This document shows positions 1 through 64,000 of a DNA stretch of 64,000 nucleotides, piece by piece. The notes below the pieces were generated by a model. It was given only the letters and a program-made list of their open reading frames with translations. It searched no databases and was not told the DNA's origin. The translations under genes and the position numbers were made by a program. Source of the stretch: Craspedostauros australis (Eukaryota > Bacillariophyta > Bacillariophyceae > Mastogloiales > Achnanthaceae). The stretch spans positions 310,001-374,000 of the forward strand of contig JAMXDE010000016.1 of assembly GCA_026770025.1 (NCBI GenBank), in the 5' to 3' direction. Numbering within the stretch: the first letter of the stretch is position 1; every line of letters starts with the position of its first letter.

Positions 1-1693
1 GCGTTGGCTGCCATCTTCGACGATGATGAAATCGCATCTCTCTCTGATCTTGCAAGCGAGAACTCGCAACGAGTGCAGGCCACGCCACAAGAAGCAACGC
101 CTGATGACGAAGCATTCGACGGTCTCGACGCCAAAGGCTACAATGTCATCTCCCGCAGCGACCTCCTGCCCTCCTCCAGAAATGAAGACGGGACCGAGAA
201 CCAGCAAAGTAAGTGCTCATAGACCATGACCGCAAACAGCGGGAGCAGTTGATGACGTCCGCGGCAATCGCGTGCCAAAATGCAATGGTCGCTGTGTGCC
301 GTCTCTCGGCAACATTCAGCAAACAAAAACAGAGCGTTGCCACAATTCGTGTTGTACAGAATTCGAAGATCCAGGTCAATGTATCGTTGTGGCCCACCAG
401 TCAATGTTCATTGTGCATTGCTCATTCAAAGCACATTCCATCTCATGCATCGTGGAATGATTCGGTACACATCTTCTTCGCTTCGACGTTATGTTGTGCA
501 CTGCTGAACACACATCATTGCATACGTACTCGTGCACCTACGCAACGCTCCCTCTTCCAAACATACAATTACATACGTGCACCACATACCCATACACAGC
601 TCTCATGCATGTCATGAACGCATTGGTATCACACGGTGTGCTTATCGTGGACGTTGCTGACGGCGACAAGGCAGAATCCAACGAGGCAGCAGGGGTGCTC
701 ACAAAGATGTGGGATGCGACCGCCAAATTCTTCGAAGATGTCGACGGAGACTCGCCCACGCCGCTGGCAGGCTTGACGACCGCGACCGAAGCTGGGTCGG
801 ATCATGCGAAGGTGGGATTCGTCTCGTACAACAACGATTCGATGGCATTCCTCGAGACCAGACGACACCGCGAGACGCAGCGGCTCCATCCCGAGGATGC
901 ACATGCTGTTCTGGGCGAGGATGCGATGAACGATCTGGGAGACGCATTCGATGTTGTCGCGGAGATTGGCAAAGATGTAATCCGAATCGTCACGGCGGCT
1001 TCGAGCGTCGAGTACGGCGCATTTGCGGAGGGCATGATGACGGATGAGCAGGAGCAATCGAAGAGGGCATCCAGCGCCGCCATCCTGCTAGCAGATGAAC
1101 TGATTGATGATGGCAAACCGCTGAAGAGCACCGCCGATATCGACAGCAACGAGAGCGCCATCAGCATGAGTCCGCATCGACTGTGTCGGTACAGCGACAA
1201 GCAGGAGCCCGAGGACGAGGCTGCAGCGGCGAACGGACGAGAAGTATTCGGCGCGCACACGGACGCGTCGTTCGTCACGGCCGTGCCTGTGGCGGCGGTC
1301 AACGGTCTGGAAGTATTTGACGAGGAGGCCGACAAGTGGTACCGACCGGAGCTCAGGGCCCGTGCCCACTGGATAAAGCAGCACGGTTCGGAGATCGGCG
1401 AGGGTGCGGAATCGACGGTGCCTTGGCATGCCAGATACGTTGCCATCATGGCAGGAGAGCACATGCAGCTGTGCACGCGGAACGAGGTGCCTGCCACGGT
1501 GCACAGAGTCGTTTCAGCCAAGAACAAGCCATCTCGGCTCAGCTCTCCGATACTTCTCCGTGGCAGGCCTGGCGTCAAGTTCGATGCCGACAGATACCTT
1601 GGCGGAACGCTCGGCAATCCGATTCTCGACCAATGCGACAACAAGACCATGGAGGCGATTTACACCGAGACGCAGCCAAAGGCATCCCAGTGA
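1..1693 (+). CDS. 2-oxoglutarate/Fe(II)-dependent dioxygenase-like protein (5' end off the window)
   Basis: Two exons are visible, 1-208 and 600-1693. The intron 209-599 has a GTAAGT donor and a CAG acceptor, and the join keeps frame (one base plus two bases make a Thr codon). The visible part is about 433 residues and the true start lies left of the window. The C-terminal half carries the iron-binding triad of the isopenicillin-N-synthase-like 2OG oxygenases: an H-T-D motif (codon at 1256), a distal His in VHRVV (1502) and, about ten residues later, an Arg-x-Ser (RLSS) that normally binds 2-oxoglutarate. An early NALVSHGVLIVDV stretch fits the N-terminal part of such enzymes. The substrate cannot be told from sequence. 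It converges on the BTB gene, with 280 bases between the two stops. The family call is firm; the specific activity is unknown. Confidence 0.8.
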
Positions 1694-1973
1694 AGCATGA
1701 GAGGATAGAGATAACAACGCAAGAGTTGAACATGACGACCATACAATATATAATCGAACCGTAGAGATCGTGGCTTCAAGTACTAACATAGTACCCACAC
1801 TTGACAGCATTACCCTAGTTTGTCTCTCAACACTCCACCTCTCAAGCGGACCAAGTTTGAAAAGCGTAGGAATGGAACTAATTACTTTAGCTAGTGCTGT
1901 TCTACTCGACCCTACTTCACCGTCCTTTGGCGTACAGTTGCGTACTCTGCTCTCTGGAAAAAGAACAACAACA

Positions 1974-4749
1974 CTACTTCGCGTTCCGTCTTGAATTCCG
2001 CCGTTGCCGTTTGGAGGAAGATCTTGTGTACGTGGTGGTGGACGGAACATCCTCGTGCGGGACGATGCTCGAATTGCTCCTCGGGTGCATGGGCTCGATG
2101 TTCATCGACGACTTGCCAAGCACGTCGCGCTTGAATTTCTGATACAGCCGATCGTCGAGGTCGCTGTTGTTGCCGCCACGCGGCGAATCCTGTTGGGATG
2201 AACCGACGTAGCCCCGTCTTTCCATGCGGCGGCGCTTGCGCTCCCTTTCTCTCTCCTTGTGCTCTCTCTTGTCGATGCGCAAGAATTCGTTGGTGGTGCG
2301 CTTCTCCAACACGTCCATGCTGGCCATGTCCTTCTTTGTCAACGTCTCGAGCATCCCCTTGAGGAGCGTTGGCAAGAGCTGGGCCGAGTCGTCCTTCAGC
2401 ACCTTCGTCAGCGATGTCGCCCTCTCGATCTGGCTCACATTGTGCGAGCCATGGCGCAGGAGGATGTCCATCGCAGCCTTGCGGAGGCGGGGGAGGCCGT
2501 TGCCCGTCAACTTTTCCTGCAGGGTGCACATCATCAATGCTTCCACAACGTTGTACTGATCCAGTAATCGCGACGCCGCGACTTCGCACATCAGCGAGAA
2601 TCGCTTCATGGAGGCCTCCTCCGCCAGCGAAATTGCATCCAGCACGACAGCGAATGTGACGCTGGGATGCCGGTTGCTCGGCCAACGGTGCAGACAAGAG
2701 GACTGGCTTCCGTTGATGCTGCGTGGAGAGTTGGCATCGTGAGCCTTGTGTGGCCGAGTTATGCAGGCTGCGGCGTGCGCATCATACCCCAGTGGCGCCA
2801 CGCGGTTTGTGTAGCAATATTCCAGCAGGAGCTTGACTGACTCCGGCGAATGGTTGTTGATGGGAACCCAAACAAGATCGTCCTGCATTGAATGTGGGTG
2901 GCGTGGGAATGCCAATGGTGATCCAGAGTTGACGGAGTGTTCATCGTCCGAGTCCCCGCCCACCCCGCGGCAAGAAGCATCGTCGTCGTCGTCGTCGTCA
3001 TCATCGTCATTGACGATGGCCGTGGCACCCGAGTGCGCCGGCGGTTGCGCTTGATCGGGCTGGAAGTTGAGTGAGGCGATGCCATCTTCACCAACAGCAT
3101 GGGCTGTCCCAGAAACGTCATCCCCGATGCGTGCAGCGGCGGCCGTGCCGTCATCGTCGATGATCGGTTGTTGTTGCTGCTGCTGGCCTTGCTGGTGTTG
3201 TTGTTGCTGTGGCTGCCCCTGCTGCATCGGTTGTATCTGCACCCCTTGATCAGATATGACTACTTGCGCTTCATGGTTGGCTTGATTGAGAGCGTCCTGC
3301 TGTTCTCTGAGCTTCTTCCTCGCCTCGCCATGGTCCCTGGTGGCCTTGCCGATGATATCCGCAAACCACTTGCAGCGCTTCTTGAGAATGGCCGAATGGG
3401 CCTTGACGGTCGTGCATAGCACCTGCTGGTTTCTCCCGTTTTCATCAGCGAGCGTACCTCGGCAATCGAGGATGATGTCCGCCACTCTGGCGCCGCCAAG
3501 CTCGGGCATGAGATGCTTGAGCTGCTTGAAGTACTCCCTGTCGGAAACCCTCTGCCTGCGCTTTCGATCAGCTTCGGCCTCGCGTTCGGCTGCGCGCACC
3601 CTTCTGGCCATGATCCGATCATTCTTCATCAAGGCATTGACCTCGGCAGTGTTGTTCTTGTCCAGAACCCGGCAGTGCGTGAACTCGAGCATGTCCACTG
3701 ACACGGTTTGATCGGTGGCGACAGAGTTGCTAAATTCGACGTACTTGTTGAAGACGGCGGCCAGCTTGACGTGTCTACCTGATCCAATGGCGACTGTGAC
3801 GCCTGGCTTGATGATGGGATGGTTTGGTGCGGCTTCCAGCGCCTCTTCGCATTCGATGTAGAAGATCTGAACGAGTCATTGCGTGTGTTTGTGCGTGCGT
3901 GTTGTTGCGCATCGTGTTCAATACGGTGAACCCACAGGGAGAGGATGGGAATCATGTAATTCCACATTGCAGTGGTCAAGGGCGATGGATGGATACATGA
4001 TAGTAGAGAGGCACACGTGGTCAGCAAAAACAGGCTTCAAATGGGTCGAGCATGAAGTGTTTGCAGAGTGACATGTGCCGCGATGCCATTATGTGGGGGC
4101 TGCAAGATGTAGCCTGGCGCACAGCGAGAGACTGTTGCAACGATGTTACTCTGTAGAGAGTCCACAGCGACTGCAACATTCCTGCACTCTCACACACCAT
4201 CCTTGGCACCCTTGATATCGCATCACACGACAGTAGCATGGTACATAGCTCACAAATACCAACACAAATACAAAGATAAGCGCCGAGATGGAATGCACTT
4301 ACCAATTCGCACTCAGTGCTCTTGGTGAGCGTCGGGGCTGTTGCGTCGCGCGCCTTTTCCGAACCGCGTGCAACGCCGCCCTCGTAGGCGCCATCCTCCA
4401 CCCTCTCCAGATCCAGCGGCGCATCTGGTGCATTTGCATTGGCGTCTCCACCTGGCCTTGCATCATTGGCAGCGCCGTCGTCCGCTTCCGCGCCGTTGGC
4501 ATTGGCTGCATTGCTGTCATCAGCGTCTACCTCGTCTTCCATGTTGACATCGACGTCATCGTCATCATCATTGTCATCGTTCATGCGATTGCGCTGTGGT
4601 GGCAATCCCAGACCCTGTAGACCGGCTGCAATGTTCGCTGCGTCTGCGCCTCCATTTGGCGCTGCGGCACCATTCTGTGCCCCATCAGCGCGCCACCGGC
4701 GCAACTGCTGGTTCATGAGAGCTTCGATGAGCCTTGCCTGCTGATTCAT
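1974..4749 (-). CDS. BTB/POZ domain protein with a possible N-terminal ubiquitin-like domain
   Basis: Two exons are read, complement(1974-3866) and about complement(4303-4749), joined in phase 0 over a GTAAGT...CAG intron; the donor position may be off by one base. The protein is about 779 residues. Order: an N/A/D-rich acidic leader; residues about 148-240 that look like a ubiquitin/SUMO-type fold (two strands, a helix, then LEFTHCRVLDKNNT and a strand ending DRIMARRV); a basic coiled stretch; a BTB domain from about residue 275 (VKAHSAILKKRCKWFADII) split by a long Gln-rich and Asp-rich insert before VKLLLEYCYTN; a helical BACK-like part; and a very basic C-terminal region (KERERERKRRRMERR). 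BTB proteins often act as substrate adaptors for cullin-3 ligases, but no partner is visible here. A GTT/GCT triplet tract lies just upstream of the ATG. BTB is well supported; the ubiquitin-like call is tentative. Confidence 0.75.
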
Positions 4750-5214
4750 GCGGCTCTCCTCCCGAGTCAGTTATTGTTGTTGCTGCTGTTGTTGTTGTTA
4801 TTGCTGTTGTTGCTGCTGTTGTTGCTGTGTGGCAGGAACCTTTCAAAGTTGACGAAGGGAATTGCAGACGAGTGTTGGGAAGAAATGCAGAGCAGGGTGC
4901 TCTGGATGCAGATAGAGACGTAAAAGTCAGTCTCTGAGAGGTCTCTGTAGACAGTGAACTCCTTTACGTACTCTGTTGGTATAATATGATCCGAGGACGC
5001 GGCAATCGAGTGGAGCAGAGTCGAGCAGATTCTATTAGTGCGACGATGCGTACTGCGACGGAGTATTCAGGAGGATGGTACGGACTGTCACCGCAAAGCT
5101 TCGCTCCTTGGGATTCTTCTTTGCTTGTTTCTCTCAAGCTGCGGTTGCTTGCTTGGTTGCTTGCTTGGACTTGCTCTGGTTGTCCAGGCGTGATTGCGAT
5201 TGCGGTTGCCAGAT

Positions 5215-5264
<50 letters not shown>

Positions 5265-6858
5265 TAGTAGAGAGGAACACACTGCTCTTGTGAGTGTTGG
5301 TAAGTACTCTACTGGCTGGTGGACGTATGGTGAGCTGTCCTGTGTTGTGTTCGGCGACTTTACTCGTCTTCAGCAAACCTTCTCCGGATTCGTGGTGGCT
5401 CTTGATGGCAATACTTTCGCTCTACGGCGCATCCCGTCGCTGTCACGGGCGGTCGTATTACGACTGCGAGTGCTCCACGCTGTCGCTGTTGTTCCACACA
5501 AAAAGGGGAGAAAACAACGACAACAACAACAACACAAACAAACGACAAAGAGCCTTTTTCAAGGGACGCCATGTGTTCGTTTTGGTCCATTTTGAAACAC
5601 AGAGGACCACAACCACACACATGCATCCACGGGTCGCATGCGACATACGCTACGACAAACACAAACATCACCAAAACAGCTCGAGTTGTTGACGGTCACA
5701 AGAATCGAACGTCAAAGAGTCATTTGGGTAACTAATCGTGAATCACAACACGCGGGATTCATCGATTGTGTGTGTGTGTGTTTCGGAGAAGCGCAGAAAT
5801 TGCAGTGTTTTGCGCGGATTGCATCGCTTTCGTGGATCGCCGTCGCGGGTCTCCACCGTGGTGTTGTTCTGTGCAAATCAGCGACGATCCAACACAGTCG
5901 TGTGGCTCTGTGGTGGGAGGCAAAGACGGATGCCTCCAAGAAGAAGAGAGAAGAGCGCCCCAACAGAGCAACATCCGACAGCGAGAAAGACGAAAGACAC
6001 GAACAAACAGAAAGCGAGGACCCACAATTGTAACAGAGAAAGAAGCGCTGTGAGCGGAGGCAACCAAGCACACAGCACGAAAGTCTCCATCGAACGGTCC
6101 GTACCTCAGTACCGCAACAACGACAACGGCAACGGCAACGGCAAGGGGGAGCTGTTGTATCAGCAAGATATTGATCGCGCTGAGCAAGAACAACGATCAG
6201 AGAGTTGAGGAAGGCTCGGAGTCCATCTCAGGGCGAACGTCCACGAAGCCATCCGCAGACGAAATCCAGGCCTTCTCAGCGAAACCAGACAAGGATACCT
6301 GTGCGTCAACCAGCAGCAACAACAACGGCAACAACTGCTGCCACTGGCCTTCACTTGAAGCATCTCATCGCCAGCCCAACGAGGTTGGGATCATATCCGC
6401 ACACTCAGACTGGCAAACAACAGAACAGAGCAGCGCATCCGCTTGCGCTATCCACTTGCACAATCGCACACGTCAGACGTGCTGTGATCTCATCCTCGCA
6501 CAAGGCTTTACTGTTTGAGACATACCAGTATTCGCGCTGGTGGCAATCCACACTGGCGAAGTGGCAACCGGCACAGCAAGCGCAAGCATAACGACCACAG
6601 GCTACCACAGCAGCAGCTACGGCTACCGCGGCGACCACTGCGACAGCCACGCCAGCAGTGACCTTCAAGCGCGAAGTACGAAGACCCAACTCCGAAGGAA
6701 TCACCCTTGCGCACGAACGTCGCACTCCACAAGACAATCCCATACCCGCGCTGTGCTCTCCTGCATAAGCTCACAACCGTACGAGTACAAAGCTGCACAA
6801 CAGGCAACGACGATCGACAACTGACACCTCATCAGGCCGAAAGGAGGACACATCAACA
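4750..6858. other. Intergenic region with simple repeats, between divergent BTB and HECT genes
   Basis: About 2.1 kb separates two divergent start codons. It holds a GTT/GCT triplet tract at about 4770-4832, a CT dinucleotide tract at about 5217-5260, CAA-rich patches near 5515-5545 and 6310-6330, and a CAACGG-type patch near 6115-6145. Many open frames occur on both strands, but none shows a recognisable domain or a splice structure. The CA-rich stretch before 6859 is best read as leader and promoter of the HECT gene. Confidence 0.6.
5217..5260 (+). repeat. (CT)n microsatellite
   Basis: About 22 uninterrupted CT units are seen directly. The tract lies in the shared upstream region of the divergent BTB and HECT genes, where pyrimidine tracts are common in promoters; any regulatory role is inference. 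Confidence 0.95.
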
Positions 6859-9800
6859 ATGGCAGGCCCAACTGAAACCCTCCCATCAGGGCGGGAAAGA
6901 GCCATCGAAACCTTGATCGACATGGAGCCCCAAGGTGCCATGTACAGAACTGCACGTCTTTTGGTAAGTGATCATGCTTTGATTGATGTGCATCCGTATA
7001 TTCATCCACATGTGCATGTGCGCAGAGGGGAGGAGGCAGTGGCTTCAGCGTGTTACCTTCCAACTTCAGGTTTTGATGCAAGAGTCACAAGAGGCAAGGG
7101 ACACAAGCTTGCCAAGGTGAATGCGACAGCCTCTCACATCGTACCCGTTCGTTCCTCTTTCGCGTATCGTTTCCACGCATCCGCCTTCGCTTCCACAACT
7201 ACTTGTACATGAACAGGACGAAGCCACGTCTCAGTCTGTCCACACGCGCCCCAACCTCATCACGAGAGCCGCATTGGTGGAACAAGCGTACGCCCTTCGA
7301 CACTACGAGATAGACACGACAAAGCAGTACGACCGCGCATTCGGACTGTCGCCTCCACCCAACAAGAGCTCACGCCACGACAATGCATGGATCTCGCAGG
7401 CGGAACCCTACAAGCTCGGCCGCATCCTTCGGCACCACTCCAAAATCCTTTCGCTCAAGAAACCCAAACCAGCCGTCAGCGCACCATCGTCTTCTGCTGA
7501 CGCTGATGTCATCAACGCCAGCACCAACAGCAACAGCGGCGGTGATGAGAGCAACTCAAAGAAAGATGCCGTCATCAAAAATCCACCATCGCCTCAGCTC
7601 GTGGCAGCATTGCGAAGAGCCTTTTCAGCCGGCGACGGTGACATCGATTCTGACAAGGATCAGCAGTTCATCCTCCGCAACCTTCTCAAGAGCGTCATGA
7701 ACCACCCCGTGTTTCAAGAATCCACTTGTGGAAAAGGAGGCAGCAACATGGACAAAATGAAGACACCGGTGCGATACAAGATCAAGTCCAAGTCCAAACT
7801 CACGCGATCGCACGCCGCATCCGAAGATGACAGCCACGACGATCAACGCAATGCGGACATGAGATCGGGATCATCCATCGACACACCCGAGCCCAGCCCG
7901 CCATCCGCGGACGGTGTCCATGCTTTGGAATGTCTCGTGTCCAAATCATTCTGCATGATGGCAGATTACGAAAAGACCAACACCCTTCTCAACGGACTCC
8001 TCATCACCATCCTGTCCATCCTCACGTCTCGACCGCAGCTGGATGCCGAGGAAGACATCATCCCTTCCGCGAAAGCTAGAAATCCCACAGACGCGTCGAA
8101 GACTGCCGTTGATGGACCTCTGGGAGTCCCATCCGTCAACAGCAGTAGCAGCGGCACTAACAGCAACAACAGCAACATATCGTCGGAAACTGACCCTCCC
8201 CAAATGCCGGTCCTGCAGATGGGTGCGCTGCTATCAACGATCCTCCCGCTCGACGAACCAAAAGATGAGGATAGCAGCTCCGATCTCGACGGCAAAGACG
8301 ACTCGTTTGATATCCCGATGGAGTTGCTAGAGTATCTCGGAGAGGCAGCCGCCGTCTATGAGGAGAGATTGGAAATACAGACTGAACGACTTCTGGAAAA
8401 GCGCCGAAAGGAGCAGGAGAGCAGTGAACACTCCTCGCCTCTAACACCAGCATTCCAGCTGTTCTCAGACTCCTTGGTGACATCGCGCAGGGCTGACGCA
8501 GGCACTGCAGTCGCGACGGCGATCGTCCCAGATGACAACAGAATTGGCGGTACCAACAACATCAATGCAGACGACGATGATGACGATGACGATGACGATG
8601 ACTTCGATCACATGGATGGCATGGACGACGACGATGATGACATAGACATTGCCGCAGCAGTCAGCGCAGCACTCCTTCAACAGATCATCGGAGGAACGAC
8701 AGTCAATATGGATTCCTCAGACGACGACGACGACGATGACCTGGACGATGATGACGACGATTCTTCGTCGGATGACAGCGACGACAGTGACGACAACGAT
8801 GGCCCAGCGGCCGAACATGACTTTGTGGAAGTAGTCCGGAACAGTGGGCTGCTCAATCTCGGGCTGGGAGGTCGCAACAACAATGCAGATTCATCTTCCT
8901 CATCATCTTCTTCATCCTCTGAGAGCAACAACGATCAACAAGCCACGAATGAAAACGCCGCACCCTCCGATGATGTCGATGACGCCGATGATGAGGACGA
9001 CGACGACATTGACAACGAAGAGCAGAACGAGCAAGCGAGGAACAATGGCTCCAATGACGCCACTCGAAGCGCTGGTACTCGCAGCGCTGGCGATGGCGAC
9101 AGCAACGACGATGACAGCGATGCCCTGCGACAAGCCCTGGCTATGAGTTTGGTCGAGATTTCCAACCCATCCGTCGAAGTCGAAGTGCAAAACAGCCGAG
9201 AGTCTTTGATCAGCGAAGGAAGCACGGGTCCAATCACACCCACTGCCGACTCTGCTACAGCCGATGGTCCCAATCCGGCCGGTGTCGAATCAGACGACAT
9301 CGACCTGGCGTTGCCCCCTCTACCACAACCTCCTGGCAGCTACCCATACGCTCCACTGATACCAAGTGGCGATTTGGCTCGACCTGCCGAGTATGGCGGC
9401 GAAGAAGAGGATCGCAACGCAGCCCTATCTAAGAAGTACCTGGACCCATCGGCGTTGGACAAGTTCGGTGCACTGCCTGCACCACAGGTGCTCATCCAGC
9501 TTCTCAAGTTCATCAAAATGCTGACAAGCAAGCAGCTGCAACGCCAGCAAAGTCGGCAACAGCAGAATGAGGAACGAGCGTCCGGAAAGCGGGGGAAGGA
9601 TGTCAAACAGCCCGACTCAATCACAGGAGGTCTCGGCTGCGCGCTCTTCCCTCCCACAGGGATGGTAACGAAGTCCGAGAAACCCAACAGCGGCCAAGAC
9701 GACGAGGAGAACCATGTCTCCTTTCACCTCCTTCTGTCCCTCATCATCGTCCTTGTCGAGCAACGCGATGCAGCATCGGAACAATACCACAAGGCCCTCC

Positions 9801-12800
9801 AACAGGAGAGCGCCGTATCGAGCGAAAACCAACTGTCCGACCACACCGACGACAAGGCAGGGCTGCTTGTGGAGGAGGAAGATCCAGCACTTGCCAAGGC
9901 ATTGGAATACCTCGATGACGCATCCGACTCGAACGACGCTTCTACCCTGGAGGCAAAGGGCATGAGCCGCAAGGCTGCCGCCGCCGCGCATGATGCCGCA
10001 ACCCTTGCCAAGACATTGAGACGTCGTTGCGAAGGCTGGGAGCAGCATCTGAAAATGCTATCCCAGTCATGCATCATGGTGTTGACAAGTTTGCAGCACT
10101 GGTTCCACGCCAATGCACGCTCGTGCTTGAGCGACAAAACTCGAACATTGGAGATGCAATCGGGAAAGCTGCCCCCGTCTTTTACGATGAAAATCGCAGC
10201 TGCGCTAACCTCGTTGATGCAAGGCACGACACCCAGAGCCGCTCACAGCAGCGCGCACGCAGGAGATCTGGCGCCAGTCAGTCTCGATTTGTACAGAAAG
10301 GCCCTTCAAGTTTGGGGCGAGTTCGTCCCCATGTCGCATCCCTCAAGGGCATCCCAAGTCGCCCTCCTGCGCACATACCTTGACGAATGCTCCAACGCAG
10401 ACGAGAGCAGCACGTCTTGCCATATCGATGAACTGAAAGCGCTGCCCACGACAAGTGCCGAAGTGTCCTTCCATCGGCTCCAGGTGCTTTGTCGCCGGCT
10501 CAGAGTGAGCGACTTGCTTGATCACATCATTCCGCGTCCAGCATGTCACTCGCCGAGCAATGCAAATGACACTCTTGAGCACGTCACACAAGCGCAAATA
10601 GTCACCGGCAGAGATGGCAACCCGACCTTCGTCAGCGATATCGTTCGTTCCATCCGAGCTTCGCCTGTCTTTGCCGCTGAGGGCGCTTCAGAACTTCGCG
10701 ATCTGTACATGGCGATCTGCCATCGATGCCATGTCCGTCTCCTTCTGTGGGATGGCCTTTGGGGCGGAGACAGTGAGAATGATGACAACGCCATCACTCC
10801 AAACTCGTCACAAAACGACATCATTCGCGTGAGCTCGAAGAGCTCGAATGTGTTGCAGTTCGATGCAACAAAATGCGCCGATTCCATAGCCATCTTCGCA
10901 GATGGATTGGACATTGGACCGAACGGTGCATCCGCACATCAACGGGCCTCGAAGGCCTGGGGCGCTGTCCTGTCAGCCAATTCGTACAGTCCGAAGACCG
11001 GCGTCCATCGATGGGCAGTGCGTCTCGACAAATGCGAACGCGGGCACGTCTTCGTCGGCGTGTCCACCGCACAAGCCAACATCAAGACGTACGTCGGGGG
11101 TGACAAGTTCGGCTGGGGAATGATCGGCACGCAGGCATTGTGGCATGACAGAAAGAAGATCCGCGGCGACTACGGTGCCACCTTCCGAACTGGATCGACG
11201 ATCATCGTGACGCTTGATACTGATGTGGGCACACTGAGCTTCACGTCGTGGAAGGACAGTTCATCGAATTCGTCGTTCTCCATCGACCCTCTGCTGCAGA
11301 CCCCAACGTCACCGCGTCGTCCAGGCACACCGTCAGGCACCATGGAGGATTGGGGTGTAGCATTCGAAGGGCTCCCTCTCGACTCCAAGCTTTACCCAGC
11401 CGTGGGGCTCTACCAGCGTGACGACCGCGTCACCCTGCTAACCGTGGAGAGCAGGGGGAGATCGACAACACGAGAAATGGTCTTCGATGGATCCGGAGGC
11501 AGCTGCTTCTACCCAACCTCATCAGCAGATGAGGCAGATGGCTCCGGCTTGAAGGCTGTTCGGGATATCAACAACCACCTCAGCTGGGATGGCACACAGT
11601 ACGTCTGTGACTTGCTGGAGGAAGTTGTTCGGACTGTGAAGGCCAAGAAGTTTGACGACCTTCACACAACACAACTGCTACCATCGCTCGGGGCGACGTT
11701 GAGCCTCATCCCATCATGGATTCCAAACCTCTCCAAACGCACAGCGCTCGTGCTGTTGCCTCGGATTGCGAAGTGCATCCTCGTTCTGAATCAGGCATGC
11801 AAAGACATGAAGGAAGAGGGTCAGCACCTTTCCCTCTGCAACATCCGAGAAGGCCAATGGATCATCCGAGCCACAGGATCATCAGGAACAACGACTGACG
11901 CCGAGGAATACGTCGTGGACATTTCGCGCTCAAGGTCAGGTCCCGACGGCACATGCACGCTTGGCTTCCAAGGTAGCGGCGTTGGAACTACTGGCAAATC
12001 CAAAAATGGGCTGGTATCAATCATGGGCACAACCCGAGGCTCCATGGTAACGTTCGTCGAAGAATGGTCCGAGGCCGGCAACACATCGGCCCAGTCAGGA
12101 AGTTCGGCACAAGACGACGACATCTCATCATCGTGCGTTGTCACGGCCAGATCCAGCCTGGATGGCACCAAATTCGAAGGAGTGTACAAGAATGTCCAGT
12201 TCGGAACCCAAGGTCAGATATCAGGATACTGGTCCCCACGCGCAAGCAAATCCATAGACGAACCCGCGGTGGCTTCCACCACAAACTGGACACTCACCGA
12301 CATGGCGGTACTCTGCCAAAGCTACGGCCATTTGGTCGCCATGATCGGCGATTCCGAAGGCTGGGACGCAGAGACCTCGCCGAAGCCAGAGAAAACCCTC
12401 TTTTCATCCAGCGAGTGGTCGAAGAGAACGACGGTGTTGCAAGAATGCCTCGATAGCGCCTTCATGTCCAAGCTTTCCATACCATCGGACTGGGAAGGCA
12501 ATGATGCAATCATGGAGTCTCTGCAGAGCGACTTCCGACCCCCAACCACCGTGTCGCAGCAGGATGACGAAGACTGGATGAAGCTGCTCCGTCTCGATGC
12601 CTTGCAAGAAGCCGAACCAAGCAAGTCCTCTGAACCCCAACGTACTCGTGAAATCAACGCTTGGATTTCCGAAGCCGTGCGCAAGATGGATCCCGACATC
12701 GCCCCACAAGCTGGCGGTTCTGGTTCGCTACGCATGCTTGCCCCACAGGAGTACAATGAGGCCAGAATCAACATCATCTGCGCCATGGTCAAGTTGGGCA

Positions 12801-15800
12801 ATCTGAGGAATCTGTTAGGAGGAACTCCGAAAGATGCTCCGATCCGTCTCATTGACGTGTGGCAGGCTGCACTATTTGTGATGGAGAATGGTGTACGAAG
12901 CGCGATCAGCCAACACAAATCTCAGAGCCGCCGTGATCAATGCAAGGCGGTATGCTCCCTTGTCAACAACACGTCGCTCTTCTTGCTGGGTCTTGAGGTC
13001 GATGACGATGATTCGACCTCCGTGACCATGATGACAACGGACATAAAGGCTTTCTACAAGACGGTAAACTCTGCTGAGGACCTGGAGTGGATCAAACTGC
13101 TGTTCAAAAGGTCAGCAACGAGATGCATCCTCAAGTACGTAGCGGCATCCCAAGCAACCCAGATGCTGTCAGAGCTTGGAACGAACCAAAGCCCAGCCTC
13201 CGCAGTCTCCCTCGAAGCCATGATCGTGTACATCCCAAGGATTCTTGGCAGAGACGGCAACGGGCTGAAGAGGGGATCCGAGCCAAAGTCAACGGCATCA
13301 GGCGGGTCTGTCGGCAGGCATTACCTCTCCTCCTTGTCCGGGGCCCAGTCCTCTGTCCGAAGGTCTCTGCGCAAAGCGGTGATCAAAATCTTTTACGAAC
13401 TTGGAGAAATCCTTGGACATTTGCTTTCAGGAAGAATCACGACTGCAATGCTGCAAGATAGAGCATCATGGGACTCGCTCACCATGTCGGTGCTCAGCTC
13501 CTTCATCACAACTCTGTACCCGGCCGATGTAGATGCCATCGCTTCGCAAAGCGACATCTTGAAGAGGCTCTCAAATCTCATTGCAACGCACGAGCCCGCT
13601 ATCAGATCGGTGCAATTCGAAGATGCAGCCGTGGATGAGATCGCGGACGGCGACAATCCTTTGCACCACCTCGATCATCTCTGCCAAAGAGATCTCTCGC
13701 GGGTCATCCTCAAATCCTCCGTTACCGCAGCTCATGTCCTCCACTCGCAAATCCTGTCCAATGCAACCAACACATCCGGGCGGTCGTTCGAAGAAGCGAC
13801 ATCCTTCCTCTACAATGAATGCCAACGAACGTTCCCGATTCTGCGCGACATCACGAAGACCATGATCTCGGAGCACTGTAAAAAGCAAGAGACTTCGACA
13901 TGGACCAGCGTAGTCGACTCGGTGGATGCTGGTGACAGGAAGACTTCATCGGCATCTCGAAAAACTGCAGAGGGTGCATCGAAGAGTTTCGGGGCTGGGC
14001 TCCGGCACATCGAAAGCTGGAGTATTTTCTCGAACGGACAAAGTCCGACGACATCCCAAAGGCCATCGACGAAGAACTCGAGATCGTCATCGTCCAAGAC
14101 CACGAGGGATGCCGTTGGTCGGTCCGAGCATAGCTTTGCGAACAAATACATGGGCAACATCCTCAACATGCTGTCGATGGTGTCGAATGATAAGCTCGCT
14201 CCGAAGTACATCAGCGAACGTCCAGAATGGCTCCATCTCTTGCTGGAGGGAATCGGGCTGAGCCCAGTTCAAGATTCGAACGGCACGTCCAGAATTCTGG
14301 CGTACGACGTCGCAAGCTCCCCGCAAGGGCTTCTCCCTGCACGCCACAGGAGTAGGCTTGTCCGCATGGTGCTTCCGATCGTGGAAGAACTCGATCCTGA
14401 CAATGCCCTCCTCATGGGATTGTTTGAAGCGGCAGGTTCAGCATCCATCCTCCTTGCCAAAAACCCTTTCGGGAATGAAGAGCAGGTGGTGAGGAATGAG
14501 ATCGTCTCGCTGTTGCGTCGCTTGCACAGACCAGGCAACTTGGCCTGGAGAGCCGAGCTGAATCGTGTCATCTTCGACGTTTTCAGAGATGCACAGCCCG
14601 ACACTGCGGACGCCACGGTGTCCGAGATTGGCATCCTTGCCTTCCTCAACGGCGGTCTGGATCAGATTCGGTGCGGTTCGTACGTTCTGATGAAACCGCC
14701 CACCGCTGCTGCCGTCGCCTCGGATCAGCAGTCGGCCCTGGGCATAAAGGGGCACAGTTCCGGCGGCAACAGCTCGTCAGTGGGAAATGTCCCACACCAT
14801 GTAGTCGGGAACGGCACTGAGGGAGTGATCGCAGGACTTTGTCGAGACGATTCATCAGCCGGTATTGTCAGCAGCGTCGACGTCAAGAACGGTCTTTGCG
14901 AAGTTGTCCTCCTCTCCCGTCAACAAGATACGGACGTCGGCGCAAACACGGACGCGGAATCGAGCGAAGCCGTCCTCGGAAAGCAGCCGAAGAATCGCAA
15001 GAGCAGTCGCAACGCGCTCACAGTCAGGGCATTGCGGTGCCCGCTGGGCGATGTCGTCCAAGTACAAGAGGTTCCTGTCGTCGTCAACGAGCCAGCTGAG
15101 AACGGGGAGCTGCAGACATTGATCCTGACGCGGACGCTGCAGAGAATCCAACCCCCCATCGACGCAACGGGATGCGCGGAAGAGAAGGACGTTGACGAAA
15201 AGAGTACCGACGCCAAAAGCGATGAGTCAAAGGAAGATCTGTCGTTGGCCGATGAAACATCAAAGACGACTCGATGCTGCGCCGCAACGTTGGCGCTGAG
15301 AGCAGCCATGACACTCCTCGCAGACAAGCGCAATCTGGAAGCTTTCATCAAGCGAGAAGAATCCAGAAAATGCCTCTCGCAGCTTCTGAATCTCTCATGC
15401 CAGAAACCGCTGCACACACCTGACGGGAACAACGTTGGCGTTTTCTTATCCTCAATCAATCTTTTGGAGGCGCGGTGCACACATCTCCTTTCTCTCCTTA
15501 ATGAACTCTCACTCCGCATATCAACTCTGGACGACGTGGCGTCTTCTGAGTGGGAGTCAAGAATTGCAGAACTTCGTGGCAAGCTGACATCAGCGAACGC
15601 TGCCGACGCTCATGCTGAGTCCAACAACCAGAACTCTGGCGGAGACGGGCACAATGATTCCGAGGGTGGAAGGCTCAGAACGCCGCCGCAAACCTCAAGC
15701 ACGAGCAGCAGAGGCAATGCCGATGCTGGGCGTGGCGATGAGCCTCGTGGCATCTCCCAATCGACGGCGGGAAGCGAAAACAGCGACGAAGATGAGAGCG

Positions 15801-18800
15801 AGGTCGCCGCAGCCGCCGCAGCACACCTGAGAGAAGCTGCTATTGTGCAGATGGCAGAGCTTGGTTTGCCAAGGCAGTGGTCGGAGCTTGCACTTCGACG
15901 CACCGGCGGCACCAACATCGAGGCTGCGGTACACTTCTGTCTGGAACATGGTGGCGACATGGATCGGCTTCTCGCGGAAGAACGGGACAGAGAGCGATCC
16001 AGTCAGAGAAGATCAAGTTCTGGCGGAAGAGGCCGCGGCGGACGGTCTGATGGAACCAGTAACCATCTTCTCCAGCAACTGCTCGAGATGGGATTCCCCA
16101 GCAGATGGTGCGCTGAAGCATTGGCAGCAAACGGTAACAACGTCGACGAAGCACTGACATGGATCCTCACCCACGGCGAACGCCTGACTGCGGAAGACGA
16201 GGCCATGGAAGATGAGGATGACGCTGATGATGATGACGACGATGATGACGACGACGACGATGAAGAAGAAGAGGACGACGAAGATGAGGATGACGATGAC
16301 GATGACAACAGCCAGAACGAAGGCAGCGACGTCGATGCCTCCAACGTTGAAGGAAATGATGACAGCAAGAGCGACAAATGCGATCCGAAACTCAAAAGGA
16401 CAAGTGCTGGCGAAGAGAGTGATGACACTAAGGCAGATATGAAGCCACATTGGAAGGGATCAGTCACGCCGTTGCGATTCATTTCCGGAAGATCCATCAT
16501 TGATCCCAAGACGTTGGCCATTTCCGGCCTTCCGTCTGGTGGGTTTTCGTCCGTTGGGACCAAGGGAATCCTTCTGACCAAAGGAAAGTGGTACTATGAG
16601 GCCATTCTGGAGACAGCTGGGTGCTTGCAAATCGGCTGGGCGGATGGTAGCTTTGCTGGCCACTGCCACGCCGACAGGGGAGACGGCTGTGGCGATGGGC
16701 CAAGTTCGTGGGCATACGACGGGTGGAGACGGTACCGTTGGCATTCTTCTGCAACCGAATGGGGCTGCCGGTGGAAGGAAGGCGACGTGGTTGGTTGCTT
16801 GGTGGACATGGATGAAAAGACCATGTCGTTCACCTTGAATGGACGCGGTGAAGAGATTGGCATGGGTGTTGCATTCTCGGGAACGGGTTTCCGTCCGTGC
16901 GGGGGTGTATACGCATGCGTGAGTTTCAACAAACGTGAAAAGCTTCGTCTCATTCTCGGAGGCAAGGACAATGAGCACTTCAGGTACCCGCCACCAGAGG
17001 GGTACCGTGGAGTTGGAGACGCTGTCCTCGATTCAGTCCAAGAACGCAGCGCTCTTGTCCGCAAGGAACAGATCCTTGATGGGATCGCCCAGGATGATGA
17101 CCACCGTTTCCTCTGCGATTTCTCCGACGGTGAACACGGCCACGAGCTCATGGCATGGGCGCACAGGTATTATGGATCTGACGCATCTGTGCATCTTGGT
17201 TCAGGGCGTCCGAAGCAGTCCAGTGGCAGCCAGAAATCATCAAGCATCATCTCCACCGGGACCATGACGCCTGCCAACTGCGTCGGTCGTCGACTGAAGA
17301 GCCACCTACCGAAGCTTGATGGTCTGTCGACGGAAGAAGCGAATCAGGAGGACGGAGTGATGGCATCACCGCATGCTAGGATGCGCAAATCACTTGACGC
17401 AGTGGGGTTGCAGATCGTTGAGGAGCTCAACAAAGAAAGCAAGGCTCTCCTCGCTCTGCTCGCTCAAAAACTTGTGCTCCACATCATTGTGACACTTGGT
17501 CAAGACTTTGACCCCTCCGTCTGCTTCGCAGAAGGCGACGTGGATGGTGCGTTGAAGCTGTGGGAGCTGCTTGAGTCAAGCTCGAGCCTCCTCTCCACCG
17601 GCTGGGTTGGAGAGGCCGGGGCGATGGCACTTGCAGCGGAAGCTCTCGGCTTGGGCATATCAAGCAACGAGCATGGCCACTCGCGTCATTCCGGATCCGA
17701 CAAGTCAGGAGTGGCCTCCATCGGAGATCTGGACGACGGGGTGCTCATTGCGAAGGGAGGCACTGTCCAAGTCCTCACCTGTCTCTTGCAGTGGCAACAA
17801 ATCCCCCAGGGCATGGACACGGGATCGACAATCGCTGCAGCAGCAGAGGCTGTCATCGGTTCGGATGGAGGCAGCGGGATCATGGTATTTTTGCAAGATG
17901 GCATCCAAAGTGCCGTGTGCAAATCTGCCACGTTCCGGAACATTGTCGTTGCAGCGGTGAGGAGAGGCGTGCGCCTTCTCTCTGTGGTTGAGTACGACGG
18001 CGACGATTCGGCATCGATAGATTCTCCTCGGGATGAAGATGATGAGGATGATGAAGAAAACGACGACGAAGAAGCAGAAAACGCCAACAAGGGCGATTCG
18101 TCACAGCGCAAGTCATCTGCTGCGAAGAAGAAGAGCGAATCCAAGAAAAATGCGAGGGAGACTGTGGCATTCCCCGATGCTCGGTTGATTTCGTTGCTTT
18201 CGGGTCTGTTGCTGAGTCCGCAAGTGGAGAATGGCGTCGAGTCGCACGATGAGATCAAGACCGGACTGTTCGAAGCTTGGAGCATCGGTTTGCTATCAGC
18301 CTCGCTGCCATGGAGAATGATATCGGCATTCACCGCTGCAGGGATCTTGAACACTCATCCTGCTGCCTTGAAGCAGGTTGTGGAATCGGTGCCAACACTA
18401 GGCCGTTACTTCGGGAGACTGAAGAATACGGTAAGCCGGCGTGTCTGGGCCGAGCGTGCTGCAGTGCCGGTCTGCTCGAGATACGTGCAGGCATTGATCG
18501 AGCTCGTCTCCGTCGTGCACAGAGCGGTTGACCCGGCCACATTCCCTGCGAGCTTCATGGAGTCATGGCGCACCGCAGAGGTAGATGCCGCGACCCCCAT
18601 GCAATATCTCGCCCCAGCAAGACAGGAAGGGGTTGCCCAGAGCAACCACTGGGAAGTGGAAGGCGGATGGCTCATGAGCGACTCAGGATTTGAGATTCTG
18701 ACCGGGACAGTCTCGTGCAAGGCCGTCGACTGGAAGACGCCCTCCAGATCCGCAGTCCGAACCCTGATGGATGGCGGCGACGGTCCGCCGATGCTCCGGG

Positions 18801-21800
18801 AGGGATGCCTTGTGGTGCGCGGGCTTGACTGGGAGGAATCGGGCAAGAACGGCACAGAGGATGGCAAGGACATCTACGAAGCAGCGAAGGTGAAGAGAGG
18901 AGAACAAAAGAAACAGCTGCACGACGACGAGAAGAAGGCAGCTCGCGAAGATCCGGATGACAAGACGAAAGGAGACTCTGAAGACGGAGACGATGATGGC
19001 GCGGGGACCAAGTCCGGTGAGCACAAGAGCAGCGGAAACGATGACGGAACCAAAGATGATGCGAATCAGATCTCCAGCGACACCCCCGATCCCGCCGATG
19101 ATTCGGCACAAGCAGATCTTCCAGAAACTACAACCGAAGGCAAGGGCAAGGAAAAGAACAAGAAGAAGAGGATTCCAAACCCGAAGCTCGCTCTTGGTAC
19201 GGTGATAGGAATCGAGCCGTGGAATGGAGTCGAGGGCATGGCGCGTCGTGTCCGTTGGCATCTGACAGGCAAGGAAGGCGTGTACAGATATGGAGGAGAT
19301 GGAGGAAGGTACGACATCAGCCATGTCGAAGTCAACGACAAGGCAACGCGCGTTCGCAAGCGCCACCCACTGCCAGAAAGCTCCGAGCAATGCGTATCCA
19401 GGCACGGGTTCGGCGTCGCCAAGCGTCACAATGTGCTTCTGCGACTGTCACGTGCAGCATCCAGATCTGGCAAGGAAGAGGAAAAGGAGGAGGATTCGGT
19501 CCATCACGGTATTCTGGAGTGGCCAGATTTTGGTGCCGGGGTTCAGGTGCAATGCGTTGTCCACGCCGATGGCTCCCTCTCCATTACGGAACAAGACCTG
19601 GTGTATGGTGCAAGGGACTCCGGGTGGGAAGCACGATTCGGGCACCCATCCTTCGTCGCTGGGACGACCTACATTCTCAAACCAAGCAATCGAACAAGCT
19701 CGCAGTCTGAGATTGATGCACGTTCGCCGCACCAGTCTCTGTACGAGGACCTCGCGGGAGGCAACACCTACGTCGTCCCGAACCTGCGCAACCGAGAACG
19801 TGGCGGCAGCAAGATCCAGGTCCTCAGCGAGATGAAACTCGCTCGATCGCTGCGACATCCAAAGAGCATCGGCGAGGTCGCGTCCGATCTTCAGACGATA
19901 CCGGCTGCTCCGATCCGATTCGACAGGTCATTCCATGCACCATCTCTGTCCCTGTCAAGGGACGGGCGGACAGTCTCGTGCACTTCATCCGACAGCCGAG
20001 GCACCGCATTCGCCTCTGTCGGTTTCACCAAGGGCGTCCACTACTGGGAGGTCAAGATCGAACAAGCTGACACGGGCAGCGTCTTCATCGGTGTTGCCGA
20101 GAAGCCATCCGGGTCTGGTGGGTCTGGATCTTCCTTTGGCTACGAAAGCCAACCGCGTCTCAACCGATGGCACGGGTGGGGCTTCGTCAACTTCCGAGCG
20201 ACCTACACGGCAGGGGCAGAACGTGTGTACGGTGCCCATTGCCACAGCGGCGACACGGTTGGCGTGTTGCTGGATTGTGACACAGGCAGGATCTCCTTCT
20301 TTTTCGATGGACTGAAGTACGGAGAGCACATCATGAACGATCTCGGGTGTGCATTCGAAAACCTCTCGCCATTTGGCTTCAACGTTGATGGGTGCGGCAG
20401 CGGCGGTGCTGCGCAAGGCGCTCCAAGCGGAATTGACATTGGAAGAAGCGGGCGGTACCCCGCACAAGGCGCAGTGCGTCCGAAGGCGCTCTGGCCTGTC
20501 ATCGGTCTCAGGAACGTGGGTGACAGGGTGACGATATCATCGAAGTGGTCCACAAGCTACGGCATCGACGGGCGCGCCATCGTGGATAACATCCTTGCTG
20601 CCGACGAAGTCCTGTCTCTGTACAAGCAGTGCATACCACGCCGCATCAGTCGCAGCAACAACAACGACAGCACCAGTACCAGTGCCATTCCGAAGGACAG
20701 CAAGGGCATCGCCTTCCCGCGATGGTTCGTGGAAGAAGCATTTGCCGATTACCGAAGGTGGTTGTCGGCGTCCACATGCTACTCCCAAACACGAGGCAGC
20801 GGACCCTACAAGCTGGCATCTTTCGGCCTTGACGTGGAACTTGACCGGTCGCCGCTTGCCTGTGCGTCTGCCAGCGCACTTCTGGGATTGCCCCATGCGC
20901 TGCTGCCAGGTGACAGAGTCCATCTCAAGAGGAGCGCGGGCCGCGTTCTCGAATTAGCCGAAGAGGCCACCATACTTGGAACTTGCCAGGGCCGATTGTA
21001 CTACAGAATCGCATTGCAGAAGAGCGAAGGTGGTAGTCTGACCGAAGGCGGTGGACGCGCATGGTACTTTGACGAAAGCGAGGTCGTCGACGGCCTCCCA
21101 AGCGTCGAGCACAATCGCGCTCGGGATATCGAGCTGCCGATCATGGCTCGATTCCGATGCGTGTCGCCTGGAGGGCTGAAGATTGTTTTCTCCAACGGCG
21201 CGGTCGTCAGATCCGACCTTGAGATCTTCGAGGGATCGGCCAACCGCGGAACGATCCCCGTGAACACCGTCATTCCCAAGTGCGACGTCCTCGAAAGACG
21301 CGTCAACTCTTGCGGAGTGGTCCGTTACCGCGTGAGGTACGAACCTCTCGGCGAAGGTTGGATCAGCAGCAGAATCAGAGGAGGGAAGGAAGAGCCGATC
21401 GTGCTCCCTGTCAAAACAGACGCAGACGGCGAAACCAGGAACGACGAGGAGCTTCCCAAATCGCCAATCCAATGTGCGCTGCAGTGGTTCGAGAAGTACA
21501 AACAAGCGCACGGAGATGCGGGGATGGACCAGGGTGACACCGGCCCCACCATAGCCGAATTTGAAAAACTCATCGAAGATGGAAAGATCGGTGGACTGGG
21601 AGACGTGGAATCGGACACGATATTGGCCAACGCGCTGAGTCTGATCAGCGACTGCTGGAAGGAGGGTGATGCGCTCAATTCGCCATACCACATCGTCCTC
21701 GCAGCGGTCAAGCATGCCATCAGCACAAAGCAGGGCCAACCCGATGATCCGTCAGGCGACGGTGACTCTACTTGCAACGAGGCAGCCGTGAAGTCGCTTG

Positions 21801-23347
21801 GTATGCTGGCCACCCCGATCCCACATGCCACTGCCATCATGGCCAGGCTGTCCATCATTCGTTGCTTGAACAAGCGTTGCCGAGTCGCGCTGCCATGGAT
21901 GCCTGTCCGCCCAAGCCAGGAAGGTACAGGTATCTTGGGTGGGCTGTGCGGAACCGGCGCCCCGGTTGATCGTGCAGGACGCAGCCGGCATCTTGCGAGC
22001 CCTGCCAACTGGGTGGTTGTGCCATCGATCGCCGGTAAGATCCGTCAGTTCCGAGAGCTCATTCTCCCGAGCGTGAAGAATGAATTCCTCCGCTCAGTGA
22101 CCAGCATCACGGCCACGCCAACTCCGCTGTCGCACGATGAGTACGAACTGCCGCGAGAGATTCGCACCGTCCGTCTCAACCGCCTGAAGGCAAGACGTGT
22201 GATGAACAGTTCAAACAGCGGCATGATACGCAAGTACAGCGTGTTCTCACAGCTGCAGAACGAAACGAAGGGGTGGGGTGGAAATGCCCTCCGCCGAGGC
22301 TTCGTTGCCAAGGGACATGGAGGACAGCGAAGAGCATTCAAGGTGAAGCTGATCGGCGAAGGTGTGAATGATTACTCAGGACCTTACCGTGAGGCCTTCG
22401 CGGACGCGATTCACGAGACGCAGCAGCGCGATGAGAACGGATCCGGCTGGCTGGGAGTGTTCGATCCAACTCCCAACAACGTGACAGGCGTCGGCGATCA
22501 GCAGGACCTGTTCATGTTCTCCCTCAACGGCAAGGTTCTCGACGGAGACACGAAGGATGTGTCCGCCACGGAACGACGCATCCGCGATGCTTTCTCCAGC
22601 CTCATGACCGTCCGAGACGAGACCGTCAGAGAGGTGGAGGAATCGTTGGTGTTCCTTGGGCGTATTGTGGGAACAGCATTCCGTCATGGCATTGCCCTCG
22701 ATCTGCCCCTTCCGTTGGAATCGGTGTGGAAAGCGATCACCGAGGAGCAGACGACGAAGGAGAGGTGCATGGAGGAGATCGACCTGCTGTCGAACAAGCA
22801 GGCTGACGATTCTTCACGGCCAGTCTTGCTCTGGTGGCAACAGCGCATGCTGAATGCCTTCGTGGAGGGCTTGTGCAACGTCATCCCAGTCGAACTCCTC
22901 TCACTGTTCACAGGCAGCGAGCTACGAGACGTGATTTGCGGCAGCCACGAGGTGGATGTGGATCTGCTCCGACGCGTCGTGGAGTATGAAGGGTACAAGG
23001 GAGACGAGCCTACCATCCAGTACTTCTGGGAGACTCTGGAAGAGCTGAGCAACGACGAGAAGAAGCTCTTCCTCCAGTTCGTGTGGGCTCGTAACCGGCT
23101 GCCAAAGAAGGAAGGCGACTTCGATGCGCCTTTCAAGATCCAAGAAGACGTGAAGGCCCAAGGCGAGAACAAGGACGTGTCGCTTCCCAGCGCAAGCACC
23201 TGCTTCTTCTCGTTGGCGTTACCCAAGTACTCCAGCAAGGAAATCCTGAAGAGCAAGCTGCTGTTCGCCATCAACAACGTCACGACGATGGAGACGGACT
23301 TCCAGACCAACAGCGCCGAGATCGCCGAAGGTTACAAGACCATTTAG
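6859..23347 (+). CDS. Giant HECT-type E3 ubiquitin ligase with SPRY, UBA and MIB/HERC2-like domains
   Basis: Exon 1 (6859-6963, 35 codons from MAGPTETL) joins a single huge exon (7217-23347) through a GTAAGT...CAG intron in phase 0, giving about 5,411 residues. The ATG at 6859 was preferred because the long frame has no good start before the acceptor. Domains by approximate residue: SPRY 1243-1450; UBA 2904-2945 and 2983-3023; SPRY 3110-3280; a MIB/HERC2-like piece 4023-4076 (VRWHLTG...YRYGGDGGRYD); SPRY 4267-4483; C-terminal HECT from about 5073 with catalytic Cys 5364 in STCFFSLALPKYS. Several Asp/Glu runs occur (about 487-518, 535-560, 3032-3067). HECT ligases take ubiquitin onto this Cys from an E2 and pass it to substrates; SPRY and UBA parts usually bind substrates or ubiquitin. 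The layout recalls HERC1/HERC2/HECTD4-type giants, but I cannot assign an ortholog. AATAAA follows at about 23669. Confidence 0.9.
8570..8800 (+). repeat. Asp-coding GAY triplet tracts inside the HECT exon
   Basis: Two long GAC/GAT runs (about 8570-8660 and 8718-8800) encode near-pure Asp stretches. A third run, also with GAA/GAG, lies at about 16206-16310. Both GAC and GAT are used, so the tracts are not pure microsatellites and may be kept for their acidic charge. Confidence 0.85.
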
Positions 23348-23915
23348 ACAGGCGCGCATACCATGCTAATACACAGACAGAGAGAGATGGAGTCGCATGC
23401 ATTGCATGGGGGTACATCACCTCATAACTGTGTATCGTCTTCCATCCATGCTATGGCACCCCGCCAAAGCAACAACTGCATCAAGACCAACGCCAATACA
23501 ACACAAAGAGAAGATAGAACGAAGCACATTCCAAGAGGCAAGCGAAAGCAAAGGCAAAACAGAAGCAAGGCGACAACAAGAGCAAGAATAAACAACGGCG
23601 AGGGTGGACATGAACGACAGAACATGAACCATTCCCGAATTGCATAACTATGTATAATAGAACTATCCAATAAATGTATGCCACTCGTACCAGTACCAGT
23701 ACTACACATGTATGGAGCATGTATGTAGCGTAGAAGCGTGCGGGTGTGCTCTGCACAGTGCTCGCACAACGAACTGATGGGGCCAAAAGCACCAGAGCTT
23801 GTCGCTTGTCGATCATCACCTGAGCCTGCACGTGGTGAACTGGTGTCTATTAGTACGACCTACGACTACATACCAATCCTCAAGTACGAGTGTTGTGCGT
23901 GTGGATGGAGACGCT
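23348..23915. other. Intergenic region between convergent genes
   Basis: This is the 3' flank of the HECT gene and of the lumen-protein gene. It contains an AATAAA at about 23669-23674, a plausible poly(A) signal for the HECT transcript, and a short GTACCAGTACCAGTACTAC-like repeat near 23688. I see no gene in it. Confidence 0.6.
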
Positions 23916-24407
23916 CTAGCTTCCGTAGCCCAACAGCTTGCGACCCTTGTCGGAGGAGAAGTCCAAACCTGGCATCGAGAAGGACGGTGGCTTGTCCTCG
24001 CCCTTCGGCACGGTCCCTTGCCCGAAGGTCCCACCGAGGATGCCGACCTCACCGCCGGAGGAACTGACGCTGCCCGAGAGGCCGTCGTTGCGATCGTCCT
24101 GGTTGCAGTACTCGGTGCATTGCGTGGTGCAGTAGGCTGTGTCCTTTGGCGCGATCAGTTTGCAGTTCTTGAGGCAGTCCTTGAAGCAGTCCACGGCGGC
24201 GTTGGCGTCGCTGGGGAGGCATGTGGCTGCCGCAGCGAACGTCAAGCCCGACACAAAGATGTTGCGTCGGGTCTGGCATGCCGCGTTGGCATTTGTGGTT
24301 TTGGGCATGTTGGGAGAGAGGCCGTTGCAGGATGCGAGGAGCAGCAGCATGGACATGCAGAGTGTGGCGGTCCTCATCATGGTTGGGGATCTTGTCATTC
24401 TTGTCAT
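23916..24407 (-). CDS. Small Cys-rich protein with a tripartite thylakoid-lumen leader
   Basis: The single-exon frame encodes 163 residues. It begins with a hydrophobic signal peptide ending SCNG/LSP, which resembles the ASAFAP cleavage site of complex plastids (Leu in place of Phe). A short transit-like stretch follows, then a second hydrophobic segment preceded by twin arginines (R47 R48 in QTRRNIF) and ending in A-N-A near residue 70. That is the layout of a Tat-type lumenal signal. The mature part, about 93 residues, opens with six cysteines in two matching triplets: C74, C78, C82 and C93, C97, C101 (C-x3-C-x3-C, ten residues, C-x3-C-x3-C). A Gly/Ser-rich tail with a DDRNDGLSGSVSSS stretch follows. 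I do not recognise the mature domain. Disulphide bonds or metal binding are possible but not shown. An alternative start at MMRTATLC is also plausible. Confidence 0.75.
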   Translation of the reverse strand: MTRMTRSPTMMRTATLCMSMLLLLASCNGLSPNMPKTTNANAACQTRRNIFVSGLTFAAAATCLPSDANAAVDCFKDCLKNCKLIAPKDTAYCTTQCTEYCNQDDRNDGLSGSVSSSGGEVGILGGTFGQGTVPKGEDKPPSFSMPGLDFSSDKGRKLLGYGS

Positions 24408-25268
24408 GATCTATCGCGTTGGGATTGGGTTGGGTTGGCAATGGATGAGCAAAGAGGAAGGGAGAGCTTCTTGGTTGCTTTCTCGCTGGCTATGTGTGTG
24501 TGTGACTTTTGACTGATGATCGGATCGGCGATTGCATCGGCGAATGGATCTGTTGATGGTGGCTGACGATCGTGTTATCTTGTTGGCGTCATCATTTTTG
24601 GCTTCTCTGGCATTCTGTGAGACCTCGTGGATCCAAAACAAAACGCACGAACGTGGGTTCTCTTCCAACACCAACATTCCACTGGAGGGAAGGTTACGAC
24701 AGGATGGAGAGCATCCCATGTTCGATGAGTTAATATTGGATATAGCAGAGTTATACGGAAGGGATTGATGCTATTGATCGGCTCCCATTGGCGATCATAC
24801 GAAACTGTGAGAATCTGAGATCTCAACCCTCTTGAAGAAATATTGTCGCTGGTCGCTAGTTGGATACGACACTCTTAGAACATCACAGTGGTGACAGGAA
24901 AGGTGTCTCCCACTCAATGTCCCACTCAATGGCCTTCCATCCCGATTTGAAGCAACCCGCAGCTCTGCCACAGCTGTAACCCCCCGGAATGTATGAAACA
25001 GACTGGCCTTCCATGATTGACGGCGGCGAAGAAAGAAAAGCTGGCTCCTCGAGTCCTTTCTCACATGTAATTGCAGGTGTAGTGCACCATTGCCAACAAA
25101 CAGGCATGGAAAAGCAATGAAACAAGACCAGAGCATTCCATTCCAATTCAAGGGACGGCCTCGAGTTGCCTCTCTGATGATGTATCCTGTTACAAACACT
25201 TCCAACACTGACGACATATCCAAAAAATGAGCACATTTCAACGGCGCAGTTTTCTCGCAGCACGGACC
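24408..25268. other. Intergenic region, no gene recognised
   Basis: This is the upstream flank of the lumen-protein gene (transcribed leftward) and the downstream side of the tRNA gene. Open frames of 60-150 codons on the minus strand (for example around 24795-25241) show no domain, leader or splice pattern that I can support. Confidence 0.5.
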
Positions 25269-25273
25269 AAAAA
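25269..25273 (-). terminator. Pol III-type oligo-T run after the permuted tRNA gene
   Basis: On the minus strand five T residues lie seven bases after the end of the tRNA 5' half. Runs of four or more T are the standard RNA polymerase III stop signal. The position supports the reading that both tRNA halves sit in one Pol III transcript ending here. Confidence 0.65.
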
Positions 25274-25279
25274 GAATAC

Positions 25280-25357
25280 TTCGTAGTCAGACGCCTTGCC
25301 GTTGGGCCAACAGGTCACCAGAAACCTGCCCGGGATTCGAACCCGGAATCTTCTGAT
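25280..25357 (-). tRNA. Circularly permuted tRNA-Arg(ACG) gene: 3' half upstream of 5' half
   Basis: Read on the minus strand, the 3' half comes first (25357-25323). It has anticodon-stem strand TCAGA, variable AGATT, T-stem CCGGG, loop TTCGAAT, T-stem CCCGG and acceptor strand GCAGGTT. After six bases (25322-25317) the 5' half follows (25316-25280): acceptor GACCTGT, TG, a D-arm starting GCCC and ending AGGC, then G, anticodon-stem TCTGA and loop CTACGA(A). Rejoined in normal order, the acceptor pairs over 7 bp (two G-U), the T-stem over 5 bp and the anticodon stem over 5 bp. The loop reads CTACGAA with anticodon ACG, and the body closely matches plant and animal tRNA-Arg(ACG). Maturation would need circularisation of the precursor, cleavage of the six-base linker by tRNA end processing, and addition of CCA. 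The exact ends in the anticodon loop are uncertain by one or two bases. A decayed duplicate is the alternative, but every stem is intact. Confidence 0.85.
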
Positions 25358-25378
25358 CGCTGAGTGATGTTGCAGGTC

Positions 25379-25797
25379 ATACTTGGGCTTATAATCTGTG
25401 AAATATGTCCAAACTTACGAATTCGTCCAACGCAAGCTTCCTTTTGCACATTGACGAGCAACTTCATTCTTCCTCAACGACGGCAACAATACTTGGTCCC
25501 ATGACACGCTCATGGATGACTATTCTATTCGTTTAGGAAGCAGCATCCACAAACGTGTACACAGCGTGTTCGCTGATGAAGCGAGAAGCAGTTGATCACT
25601 CCGAGACATTCGCAACGTTGGTCTACATTGATCCAAACATTACGATGCGGATTCTGTGCTGTGCTCCCGGACAGCGTCATGTAAGCACCATGCCATTGCT
25701 GTTCTACTTGCAGTTGCACGTATGTATTCGAGTGGACTATCATTATTTCCATTACCATTCTCGCTGCAATGCACAGAGTGCTCTACTGTCCTCTGGT
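25379..25797. other. Intergenic region upstream of the permuted tRNA gene
   Basis: This lies between the tRNA gene (its 5' flank, minus strand) and the 3' end of the membrane-protein gene. It is AT-rich near 25388-25420, where a Pol III upstream element could sit, but I see no defined motif and no gene. Confidence 0.45.
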
Positions 25798-26775
25798 TTA
25801 GTCCTCGTCGTCTCGGAAGTCGGTGTTGCGGCGTCGTCCACCACCTCCCCCACCGCTGGTGCGGGATGCCTCCTGCTTCCGTTTCCTGGCCTCGGCGGCG
25901 TCCTTGCGCTTCTGCGCTGCCGCACCGTCAGGAACCCCAAAGATGGGCTCCAAAATGGGCCACACGGTCTTTTTCCAGACCTTGCGCAGGCGCTTTTGGA
26001 GGAAGGTGAGGTTGTACCGGACGTTGCGCGCTGCCGTCTTGAGGGGCTGCGGGGCGTATCTGTTCCAGTACTGCTGGATCCAAATGTCATACGTTTCCTG
26101 CAATGTCTCCTTGGCGAGGGTGATGGGCGCCTCGTCTTCCTCCCAGCCCAGAAAGTAGCCGTAGTCGTGGTACTTGCGCTCGAGCTTCTTGACGAGGAGG
26201 GGGTAGTCGCCGTAGTGCTTGGAGAGGATCTTGGGCACGTCCTCGAGCTTGGAGGGATCGTGCTTCTCGTAAAAGCTGAGCACGCGCTTGCGTGGCACGG
26301 AGCCCATGCCGAGGCGGAAGCCGACCTGTCCCAACACGTGGTTGCGCTGCATGAAGTTCCCGAGGTAGTCGCTGGCGAAAATCAATGCCGGCAGCAGGGT
26401 GGAGCCGGTCATGATGATGAGCAGGATGAGCGGGGTGGACTTGATGCCCTTTGGCTGCGGTGTGCGTGGGAGGTCCTTGTCGCAGCAGTCGTTCATCTTT
26501 TTCTTCTTGCTCTTCTTTTTCTTCTTCTTGGGGACGAGCATGTCATTTTCATCCTCCGCGGTTTCGTTCTCGGCAGGGGCCTCATCGGCGGAGTCGTCCT
26601 CCTCGACGTTGGCCTCGCTCATGCCCGGTGGCATCGGGATGTCGGCTGGTCCGAAGTCATGGCTGCCGGTGGCAGCACCCAATCCGCCGGCGTCCGCGAA
26701 GAAGCTGTTGGCTGTCGCCTTCTCTTCCTCCTTTCGGTTGCGACGACGCAATTTTCCCTCTGCTCCGCGTGCCAT
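25798..26775 (-). CDS. Single-span membrane protein of unknown function, Lys-rich and Gly/Arg-rich
   Basis: The start was placed at MARGAEGKLRRRN (26775), giving 325 residues. The frame stays open upstream to 27051, but that part is Gln/His/Thr-rich and reads like untranslated leader. Seen in order: a basic N-terminus, an acidic stretch, a poly-Lys run (about residues 82-93), a hydrophobic span at about 113-136 (STPLILLIIMTGSTLLPALIF), then a well-ordered helical region with many aromatic and basic residues (HYGDYPLLVKKLERKYHDYGYFLGW, later YNLTFLQKRLRKVWKK). A Gly/Arg-rich tail ends in Asp-Glu-Asp. One membrane anchor with a large folded domain behind it suggests an ER or other endomembrane protein. 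I do not recognise the family. Confidence 0.7.
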   Translation of the reverse strand: MARGAEGKLRRRNRKEEEKATANSFFADAGGLGAATGSHDFGPADIPMPPGMSEANVEEDDSADEAPAENETAEDENDMLVPKKKKKKSKKKKMNDCCDKDLPRTPQPKGIKSTPLILLIIMTGSTLLPALIFASDYLGNFMQRNHVLGQVGFRLGMGSVPRKRVLSFYEKHDPSKLEDVPKILSKHYGDYPLLVKKLERKYHDYGYFLGWEEDEAPITLAKETLQETYDIWIQQYWNRYAPQPLKTAARNVRYNLTFLQKRLRKVWKKTVWPILEPIFGVPDGAAAQKRKDAAEARKRKQEASRTSGGGGGGRRRNTDFRDDED

Positions 26776-27387
26776 CTTTTCTAGTCTTCTTCCTTCTTTG
26801 GATAGTATTATAGAATACTTGTATTGGTTGTTGCTTGTTGGTTGAATAGAGGGACGATGCTGCGGCTGCTCCTTCTGTGATTTGTGATGTTGCTGTGGCC
26901 TCACTCGTTTGCTTGACTTGTGAGGCGCGAGGTGTGTTGTTTGCGTTGCTTGTGCGTTGCTCAAGCGATGACCGTTGATGAGGTAGCCGCAAACAGGTTC
27001 AACTTGGGTTTCGTTCTTCCACGTGTCAGGTGATTGAGCCGATGTGGCCACTTTCGACCAATTCGACTACAGTACGTCAGCGTCATTGTCGGCCACAAGA
27101 CATCACAAATGACACTCGGCCAAAACAGGAAAGGCATCATTTTTCTTGTTTTCTCTCGCTCACTCTGTCTGTTCGTACTCTCACTGTTCCTGTGTAGAGA
27201 CTCTCTCCGGAGCGTCCTCGATGATGGAATCCTTTGCTACTATTATACGAGCCATTATATTGTTGATGAAGTGCAGATCAGAATAGAACATAAATAGGCC
27301 AGTTCTTCTCCATCCTAGCATACTCCAGTACACATGTGCTATTCTCTTCCAATGCTCGCACCGCACATGTACCAATAGCTCCAACTT
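26776..27387. other. Intergenic region, no gene recognised
   Basis: This is the upstream flank of the membrane-protein gene and the 3' flank of HIS6. Apart from the in-frame but low-complexity extension up to 27051 noted for the neighbouring gene, I see nothing coding. Confidence 0.5.
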
Positions 27388-28185
27388 CTATTGCTGCTCC
27401 TTGCTGTGCCATGACACGACGTCGCTGTACGGTAGCTTTCCGCCGAAGCAATCCAGAGCGCTTCCCACGGTGGCATCCACCTTGCCCTTTCCGATCTTCT
27501 TGATGAGCTCCAGATCCTCGATGGAGCGCACGCCTCCGGCGTAGGTCACCGGCACGCTGCTGTGATTTCCGAGCAGCTCCACGAGATCCTCCAAGATGCC
27601 GCATTGCTTGCCTTCCACATCCACGCCGTGCACCAAGAATTCGTCGCAGTAGTTGGAGAGCTCCACCAGATTCTGCGGCGTCACCTTGTAATCGGTGAAG
27701 GTCTGCCACTTGTTGGTCACGACGTAGTAGTCGCCCTCCGGTTCCTCCGGCTTCCTTCGGCAGGACAGGTCCAGCACCAGCTTCTCCTTGCCCCCGCAGA
27801 TGGTGACCAGCTCCTTGAGGCGTTCCATGTGGATCTGGCCATTGGAGAAGACGTGGGACGTGACGATGATGTGCGATGCGCCTGCGTCGAGCCACTCCTT
27901 GGCGTTGGTGTTGTTGACGCCGCCGCCGACCTGCAGTCCATTGGGGTACGCCTGCAGGGCCGATCGGGCCGCGTCCTTGTTGCCGGGTCCCAGCATGATA
28001 ACGTGACCACCCGTCAGCTTGTCGTCCTGGTACATCTTGGCGTAATCGGCGGCAGGCCGGTCCGTCTCGAAGTTGGTGCTGAGGGCAGCATCCTCAGCAG
28101 TCTTTCCTGCCTCGGTCGCCAGCGTCGATCCCACGATCTGCTTCACCTGGCCGTTGTGCAGGTCAATGCACGGACGGAACTTCAT
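27388..28185 (-). CDS. HIS6: ProFAR isomerase, histidine biosynthesis (HIS6/HisA type)
   Basis: The intronless frame encodes 265 residues, the usual length for the eukaryotic enzyme. It opens MKFRPCIDLHNGQVKQIVG, the phosphate-barrel start of HisA/HIS6 with the catalytic Asp at position 8. Further hallmarks are LQVGGGVN, SHIIVTSHVF, EFLVHGVDVEGKQCG (second catalytic Asp) and VPVTYAGGVRS with a C-terminal VDATVGSALD phosphate-binding loop. The enzyme isomerises ProFAR to PRFAR (Amadori rearrangement) as the fourth step of histidine synthesis. No targeting leader is visible at this start, although many algal histidine enzymes act in the plastid. A TATA-like ATATATATAA lies about 180 bases upstream. 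The identification is very secure. Confidence 0.96.
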   Translation of the reverse strand: MKFRPCIDLHNGQVKQIVGSTLATEAGKTAEDAALSTNFETDRPAADYAKMYQDDKLTGGHVIMLGPGNKDAARSALQAYPNGLQVGGGVNNTNAKEWLDAGASHIIVTSHVFSNGQIHMERLKELVTICGGKEKLVLDLSCRRKPEEPEGDYYVVTNKWQTFTDYKVTPQNLVELSNYCDEFLVHGVDVEGKQCGILEDLVELLGNHSSVPVTYAGGVRSIEDLELIKKIGKGKVDATVGSALDCFGGKLPYSDVVSWHSKEQQ

Positions 28186-29175
<990 letters not shown>

Positions 29176-29203
29176 TGTTCGCTATTATTACCTTGCTGCT
29201 CGA

Positions 29204-31643
29204 CTATTCCTCCTCTTCAGATTCGTCGCTGCCGGAATCGCCACTGGAATCGTCACTGGGGGCATCAGAATCGCTGTCGCCACTGCCATCCGATTCCTCT
29301 GATGACTCCTGTGGATCTTCATCCACCCCCAAACGCTCGTGTGTGCTCACTCCGATCCAGTCCATGTCTGCAGGATCAACGATGTCCGCAATGGGCACAT
29401 CAATCCCTCCTTCCACCTCCATCCCCTGAGCTTGCACCGTCTCTGGAGCAAGCACATCCTCGTCCACAGCATCCTTGTTTGCAGCAGCCTCATCTGCAGC
29501 AGCCTCATCCACAGCAGCCTGTCGTGCAGCAGCCTCATCCACAGCAGCCTGTCGTGCAGCAGCCTCATCTGCAGCCTTGTCCGCAGCAGCCTGGTGTGCA
29601 GCAGCCCATTGTGCAGCCTCGTTTGCAACTGCCTGTTTTGCAGCAGCATCGTTTGCTGCCTTGCTTGCAGCAGCCTGTTGTGCTGCCAGCTCCAGCCTCT
29701 CCGCCTCATCAGCCAGAGCATTCGCTCTCACTGCTCTGGCTCTGGCCTCTGCTGCCGTTGGCGCCTTGGACGGCGCGGCTTGGAGGACCGGGGCTGCTGG
29801 TGGCGCGGCTTGGAGGACTGGAGCTGCTGGTGGCGCGGCTTGGAGGACTGGGGCTGCTGGTGGCACGACGGCGGCGCCACTGGCGCGAGGAGCGGGAGGC
29901 GGCATCAACGGAAAGTACCCGCTCGCCATGGCGATGCCCTTGGCGATGGCGGCCACTACATCCTTGGTGGGTGTTGTTGTTGGTACTGGCGTTGGTGTTG
30001 GTGTTGGTGTTGGTGATTGTGCTGGTGTTGGTGTTGGTGTTGGTTTGGCGGGGTGGTGTGCAACCTTTTTGGATTTTGTGGCACGATGGGTTTTGGACTT
30101 GCGCCGATGCTTGGACTTGCGCACCTTGTGTGAGGTCTTGGTGGGCTTGCCTGGACACGCGTCGTACCGGCTGCTGGTGACGCTGATGGATTTTGCTGAG
30201 CAGCTGCTGTCACCGCGAGGCACAGCGCCAGGACCCTCCGGGAAGGACGCCCCAAACACGCCTTCGTGCTGTTGGAAGAGTTCAGGGAAGCAGAAAGAAG
30301 TTCGTGAGTGGGAGTGCGCGCGCTTTTGTCACCCATCCAGTCGTCGTTGATCGTGGAATTCGCTCGGTTATTTCGTTTCATGTACTTACCTGTATGGCCG
30401 CCACCTTCTCGTACGTGGAGGGTGCGTAGTGTGTAGCGGTTCCGATGGTGGAGTCATCGCAACGGGAGGGCACACATGTGATGCGCGTGTTCAGGTCAAC
30501 ACGGCGTTGTGGCGTAGTAGCCCCAACACGCGACAAGCCAACGAATACGGATCGTTTATTTGCAGAACGAGCTTTTGGAACGACAGAAACGATGGGGTGA
30601 GAACTGTGTTGTTCGACAACGCGCACAATCAACACAGATGCCCTCACCACGCTCTCCTTGTCGTTCGTAGTTACCTCCATCTCCATGTAGTTGATACCGC
30701 TGAGAACGCCATCGCTGGCGCGCTCGAATCGATTCGTGACAGCGAACGGCAAATCCACTTTCTGCGTGCGCACTGGTACTCCTTCGCGCTTTTTCATGCG
30801 CGACATTGCCTTAGCTGTAGCATTCACACGCGCCTTTTCGTCATCGAACGTTGTCACCCACGACTGGTTGGCAAGAGCAAAATCATCGCGCAATTGCTCA
30901 TGGAGAAGTTCAACGTTTGCAAGAGCAGCGTTTTGCATCACTTCAAGCACGACAGACATGCCCCCAGGCGCAACATGCACGCGAAGGTCTTTGTGGCAAG
31001 TGCCACCGGTGAGTTCAAACGCGAGATCGATGACGCGTTCGCCATTCGCGTTGCGGTAGAAGGTGCGGGTCACAGGAAGATTTTGGTGGTTGTTGGCATC
31101 GAGCCACTTCATGACGTCGGCGTCAGTGGTGGCGACAGGTGATGGAGGAGCAGCTTTGGTCATGGCTGGTAGGATGGTGGTGTTTGTTCGTTGCAGTGGT
31201 GGTGGCTGCGTTGTAGCGTTGTTGTCGTTGTCGTTGTCGTTGTCCAGGTTGGTGAGGTCGATGTCTGGTCGGATCATTCGAGAAGCTTCTCGAATTTCCC
31301 TGGCGTTCGCAGCAAGCTCGGAAACGGTTGGAGATTCGTTTGCGTCTTTCCCGACTGAATCAAAATTATGAGTCACGTATTATGAGTCACGCATGTATCC
31401 GTCAAACAAGTCGCGTCATGCACACGTCACAGATTCAAGGCACTCACTTTTTTCTTGTTGGACCTTGGCGCGAAGTTTCGCCAGGTTTCTCGGAAATTCG
31501 CTTTCGATGAATTGGCGCGCAATGCTGGACCTCCTCCACACCTCTTTTCCGTCCCACTCTGGTTTGATGATGCCCTCTCGCACTTGCTCTTTGAGGGTCT
31601 GCACTAGGTTGCTGCTGTAGATCCAGCGTTTCGGTTTCGCCAT
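29204..31643 (-). CDS. 741-residue protein of unknown function with acidic and Ala-rich C-terminus
   Basis: Three exons are read: complement(31448-31643), complement(30390-31354) and complement(29204-30268). Introns have GTGAGT/CAG and GTAAGT/CAG borders and keep frame (phases 1 and 0). It starts MAKPKRWIYSSNLV. The first about 65 residues are a charged helical module. The middle (about residues 150-310) has alternating strands such as GERVIDLAFELTGG, DLRVHVAPGGMSVVLEV and INYMEMEVTTND, which loosely recalls an HSP20/p23-like beta sandwich. Exon 3 is low complexity: a Lys/Arg cluster (possible nuclear signal), Thr-Pro repeats, three copies of PPAAPVLQAA, Ala-rich heptad-like repeats and a Ser/Asp/Glu tail. 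The transposase gene starts 1.37 kb away on the opposite strand, so this could be an accessory gene of that element. That link is inference. Confidence 0.65.
29771..29865 (-). repeat. 30-bp tandem repeat, three copies, coding
   Basis: Three near-identical 30-base units in exon 3 of the 741-residue gene each encode the decapeptide PPAAPVLQAA. The copies differ by only one or two bases, so the duplication is recent or kept uniform by slippage. Confidence 0.85.
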
Positions 31644-33011
31644 CGTGCTTTTTGTGTGGTATTGCAAGCGTACAAACAAAAGGCAGCCTCTCCACCTCCC
31701 TTGCACTACATCTGCTGCTCATCCTGAGGTTGACGCGGTCTCCTGTGCATCGAAACCATTCAGCTTTCTATTCGTCTGCCTAGTAGTCTTCGAAGTGGTC
31801 ATACTCTGTTGCACACGAACAGAAGCACTATTATAGTCTTGTTTTGATGTCCCGTCATGAAATATCTGGACATCTGTTCAGCTCAGTGACACACATTATA
31901 AAATTTTGTGTCCCACAATACCACGCATGATCGTGCCAGTGGAAGCACGTTCAATCGTCACAAGTCATCGTGAAATCATCTCAAAGTCATTGCTCTTCCA
32001 TCCCCAAAAAGAATTACAATCGCAATTCCACCCGGAATTACAAAATAAATTATTTTGGAATTCTTGGCGTATTCTTCATCTCACCACGATGGCAGTGTTG
32101 CCTATTTCTCTTTTTTGCTCCGATTGCTGGGGATAAACGGTCGGAATTACAAAATAAATTATGTTTGCAATACCGTTGGGCCTTTTCATTTGTTTCTTTC
32201 TTGTTTGACTTTTTCCGTTGTCCTTGGGGACGGCAAGGAAGGATTGCAACTAGCGCTACAATGACTCCTGATTCTGTCAATGACGCTGGATACAGATGTT
32301 CACCGCCTCACTGAGGCCTTGTTCTTGAGCTTGGTACGAATGTCATGCCATGGAGGTTCGTCATTGGCGGAATCGTGGGTGCCTGCGCCTCGTCGCGTCG
32401 CTGGTACTGGTGACATGCCCCATGTGGCCAGCGCGGCCACCTGCGAGTGCGCAACCAGGCATCACATGCACTAGCAATGTTCGTTGCCTGACCGAGCAAG
32501 CCGATCGCATCAGCTCCAACAACGGACTAGGGCAGTCTACCAATCCATAGAAGTCTTGCATACACGAGTCACCACAATTGTATTCTGTTGTCTTGCGCTT
32601 GCCTGCTCTGCGCTCTACTCCCACGTTGATGTTGCAAGTCGCAATGACCAGCGAAACAGACAGTCCAATTCATCACAGCATGTCTCGTTCCTTTAGGCCA
32701 CGTAGGACATGCGGATACACCAAAGGAGGGATCACACATTGTCCGTTGCAAATGAAGTCGTGGGAGGATGGAGCACGACTTCCACACCGAATGCCGTACG
32801 CACATGCTTTGAGTTGGCAAAAACTGGTGCAGCTAATTCATAGACTACATGGTCATCATCAGGCAATTATGTTAGCAACAACAAGCCACTTCCTCCATGA
32901 CCAGCAAACTTGACACTGCTACTATTGCCACACAAAACGTAGTCTTCGTTGAAACCAACACGAACTTGCATTCCACATAGTCGAATCACAACTCAGGCAC
33001 GACTCACAGAC
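31644..33011. other. Intergenic region between divergent 741-residue gene and transposase
   Basis: About 1.37 kb without a supported gene. It contains a 20-base direct repeat (32034-32053 and 32143-32162) in AT-rich sequence. It would be the shared promoter region if the two flanking genes belong to one mobile element. Confidence 0.55.
32034..32162 (+). repeat. 20-bp direct repeat, 109 bp apart
   Basis: The sequence GGAATTACAAAATAAATTAT occurs at 32034-32053 and again, base for base, at 32143-32162. A degenerate partial relative (GAATTACAAT) lies just upstream near 32011. The repeat sits between the divergent 741-residue gene and the transposase and could be a transposase-binding or promoter repeat; that role is inference. 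Confidence 0.85.
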
Positions 33012-34026
33012 ATGGATTCGGCAGCGGAGAGTACCAGTGCTGGTGAATTTGCAGCCGAAGGATTTTTGCTGATGGGAGACAACGTGCATCACCGCGACAT
33101 GGACACCCTCAATGATGCACAGTTGCGTAATTTTCGCGCGATGTTTGGCACCGATCCGTCCATCACTCACCTCCTCTGGGAAGACCTGATTGGCACAGGT
33201 CTTCTCCCCTGCAATGCGAAGCCGAAGCACCTCCTTTGGATGTGCGCGTTCCTCCGAATGTACCTGTCTGAGACAGTGGTGGCGCGGATGATGAACACCA
33301 GCGCGAAAACTTTCCGCCAGTGGGCGTGGGTCATGGCTAGAGCCGTTGAGGAGTTGCGTCATGACATCGTAAGTGCAGCACATGAGAACCCCGACCGATG
33401 CGAACTCTTTTTTTTCGCCTACCACGACTCACTCACAATTTTCGTTCGTGACTGCTCGTATCCATCTTGTTTGCCTACAGATTGACCTAGACAACCGCTT
33501 TATTGACGCAGACAGAAATGGGAGCGCTTTCTTGACTGTCGACGGCACTGACTTTCGCACTAACGACCCCAAACCGTTTAACAAGGTGTGGTACTCGCAC
33601 AAGTTCAAGGCTGCTGGTGTGAGGTACGAAGTTGCTGTTTCCATAAGCAGAGGAGACATTGTTTGGGTGAATGGCCCCTATCCGTGTGGATACATGAATG
33701 ACCTGGGCATCTTCCGCTCGGACCTCAAGCAAGCAATTCGGGCAGACGAGGTCGTCATTGCTGATAACGGCTACAGAGGGGATGACAAAGTGTTCCCGCC
33801 CACCTTCAAAGCTGATGGCATTCTTCGTGCTCGCCACGAAACGATTAACGGTAGATTGAAGCAGTGGGGCTGTTTGGGACAGAAGTGGCGACATCACGTG
33901 GACAAACACCACACAGCCTTCCATGCGGTGGCGGTCATCACCCAAATCGAACTAGGGAACGGCTATCCAGCGTTCGACGTTAACAAGGCGCTGTCCACAG
34001 CCCGACAGCGAATGGGTCACGACTAG
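33012..34026 (+). CDS. PIF/Harbinger-like transposase (DDE_Tnp_4 type)
   Basis: Two exons, 33012-33368 and 33481-34026, are joined in phase 0 (GTAAGT donor, CTACAG acceptor), giving 300 residues from MDSAAEST. Residues about 75-119 hold a helix-turn-helix-like stretch (ETVVARMMNTSAKTFRQWAW). The catalytic core follows the diatom-type Harbinger pattern: first Asp 140 in TVDGTDF, second Asp 214 in IADNGYRG, and Glu 239 in RHETINGRLKQWG, with YSHKFKAAGVRYEV and WVNGPYPCG between. These three acidic residues bind the metal ions for DNA strand transfer. All appear intact and there is no stop or frameshift, so the enzyme may still be functional. I found no convincing terminal inverted repeats around it. 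The element borders are therefore unknown. Confidence 0.88.
33012..34026 (+). mobile_element. Core of a PIF/Harbinger-type DNA transposon, borders undefined
   Basis: The interval marks only the transposase gene. Harbinger elements usually carry a second DNA-binding protein gene and short terminal inverted repeats with 3-bp target duplications. The divergent 741-residue gene is the only candidate partner. No matching inverted repeats were found by eye in the flanks. Confidence 0.55.
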
Positions 34027-36378
34027 ACTGTACATTGCATTAAATTAAACACACGTGTCATATGGAATTTATCAGTCTAATAATTGAACGTCTCTGCGAG
34101 TTGGCACCACACGAATGGGATAGAGGAGAGTACTAATCTGTTCGATTAAGTTCCGTCTCTACAAACGCTGGTTTGTCATGGCAGATGGCAAAACTTCGTC
34201 GAACAGGCAAGCACTGCACTGAAGTGGCTTTGTTGTGTGTGGGGTACGAAATGGGAGGGGGGTTTCGGGGGGCATAGCAATGTTGTTGGGGAGGTGCGAT
34301 GCACAGGAAACACCGGCGGTCGAGAAGGCACAAACAACGTTGGGCTATCGTGTGTGTTGTGTCCATGTTGCGATTAAGTGTGTGGGAAGCATGAGGGACA
34401 CGACGCCGGTTGCCAGAACAGACTCCCATGCTGGAAGGTCGGGAATGACGGGAACAGAGACGACTGATTGTGCGACCACTGCGAGTCAGAAGGCGGAGAC
34501 GAAAGAGCGGAAGGCCAAGACGAAAGGGCGGAAGGATGGATGATGCAGAACAAACAACAAGTGTGTACAGCTGCCTGTCGTGTGTCTCCGTTGGACGGAA
34601 AATGTGGCCGATCGGTCACGCCGACCACGGGGGGAGGAGGAGCTGTGCGTGGGTTGGACTAAGATGACCACGGCATGATGATTGAGTCTCGGCATCAGTT
34701 CGTGCAATGAAAGGGAGGTGGCACCAGCAACCATTCCAACCTCATTGGCGGAGACAAACGGAAGACCCGAGGAAGAATGGAACACCCTGGCGACATGGTG
34801 GCAACACAGTAAGTGGCATGCGATGAACAAGCTGAAGAACGATGGTGACGCACCAGCGTCATTTTGACTCCAAGAGAATGTGGTTCGTTAAAGCATCGGA
34901 ATTCGCGCGTAAAAACACATGAAATGAGGTGGAGAACACCGTTTTTGTATGAAAAAGTATTTTTCTGATGCACTAATGATGGAGATTACCGCGCCTCCCT
35001 GGTGGTTCCTGTGGAGAGGGAGAGGGAGAGGGACAGGTGATTGTGTTCTTGATCAGTCGACACGCAACATCACTCCACTCTCCCTTGCCTTGTGAAGGGC
35101 CACGGAGAGGCAGTTTCGAAGGTTGAACACAGTCCCGTTGCCTTCTCTCTGTGACTCTGTGTGCCTATTTTGCGCAATGTTTGCGTGGTGTTTGACATGA
35201 CCATTTGTGTCTCGTGGTGACGAGCGTTCTGTTGTCATCGTCGACGGCGTTGTTGATGATACCGCACCCACGAACCTGTCTTCATGCCCTCGACGAGCAT
35301 CTGTTGTCCTTCAACCCCGTTCCGACGAAATAGAGCCGTTCTGTCATCACTTCTGCACATGTTTGACAGTTTGGATCAACCAGAGATCAACCAGCCAAGA
35401 GGCAATCAAGCTACAGCGACAACCAAGAGACGGGGGGCTCTATACAGGTACACCCTCGACTTATAATTAGCAGGGGAGAGAGAAGGAACGAAGCAAGAGC
35501 GACAACGAGAGCAGCGCACAAGCCCGCGACATCATTGTCAGCAATCCCCTTTCTCGTTGCAGGGACACGCACGTCACACCACGCCGCGCCACGTCGAGCC
35601 ACTTCTGTTCTGTGTGACCAGCATCGACGAGGCGTTTGAGGAACACGGGGCCCTGTTGACTTGGAAGTGGGGACAACAAGGAAGCAGCGCCAAAAACGAG
35701 AATAACGTCCGCCGCGGCACCAAAATTACCTCGCACACACCAAACACAGGGAGAGACCTGTCTGCCAAGCGCCCTGTGTGTACAACATCTGCCCCTCTTG
35801 CGTACAAGTGCCACACCGGTACTTCCTTCGCACGTATCTATTCGTGCAAAAAGCAAGGACGCAAGGATTCGCCAGTGTACGAGTGCGAGCAGCAGGTAGG
35901 CATCAGAGCTCCCACAAAGGCGCGAGCAATTCTCGCCAAGCAGCTCGTCACGTGCGTGCAAGACACTCGCTGCAACGAAATAGGAGGCCCTACACGAGGA
36001 GAACAAGGAGCGCGCTTTATCACCCTGTCCCCATCTCTTCACACCGTCCCGCACATCATACTGCACATCATACCACAGATCACACCGCGTTCACTCCATT
36101 CCACAGCCTCCCGTCGGAATAAGACTGCCTTTGTGACCGTTGCTGTTCGTGCAGCGTCTCCTGCACCCATCCTCTTGCACAGTCGTAGCTGTAGCTCGTA
36201 CACAAACACTCCACCCAGGTCTGTGGGCAGCTTCCACCACAACCACACGAACCACCCATCCTTCACCGTTCCACGCCGCTCCACGCCGCTTCGCACCGTG
36301 AACAAAGAAAGGAGACAACGACAGAAGCATAGTCTAGCATTCTACCACAGAGCTCTTCGAGCCCATTTGCTCATCCAC
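34027..36378. other. Intergenic region and leader of the histidine kinase gene
   Basis: The left part (34027-35550) has G-rich and purine-rich patches near 34255-34275 and 35018-35036, and no gene that I can support. From 35557 to 36378 the frame of the kinase is open without a stop for 274 codons. That extension is Thr/His/Ser/Arg-rich with no domain, so I treat it as untranslated leader rather than protein. Confidence 0.5.
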
Positions 36379-39300
36379 ATGCAGATCCCAATGGCGCCCG
36401 TCCCAGAAGGAGAAACCCCAGGAGTCGCAGGAATACCAGAAGGACCGTCGCAAGACGCCTTCCAAAGTGCTTCTGGGGCCATGGAGATGGCAACCGTCGA
36501 TCGGGTCCCTTCGGATCTAGAGAACGCAGTCAGCACCTCCCGTCGCTCCGACGATGGCCAGAACGATCGCAATGTTCCCCACAAGAAGCGGGGTCTGCGC
36601 TTTGGAGGTTCGCAAGAGATCCACAACAACAGCGACAGAAGCCGCGAGCAAGCGCAGGGCGACAGCAACGGCGCTGGCCACCACAAGCTCGGCAAGGGGC
36701 ACGATGCGGAGGAGGGCATCAATGGCCATGGCGGCCGCGCGGTTCAGGGTGACACGGCTGACGACAACCACAGCTACTCGGTGTCCGGCAGCAGCATGGA
36801 CACGAGCGACCCTCTCAAGCTTCACAGCCGGAAGTGGATCTTCGGCCTCCTCATCCTGTGCATAGGCGCAGGTGCGAGCGGCGCATTCTGGGGCTTGGGG
36901 CTTCGGGCCGTGGAGCACGAGGAGGATCTCCTGTTTCAGCAGGCCGCGGATGACCTCGCCTTCTCGGTGGAAGATGCCTGGCTCGACTACGAGCTCTTCG
37001 GAATCTGGGTCCACGAGTCCTGCCACGCAGACTTCAGGGCAGCCACCGAGACCGAGCTGGGCATCTGCACGAGGAGGCATTTCCGAGAGCTGCACGAGTA
37101 CATCAAGTCCATCGGCCTGGAGTTCCACAACGTGCAACTCGCGCCGAATGTCACCCATTCGCAACGCGCAACGCTGGAGGAGGAGGCACGCGCCTACTAT
37201 GCGAAGTACTATCCCTCTGTCAACTACAGAGGCATCACCTCGTTGGGCTTCTCCGAGACTGGGGTCACCTTCTCGGAGAGTGAAGACAAACCGTATTACT
37301 TCCCGCTGCACTACATCGAGCCCATCAATGAGAACACAGCAGGCATCGATTTTGATATCACATCGTCGAGGCTGCAGTGGCCATCCGTCGAGCTGGCGTT
37401 GGACACGTGGTCTCCCACGATCACAGATCCCGTCCGTTTGGCGTTGGAATCGGAAGAAGGCGCGACCGCCGTTGTCATGCACCATCCCGGCATCCCGCTG
37501 CAGGAGCGCAATCAAACGAAAGAGAACAGCGTTTCTGACAGCCTCGCGCTTGTCACCATCCGCATCCCCTCCCTCATGCGGAGGGCAGCCACCAAGCAGA
37601 CGACCGACGGCATGGACGTCTTCATGTACGACACCACCAACAAGGAATCAGAACCGAAATTCCTGGGAGCGGCCGTATTCATGGTCCACGATGGGGAAAC
37701 CCTCTCCACCACGATGCCACCCGTCGAAATTGCCGACATCGGCAAGCCCAAGGATCGTCGGTACGCGGAGCGCATTATACACATCGCCGATCGCGAGTGG
37801 CTCGTCGCAATCCGTTCTCAGGATGGAACATACGAGGCGGATATCACCTACGTTGTGCTGGGAGGGTCGATCATCATCTTCGCGAGCATCATCCTCTCCG
37901 TCTGGTTCTGCACGCACATGAACCGGCTCGTCAAGATCAACAAGATCAAATCGCAGGCAGAGCGAGAGAAGTCGCAGATCATCATCGAGACGGCGCGTCG
38001 GCAGACCGTTGCAGAACGCCAGCTCAACGAGTATCTGGCCCACGAAGTCCGCAACCCGCTCTCATCTGCCATCGCCGCCCTCAGCTTCGTGTCGGCAACC
38101 GTTCACGATACCCACATTGCCGACGACAGAACCAAGGCATCGCTGCGAGACGACCTCAAGATCATGGACGCGAGCTTGCAATTCATCAACGAGCTGCTTC
38201 GGAACATGCTGGACATGCACAGAGCAGCCGACAAGCAGATGAAGATCACGATGGCGCCGACGGACCTGCTCCGCGATGTTCTGGAGCCGGTGGCAGCCAT
38301 CCTGTACCTGCGAGGCAGTGAGATGCAGATCCTCGTCGAGTGCCCCAACAACTTGATGGTCCTCACCGACCGCCTGCGCCTCAAGCAAATCGTCCTCAAC
38401 TTGGCGACCAACGCTTCCAAATTCGTCGAGCAAGGCTTCATCCGACTGCGCGCGGCGATTATCGACGGCTGCGTCCAAGTCAACGTCGAAGATTCAGGAC
38501 CTGGTGTTCCGCCGGAGAAGCGCGATCGGCTCTTCGTCAAGTTCCAAGAGAGCCTGGACCTACTCAATCAAGGCACCGGCATCGGCCTCTGCCTCTGCAA
38601 GCACCTGTCGCAACTCATGCACGGTGACATCTGGCTCGACTCCCACTATCACAGCGGGGTCACGGGTTGCCGCGGATCTCGGTTCGTCGTCGATCTGAAA
38701 GTCCCGCCGCTCACGGTGGAGCAGGCCATGTTGCAGATGGGATCGGACGATTTTGAGGAAGATGTCAAGATATCCTTGGAGGACGGGACGCTTGTTAATT
38801 CATCCCAGTCATCATCGGTCGCACCTGCCACCTCAACATCAACACCATCCACGGAGGTGGGCAGCGACCTCACACAGAGATCAATTTGCCACACCAGTCC
38901 CAAGGGAGAGGATGCGGTCGTAGCGGCATATGCTCTGCCTGAAACTCTGTCCGTTTTGTTCGTGGATGACGATATGATTCTGCGGAAGCTCTTCAAGCGC
39001 TCCATCCAACGAGTGGCCAAAGAGTGGCAAATCGAGGAAGCATCCAACGGCGAAACGGCATTGCAGATGGCGCAGTCGAAGCATTTTGACTTGATCTTTG
39101 TCGTAAGTACCTGCTGTGTCACGTCGCGCTTCGCGATGCAATGTGTTGCGACGCTCCAATCTCCTTTACGATCATTTGTCCAAAGCCATCCGATTGTCTT
39201 GCTACTTCTCCTTGCTTCCTTATTCCGTCTGTCACATGCCATTCACTCGACCAACACACACACTAACGTTGCGTTGCGCTTGCTCTACTTCTCTCTGTTC

Positions 39301-39614
39301 CACATTCCCAAACCAAACTGGTGCAATTTAAACTTCCTCAACACATTCATCACCAACCCCCCGGGATCATCCAACAACAGGATCAATACATGGCATCGAT
39401 TGAGAAGCAGCTGTTGGGGAGCGAGACGGCCCGTGCCTTGCGTTCGAGGGGTGTGTCAGCCAAGATATGTGGGCTTTCGGCCAACGACGCGGAATCACTC
39501 TTCCTTGATGCGGGAGCCAACTGCTTCATGTTCAAGCCGTTCCCTTGCGAACCAGTGGCGCTGAGAAAAGAGCTGCACAGAGTCCTACACAGCGGATCGC
39601 GAGGTGGGGATTGA
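36379..39614 (+). CDS. CHASE-domain hybrid sensor histidine kinase
   Basis: Exons 36379-39102 and 39381-39614 join in phase 0 (GTAAGT/ACAG) to about 985 residues. Order: a disordered N-terminus; membrane span at about 152-176 (WIFGLLILCIGAGASGAFWGL); an outside CHASE domain to about 485, with HYIEPINENTAGIDFD; second span at about 488-515; HisKA with phosphorylated His 555 in HEVRNPLSSAI; an ATP-binding domain with NLATNASKF (about 674), EDSGPGVP (about 705) and GTGIGLCLCK (about 733); and a receiver from about 857 (LFVDDDM), phosphoacceptor Asp 909 in DQYMAS, and Lys in MFKPFP. A ligand-sensing, membrane-bound phosphorelay kinase is therefore expected. CHASE binds cytokinins in plant receptors, but the ligand here is unknown. 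The start at MQIPMAPVPEG was chosen over the open upstream frame. The intron falls exactly before Asp 909. Confidence 0.9.
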
Positions 39615-39966
39615 TGAAGAAGAAACGGATATGTTGTCTTGTATGTATGAACTCGTACGGATGAGACTGTGCAAATACACGGACATGCCTGGGATAGCAT
39701 CATGGGCAGCAGCAGCAGCAGAAGTCGCAAAATCCGAAGCAGCAGCACAACCACAAGCAAATCATGCCATCTGGCAACGTAATCGGTGGCAATCGTTACA
39801 ATCGAAGCCATGGCGGATACTACATGGATGAGTCCTGTTCAAGCCCAAATATAGGTGCATTTGTAAGATTCATGATAACTTTTTTGCATAGAATCGATCA
39901 CGCATGCGCTTTTCTCCAGCAGCGACATCAAGATCCTGCTGCTCCGCCACGCTATCTGGCTCTCCG
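39615..39966. other. Short gap between convergent genes
   Basis: This is the 3' flank shared by the histidine kinase and PSTK genes. I see nothing coding beyond short CAG-rich sequence near 39708-39760. Confidence 0.5.
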
Positions 39967-41079
39967 CTATTTCTGTGCCGAAAGCAACGCAATGAATCCG
40001 TCCCTGGTACCACCAGAAGCTGGAGTAACGACGGTCAGAACTTGATCGACAAACGCTGCTATGACTCTCTGATGATCGAACCCAGAATTGTCAGCGTTCA
40101 TGAGCTGCGCATCACCTTCCTTGCACCGCCACCGAAGCTTGTCTTTGGCAGCGTTCGCCGCCTTCGCACAAGATCGATCCCTCCTCGCAATGACACCGAC
40201 GAACTTGCGCAGCTTCTGATCCATCTGGTGGATTTGGTTCTGCAGCGTCCTCAGCCGCTCGGCATGGAGCTCTTCTTCATTCCGGCTCTCATCCACCACC
40301 TGCACGATGGGCGCACAGTCCCGAATGAACTGCAGGATTGCGTGAGCGTCGTTATCTTGGCTATCATTATGCACCGATTGTACAAGGCGTTTGCAATTGG
40401 CCTCCCAGTACACCTCGCCAGGTGGTTCGAAGGATTCTCGCATCTTGTCCATGACGTGCTGCGGAACGCGTTCTCGTCCCTCACGACGATCATTGCGATC
40501 CACACACACATCGTACGCAGTGTCCATCCACAGAATTCCGAACTTGACGGACACCGATGTCTGAGCAGCTTTTGATGTTGATGTTGTTGCGGGCGGTGCA
40601 GCATAGTCACACAGCAGACGATGGACCTGCTTCCTCATGCCGCGGAGGTGGTAGTTGTCGTTGAGGAGATAAATCCGTGAGGGTACATCCTGTTGCTGCC
40701 GCTGCCGCTGCTGATATAATGGTGACGCTACCAGCTCGTCTAACCCACATCGCAGCGTCTCCATCGCTATTCGCCTTGCTTCGTTCCACGCTTTGCGTCG
40801 TGCCTCCCAATCAATGTCAGTGGTTAGATTGTTTGCTGCTGAATCGTGAGCTGAAGCAACAGCCGAGGCAGTGGCAGACGCAGACTCAGCTACAGCAGAG
40901 GACGCATCGACTACGCCTTGTTCCAGAGCGTCATATTCCACGTGGATGATCTTTGGAAGCGATGACGACGGCAACAACGACAATTCCACCAGTCGCCTCG
41001 CGACGGTGCTCTTCCCTGAACCCGGAAGACCGCAGAGGAGGATCACAGTGGCGCAGGGAGTGGAATGGCCGTCCTCCAT
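39967..41079 (-). CDS. PSTK: L-seryl-tRNA(Sec) kinase-like protein
   Basis: The intronless frame encodes 370 residues. A P-loop opens it (GLPGSGKST, residues 17-25), followed by IHVEYDALE, which matches the kinase's VAYDD segment. The core YLLNDNYHLRGMRKQVHRL aligns well by eye with the DDNFYYQSMRYEVYQL segment of animal PSTK. FGILWMDTAYDVCVDRN with R..R..VPQHVMDKM...FEPP follows, again as in PSTK, and a C-terminal MDQKLRKFVG helix matches the family's tail. PSTK phosphorylates Ser-tRNA(Sec), the step before SepSecS makes selenocysteine. An Ala/Ser-rich insert after the YDALE motif makes it slightly longer than animal forms. KTI12-type proteins are related, but the DNYHLRGMR-type motif favours PSTK. 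It is divergent from ATP12. Confidence 0.85.
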   Translation of the reverse strand: MEDGHSTPCATVILLCGLPGSGKSTVARRLVELSLLPSSSLPKIIHVEYDALEQGVVDASSAVAESASATASAVASAHDSAANNLTTDIDWEARRKAWNEARRIAMETLRCGLDELVASPLYQQRQRQQQDVPSRIYLLNDNYHLRGMRKQVHRLLCDYAAPPATTSTSKAAQTSVSVKFGILWMDTAYDVCVDRNDRREGRERVPQHVMDKMRESFEPPGEVYWEANCKRLVQSVHNDSQDNDAHAILQFIRDCAPIVQVVDESRNEEELHAERLRTLQNQIHQMDQKLRKFVGVIARRDRSCAKAANAAKDKLRWRCKEGDAQLMNADNSGFDHQRVIAAFVDQVLTVVTPASGGTRDGFIALLSAQK

Positions 41080-41399
41080 GTTGATGTCTCGTGGTGAATC
41101 AATGAGCGTGGCCGTGGTGATGAATGAGGAAATGAGGAACGAAATGCGAAATCGATTGGAAGCTACGGCGATATATATATGTTATGTAGTTCTTCGTGAC
41201 CAGTCGCCAGCCTCAAACGTGCATTTTGATCAACTCGACCACGTGTGAACATGACTCACTCAATCACGTATCGAAACAACCAAAGCCAAACACATCCAAA
41301 CCATTGCCATCTCCTTGTGCGTTGCCAGGCCTCCGCAACTCGCACAATCCGACATCCCATCGCACCCATCGCACCCATCACAACCCTTCGTATCCCATC
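41080..41399. promoter_or_regulatory. Divergent PSTK-ATP12 intergenic promoter region
   Basis: Only 320 bases separate the two start codons. A TATA-like run of ten alternating A/T bases lies at 41171-41180, about 90 bases upstream of the PSTK ATG. The region may serve both genes. Promoter use is inferred from position. Confidence 0.45.
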
Positions 41400-43016
41400 A
41401 TGCTGTCGACGCTTCGAGAGGCAAGAGCTGCGGCAAGGTTCGGCAGAGGCTGGTTGAATTCCGCCGTGGAAAAGTGCAGCCAGACGCAGCAGGCGAACCA
41501 CACGTGGCCTTCGCCATGGAGCCAACCACGGCAGACTCGCAGCATGCATGCGTCGCGGGTGCTTGCGGTTCCCAAGACGGAGAACGCATCGAAGGATACG
41601 AGGTTGGCGGGAAGGATCCGGTTCTACAAGGAGCTCGATGTCGTCGAGGTCCCAGCCCCGTGGGATCAGGGCAACGAGGATGGTGCAGATGACGATGCCG
41701 TGGCGTCGCCGATCTCCGCGGGCGTGGATGGCACGGATTCCGCATCAGGCGTGCAACGTCCGACGGCCGGTGACAACCGCTCGCAGCTGCGCGCCATGCT
41801 GCAGCCACGCACTCCGGGCACAGAGATCGCATCGGATGCGCAGAATGAAACACAATGGTTTGGCGTTTCGTTGGATGGAAGGACGCTGAAGACGCCGATG
41901 GGGCAGGCGCTTGCCGTGCCAAGCCAGAGCCTGGCGTTTGCCATTGCGGCGGAGTGGGATGCGCAGAAGAAGTACCTGCAACCAGCGCAGATGCCATTGA
42001 TGACCATGACCTGCACGGCGTTGGATCAGGTGTCCATGCACCCTGTCAGCTACCAGGAGCAGGCTTTGAATTACTTGACGACGGACACGGTGAGTTGATG
42101 CATAGTGGAGTATGCGGTGACATTCACTGCTGGTGCTCCTGCACCTGCGGTTTCACTCGAATACAGAGTATTGCTCATCGGTCTTTGTTCAAGGACCTCT
42201 CTTCTGCATGGCACCGAATGCATCACCATGAGGATAGAGCAATGAGTCACAGATTTTCCATGTGTCTGCTCTGCTGGTCGATGTTGGAAACAGAGCTACT
42301 ATGATTCATTTTGTACTCTTCCTGCCAGGCATACGCAATCCATACTATCTGTCCTCCCAAACAAAACACACGCACAGATGGGTTGTGCCACAATGTTGCC
42401 TCCGTATCAGCAATTCCTTTCGGTTTCATCTCATTTTGTCTCACTTTACTTCATTCCGCTCTACCCTCTTTTTTATCCACTTTTGCAACTGCCACCATGC
42501 TGCTGCTACCATCGCATGCACTCACAGACATGCTTCTGGGCCGACCCGACCGAAGACCGAGTGCTGCATCGTCGCCAGCAGGAGGCGTGGGATGGCTTGC
42601 ACAGCTTTGTGAAACAGCATTTCGAATCCAAACCATCCATCGCGCTGGGCGCTGGCGAGGCGTTGGCGATGTCCCGCAAGCGCAAGAACAAGCCGAATGC
42701 CGGCCTCCCACATCCCGACCAGCTCTACGAACGTGCGAAGGAATACACCGTCAATCTGGATGCGTGGCATTTGGTGGCATTGCACGCGGTGTGCATGCAA
42801 GCAAAGAGTTTCTTCGTCGGTGTCGGTATGCTGGAAAAGGCATCGCCGTTGGATGTAAAGAAGGCAGTCGAGGCATCTCGTGTTGAGGAGGAGTTCCAGA
42901 TCTCCATCTGGGGTCTCGTCGAAGGTGGACATGACTACGATCGTCTCAATTGTTCCATCCAGCTGGGCGCTGCACAGATTCTATTGCAAACAATCCGAGC
43001 TGAAAATGAAGTGTAG
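41400..43016 (+). CDS. ATP12: ATP12-like F1-ATPase assembly chaperone, mitochondrial
   Basis: Exons 41400-42089 and 42528-43016 join in phase 0 (GTGAGT/ACAG), giving 392 residues. The N-terminus (MLSTLREARAAARFGRGWLNSAVEKC) is Arg/Ser/Ala-rich without acids, as in a mitochondrial presequence. ATP12 motifs in order: RFYKELDVVE; FGVSLDGRTLKTPMGQALAVPSQSLAFAIAAEWDAQ; MPLMTMTCTALD; LNYLTTDT/TCFWADP across the splice junction; then WDGLHSFVKQHF and a helical C-terminus. ATP12 binds the F1 alpha subunit and protects it until assembly of ATP synthase in the matrix. An acidic insert of about 60 residues between RFYKELDVVE and the LDGR motif makes it longer than the yeast and animal proteins. The splice join rebuilding YLTTDTxCFW makes the model secure. 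Confidence 0.92.
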
Positions 43017-43433
43017 TGCGATACTCTTTCAACAATTTTAGAGCAGAGAGTTTGGTACGAGCAGAGTACTCCTACAAACATTCTATTCACATCATACAAA
43101 TGGAGTAGTGATGTTTGGCACTGTACGTAGGTACGAGCTATGCACCATGCAATAGTGAACTAGAATTTAGGAAGCTCATGGGTGCGATGAATTTGCAATC
43201 GACGTTGTGGCTGAAAAAGTACATGAAACAGAGATGATGTTTGCACTCGCACTCGTGGGAACGACAAGCACGGAATATGTCATAGATACTGAGCCACGCA
43301 TGATGTTGCATAACATTCCCAACCTCCTTTGCGCCATTCACGGTGGTATAAAATCTTCCCCCTTCAGTTCTTTCCTGTCCACCTCCCTCCCTGTCTGCCA
43401 CCTGCCTTCTCTTCTCTCCATTCCTTCCTTTCT
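43017..43433. other. Intergenic region between convergent genes
   Basis: The 3' flanks of ATP12 and the SF-assemblin gene meet here. There is a pyrimidine-rich patch near 43355-43435. No gene is seen. Confidence 0.5.
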
Positions 43434-44663
43434 TTAGTCGGCACTGAGGATGGAAAGGCTGTGCTGAAGCTGCTGAGTGTACCGATTAAGCGCAGACACG
43501 ATCTGAGAATCCTTGACTTGCCGTTCCGTGGCCTCGTCCAACAAATCCTGCTGCAGCGCCTTGAGCTCATGCTCGACACGATTTTGGAATGCATCCTGCT
43601 CCGCCGCTCGCGATTGATGCTGCAGCTGCAGCTGCTGCTCCAACTTGCACACCTGTTCGATGCGCTCCTCGCGTTCGTGATTCCAACGCGCCTCGAATTC
43701 CTTGGAGTATCCCTCGACCTGCTGCAGCAGCCGTCCTTCCCGCCGTATCCGTGCCTTGCGCTCGGCTTCCTGCTGCTGCTGCAGATCCTCCAGCGACTCC
43801 TTGAAGGTCGCGGCCTGCTTCTGCACCTGCTCCACGTGCGCGGTGGAGTCCGTCTTCCACCGCTCCTCGAGATTGTCCAGCCGAGATTCGATGACCTCCA
43901 ACCGCGAACGGATGCGCTCGTTGTCCTCCTCCAGCTGCTTTCGCAAACGATCCTCCATCTCCTTGACGAGCTGTCTGGCCTGGCCGTCAATGCTGGTGGT
44001 GGCGTCCAATCTGCGTTTCGTCTCGGCCGCAATCCCCTGCTCCAGCTGCTTGATCTGGACCTTGAGCTCCGCGACGTGGTATTCCTCTCGTTCTTTTCGG
44101 ATCTGGAGATTCAGACCAACGATGCCGCACGTGAATGTCGTGGATGGGGGAGAAATGAATTGTGAAACAAGTGTTCGGAGGAGTAGAGTGCGGGTACGTG
44201 CCGTTCGGTAAAGAGTGTTAGCGCGCGGAATGAAGTGAGAAAGTGAATGTTGAATTTCCACCTATCAAATTGTTTCATCCGCATGTCTGCTTCATGTGAG
44301 AACCAGATATTATAGAATACTACAGATTACTCTGTACAAGCCTGGGACGAAGATATAATGGATGAAGGCAAATTGACTTACCCGATTGCGTTCTCGCATG
44401 ACCTCCTCGAAGGTGTTGGAGTCATCCACGGTTCCCACGTCGAGCGCGGTGAGAGCCAGGTTGAATCCGGGCGAGGTGGTGGCGATGTTGCGGACGATCG
44501 AAGGGCTCATTGTCCGCACATTATTGCTGGTGCTACTGAAGCTGATGTCGTTGACGTTGATATCTGCATGAGTGAGCGTATTGTCGTTGTCGTTGTTGCC
44601 GCTGTTGTGACTGTTGTCGCCATTGTCGGGCTTGATCACGTTCTCTTCGGTTGGAACTGCCAT
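43434..44663 (-). CDS. SF-assemblin/beta-giardin-like coiled-coil protein
   Basis: Exons complement(44382-44663) and complement(43434-44102) join in phase 0 (GTAAGT/CCAG), giving 316 residues from MAVPTEEN. The head is Asn/Asp/Ser-rich and ends in DSNTFEEVMRERNR. The junction continues IRKEREEYHVAELKVQIKQLEQGI, so the frame runs straight into an unbroken coiled coil to the C-terminus (DRLRKQLEEDNERIRSRLEVIESRLDNLEERW and similar heptads). A short non-helical head followed by about 220 residues of segmented coiled coil with many Glu, Arg and Gln is the SF-assemblin pattern. Those proteins build striated fibres at flagellar roots, and in non-flagellate lineages fibres tied to division. A generic coiled-coil protein is the alternative, since coiled coils resemble one another. 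Confidence 0.65.
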
Positions 44664-45514
44664 CGTGAGATCGTCCTTGTTTGTATGGTATGATAGTATT
44701 GGTGGTGTTGGTATTCTAGTATGGTACTGTGGAAAGTCTACTCGTGCACAACCGACTTGGCCTTTCCACAACTGATCTCTTCTGTTGACTTTGGGCTTGG
44801 ATGGGCTTGGTGGTTGGCGTATCAAGAGAGGAGACTCCAATTGAAGAATGAACTCCAACAAGAACGATGTCCGGATCGCCCATGGCCAGCAATGTCATTG
44901 GTTGTAGCATCGCCTTCTTCTCTTTGTCTTTGTTTCGTGTTGAGTTTTCGTGGTATTTCTGAGTCACGTGTGATCATGACTTGCTTGCTCCACATAGCCT
45001 ATCGCTGCGCGTTAGCCTACTGCGCTGCGTTGCGAGTGGCAGCACTCTTTGATAGAGTGTAAACCTTCCTTGGTCCTTCCATTGATGACAACATATCTTG
45101 GACTGAGTTCGGAAAGATGAGGCACTCTTCTCTGTGTCTCTCCTACGTACTCATACAAACGACGATTGTACTATGTGAAGTTGGTCTTCAGAGGTCAGAA
45201 CACTACTCGACGTGCGTGTACTGGAGTTGGTGACTATGCAAAAAGTACTCTAAGGTTTGCCTGTTGTTGCTGGCGAATGCATTGATGTGTCAGGAGCAAT
45301 CCAGATCAATGCTTCAGTATGCACCATGCGTCATGCTTGTTGGAACAGTCTTCGAAATCAAATGGTGCTGCTGTCGATTGAGATCATGTCATGAACTTGT
45401 GATCCCGTTGGATCCCATCGTGGGATTCAGTGTGCACCCCAAATGTTCACAGCTCCGCGGATATTCGAGTCGAGAGCAGGCATCGTGTCAAGGCCATCGT
45501 GCTGAGACAGTCAA
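44664..45514. other. Intergenic region, no gene recognised
   Basis: This is the upstream flank of the SF-assemblin gene and the 3' flank of the DUF1279 gene. I find no motif, repeat or RNA gene that I can support. Confidence 0.5.
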
Positions 45515-46525
45515 TCAAGGGGTCTTGGAGTGTGACGAGTCACCTGCGCTGTCAGTGCTGGAATTGGATTCTTCGTCCTTCGCCGCGTCCTTGCTGGCAT
45601 CATTCTTCCGTCCAAAGTACCTCACCAACGTTGGCATGGTGGCAACCGTGAAACCAAATCGAATTGGTTCCGTGAACTTGACTGCGATCCATGCCACACC
45701 GAGATTTCCAAGCCCAGGATTGCGTTCGAAGAACGGCACGAATGGCTTCGTCCAGGCGTAGTGGTTCATGACCTCGACAACGACTTCCACGGTGGATCGG
45801 GGCCCTCCGCTTCCATCTTCCGCCGGTGCCACGTAATCAATGACGAAGGCTGGGTCCATCAATCCGTTGTCGATGACGAGGAAGAAGACACCCAGAGTGG
45901 ATACGTACACGGTGAGGTACGTACCCACGAAGATTCCTCCGTACTTGCGCATCATGTCTTGGAACCCCGGTTTGCTCTTGTTGTTGTTATCGTCGTTGCT
46001 TGGAGTGGTGGCGGCTCTTGCGTCGCCTTGGGCCTTCAATTTGGCATCGTCCGTGCTATCATGGGTATCATTTGAACCTTTCGATGACAATGACGCTGCT
46101 GCTGTCGATCCTGGTGGTGGTGTGGTGGTGGAGAATGCGCGCGTGTGGACGGAATGATTGATCCCCAGAATCTTGTTGCTGTTGTGAAGGAATGGCATGA
46201 CCGAGCGAGAGGCATCACAAGTGGCATCATCCCGCTTTCCGTTGTCGAAGCTGGACACCGATGCAGACCGATCCGCAAGGAACCACGGCTGCCCATTGTT
46301 GACGATCGTCGATGAATGCCATCGTCTTGCGACCGATTGAAGCTGTTTTCCATCCCGCAATGACGTCAGTCCGCTGCAGATTCTTTGATGTCTCATCGCG
46401 TCGTTGACGATGATGGCGCTGCGTCGACTGCCGATGGCGGCCGTCGGTGATGCGAAGCGACGCAACGCCGCGTGGACGATGCCATGGTGTGGAAACATGC
46501 GTCGTGGACACTGGCTGGCGATCAT
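45515..46525 (-). CDS. DUF1279/FAM210-type mitochondrial membrane protein
   Basis: The start was set at MIASQCPRRMFPHHG (46525), giving 336 residues. The open frame upstream of it is hydrophilic and simple in composition. The first about 75 residues are Arg/Ser/Ala-rich and nearly free of acids, which fits a mitochondrial presequence. Residues about 188-306 carry the DUF1279 domain: FQDMMRKYGGIFVGTYLTVYVSTLGVFFLVIDNG, then NHYAWTKPFVPFFERNPGLGNLGVAWIAVKFTEPIRFGFTVATMPTLVRYFGR, with one or two membrane spans. Animal FAM210A/B are inner-membrane proteins linked to mitochondrial translation and metabolism; the algal role is unknown. The tail is Ser/Asp-rich. Confidence 0.85.
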   Translation of the reverse strand: MIASQCPRRMFPHHGIVHAALRRFASPTAAIGSRRSAIIVNDAMRHQRICSGLTSLRDGKQLQSVARRWHSSTIVNNGQPWFLADRSASVSSFDNGKRDDATCDASRSVMPFLHNSNKILGINHSVHTRAFSTTTPPPGSTAAASLSSKGSNDTHDSTDDAKLKAQGDARAATTPSNDDNNNKSKPGFQDMMRKYGGIFVGTYLTVYVSTLGVFFLVIDNGLMDPAFVIDYVAPAEDGSGGPRSTVEVVVEVMNHYAWTKPFVPFFERNPGLGNLGVAWIAVKFTEPIRFGFTVATMPTLVRYFGRKNDASKDAAKDEESNSSTDSAGDSSHSKTP

Positions 46526-47715
46526 GGTGGATTGGGAGCGAGAGAGAGTGTGTGTGTGAGAGAGAGTTGTAGTCGTATGACATGGGAATGAGAATGAGGA
46601 CTGAGCGATGTGGTGTGGAGATTCTTCTTGGTGCTGCGTACGAGCATCTGTGTCTCGCAAAACGTTTGTGTGCGGGTTTCGCGCGTTAAATTCGCGCGCT
46701 GTCATTTGTGCGTGTTGCTCTTGTTCAGGTCGCGTTTTGTCTGCGAACCCTTCTTGTCCCTGTTCGTGTTTGGTTTGTTCATCTTTTCCCTCCGTGATCT
46801 CTGTGTACGTTTCTTGACTCATCTGACTGATGCGTCACGACCCACGGATGGCGGACAGACGAATCGTTCCCTTTCCGCCAACAGATTCGTGCTCTAAAAC
46901 TCCACATGTTCACCTCTCCAAGATCATCACATTGGTTGGGATGGAGCCTCCAAGATTCATGAGTATGTTGAAGTGCTCCATTCCGCGAACAGAGTGTTGG
47001 AGGAGACGAATCTCTCCCTCTGCCATTACTATGGCTGTTGTATTTTCCAAACAAGTCAAGGGAACGCAGCCGGGTTCCATCACGAGCAGGAAACAGCCCT
47101 GGGGATGGCTCTCCTCTCGATCGTCTCCCAGCGCTGAATGGTTGATTAGGCACGTGATGGAAGGTCGAAAGTAGGCTACACAGAAAACCGTTGCTTGCAA
47201 ACTTCTGTGTTGTGCAGTTCCGCACACGCATCGTCAAGAGCTATGCTCGAGGTCGTACTCGTGATCCTTTCCTTGCTTGTTGGGGTACACGATCTTCCAG
47301 GATCAACGACGAACGTGTCTCCCACGGCTACCATCCTGTGAGTAGTCCCATCTACACACACACAAGAAGCCCGCGATTGCGACGACGATTATGCACGACT
47401 TGAATTGTCGACATGGATGTGACTGATACCCGCCAATGAAAGTGCGCGAAACGGTCCCCGCACGTCCACCGATTGACACCAACAACGCAATTTCACAATC
47501 AGAAGCCAAACACATCAACCTCCTTCTGGCAATTCCAAAAGATCCAATCAAGGTGCAACATGGCGATCGCCGCATCCAAACAGAAGCGTTGATGCAAATC
47601 CCTCCACGCCCTGCGATCGGCCGTTTGCCTGTTTGCGTCTTCGTGAGGACGAACACTCTGCACAAAAAGCTGCGCATCCAGTCCGAAACGCAACACCAAC
47701 AACCAAGACGCCAAC
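46526..47715. other. Intergenic region upstream of enolase, no gene recognised
   Basis: About 1.2 kb lies between divergent genes. Short GT-rich and GA-rich runs occur near 46540-46565. Open frames on both strands (for example 46779-47237, minus) show no recognisable domain. Confidence 0.5.
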
Positions 47716-50154
47716 ATGAACCTCAAGTGCAACTTCGCAATCGCAAGCCTGTTGGCCGTGACAGGTGAGTGCCGTGGCGGATGTCAGATGAGATGTTGCG
47801 CCATGCTGCATGCGCAGCTGAAGGCAACGGCATGCTCGTAGATCCGACAACTCCATGGTGACCGCGTTCGTCGCCAGTCTCTTGGATTCTGGACAAAAGG
47901 AATCTATTTGGCGAAAACGGAAGGTCATGATGGGCGGGCATTGGATTCGAAAGGAACCCCAGGCATAGAATTCCTCAAACCAAGATGGCCTACTGTTGGT
48001 GGTTGGTGTCCAAGTATCGGGATGCAACTGGTACCAGGGCTTCAATACACACAGAGAGGGAGAAAGAGACAACTTGGTGCCACGAGAGCGCAACCGAACT
48101 GCCCGTTTCGTTTCAAAGATCAACACATCGACTCACACCGGCTCCTATCATCCTTGCCATGCTGTTGTGCCATGCTATGACTACAATCATATTCCGTGCA
48201 TTCATCGTCGCTGTATCATCATCATCATCATCTTTTTCTTGCTCATGGATAACATCTGCCATGAATGCTCTGCCATACTCCAATGAATCTTCCATTCTCT
48301 CTGCCCCACACCACAGTCACAGCATTTTCGCCTGCCAAGCAAATCGGTGCAACCCCGTTCGGTGCTTCCACTGCGTCTACCACAAGCCTTCACATGTCGA
48401 CAATCCAATCCGTCAAGGCTCGAGAAATCTTGGATTCCCGCGGAAATCCAACCGTCGAGGTGTGTCTCATGATGGAGAAGCCACTTGATTGCTGCTATTG
48501 CTTCTGGTGGTGGTGCCGCGATTGATGCGTTGCTTGCATTGCTCTCGATTAATAATCTCGGCAGTGATCGCGTTTTGGCGACATGGCGGTGCAAGGAAAG
48601 GCTGTGTGTCGCCATTGGCTTGGTGGATTCTTGCACTCACAATCAGGGATTGGGATCGACTTCATTGATGCACGCGAATATGACTGCACATTTGTGTTCG
48701 CATGTATTGGCATCTGCATTCGTCCATGACCAACCACTTGCTCACATTCTCAATTCGGACACTGGACTCCACATTATCGGATCCTCCTATTCCATCGTGA
48801 CTTTCTATGTTTTTTGGTTTGGTTCCATGCGACGCACCACCGGTACGCTCTGGCATTCGCTGCTCTGCTACTACCACATTTCCATCGGTGTGATCATAAT
48901 GCCGAACAGGTTGAGGTGACCACCGAAGATGGCATGTTCCAAGCCTCTGTCCCATCTGGTGCATCCACCGGAGCCTACGAGGCCGTCGAGCTTCGCGATG
49001 GCGGAGACCGCTACATGGGAAAGGGTGTGCTCAAGGCAGTTGGCAACGTCAACGATGTCTTGGGACCAGCCGTTAATGGCATGGACGTGTCCGACCAGTC
49101 CTCCATCGACAAGGTCATGATCGACCTCGATGGAACCCCAAACAAGGCCAACATGGGAGCCAACGCCATCCTCGGTGTCAGTCTTGCCGTCAGCAAGGCG
49201 GGAGCAGCAGCCAAGAAGGTCCCGCTGTACAAGCACTATGCTGACCTCGCAGGCAACGACCTGGACAAGTTCACCATGCCTGTGCCATGCTTCAACGTGA
49301 TCAACGGTGGATCGCACGCGGGCAACAAGCTGGCCTTCCAGGAGTACTTCGTCATCCCCACAGGAGCGAAGTCGTTCGCCGAGGCAATGCAGATCGGATG
49401 CGAGGTGTACCACACCCTTGGCAAGATCATCAAGGCCAAGTTCGGTGGAGACGCCACCCTCATCGGAGACGAGGGTGGCTTCGCACCACCATGCGACAAC
49501 AGAGCAGGATGCGAGCTCATCATGGAGGCCATCGCGCAGGCAGGCTACGAAGGCAAGTGCACCATCGGTCTCGATGTTGCCGCCTCCGAATTCAAGGTCA
49601 AGGGCGAGGACGGTTACGACTTGGACTTCAAGTACGACGGAGATGTCGTGCCCGGCGAGGGATTGGCCAACTTGTACCAAGAGCTTGCCGCTGACTTTCC
49701 CATCGTGACCATCGAGGATCCATTCGATGAGGATGACTGGGAGAACTGGTCCAAGTTCACCGGAAAGAACGCCGAGCAATTCCAGGTCGTCGGAGATGAT
49801 CTGACCGTGACGAACATCGGGAAGATCTCCAGAGCCGTCGAGGAGAAGGCCTGCACATGCTTGCTCCTCAAGGTCAACCAGATTGGTTCCATCACCGAGA
49901 GTATCGACGCTGTCAAGATGGCCAAGCAGGCCGGATGGGGCGTCATGACGTCCCACAGATCCGGAGAGACCGAAGACACCTACATCGCCGACCTGGCCGT
50001 TGGTCTTTGCACCGGCCAGATCAAGACCGGCGCCCCATGCCGATCGGAACGTCTGGCAAAGTACAACCAGCTCTTGCGTATCGAGGAGGAGCTGGGTGCC
50101 GAGAACACCGACTACGCCGGCGCAGGCTTCCGAACGACATCGTGGATGGGCTGA
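47716..50154 (+). CDS. ENO: Enolase with a complex-plastid leader
   Basis: Exons 47716-47764, 48323-48459 and 48910-50154 (GTGAGT, GTGTGT donors; CACAG, AACAG acceptors) give 476 residues. The tiny first exon encodes [16 protein letters not shown]; the join yields [11 protein letters not shown], a signal peptide followed by an ASAFAP-like site (Phe at +1) and a Ser/Thr-rich transit-like stretch. The enzyme begins at [25 protein letters not shown], complete across the second junction. Catalytic motifs are intact: [49 protein letters not shown] and [10 protein letters not shown]. Enolase interconverts 2-phosphoglycerate and phosphoenolpyruvate. The leader predicts plastid import; a start at the internal Met (MSTIQSV) would give a cytosolic form. 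The first exon is only 49 bases and rests on frame and leader logic. Confidence 0.92.
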
Positions 50155-51042
50155 GCAAGTACGAGCACAAGTGCCAGTACAAGTATGAGCATGAGCGGAG
50201 TAAAGCATACATTAGGAATCTGTACGTTGCTGCCACCACTTACTCTACTCTACCTTGACTTCCAAGATTCCACGGCCCCTTGCTTCGAATGCTCCATTGT
50301 TTCATGTCAACACGATCCACAAGCAAGGGGAACAACGGAGTGATACTCTAGAGTGCAGTGGGTAACGAACATCATCAACGCCTTCTCTTCTCCCCATCAT
50401 GTCGATACCGTTGACACCTCATCTCTTGAGCGGATGCAATGAGTTATCGAGTATGATAGTATATACAACCTGCCGTCTATGGTATTAGAATGTCATGCTT
50501 GTGCGTAAGTTCTGCGCGAGTCCAGATCTATGCAGTGGTTGTTGCTGTGGTTGTTGAAGTCATGGATTCCAACAGGACAGGTTAGTCTTGGTTTCTGTTT
50601 TGTGTCTGACTGCGACGAGTGCTGCGCAATTACTCTATGTATTTGTTGCAGCAGGCATCAGTAGCCATGGAGGGCGATGAATGGCATCAGCAAAGATAAC
50701 AGATGGTTTGTTATTGCTGATGCAAGGCCATCGAGGTTGGTGTGAATACGATACATCATGCAACTTGATCAAATGATGCAAGGCATCCTTCGATCAGGTG
50801 AACGAACCAAACAAGCCAAGCGCACTCAATGTATGGAATGTACTCGTATGGATTGGTTGGCTGTCACGAATCTGCACGATACTTCGAGGATTGTGTTGTC
50901 ACCATTGCGGCTTTTGACAATGCAGCAATGATGGCAACGATGTTGGTAGTTAGCGTTTGTGTTCGAGGATTGTGTCCCACCGGCTTGATTGCTGTATGGA
51001 TGGTGTGACTGCGAGAGGGGGGAGATCGTGTCACCCGCCTGC
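50155..51042. other. Intergenic region between convergent enolase and FCP genes
   Basis: No gene is seen. A short hairpin (50684-50723) and related GATGCAAGGCATC-like pieces near 50722 and 50778 are the only structure noted. Confidence 0.5.
50684..50723. repeat. Inverted repeat, 10-bp perfect arms
   Basis: GCATCAGCAA at 50684-50693 and its exact complement at 50714-50723 flank a 20-base loop. It lies in the 3' flank between the enolase and FCP genes. The function is unknown and the arms are short enough to be chance. Confidence 0.5.
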
Positions 51043-52138
51043 TTAGAACATTGGGCTTCCGGTGAGGGCTGGGACGGATCCTGGCACGTTGGCGGCGGCG
51101 ACGAAGGACATGATGGCGATCATGGCAAGGCGTCCGTTGTTCAATTCTCGGCTGCGCTTGACTGCCAGCGTGGCGTCATCGACCTTGGAGAAGTCGATTG
51201 GTGGGAAGATGATGGTTGGGGTGTCGCCTCCCTTGGTGTAGTGGGTTCCGCTGGACTCGCTGATGATCTCAGCAAGGAAGATGAGTCCGATGATCTGCTG
51301 CTTGCCTGTGGCCGTCCATCATCGTGTGTATTGGGAGTGGGAGATTGGTGTTTTTGCAGGAATGGAAGGAGATGGGTGAGATTTGTTAGATGATACGGTG
51401 AAGCTCGCAAAGCTGTGGGGCATCGGGCATCGGGTAGTCATGTGCTCATGAATCTGTGGTTGTTCAACATGAATGTTGGCCACGACGATTGGCATATCCT
51501 CGCATCGAAGTACAATAAAGTATTATACAACAGAGTAGGGTCGAGCGGCGGAAGCATGATAGCACAGCTCATCTCCGTTGGCCACCGCCTGCCTTTCATA
51601 TGCATTCTCATTGCGATCCAATGCCGCTGGCCGTGCCAAGTGCTCTGTGGCGTCACGCTAGATTCTCTGTTCTCCATTGGTCTTTCAAAAGCAAACTCAA
51701 TTCAAATCCCAACTTCATAGGTACGGGCACAGGTATAGGAACAGAAGCAGGCTCGAATGCAGAAAACGAAGAGGAAGACATACCACCATCTGGGACGGCA
51801 TCCCAGGCATCGAAGGGCTTCATGCCGGAGAGGGACTCGAAGGAGACATCCTTGCTGAGCATTCCTGGGAAGTGGAAGCCGGCAGCCTGGACGATGTATC
51901 CGGTGGTGGCGAGCATGGCGACGCGTGCGTGCTTGAGCTCGGCGGCGCGGAACCAGGCGAAGGTCTCGTCGGATCCGAGGGTGGCCAGGTCGAGCGGATC
52001 GAAGCTCTTGGCTGGCAGGGTGCTGCCTGGCATGTCATCGAGTCCGGCACGAAGGGCCGAGGAGACGGCGGCCTTTGGGGCGCTGGTGAATGCAGCGGCG
52101 GAGCTGGCGAGAGCGAGAACGAGAGCGGCGACCTTCAT
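51043..52138 (-). CDS. Fucoxanthin-chlorophyll a/c-type light-harvesting protein
   Basis: Exons complement(51784-52138) and complement(51043-51305) join in phase 1 (GTATGT/CACAG), giving 205 residues. The second exon has no early Met and was found from its content. The start MKVAALVLALASSAAAFTSAPK is a signal peptide with an ASAFAP-like site (AAAF). Helix 1 is ETFAWFRAAELKHARVAMLATTGYIVQ, with the Glu and His/Arg ligands expected for chlorophyll. The junction reads PDGG/KQQIIGLIFLAEIISE (helix 2). Helix 3 is RSRELNNGRLAMIAIMSFVAAANVPG, the mirror of helix 1. It ends ALTGSPMF. Such proteins bind chlorophylls a and c and fucoxanthin in the thylakoid and pass energy to the photosystems. The subfamily (Lhcf, Lhcr or other) is not decided. 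It is divergent from TIC110. Confidence 0.93.
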
Positions 52139-53128
52139 GTTGGGATACGGTTGGGGTTGGCTTTTCAAAAGTTGATTGGTGTTATGCTCGATCGGGGAGT
52201 CAAGGTGGGCGTTGTCGCAGTTGCGACTCTTCGCTTGTCTCCTCCCTTCTTCCTTGGAAACGGGCCACCAGTTGGGAACGGGACAGAACGGCAACCAAGA
52301 CAGGAGAGAAGGATGGGACAGGCCAACCCTTCGTCATGGTCGACGTTGCCGCGCAAAAAGGAGGAAAACGGCAAAGATACGTCACGTGAAGATACGGAGC
52401 CACGGAACCTCAACCCGTTGCTTCGTGTGGGTATCATGGAATCTGGAATTTTGGCATTGCCCATCTTTTTCGGTATACCATACTGGTACTACATAGTATA
52501 GTCTCGGAAGTACCAATGTAAAGGTACCACGTAATATGACCGAAACGACCCGAAACGTCACATGTGTTCCCTTGACGCGTGGAAGCATCCGCGACAATTG
52601 TCCACGTTGATTTGATGGACGAAACCTCAACTTCACATCACCGCAAAGAAAACGATGGGGCGAGAAGCAATGGAAGAGAACGCCGACAAATCCAACCAGT
52701 CTCGCAATCCGCACGTCGCCGCGACGTCTTCACGTCATCATCATCTGCAACAGCCACAGGATCGTCAGTCGGTGGGTCGGCAGCAGCCTCACAAATCGCA
52801 CGCGCACATCGATGAGTTGGAAGTGAGCTACACCACTCTGCTACTCTGCTCTATTCCACTCCAATCACCTTGACTACTTTTCGCATCAGCATCCGAGCAC
52901 TCGTGTTCCTCTTCCGTATCTCTTGACACATCCACATCAATTCGACCAAGTGCCGATCGCGGAAAAGTGAACTCACATTTCCATCTACGCACTCCGCATC
53001 AGCATCAACATCAGCATCAACAGACAAGTGAGAACGACGATACGCACTATTTCGCCGCACACTTCATTCCCAATCAGCGAAGTTACATCAGCATCCGCAC
53101 AAACACACAGCATACTAGCACAGGCAAC
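52139..53128. other. Intergenic region between divergent FCP and TIC110 genes
   Basis: About 990 bases between two plastid-protein genes transcribed apart. The stretch 52471-52535 has repeated GGTAC/GTACC and TACTA pieces with partial dyad symmetry. No gene is supported; the frame upstream of the TIC110 ATG stays open to 52967, but the ATG at 53129 with its signal peptide is the better start. Confidence 0.5.
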
Positions 53129-56100
53129 ATGAAATTCACAGCCATCGCAGTTGCCGCTGCCCTCTGCCTGGCAGACAGCAACACATCGGCGTTCACCGTC
53201 CAGCAGCACACCTCTGGCGTCTCCGTCGGTGCTGCCGTTACTCCGCTATCACCGCTGGCAGCACAGAATTTCCTTCCACAACAGCCGCAGAGACGCGGCA
53301 GACTCCAACCGCTCAACTTCGCCGCTGGTGGAATGGAAGAACTGCAGGAGCTGCTCGAGGCCAAGACCAACCCCCTCGACAAGAAGGCCCGTGAGTCGCC
53401 CTCCCTCTTCAAGTTCGCGGGATACGCATCCATCCCGGTCTCCGCCGCCCTGGGTTTCGGCATCGTCCCCAGCCGCCGTTTCGCAGCGCACGCCGCAGGA
53501 GCCATCATCACTGGCGTGGCCGGTGCCATCGGAAAGTCCAAATTGGATGCCATCACCGAGGACGCCGCCAAGCCGGCCATCGCCCAGGCCCTGGTCGACA
53601 ACGGCATCGAAGACCCGGACGCCACGGCCGCCAAAATCAAGGGTCTGCAGGAAACCTTCGGAATCGTCGACGATGAGGAATTCGAGTCCCTCTGCGCCGA
53701 CATTTACAGCAAGTACCTGCTGGGCATGGTCAAGCACAACCCCATCGCCAGCCACGGCGAGCCGGATGAGCTCGACTCCGTCAAAACCGCCCTCTCCCTC
53801 ACCAACCTCCACGTCGGAGAGGCCCACGCCGCCGCCGCCAACGAGTGGTACCGAATGACCACCAAAATCGCGACCGAGGAAGAGCTCGATGACCCCGACA
53901 GCCTCGAGCGCAAGGCCATGGACAAATTCCTGTTTTTGACGGAGCGCACCTTCCAGAAGGCCGACGAGACCCAGGAGGCCTTCAAGTTCGAAATGACGCG
54001 CGTCGCCAAGGCCATGAAGCTCAATTACGTCGAGGCCATGGAGCGCGTTGCCGAGGTTGCGGAACCATTCTACCTGAGGGCGCTCAAATCCACGCGCGCC
54101 AAACTCAACACCAACCAGGTCTCCGAGGCCATGCTGGAACGTGCCCGCAAGACCTTGGGAATTGAGGAGGAGACCGCCTTCGACATGCACATTGCGGCAT
54201 TCAACGAGGAGGTCAAGGAGCTCTGCGGACTCGCTTCCGAGGAGGCCTCCGACGATGACGAGGAGGCCGACATCGATCTCTCGGCTGCCAAGTTTGTGGA
54301 TGGTGCCAAGGATCGCGTAAGTTGTCGTTGTCTTGCATATTGCTTCGTACATTGCTCCACTTTGTTCTCAATTCTGTTGCATCGTGCTGCGATGTTGTCT
54401 TCAGCGTCGATTGTTCTCTGCCTTCGTTTATGCCCACACGCCTGCTTTCAATCAATTGTCACTGACCAATCAACTCGCCGACCTTGGAATCATTTTCCTT
54501 TCGCCATCCTCGTCATTTTATATTTTTCCACACTCAACAATTACAAAATGTACACGCACTCCCATCCATCCACGCATCCATCGAAATACACAGCTATACA
54601 AGCTCAGAGACGTTCTCAGCCTCTCCGATGAGGATGCTAACTACGAGATCGCTGCCGAAGTCACGCCACTCTTCCAGGCCACCGCCCTCGACACCATGAA
54701 GAGCGTGCTCGTTGGTAACAAAACGCCAGACGAGGCATGGGAGATCATGAACTCCCGCCGGCAGGAGCTCCTTCTGGCCCAGAAGGACAGCAAGGGACTC
54801 ATCTCCTCCATGGTCATGCAGGCCCTCGGCGCCCCGCTCGAGGAGGCACACAGATTCTCCAAGGTCAACAACGAGGAGGCTGTCTATGCCAACATCCTCG
54901 AAGCCCTCGATGCCAAGAAGGCACTGATCGCGATCCTCACCAAGTCCGGTTGGGATGAGTTCGACAACTTTGACAAGACCTTCTGCGACCCATGGGACAG
55001 ACAGTCTGCCAACGGATTCCTGCGATCCGACGAGCGTTTCAAGCTGTACAAAATCTTCCTTGGCCGATCGCTGCGAAAGGCTGAGGACGGCAAGCTCTCC
55101 GATGAAGCCTTTGGCCGCATGATGGAGGTCAAGGGGTTGCTCGGCGTTTCGGACGAACAGGCCGAGACCGAATCTCGCGCCACCTTCGGACCAGAACTTC
55201 AGAAGGCATGCCTGCGCGCCACGACGGAAATTGTCACAGACTTCACACCCGAGCTCGCGGTCAACATGCAGAAGGAGATCGATGACATTATGGACAACTA
55301 CCGTCTGTCGAAGAACTTCCTGCGTGAGCAGGGTGTCAGCTGCTACGGAAAGGCCGTCGCTTTGGTGAGCGAGAAGTCGCCAGGTGGCGTTCCAACCAAC
55401 GAGATGGAGGAGTCGCTGAAGTCGCTCCAAAAGATGTTCAACATGGAGGCGGAGGACACGTACCCAGCTCACATGGAGTACTTCGGTGCTGTGTACAGAA
55501 AGAGCGTCCTGGAGGCCATGGGCGCAACCGGCGTCATCCGATCCGACTTCCGTGAGGCACTGGACGACCTGCGCAGCCGATTGGGCGTGAACGAGGAGGA
55601 TTCCAAGAAGCTCTTCCTCGAGGCCGTCGAGGAGAAGATGACACCGATGGTCGAGTGGATCAACAGCGAGATGGAGCGCACCAACCTCAGTCAGCAGCAG
55701 CTGGCCCAGCGACGTGGCAAGGACATGGGACAGGATGTCTTCCAGTCTGGAAAGGATGCTGATGTACGTGCATTTGGTCGTGTTGGTGTTAATCTTGTGC
55801 AGATGTATGTTGTTGTTTGTGTTATGACTGTCTGCACACTCGCTTTGCAATTGTATCGGTTTTGTTTGCATGGACAGGATTGAATTGGACTTGATGCATT
55901 TGCCGTCAGCCTACGACGTTTGCTAACCTTCGCTTTATGCCACTTTTCCATGCCTTGCGGATGCCAATACACTTTCGCTGTGCCTGTCCACCAACACCAC
56001 TTCACGCTCTTCCAATCACGATCACAATCACAGGGCAACCTTGGCCTTGGAGCGGAAGTGAACATCATGGGAGACATCATGAACCTGGTGGACTTTTACA

Positions 56101-57047
56101 CCGAGAATGAGATCGCCGAAGAGAAGGAGGTTGGCACGAAGGAGGTCGACGGCAAGGAGGTTCCAGTGATGGAGACCTCCTACCCTGTCACCGCGCTTGG
56201 CAGCGGCTCACTGGATCAGGAAATGGCAGAGGCTCTGTACAGGCAGATGGTCGTCGGCGCCTTCACGAATCAGGGACCGCAGGCAGCACGGTACGAGGCG
56301 TCCCGCGCCAAGTTCGGTGGCATTCTGGGTCTGACGAGCGAGAAGATGGAGGAGATCAATGACAACATTGGCAGCACCGTGTACGACAACTACGTGTCAA
56401 GAACGATGATGACGAAGGGATCCTTGGATCAGCAGGACATGATGTTCCTTGCCAACATCCAGGGCAAGCTTGGCCTGTCCTCGGAACAGAGCGAGAAGTT
56501 CCTGATGGAGTCGCAGAAGAAGGTACTGTCGGAAGAGATCAACCAGCTGATGGACGACCCCACCCCTGCAGGGTTGAAGGCATTCCGCGAGAAGTGCAAC
56601 AGCATGGGCATGGACCTCGCCGAGGACATTGGCGTTTCCACATCGCGCCTGGTGCGAATGTTCGAGAGCGAGATCGTGCCTGGCCTGAAGAGCGGCGAGA
56701 TCAACGTGGAGAACAACGACATACTAACCGAGATCCAGGAATCGTTGAATCTGGAACCGGAGGAATGCGAGACCATGTTCGAGAATGCCGTGCTGAAACT
56801 TGCCAAGTCGGCGTTTGACCTGATCAACAACGAGCTGATGAGAGGCAGGGATGACAGCGTGGTGGACCCACTGAAGGAGCTTGTGCGATACAACCTCCTG
56901 ATGGAGGGCGACTTGGGCCTCTCCGTGGACGAGGCCACGGGGTACCAGATCTTCAACATCTACGATGCGTTCGACCATTCCGGCGAGGACGAAGAGACCG
57001 TGGAGTTGAACAAGGAGCTGCTGAAGACCGCCATGGGCATCGAGTAA
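53129..57047 (+). CDS. TIC110: TIC110, inner plastid envelope import protein
   Basis: Exons 53129-54316, 54603-55763 and 56034-57047 join in phase 0 (GTAAGT, GTACGT donors; CAAG, CACAG acceptors), giving about 1,120 residues. The start MKFTAIAVAAALCLADSNTSAFTV is a signal peptide with a TSAF site, so the product enters the complex plastid. A hydrophobic stretch follows at about residues 90-135 (GYASIPVSAALGFGIVPSRRF...AAGAIITGVAGAIG), as in TIC110. The rest is repeated helix pairs with the family's look: LGIEEETAFDMHIAAFNEEV, LLGVSDEQAETESRATFG, LGVNEEDSKKLFLEAVEEK, LNLEPEECETMFENAVLKLA. TIC110 anchors in the inner envelope and gathers chaperones for incoming precursors in the stroma. Length and repeat pattern agree with the family. 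Confidence 0.9.
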
Positions 57048-57380
57048 ATCGACGGCTGTCCTCTCTAGCTATTCTTCTTGAAATCCATGCATCTATTGAA
57101 GCAAGGGAAGGAGGATTTTACCATGATAGACAACGTATTTGACTGTACTCCGTCCTCAAAGGGTAATCGTACCCTTGTCTTTGCCTTGGACATCAGGACG
57201 TTGGGGGAGCTGGTTGCGATTGACGAGAGGTCCAAATTGAGGAGGGGACTGTCGTTCATTCCTGCCACTCCTCGAGCTTCGATTTTCAGCATATTGTGCC
57301 ATTTTAGCACATAGTAGGTCGTAGTTGTAGATTACCAGTGTCTCCCTAGTGTCTTTTGGCTTGGGTGGAGGCCAATTTTT

Positions 57381-57410
57381 TTGGTAACCATTGGTAACAA
57401 TTGGTAACTA
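57381..57410 (+). repeat. Three tandem 10-bp repeats, TTGGTAACNA
   Basis: The three units read TTGGTAACCA, TTGGTAACAA and TTGGTAACTA. The reverse complement TGGTTACCAA appears twice in tandem at 58873-58892 and once plus a variant at 59110-59129. Confidence 0.9.
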
Positions 57411-57707
57411 GTCGTATGAGTCAATTTCGCCGTAGACGCTGGTACATTTTGTACGTCAGTCCCACTCGAAGCGGCCCAAAAAACACCTTTTCTGCCACAA
57501 ACCTCCTCGGCAAGTTCATGCCGCTCCATTTGTTTGAGCTCTTCTTTTGTGAGCATTCGCATGTGTGACTTTTAATCACCCTCTCCAAGTTTGGCGGCGA
57601 TTGGATGGGTAGTTGTCGAGATCTACTCGTTTCTCTGGGGCCACCACTCCATATTGTCATTCACGAATGCCAATCACCGCGATGTATCGTGGCGAATTTT
57701 GTGTACC

Positions 57708-57731
57708 CCACCGCGTGTTAACACGCGGTGG
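57708..57731. repeat. Perfect 24-bp palindrome
   Basis: The left arm CCACCGCGTGTT is followed directly by its exact reverse complement, with no spacer. Symmetry ends at both borders. It is CG-rich in an AT-rich surrounding and could bind a dimeric regulator or form a cruciform; no role is shown. Confidence 0.9.
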
Positions 57732-60012
57732 AAATGATCACAAAACATTGTGGTGCCAACCGATGTGTTCCTCACATGCCATGATCAGTTCCTTACATCC
57801 TGATAGCATCCATTGTGGCTTCGTTCATCGTATTGCATTGTAGTTGATGATATGGTTGATACTTTCTACAATATCATTTCAGTTATACTCCAGAATACTG
57901 TACACCAGCAACAGTCTTGGCAACAACAACTTGGATGCATGTGTATTGTTGCATCAATCCTGCTTAGGAGAGCAATGATCCCTTGGTTAGCAGCAGCACA
58001 CAATAGCAGTCCAAAATAGAGCAGAGTCGACTGTTTCACACTGAGGAGTTCCACCTCGCCATGCTCGCACCGCTCTTCTTTGGATCTTCCGCATCGCTGA
58101 GCATGTGCAACTGCGCCGCGCAAAATTTCCACGCCATGTGCGCGCATTTTAGCATGTGTCACCTGCGCAATGTAGAGGCCGGTGTTCGATTGGCCATAGT
58201 TGTGCTGGAGATCAGTATAGAACATCAGGCTACCTGCACAGAACGGTTCGAACGCGGTTTGATAGAGCACGAACAGCGACTGCGTCAACGACCCTGCCCA
58301 TCGCATGAGTGTAGGAACCAGTGTCAATGAAGACAGTTTTGGCGCCTGATCAGGAAGCGATGTTTCCTCGCGAGGATAGTACACGATAAAAGTGACGAAA
58401 AACTTGCAATTGGTATATCTTTGGAGGAAGTGAGATTCGAAGACCAAGGCTACATGGGCAGGTGCAAGAGAGGATTCTGCGTCACCTGAAAGCAACGGAA
58501 CGATGATCCGACGTCAGGGCGATGCACAACCTTGCATAAAGTAAAGAGACTCCTGCGAACAAAACAGTTCGAATCAACAACACGTAAAAACGCGCGATAT
58601 TTTTTGGCGCGAACTTTTGTGCGTTCACGGATTGATGATCATGGCTGTCACGAGCATTAGTGACTAACTTCAAACACCCAAAGCAACACACAAACGCATT
58701 CCGGACCGCTGACCAGCACATCACCCGAAGCAGAATGAAGTGACGAATACAGCCATGTCATTCACTTGACCAATAGACGAAACAGAATTGGATGCGGGTC
58801 TTTGGGAGGCAGTCGGTCGAGATTGGACCAAGAAGCAACAAATTATTGTACCAGAACGTCGTAGACTCTACGTGGTTACCAATGGTTACCAACGAAAAAA
58901 TTCCGAAATCATGTCCGTACGTCGTCCGTATGAAAAAGGCCGATAAAGGGTAAAAAGAGGCATCGAGATGAACATGAAGCGGAGACCGTTTGCCAACAAT
59001 GAAGACATCAACAGATAGCTCTCACTCTCTTCTTTCTAATTATGCAAAGATATCGGTCAACGGCCATCAACTCATCGAATGGTTGCTTGTGCCGTCGGCG
59101 ATATGCCAATGGTTACCAATAATTACCAAAAAAACGGAAATTAGCCAATAGCCACTAGAGTATGGCGCGCGTAGGCAGAGAGGCTGGTCGAGATTCCCTC
59201 GTCATCTTCACCTCACTGCCCCCCTCCATTCACCGCTTCATCCGTTCGTGTGAGAGGACCCTGCTGTCTTGTCGAAAATGATTTTCGGAGAGCCAGATCA
59301 GCAAGAGAGAGAGAGGTTGGATCACATGTGTTCTCGTTTCGTTTCGTTTCGTGCAGCCTCTCGATGACTTGTTGGGTGTGACAAACCTTCTCATCTCGTC
59401 CTGTGCGAACACAAGGGCAGCCACACAAATGATGACTCTGAATGGGTGGGATCCACGATTCGGCCACGAGTGGATGATGCGCACGCAAGGGAGGAAGAAA
59501 GAAGGGATGAGGTGAGATGAGATGAGAGCACGGAGACGATGGCCGGAGTCGCCACGATTCTCAGTTGGTCACGTTTGTCTGTTCTGTCGATTTGTGGAGG
59601 CGACACACGAACTCGGGAATGCAAGAGGTCGAATAAATCGAAGCTCTACCACGAGGTCGTGTTGATGGTTCTCCGAATAAACTTCTGCACGACCGTCACC
59701 ACACTTTGGATGACGACAGGCCACACGACAACTCTGTTGGTGGGAGATCGTGGGCAGAGCAACAACAATTTTTACCGTGGTTTCTCTGAGTGATCACCCC
59801 TGACAAAGGAAGCAGCGGGCCTCTCCGCCGTCCTTGTAACCACAAAGACGTGCACAAACAACCGGCACAAACAACCGGCACAAACATCGAGGGCAGCAAC
59901 GCAGGACGCACCTCACACATAACACAACACAGCCAAGGCTGCACCGTGAGGTACCATTCATCCAAGGAAACGCAGCAGCAGCAACAGCAGCAGCAACAAC
60001 TGAACGCTCACC

Positions 60013-62058
60013 ATGCATCTTCCTCCAAAAAAGCAAAGCGGTGGCGTCGGAAGCAGCGCCTCAACATGCCATGACATCCTCAAGACGACGGCCGCCGTCG
60101 GTGGTGTAAGTCCTCTCGGTGTCACAGCTCGTTCATGGTATCATCATTGCCATCATCTGTGACACGCGCTTCTGAGATGATTCGGTGACGTGTCATTCGT
60201 CCTTGAAATCAATCACTTTGGTACTCCAGTGCCGTGTGCTCCATGTTGTTGCTCATGGCAATGCTCCACCCTGAATGTTTTGCATGCGGCTCGCGGTCCT
60301 TTCTCTTCTCGCTCAACCAATCAACCGATCATTCAACCAATCAACCAATCACTCATCCATCAATTCACCCACTCATTGCATTCGTTTGGTATTTCTAATG
60401 TCACATCACGTGCGAAACACAACGCCATCCCGCACCGTTGCAATGCGTTTCGATACTCCGGTCACAAATGAATGCTATCAACGCATTCATGCCGATGATA
60501 CGTACGATTCGTATACTGACAGAACGTCATGGAATGGCTGGACTTTGCAGTCTTCGGATTCTTCAGCGACGTCATCGGAGATGTCTTCTTCCCTAAGGGT
60601 CAGGTTGGCAGTTCATCCACCATCGAGTCCTTTGCCGTGTTCGGCGGGGCGTTCCTCATGAGGCCGATTGGCGGTGTCATCATTGGCTACATCGGGGACG
60701 TCTACGGCAGGAAGCTTGCACTGGAGCTGTCCGTCTTCCTCATGGCATTCGCGACGCTCCTCATGGGCTCGTTGCCAACCTACGAACGCGTCGGTCCGTG
60801 GGCCATCGTCTTTCTCGTGGCTGTCCGGCTGTGCCAAGGACTCAGCGTCGGTGGCCAGCTCATGAGCTCCTTGGTGTACACCTTGGAGGCCCATCCGCAC
60901 GAGCGCTGGGGTCTGTACGCCAGCTATGTCATGGCGGCCGCCAACTTCGGAACGCTCATGGGCGGCGTCACAGGTTGGGCGGTCAACGCCAACCTCGACG
61001 CAGAGCAGATAGAGGCGTACGGATGGCGTCTGCCTTTCTGGGCCGGCGGCATCCTTGTCGGCTGGTGCGGATTCTACCTCAAGTTCTTCTGCCCGGAAGA
61101 TGAAGTCATGCATCTGCATGGGCAAGTTCCAACGACGGAGGAGCCAGCAGCGCAAGTTCAGGATGGAGGTGATGGTATGCCAGCTGATGAACAAGAACAA
61201 GGACAGCAACACCAGCAGAAGGACGGGCTCATGAAGGATCCAGAGAGCTCCGATAGTCTCGCGGGAGCAGCACTGTCTTCTGACGATCTTGACGATCTGC
61301 AAAAGCCGCAGGAGAATCCATTGAAGCTGGCATTCGCAAGGGAGAACTGGCAATCGCTGGGGGCTTCGTCCTTGGTGCCCATGTTGTGGAGCGGCGGTCT
61401 CTACGTCTCCTTCGTTTGGATGCCGATCTTCATGGGCGATGGAAAGCTGGTCACACCCCCCGTGCCGCACTCGTTCGAGATCAACTCGTTCGCTCTGCTC
61501 TTCGTCTGTCTCTTCTACCCGGTCGCCGGTCTCCTTGGTGACAAATTCTCAAGAGTGACCATCATGACCATCGGAGGAATCGGAATCGCAATCAGCGGAC
61601 CCATCGCCGTCTACCTCATCGCCACCAAGCACGACACGACCATTGCATTGATGTGCCAGCTCGTGCTGGCGGTCTTCATGTCGCTGTGGGGTGCTCCCAT
61701 GTGCGCGTGGCTGGTGGAATCCTTCGATCCGGCATCGAGATTGACGTCGGTGTCGATCGGATACAACGTTGCACAGGCCTGCTCCGGTGGCTTGTGCCCT
61801 CTCATTGCCACCGTGCTTGCGGCAGACGTCTCATTGCTGGCGCCTGGCATTATCTACCCCGTGCTGGCCACGTTCGGGCTGTGCGGGCTGCTGGTCGTTT
61901 CACCAGGCCACATCTACGATATGGACGGTCTGCTGAAGAAGAACAACGCGAACGCCAGCACGTTGAAGGACTACGGCAGCATCAGCCATGACAGCAACGA
62001 AGGCGAAGACAGCGAGGCGGAAGGCGTTCGCAACACAGAGATGAGAGAGATATCATGA
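60013..62058 (+). CDS. MFS transporter, metabolite:H+ symporter (ProP-like) type
   Basis: Exons 60013-60105 and 60523-62058 join in phase 0 (GTAAGT/GACAG), giving 542 residues. The first exon ends DILKTTAAVGG, and the junction continues NVMEWLDFAVFGFFSDVIGDVFFP. That rebuilds the first transmembrane segment of the ProP/MHS branch, which is why exon 1 was added to the longer frame. The MFS loop signature GDVYGRK lies near residue 90, and RLCQGLSVGGQ follows in helix 4. About twelve membrane spans are visible, with a central hydrophilic loop of about 80 acidic, Gln-rich residues, longer than in bacteria. Bacterial relatives import proline, betaine or organic acids with protons; the substrate here is unknown. 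The tail is acidic and cytosolic. Confidence 0.88.
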
Positions 62059-62414
62059 GTACTTTCGTCACGATGGAGCGCGAGCGCCGCAGCGAATAGC
62101 TACTGCCTGCTAATTACACATAGTATGGCCGTCCATTACATGTACATACTCAACATAACGCTGAACAGTTCAGCAATGGCACATTGCCGATCTCAAATCA
62201 CATGATTTCAATGACTCCTTGACAGAACTGCAATCTAATCGCATGAGAAGAAGACCGCGTGAATGCCATACCATGCCGTTGTGTTTGAAAGATGACGGTG
62301 CAGAACAATGTAAAGTAGCGGGTTGTGTCTATCACAGTGGATCGCATCAGGACTCTCCTGGTATGCATGGCGTCTATTATACAAGTACAACTACGAGTAC
62401 AATGGCGCATCACG
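62059..62414. other. Short gap between convergent genes
   Basis: The 3' flanks of the MFS and LYRM2-like genes meet here. I see no gene or notable repeat. Confidence 0.5.
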
Positions 62415-63204
62415 TTACGAACTCCACGGCCATCCTTCTCCAACGCGTCCTCGCGGATCGTCCGGATCATGCGTGTTGATCCAGGAATTCGGATCTTCGT
62501 CCGCCCCTTGGGCACCGGCCTTGCTGGCCCTGCCTGGCACAAGACCCTCCAACTCCGTCAGCTGCCGTTTGCCTTCTCCGATGGCACGCTGCACGATGTA
62601 GGGATCGGTCTCCTGCTTGTGCGCTTGGAATTCACGTTGCACCTGCTGCTTCAGATCCTGTTGGCTGGTTGTATTGGGCATGGCCTGGATGGTCTTCAAG
62701 AAGTTCTGTTCGTGTCAATGTCGATGTGGTTGGTAGGGTGGAGGCGGTGTTGGTGACGGTGGTGACGGAAACGAAGAAGAGTAAGATGAAATGGTTGTGC
62801 ATGACATATGCGTGAACAGTTGTGTGAGGATGGAGTTGGGCAGGGCGATGCCATCAAACCGTACATGAGTGCCAATATTCATGGCGACGCAAGCAAGGAA
62901 TCAAAGAACAACATCACATAATAGAGCAGAGCTGGAGCGTGGCAGAACGTACACGATACATGTGGATGACTGTCATCTTGTGAACGAATTCCTTGTAGGA
63001 TGGGATGGGACTATCATCGCTCAAGTCGATGCGACGGCGTCGTCGTGTCTTGCTGCCGGATGCTGGCGTTTTTGTGACCGTGACGGAGCCGCCAAAGGCA
63101 CACAGCTGGTCGGCATGGAGTCGGCCGACCGTGTCGATTCGCTGCCAGCTTCTTTGCAGGAAGCCATGGCAACTTGCCGCACGGCTCAGGGCTTGTCGTT
63201 GCAT
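62415..63204 (-). CDS. LYRM2: LYR-motif mitochondrial protein, LYRM2-like
   Basis: Exons complement(62953-63204) and complement(62415-62705) join in phase 0 (GTACGT donor, ACAG acceptor), giving 180 residues. The junction rebuilds the LYR module: SYKEFVHKMTVIHMYR/NFLKTIQAMPN, then LKQQVQREFQAHKQETDPYIVQRAIGEGKRQLTELEGLVPG. This aligns along its length with human LYRM2 (KQFVRRQQVLLLYRRILQTI...QLKELE). The canonical Leu of L-Y-R is Met here (M-Y-R). LYR proteins bind the mitochondrial acyl carrier protein; LYRM2 is linked to respiratory complex I. Residues 1-60 form an added Arg/Ser/Ala-rich leader likely to be a mitochondrial presequence. The C-terminus adds about 30 Asp/Gly-rich residues. The start is the ATG at 63204, preceded in frame by only two codons. 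Confidence 0.85.
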
Positions 63205-63734
63205 GATCAATTGGTGAATCGCAGAGCGGAGATGGATGGTTGAGATGGATCACTGAATGATCATTGAGGTTTGAGTGGAGTAATGATGGGTGGGAGAATG
63301 CTGGGATCAATGTGCGTACTCTTTTGTGCTCCAACTCTCTGCAAACTGTCATGGCATCACAGTGTTGCTTTGTGTTGGTTCGTCCTTGGTTTCTTGTGGA
63401 TGGTTGAGTCAGTGTTGTCGAATGCGGAAACTCGCGCCAAAACATCAATAAAACGCAAAAGCCTCTCTCCGCGTTGTTCGTCGTAGCAATCAACCAAGAG
63501 AACACAATCAACGCAATCGACGTGGTGAACATCTGCGGTGTTCAAGTGATGAATACTCCTGACGCTAGGTCGTTCAATATATATTAATAGAATACATTCC
63601 AAGAACAACATGTAAGCGAGGACCCATCACTCCTGTACTCCTCCACTCATCCCCACTGATCCATACAATTCATCTCCAAATAGAGCAACAGCAACGACAC
63701 CGCTTCAAACGAGCAGTCGTACGATAAGAACAGC
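63205..63734. other. Divergent intergenic region
   Basis: About 530 bases separate the LYRM2-like start and the last gene's start. A TATA-like AATATATATTAAT lies near 63575-63587, about 150 bases before the rightward ATG. I see nothing else. Confidence 0.45.
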
Positions 63735-64000
63735 ATGATCCCATCCCTTCCGGCGGTGGCAGGCGCCGCACAAGCATCGGCGCTTGCCGGATCCCTCCTT
63801 CATCCATTCCAGGAACCCGTCCTGCTGGCTTCCTTCGGATACGCGCTGACCTGCAACGTCGCCTACTTGGCACGTCGTTCCCAGCTGCGACAGATGACCA
63901 TGACGAGGCTCTTCGAAATCCGCACGCAACGCGAGGACGGCGTGACGTTCCCCATGTACTGCACCTTCCTCGTGGCGTGGCAGACCTTCGTGCTCTTCCT
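63735..64000 (+). CDS. Unidentified hydrophobic protein (3' end off the window)
   Basis: An open frame starts at ATG 63735 (MIPSLPAVAGAAQASALAGS) and runs to the window edge without a stop, 88 codons so far. The first part is Ala/Leu-rich (ALAGSLLHPFQEPVLLASFGYALTCNVAYLA) and could be one or two membrane helices. A charged stretch (RRSQLRQMTMTRLFEIRTQRED) and a second hydrophobic segment (YCTFLVAWQTFVLFL) follow. I do not recognise the family. The codon use and composition look like the neighbouring genes, which supports it as real. Confidence 0.5.
   Translation, partial: MIPSLPAVAGAAQASALAGSLLHPFQEPVLLASFGYALTCNVAYLARRSQLRQMTMTRLFEIRTQREDGVTFPMYCTFLVAWQTFVLF

Follow-up and report, generated by a model that had tools for sequence, protein, structure and literature searches.

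Circularly permuted tRNA-Arg(ACG) genes in five dispersed nuclear copies of a likely diatom, probably matured through an RNA circle

Permuted tRNA genes have been described, in the sources cited here, from a red alga, from green algae, from chlorarachniophyte nucleomorphs and from one archaeon. The most extensive table lists 34 of them, found in C. merolae, four prasinophytes, one nucleomorph and one archaeon (PMC3978253). In that table there is no gene for tRNA-Arg(ACG), no stramenopile and no species with more than two permuted genes per tRNA (PMC3978253). Permuted genes of Auxenochlorella (PMC12636532) and of a second nucleomorph (PMC4494063) have been added to this list. The route through an RNA circle is documented for algal permuted tRNAs (PMC3978253). 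Among the titles and abstracts listed from the open-licence literature, we found no report of a permuted tRNA in diatoms or their kin. Here, we describe what are very probably five functional circularly permuted nuclear genes for tRNA-Arg(ACG) of type II (37/38), probably matured via an RNA circle. The kind of gene is already known, while the lineage and the dispersed family of five copies appear to be new. The presence of such genes in the main genome of a probable diatom extends the range of permuted tRNAs to a large group with a different kind of host cell.

The window analyzed is a stretch of 64,000 nucleotides (C14:310001-374000). On its minus strand, positions 38-72 of tRNA-Arg(ACG) (25357-25323) lie upstream of positions 1-37 (25316-25281), and a six-base spacer TCTGGT (25322-25317) separates the two halves. 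The permuted order and the anticodon had been proposed in an initial annotation of this DNA, and both are borne out by the sequence, the order in addition by five loci with swapped halves. The elements of the window copy are, in the direction of transcription:

25389..25393, minus strand: TATA-like TATAA, some 32-36 nt before the 3' half, which may act as an upstream element for Pol III
25358..25369, minus strand: leader (-1 to -12), able to pair with C32 (through the G at -3) and with the trailer, from the comparison of five copies
25323..25357, minus strand: 3' half of tRNA-Arg(ACG), positions 38-72, identical in 5/5 copies
25322..25322, minus strand: probable discriminator base U73, a T in 5/5 copies
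25317..25321, minus strand: linker CTGGT, which RNase P and tRNase Z are expected to excise from the acceptor end, on the model of PMC3978253
25281..25316, minus strand: 5' half of tRNA-Arg(ACG), positions 1-37, with the anticodon ACG, identical in 5/5 copies
25269..25280, minus strand: trailer with the T5 terminator (25273-25269), of the form T4 or longer followed by G

The rejoined halves form seven acceptor pairs, five T-stem pairs, five anticodon-stem pairs and a D stem of 3 bp, and RNAfold returns a cloverleaf of -24.0 kcal/mol for the rejoined RNA. All stems had been said to pair; two of the acceptor pairs are G-U. The conserved bases U8, G18G19, U33 and TTC at 54-56 are present, and the initial annotation likened the body to ordinary eukaryotic tRNA-Arg(ACG). 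The first base of the spacer, a T in all five copies, is probably the discriminator U73, which would leave a linker of 5-6 nt. By comparison, an A follows the acceptor stem in the linear genes for Arg(TCG) and Arg(TCT) of the same genome. ARAGORN and Rfam each report 0 tRNAs in the window, as is to be expected when the halves are swapped. Standard scanners would thus miss this gene, and tRNA annotations of diatoms may omit it.

The organism's own assembly (74.8 Mb, 90 contigs) was searched as a whole with the rejoined 71-nt tRNA as query and E up to 10. Ten matches were obtained, and each covers a half of the tRNA. They fall into five loci, on contigs C14, C43, C41, C33 and C3, every one of which has a single 3' half and a single 5' half, with the 3' half first in every case. 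Both halves are identical in all copies (71/71 tRNA bases), while leaders, spacers and trailers differ. The spacers measure 6, 7, 6, 6 and 7 nt in the order of contigs given above; all are different, and so are the linkers of 5 or 6 nt that remain without the presumed U73. The spacers on C14, C41 and C3 look alike by eye, which hints at a common descent of these three copies. Ungapped, the 30 nt on either side of the loci are 13-50% identical, and BLASTN between flanks of about 1.5 kb gives short matches only (best E 0.064). The flanks are unrelated, so these are five separate loci at which identity ends at the borders of the mature tRNA. The same 35 + 36 nt recur in swapped order in unrelated surroundings and are therefore not a product of chance. 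Such confinement of identity to the mature tRNA is expected under selection on a mature RNA to which both halves contribute. An assembly artefact or a set of alleles was considered and rejected, since the copies lie on five contigs (0.57-3.67 Mb) and their flanks are unrelated. An organelle gene was likewise rejected: the window lies in C14 (1.72 Mb), while by gene content C90 is the plastid genome and C83 and C89 are mitochondrial.

The five copies also fix the site of the joint. In the window alone, A25280 and A25357 can both be read as position 38. In the other four copies the base after A37 is C, C, T and T, and this divergence assigns A25280 to the trailer and places the joint between A25281 and A25357, that is at 37/38. 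The earlier borders of the 3' half (25357-25323) thus stand, while the 5' half had been extended to 25280, one A too far. In all five copies identity stops at A37 and resumes at A38. In eukaryotic pre-tRNAs, base 32 pairs with base -3 of the intron (the A-I pair). Leader base -3 is a G that faces C32 in 5/5 permuted genes. The 37/38 position is the canonical intron site of eukaryotic tRNAs (PMC9602550, PMC4090602), and the A-I pair is mentioned in a figure legend of the latter. Leader and trailer can pair beside this site as well. Base -7 pairs with +2, and -8 with +3, in all five copies with changes on both sides at both positions (A-U, C-G and G-C at -7:+2; A-U and G-C at -8:+3). Together with G(-3):C32 these pairs score 15/15, a value that randomly drawn upstream positions reached in 0 of 200000 draws. 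When 96 registers are compared over three pairs, the +2/-7 register is the best with 13/15, and the runner-up reaches 12. Across the junction, 100% of the cells are paired in the anticodon stem, 80% in the outer helix and 55% in the central helix. Against the junction, column shuffles reached the observed value in 13/500 cases for the percentage paired, in 76/500 for pairs with two-sided changes and in 7/500 for the covariation score. Free folding gives the whole junction cleanly in 2/5 copies, and leaders also pair with the trailers of other copies in 25/40 cells. We describe the predicted junction as a relaxed bulge-helix-bulge, in the relaxed form only and with a weak central helix.

Signals for transcription were compared between the five permuted genes and 39 linear tRNA genes taken as nuclear (35 plus four tRNA-Met genes). 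Within 25 nt downstream, a run of T4 or longer followed by G is present in 5/5 permuted and 34/39 linear genes, compared with 2.1% of 25-nt stretches drawn at random from the window. This run begins 3-7 nt past A37 in the permuted genes; the T5 run that had been noted after the 5' half is indeed there. None of the five has a T4 run inside the transcript, the linker between the halves included. Where a linear gene has a T4 run within 25 nt, the next base is G in 34/36, compared with 53% of the T4 or longer runs in the window. With few exceptions, the predicted Pol III terminator of this genome is a T run with G as the next base. Permuted and linear tRNA genes share an A+T peak at about -42 to -25. 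The leader promoter of the permuted genes is putative, and it counts against their function that the B box precedes the A box.

From these features a path to the mature tRNA can be proposed. Pol III would transcribe the gene from the leader through the 3' half, the linker and the 5' half into the trailer, and stop in the T run. The arms of the permuted pre-tRNA would fold as in an ordinary tRNA, and pairing of leader and trailer beside the anticodon stem would create a junction for the tRNA-splicing endonuclease, which would cut before A38 and after A37. A tRNA ligase would then join A37 to A38 into a closed circle, from which RNase P and tRNase Z would excise the linker before CCA is added. 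Maturation through a circle is probable on this reading, and the genes may be essential. Transcription, the circle, the ligase, charging and inosine at 34 are steps that we infer from DNA sequence. The genome contains elements that fit such a path. At 4/4 loci, elongator tRNA-Met is interrupted at 37/38 by a 16-nt intron, again with G(-3), so splicing at 37/38 is evidently in use here. These four loci lie on C14 and C3 in two head-to-head-like pairs. The splicing-endonuclease domain PF01974 has two matches, one over the cut-off (43.7 bits) and one under it (25.2 bits). The ligase RtcB has 0 matches in the genome, while 9/14 control genomes are positive, which suggests a tRNA ligase of the 5'-phosphate (Trl1) type. 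The profile PF09511 has 0 matches as well, but it is uninformative as 0/14 controls are positive.

Three other explanations have to be weighed against functional permuted genes. The permuted loci could be silent rearranged copies, pseudogenes or a dispersed repeat, while a linear gene serves the cell. Repeats derived from tRNAs are widespread among eukaryotes. A linear gene of divergent sequence could also have been missed, since the Rfam tRNA search of the genome scored 63/1610 candidates (a stricter cut-off gave the same 63/1610) and probes for Arg(ACG) from yeast and Arabidopsis failed to detect the permuted copies themselves. Against this, five unlinked copies keep 71/71 tRNA bases amid diverged surroundings and have paired junctions and terminators. 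Several intact linear tRNA-Arg(ACG) genes would have spoken for a silent copy; the exact 71-nt query finds 0 linear genes in the whole assembly compared with five permuted ones, and a contiguous anticodon arm with 0 or 1 mismatch has 0 matches. Allowing up to two mismatches gives 11 arms, each with two, compared with 5 for the reversed control; ARAGORN finds no tRNA at three of them, and the other eight were judged by their letters only. We consider a divergent linear gene unlikely, and silent copies as an account of all five loci very unlikely. Outside this genome, a 20-nt piece of the 5' half had one match in GTDB contigs, in DNA that looks bacterial and coding and holds no tRNA by ARAGORN, and IMG/VR gave 0 matches for this piece and 0 for a 32-nt piece of the 3' half.

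That the two halves are used in trans, with the transcript cut at the linker and the parts joined as a split tRNA without a circle, is even less probable. Sequence alone cannot show that one molecule closes on itself. However, the linker is free of terminators and the transcript has no internal T4, and leaders pair with the trailer of their own copy in 10/10 cells compared with 25/40 for swapped combinations, a background that arises because leaders are A-rich and trailers T-rich. The known algal cases treated in PMC3978253 pass through a circle. The least credible of the three, and close to negligible, is that the loci are remnants of head-to-tail tandem tRNA genes in which the 3' half of one gene stands beside the 5' half of the next. 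Such neighbors do exist. A covariance model of permuted tRNAs (trained on 17 rows, one of which is this tRNA-Arg(ACG)) has its best other match, at 49.2 bits, in linear mitochondrial Met and Val tRNA genes that lie 5 nt apart, and neighboring linear genes can thus mimic a permutation. The five permuted copies, however, score 64.3-67.2 bits, each locus has one 3' half and one 5' half with the outer halves absent at 5/5 nuclear loci, and the cut lies at 37/38 in 5/5.

With functional permuted genes as the preferred reading, these genes are probably the only source of tRNA-Arg(ACG), which would be the cell's only reader of CGU and CGC. If there is no linear gene, an essential decoding function depends on the formation of RNA circles. 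In an open frame of 5408 aa, CGU, CGC and CGA make up 190/329 Arg codons. This frame lies at 7121-23347 of the window on the plus strand, is uninterrupted and has a C-terminus that by eye resembles a HECT ubiquitin ligase. Linear genes, presumed nuclear, are present for Thr(TGT, AGT), Ala(CGC, TGC), Arg(TCG, TCT), Gly(TCC), Lys(CTT, TTT), Ile(AAT), Ser(GCT), Trp(CCA) and the intron-bearing Met. Probes for Gly, Phe, Asp, Ser, Leu and Pro gave matches of linear-gene length (anticodon unread), and the Asn probe matched tRNA-Ile loci only. Probes for Tyr, Gln, Glu, His, Val, Cys, initiator Met, Arg(CCT) and Ala(AGC) had 0 matches, which is uninformative on gene order. Going further, we lean towards the view that dispersed permuted genes, via obligatory RNA circles, provide this lineage (and perhaps diatoms in general) with its entire cytosolic tRNA-Arg(ACG) and thus with all decoding of CGU and CGC. 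The permuted form would then be old, would have replaced the linear gene and would have multiplied as a permuted unit that kept only the letters of the mature tRNA. Five identical unlinked copies are a natural replicate, in which drift outside the mature tRNA exposes by comparison the features that splicing requires. Dependence on RNA circles, if true, would make the use and the origin of permuted genes testable in culturable diatoms.

The genome itself has diatom features. The host had been taken as an alga with a red-type plastid, and the genes of the plastid contig agree. This contig (C90) carries rbcL, and the best solved relatives of its product are 7yk5, 5mz2, 5n9z, 5oya and 6ftl, which we take to be diatom Rubiscos. 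The silicon-transporter family PF03842 has 88 matches genome-wide, 32 of them above 760 bits; among the controls 1/14 has a match, which is under the cut-off. The family also occurs in some chrysophytes. Many PF03842 matches have near-identical scores and some contain internal stops; their abundance may reflect a large recent family expansion or heterozygous copies. According to PMC8975779, nuclear tRNA-Arg has C20 or U20 in diatoms and A20 in other algae, although A is given for two species in Table 2 of that paper. In the present genome, the permuted Arg(ACG) has C at position 20, one of two Arg(TCG) genes has U and the other C, and Arg(TCT) has U. These states of base 20, the silicon transporters and rbcL agree in pointing to a diatom nuclear genome. 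The tRNAs of C83 recur on C89 with a constant circular offset of about 66.26 kb, the size of C89, and it appears that the mitochondrial genome, which includes a gene-poor A+T-rich stretch, was assembled two times.

The closest known type II set shares with the Arg(ACG) family the 3' half in first place, the 37/38 junction, a short intervening sequence, the T stretch after the 5' half and a TATA-like element upstream. That set comprises six genes for Gln, Leu, Thr and Gly(CCC) with at most two per tRNA, while here one tRNA, Arg(ACG), has five copies in a likely diatom. Its intervening sequences span 7-74 nt, compared with spacers of 6-7 nt including U73 here. The permuted genes of prasinophytes (Ostreococcus, Micromonas) and Auxenochlorella are likewise nuclear and mostly have the 37/38 junction (PMC3978253, PMC12636532). 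However, these are green algae, and the prasinophyte entries in the table of PMC3978253 are Ser, Leu, Cys, iMet, Asn and Arg(TCT), with no Arg(ACG). Bigelowiella natans and Amorphochlora amoebiformis, also algae with a secondary plastid, have tRNA-Ser genes in their nucleomorphs that likewise combine the 37/38 junction with a spacer that is very short, 5 bp in B. natans (PMC3978253, PMC4494063). These genes reside in a relict green-algal nucleus, whereas the Arg(ACG) genes lie in long contigs of a main genome whose assembly has silicon transporters elsewhere. Within the same genome, the elongator tRNA-Met shares with the permuted genes the splice site 37/38, G(-3):C32 and the T run followed by G downstream, and differs in its linear order with a 16-nt intron.
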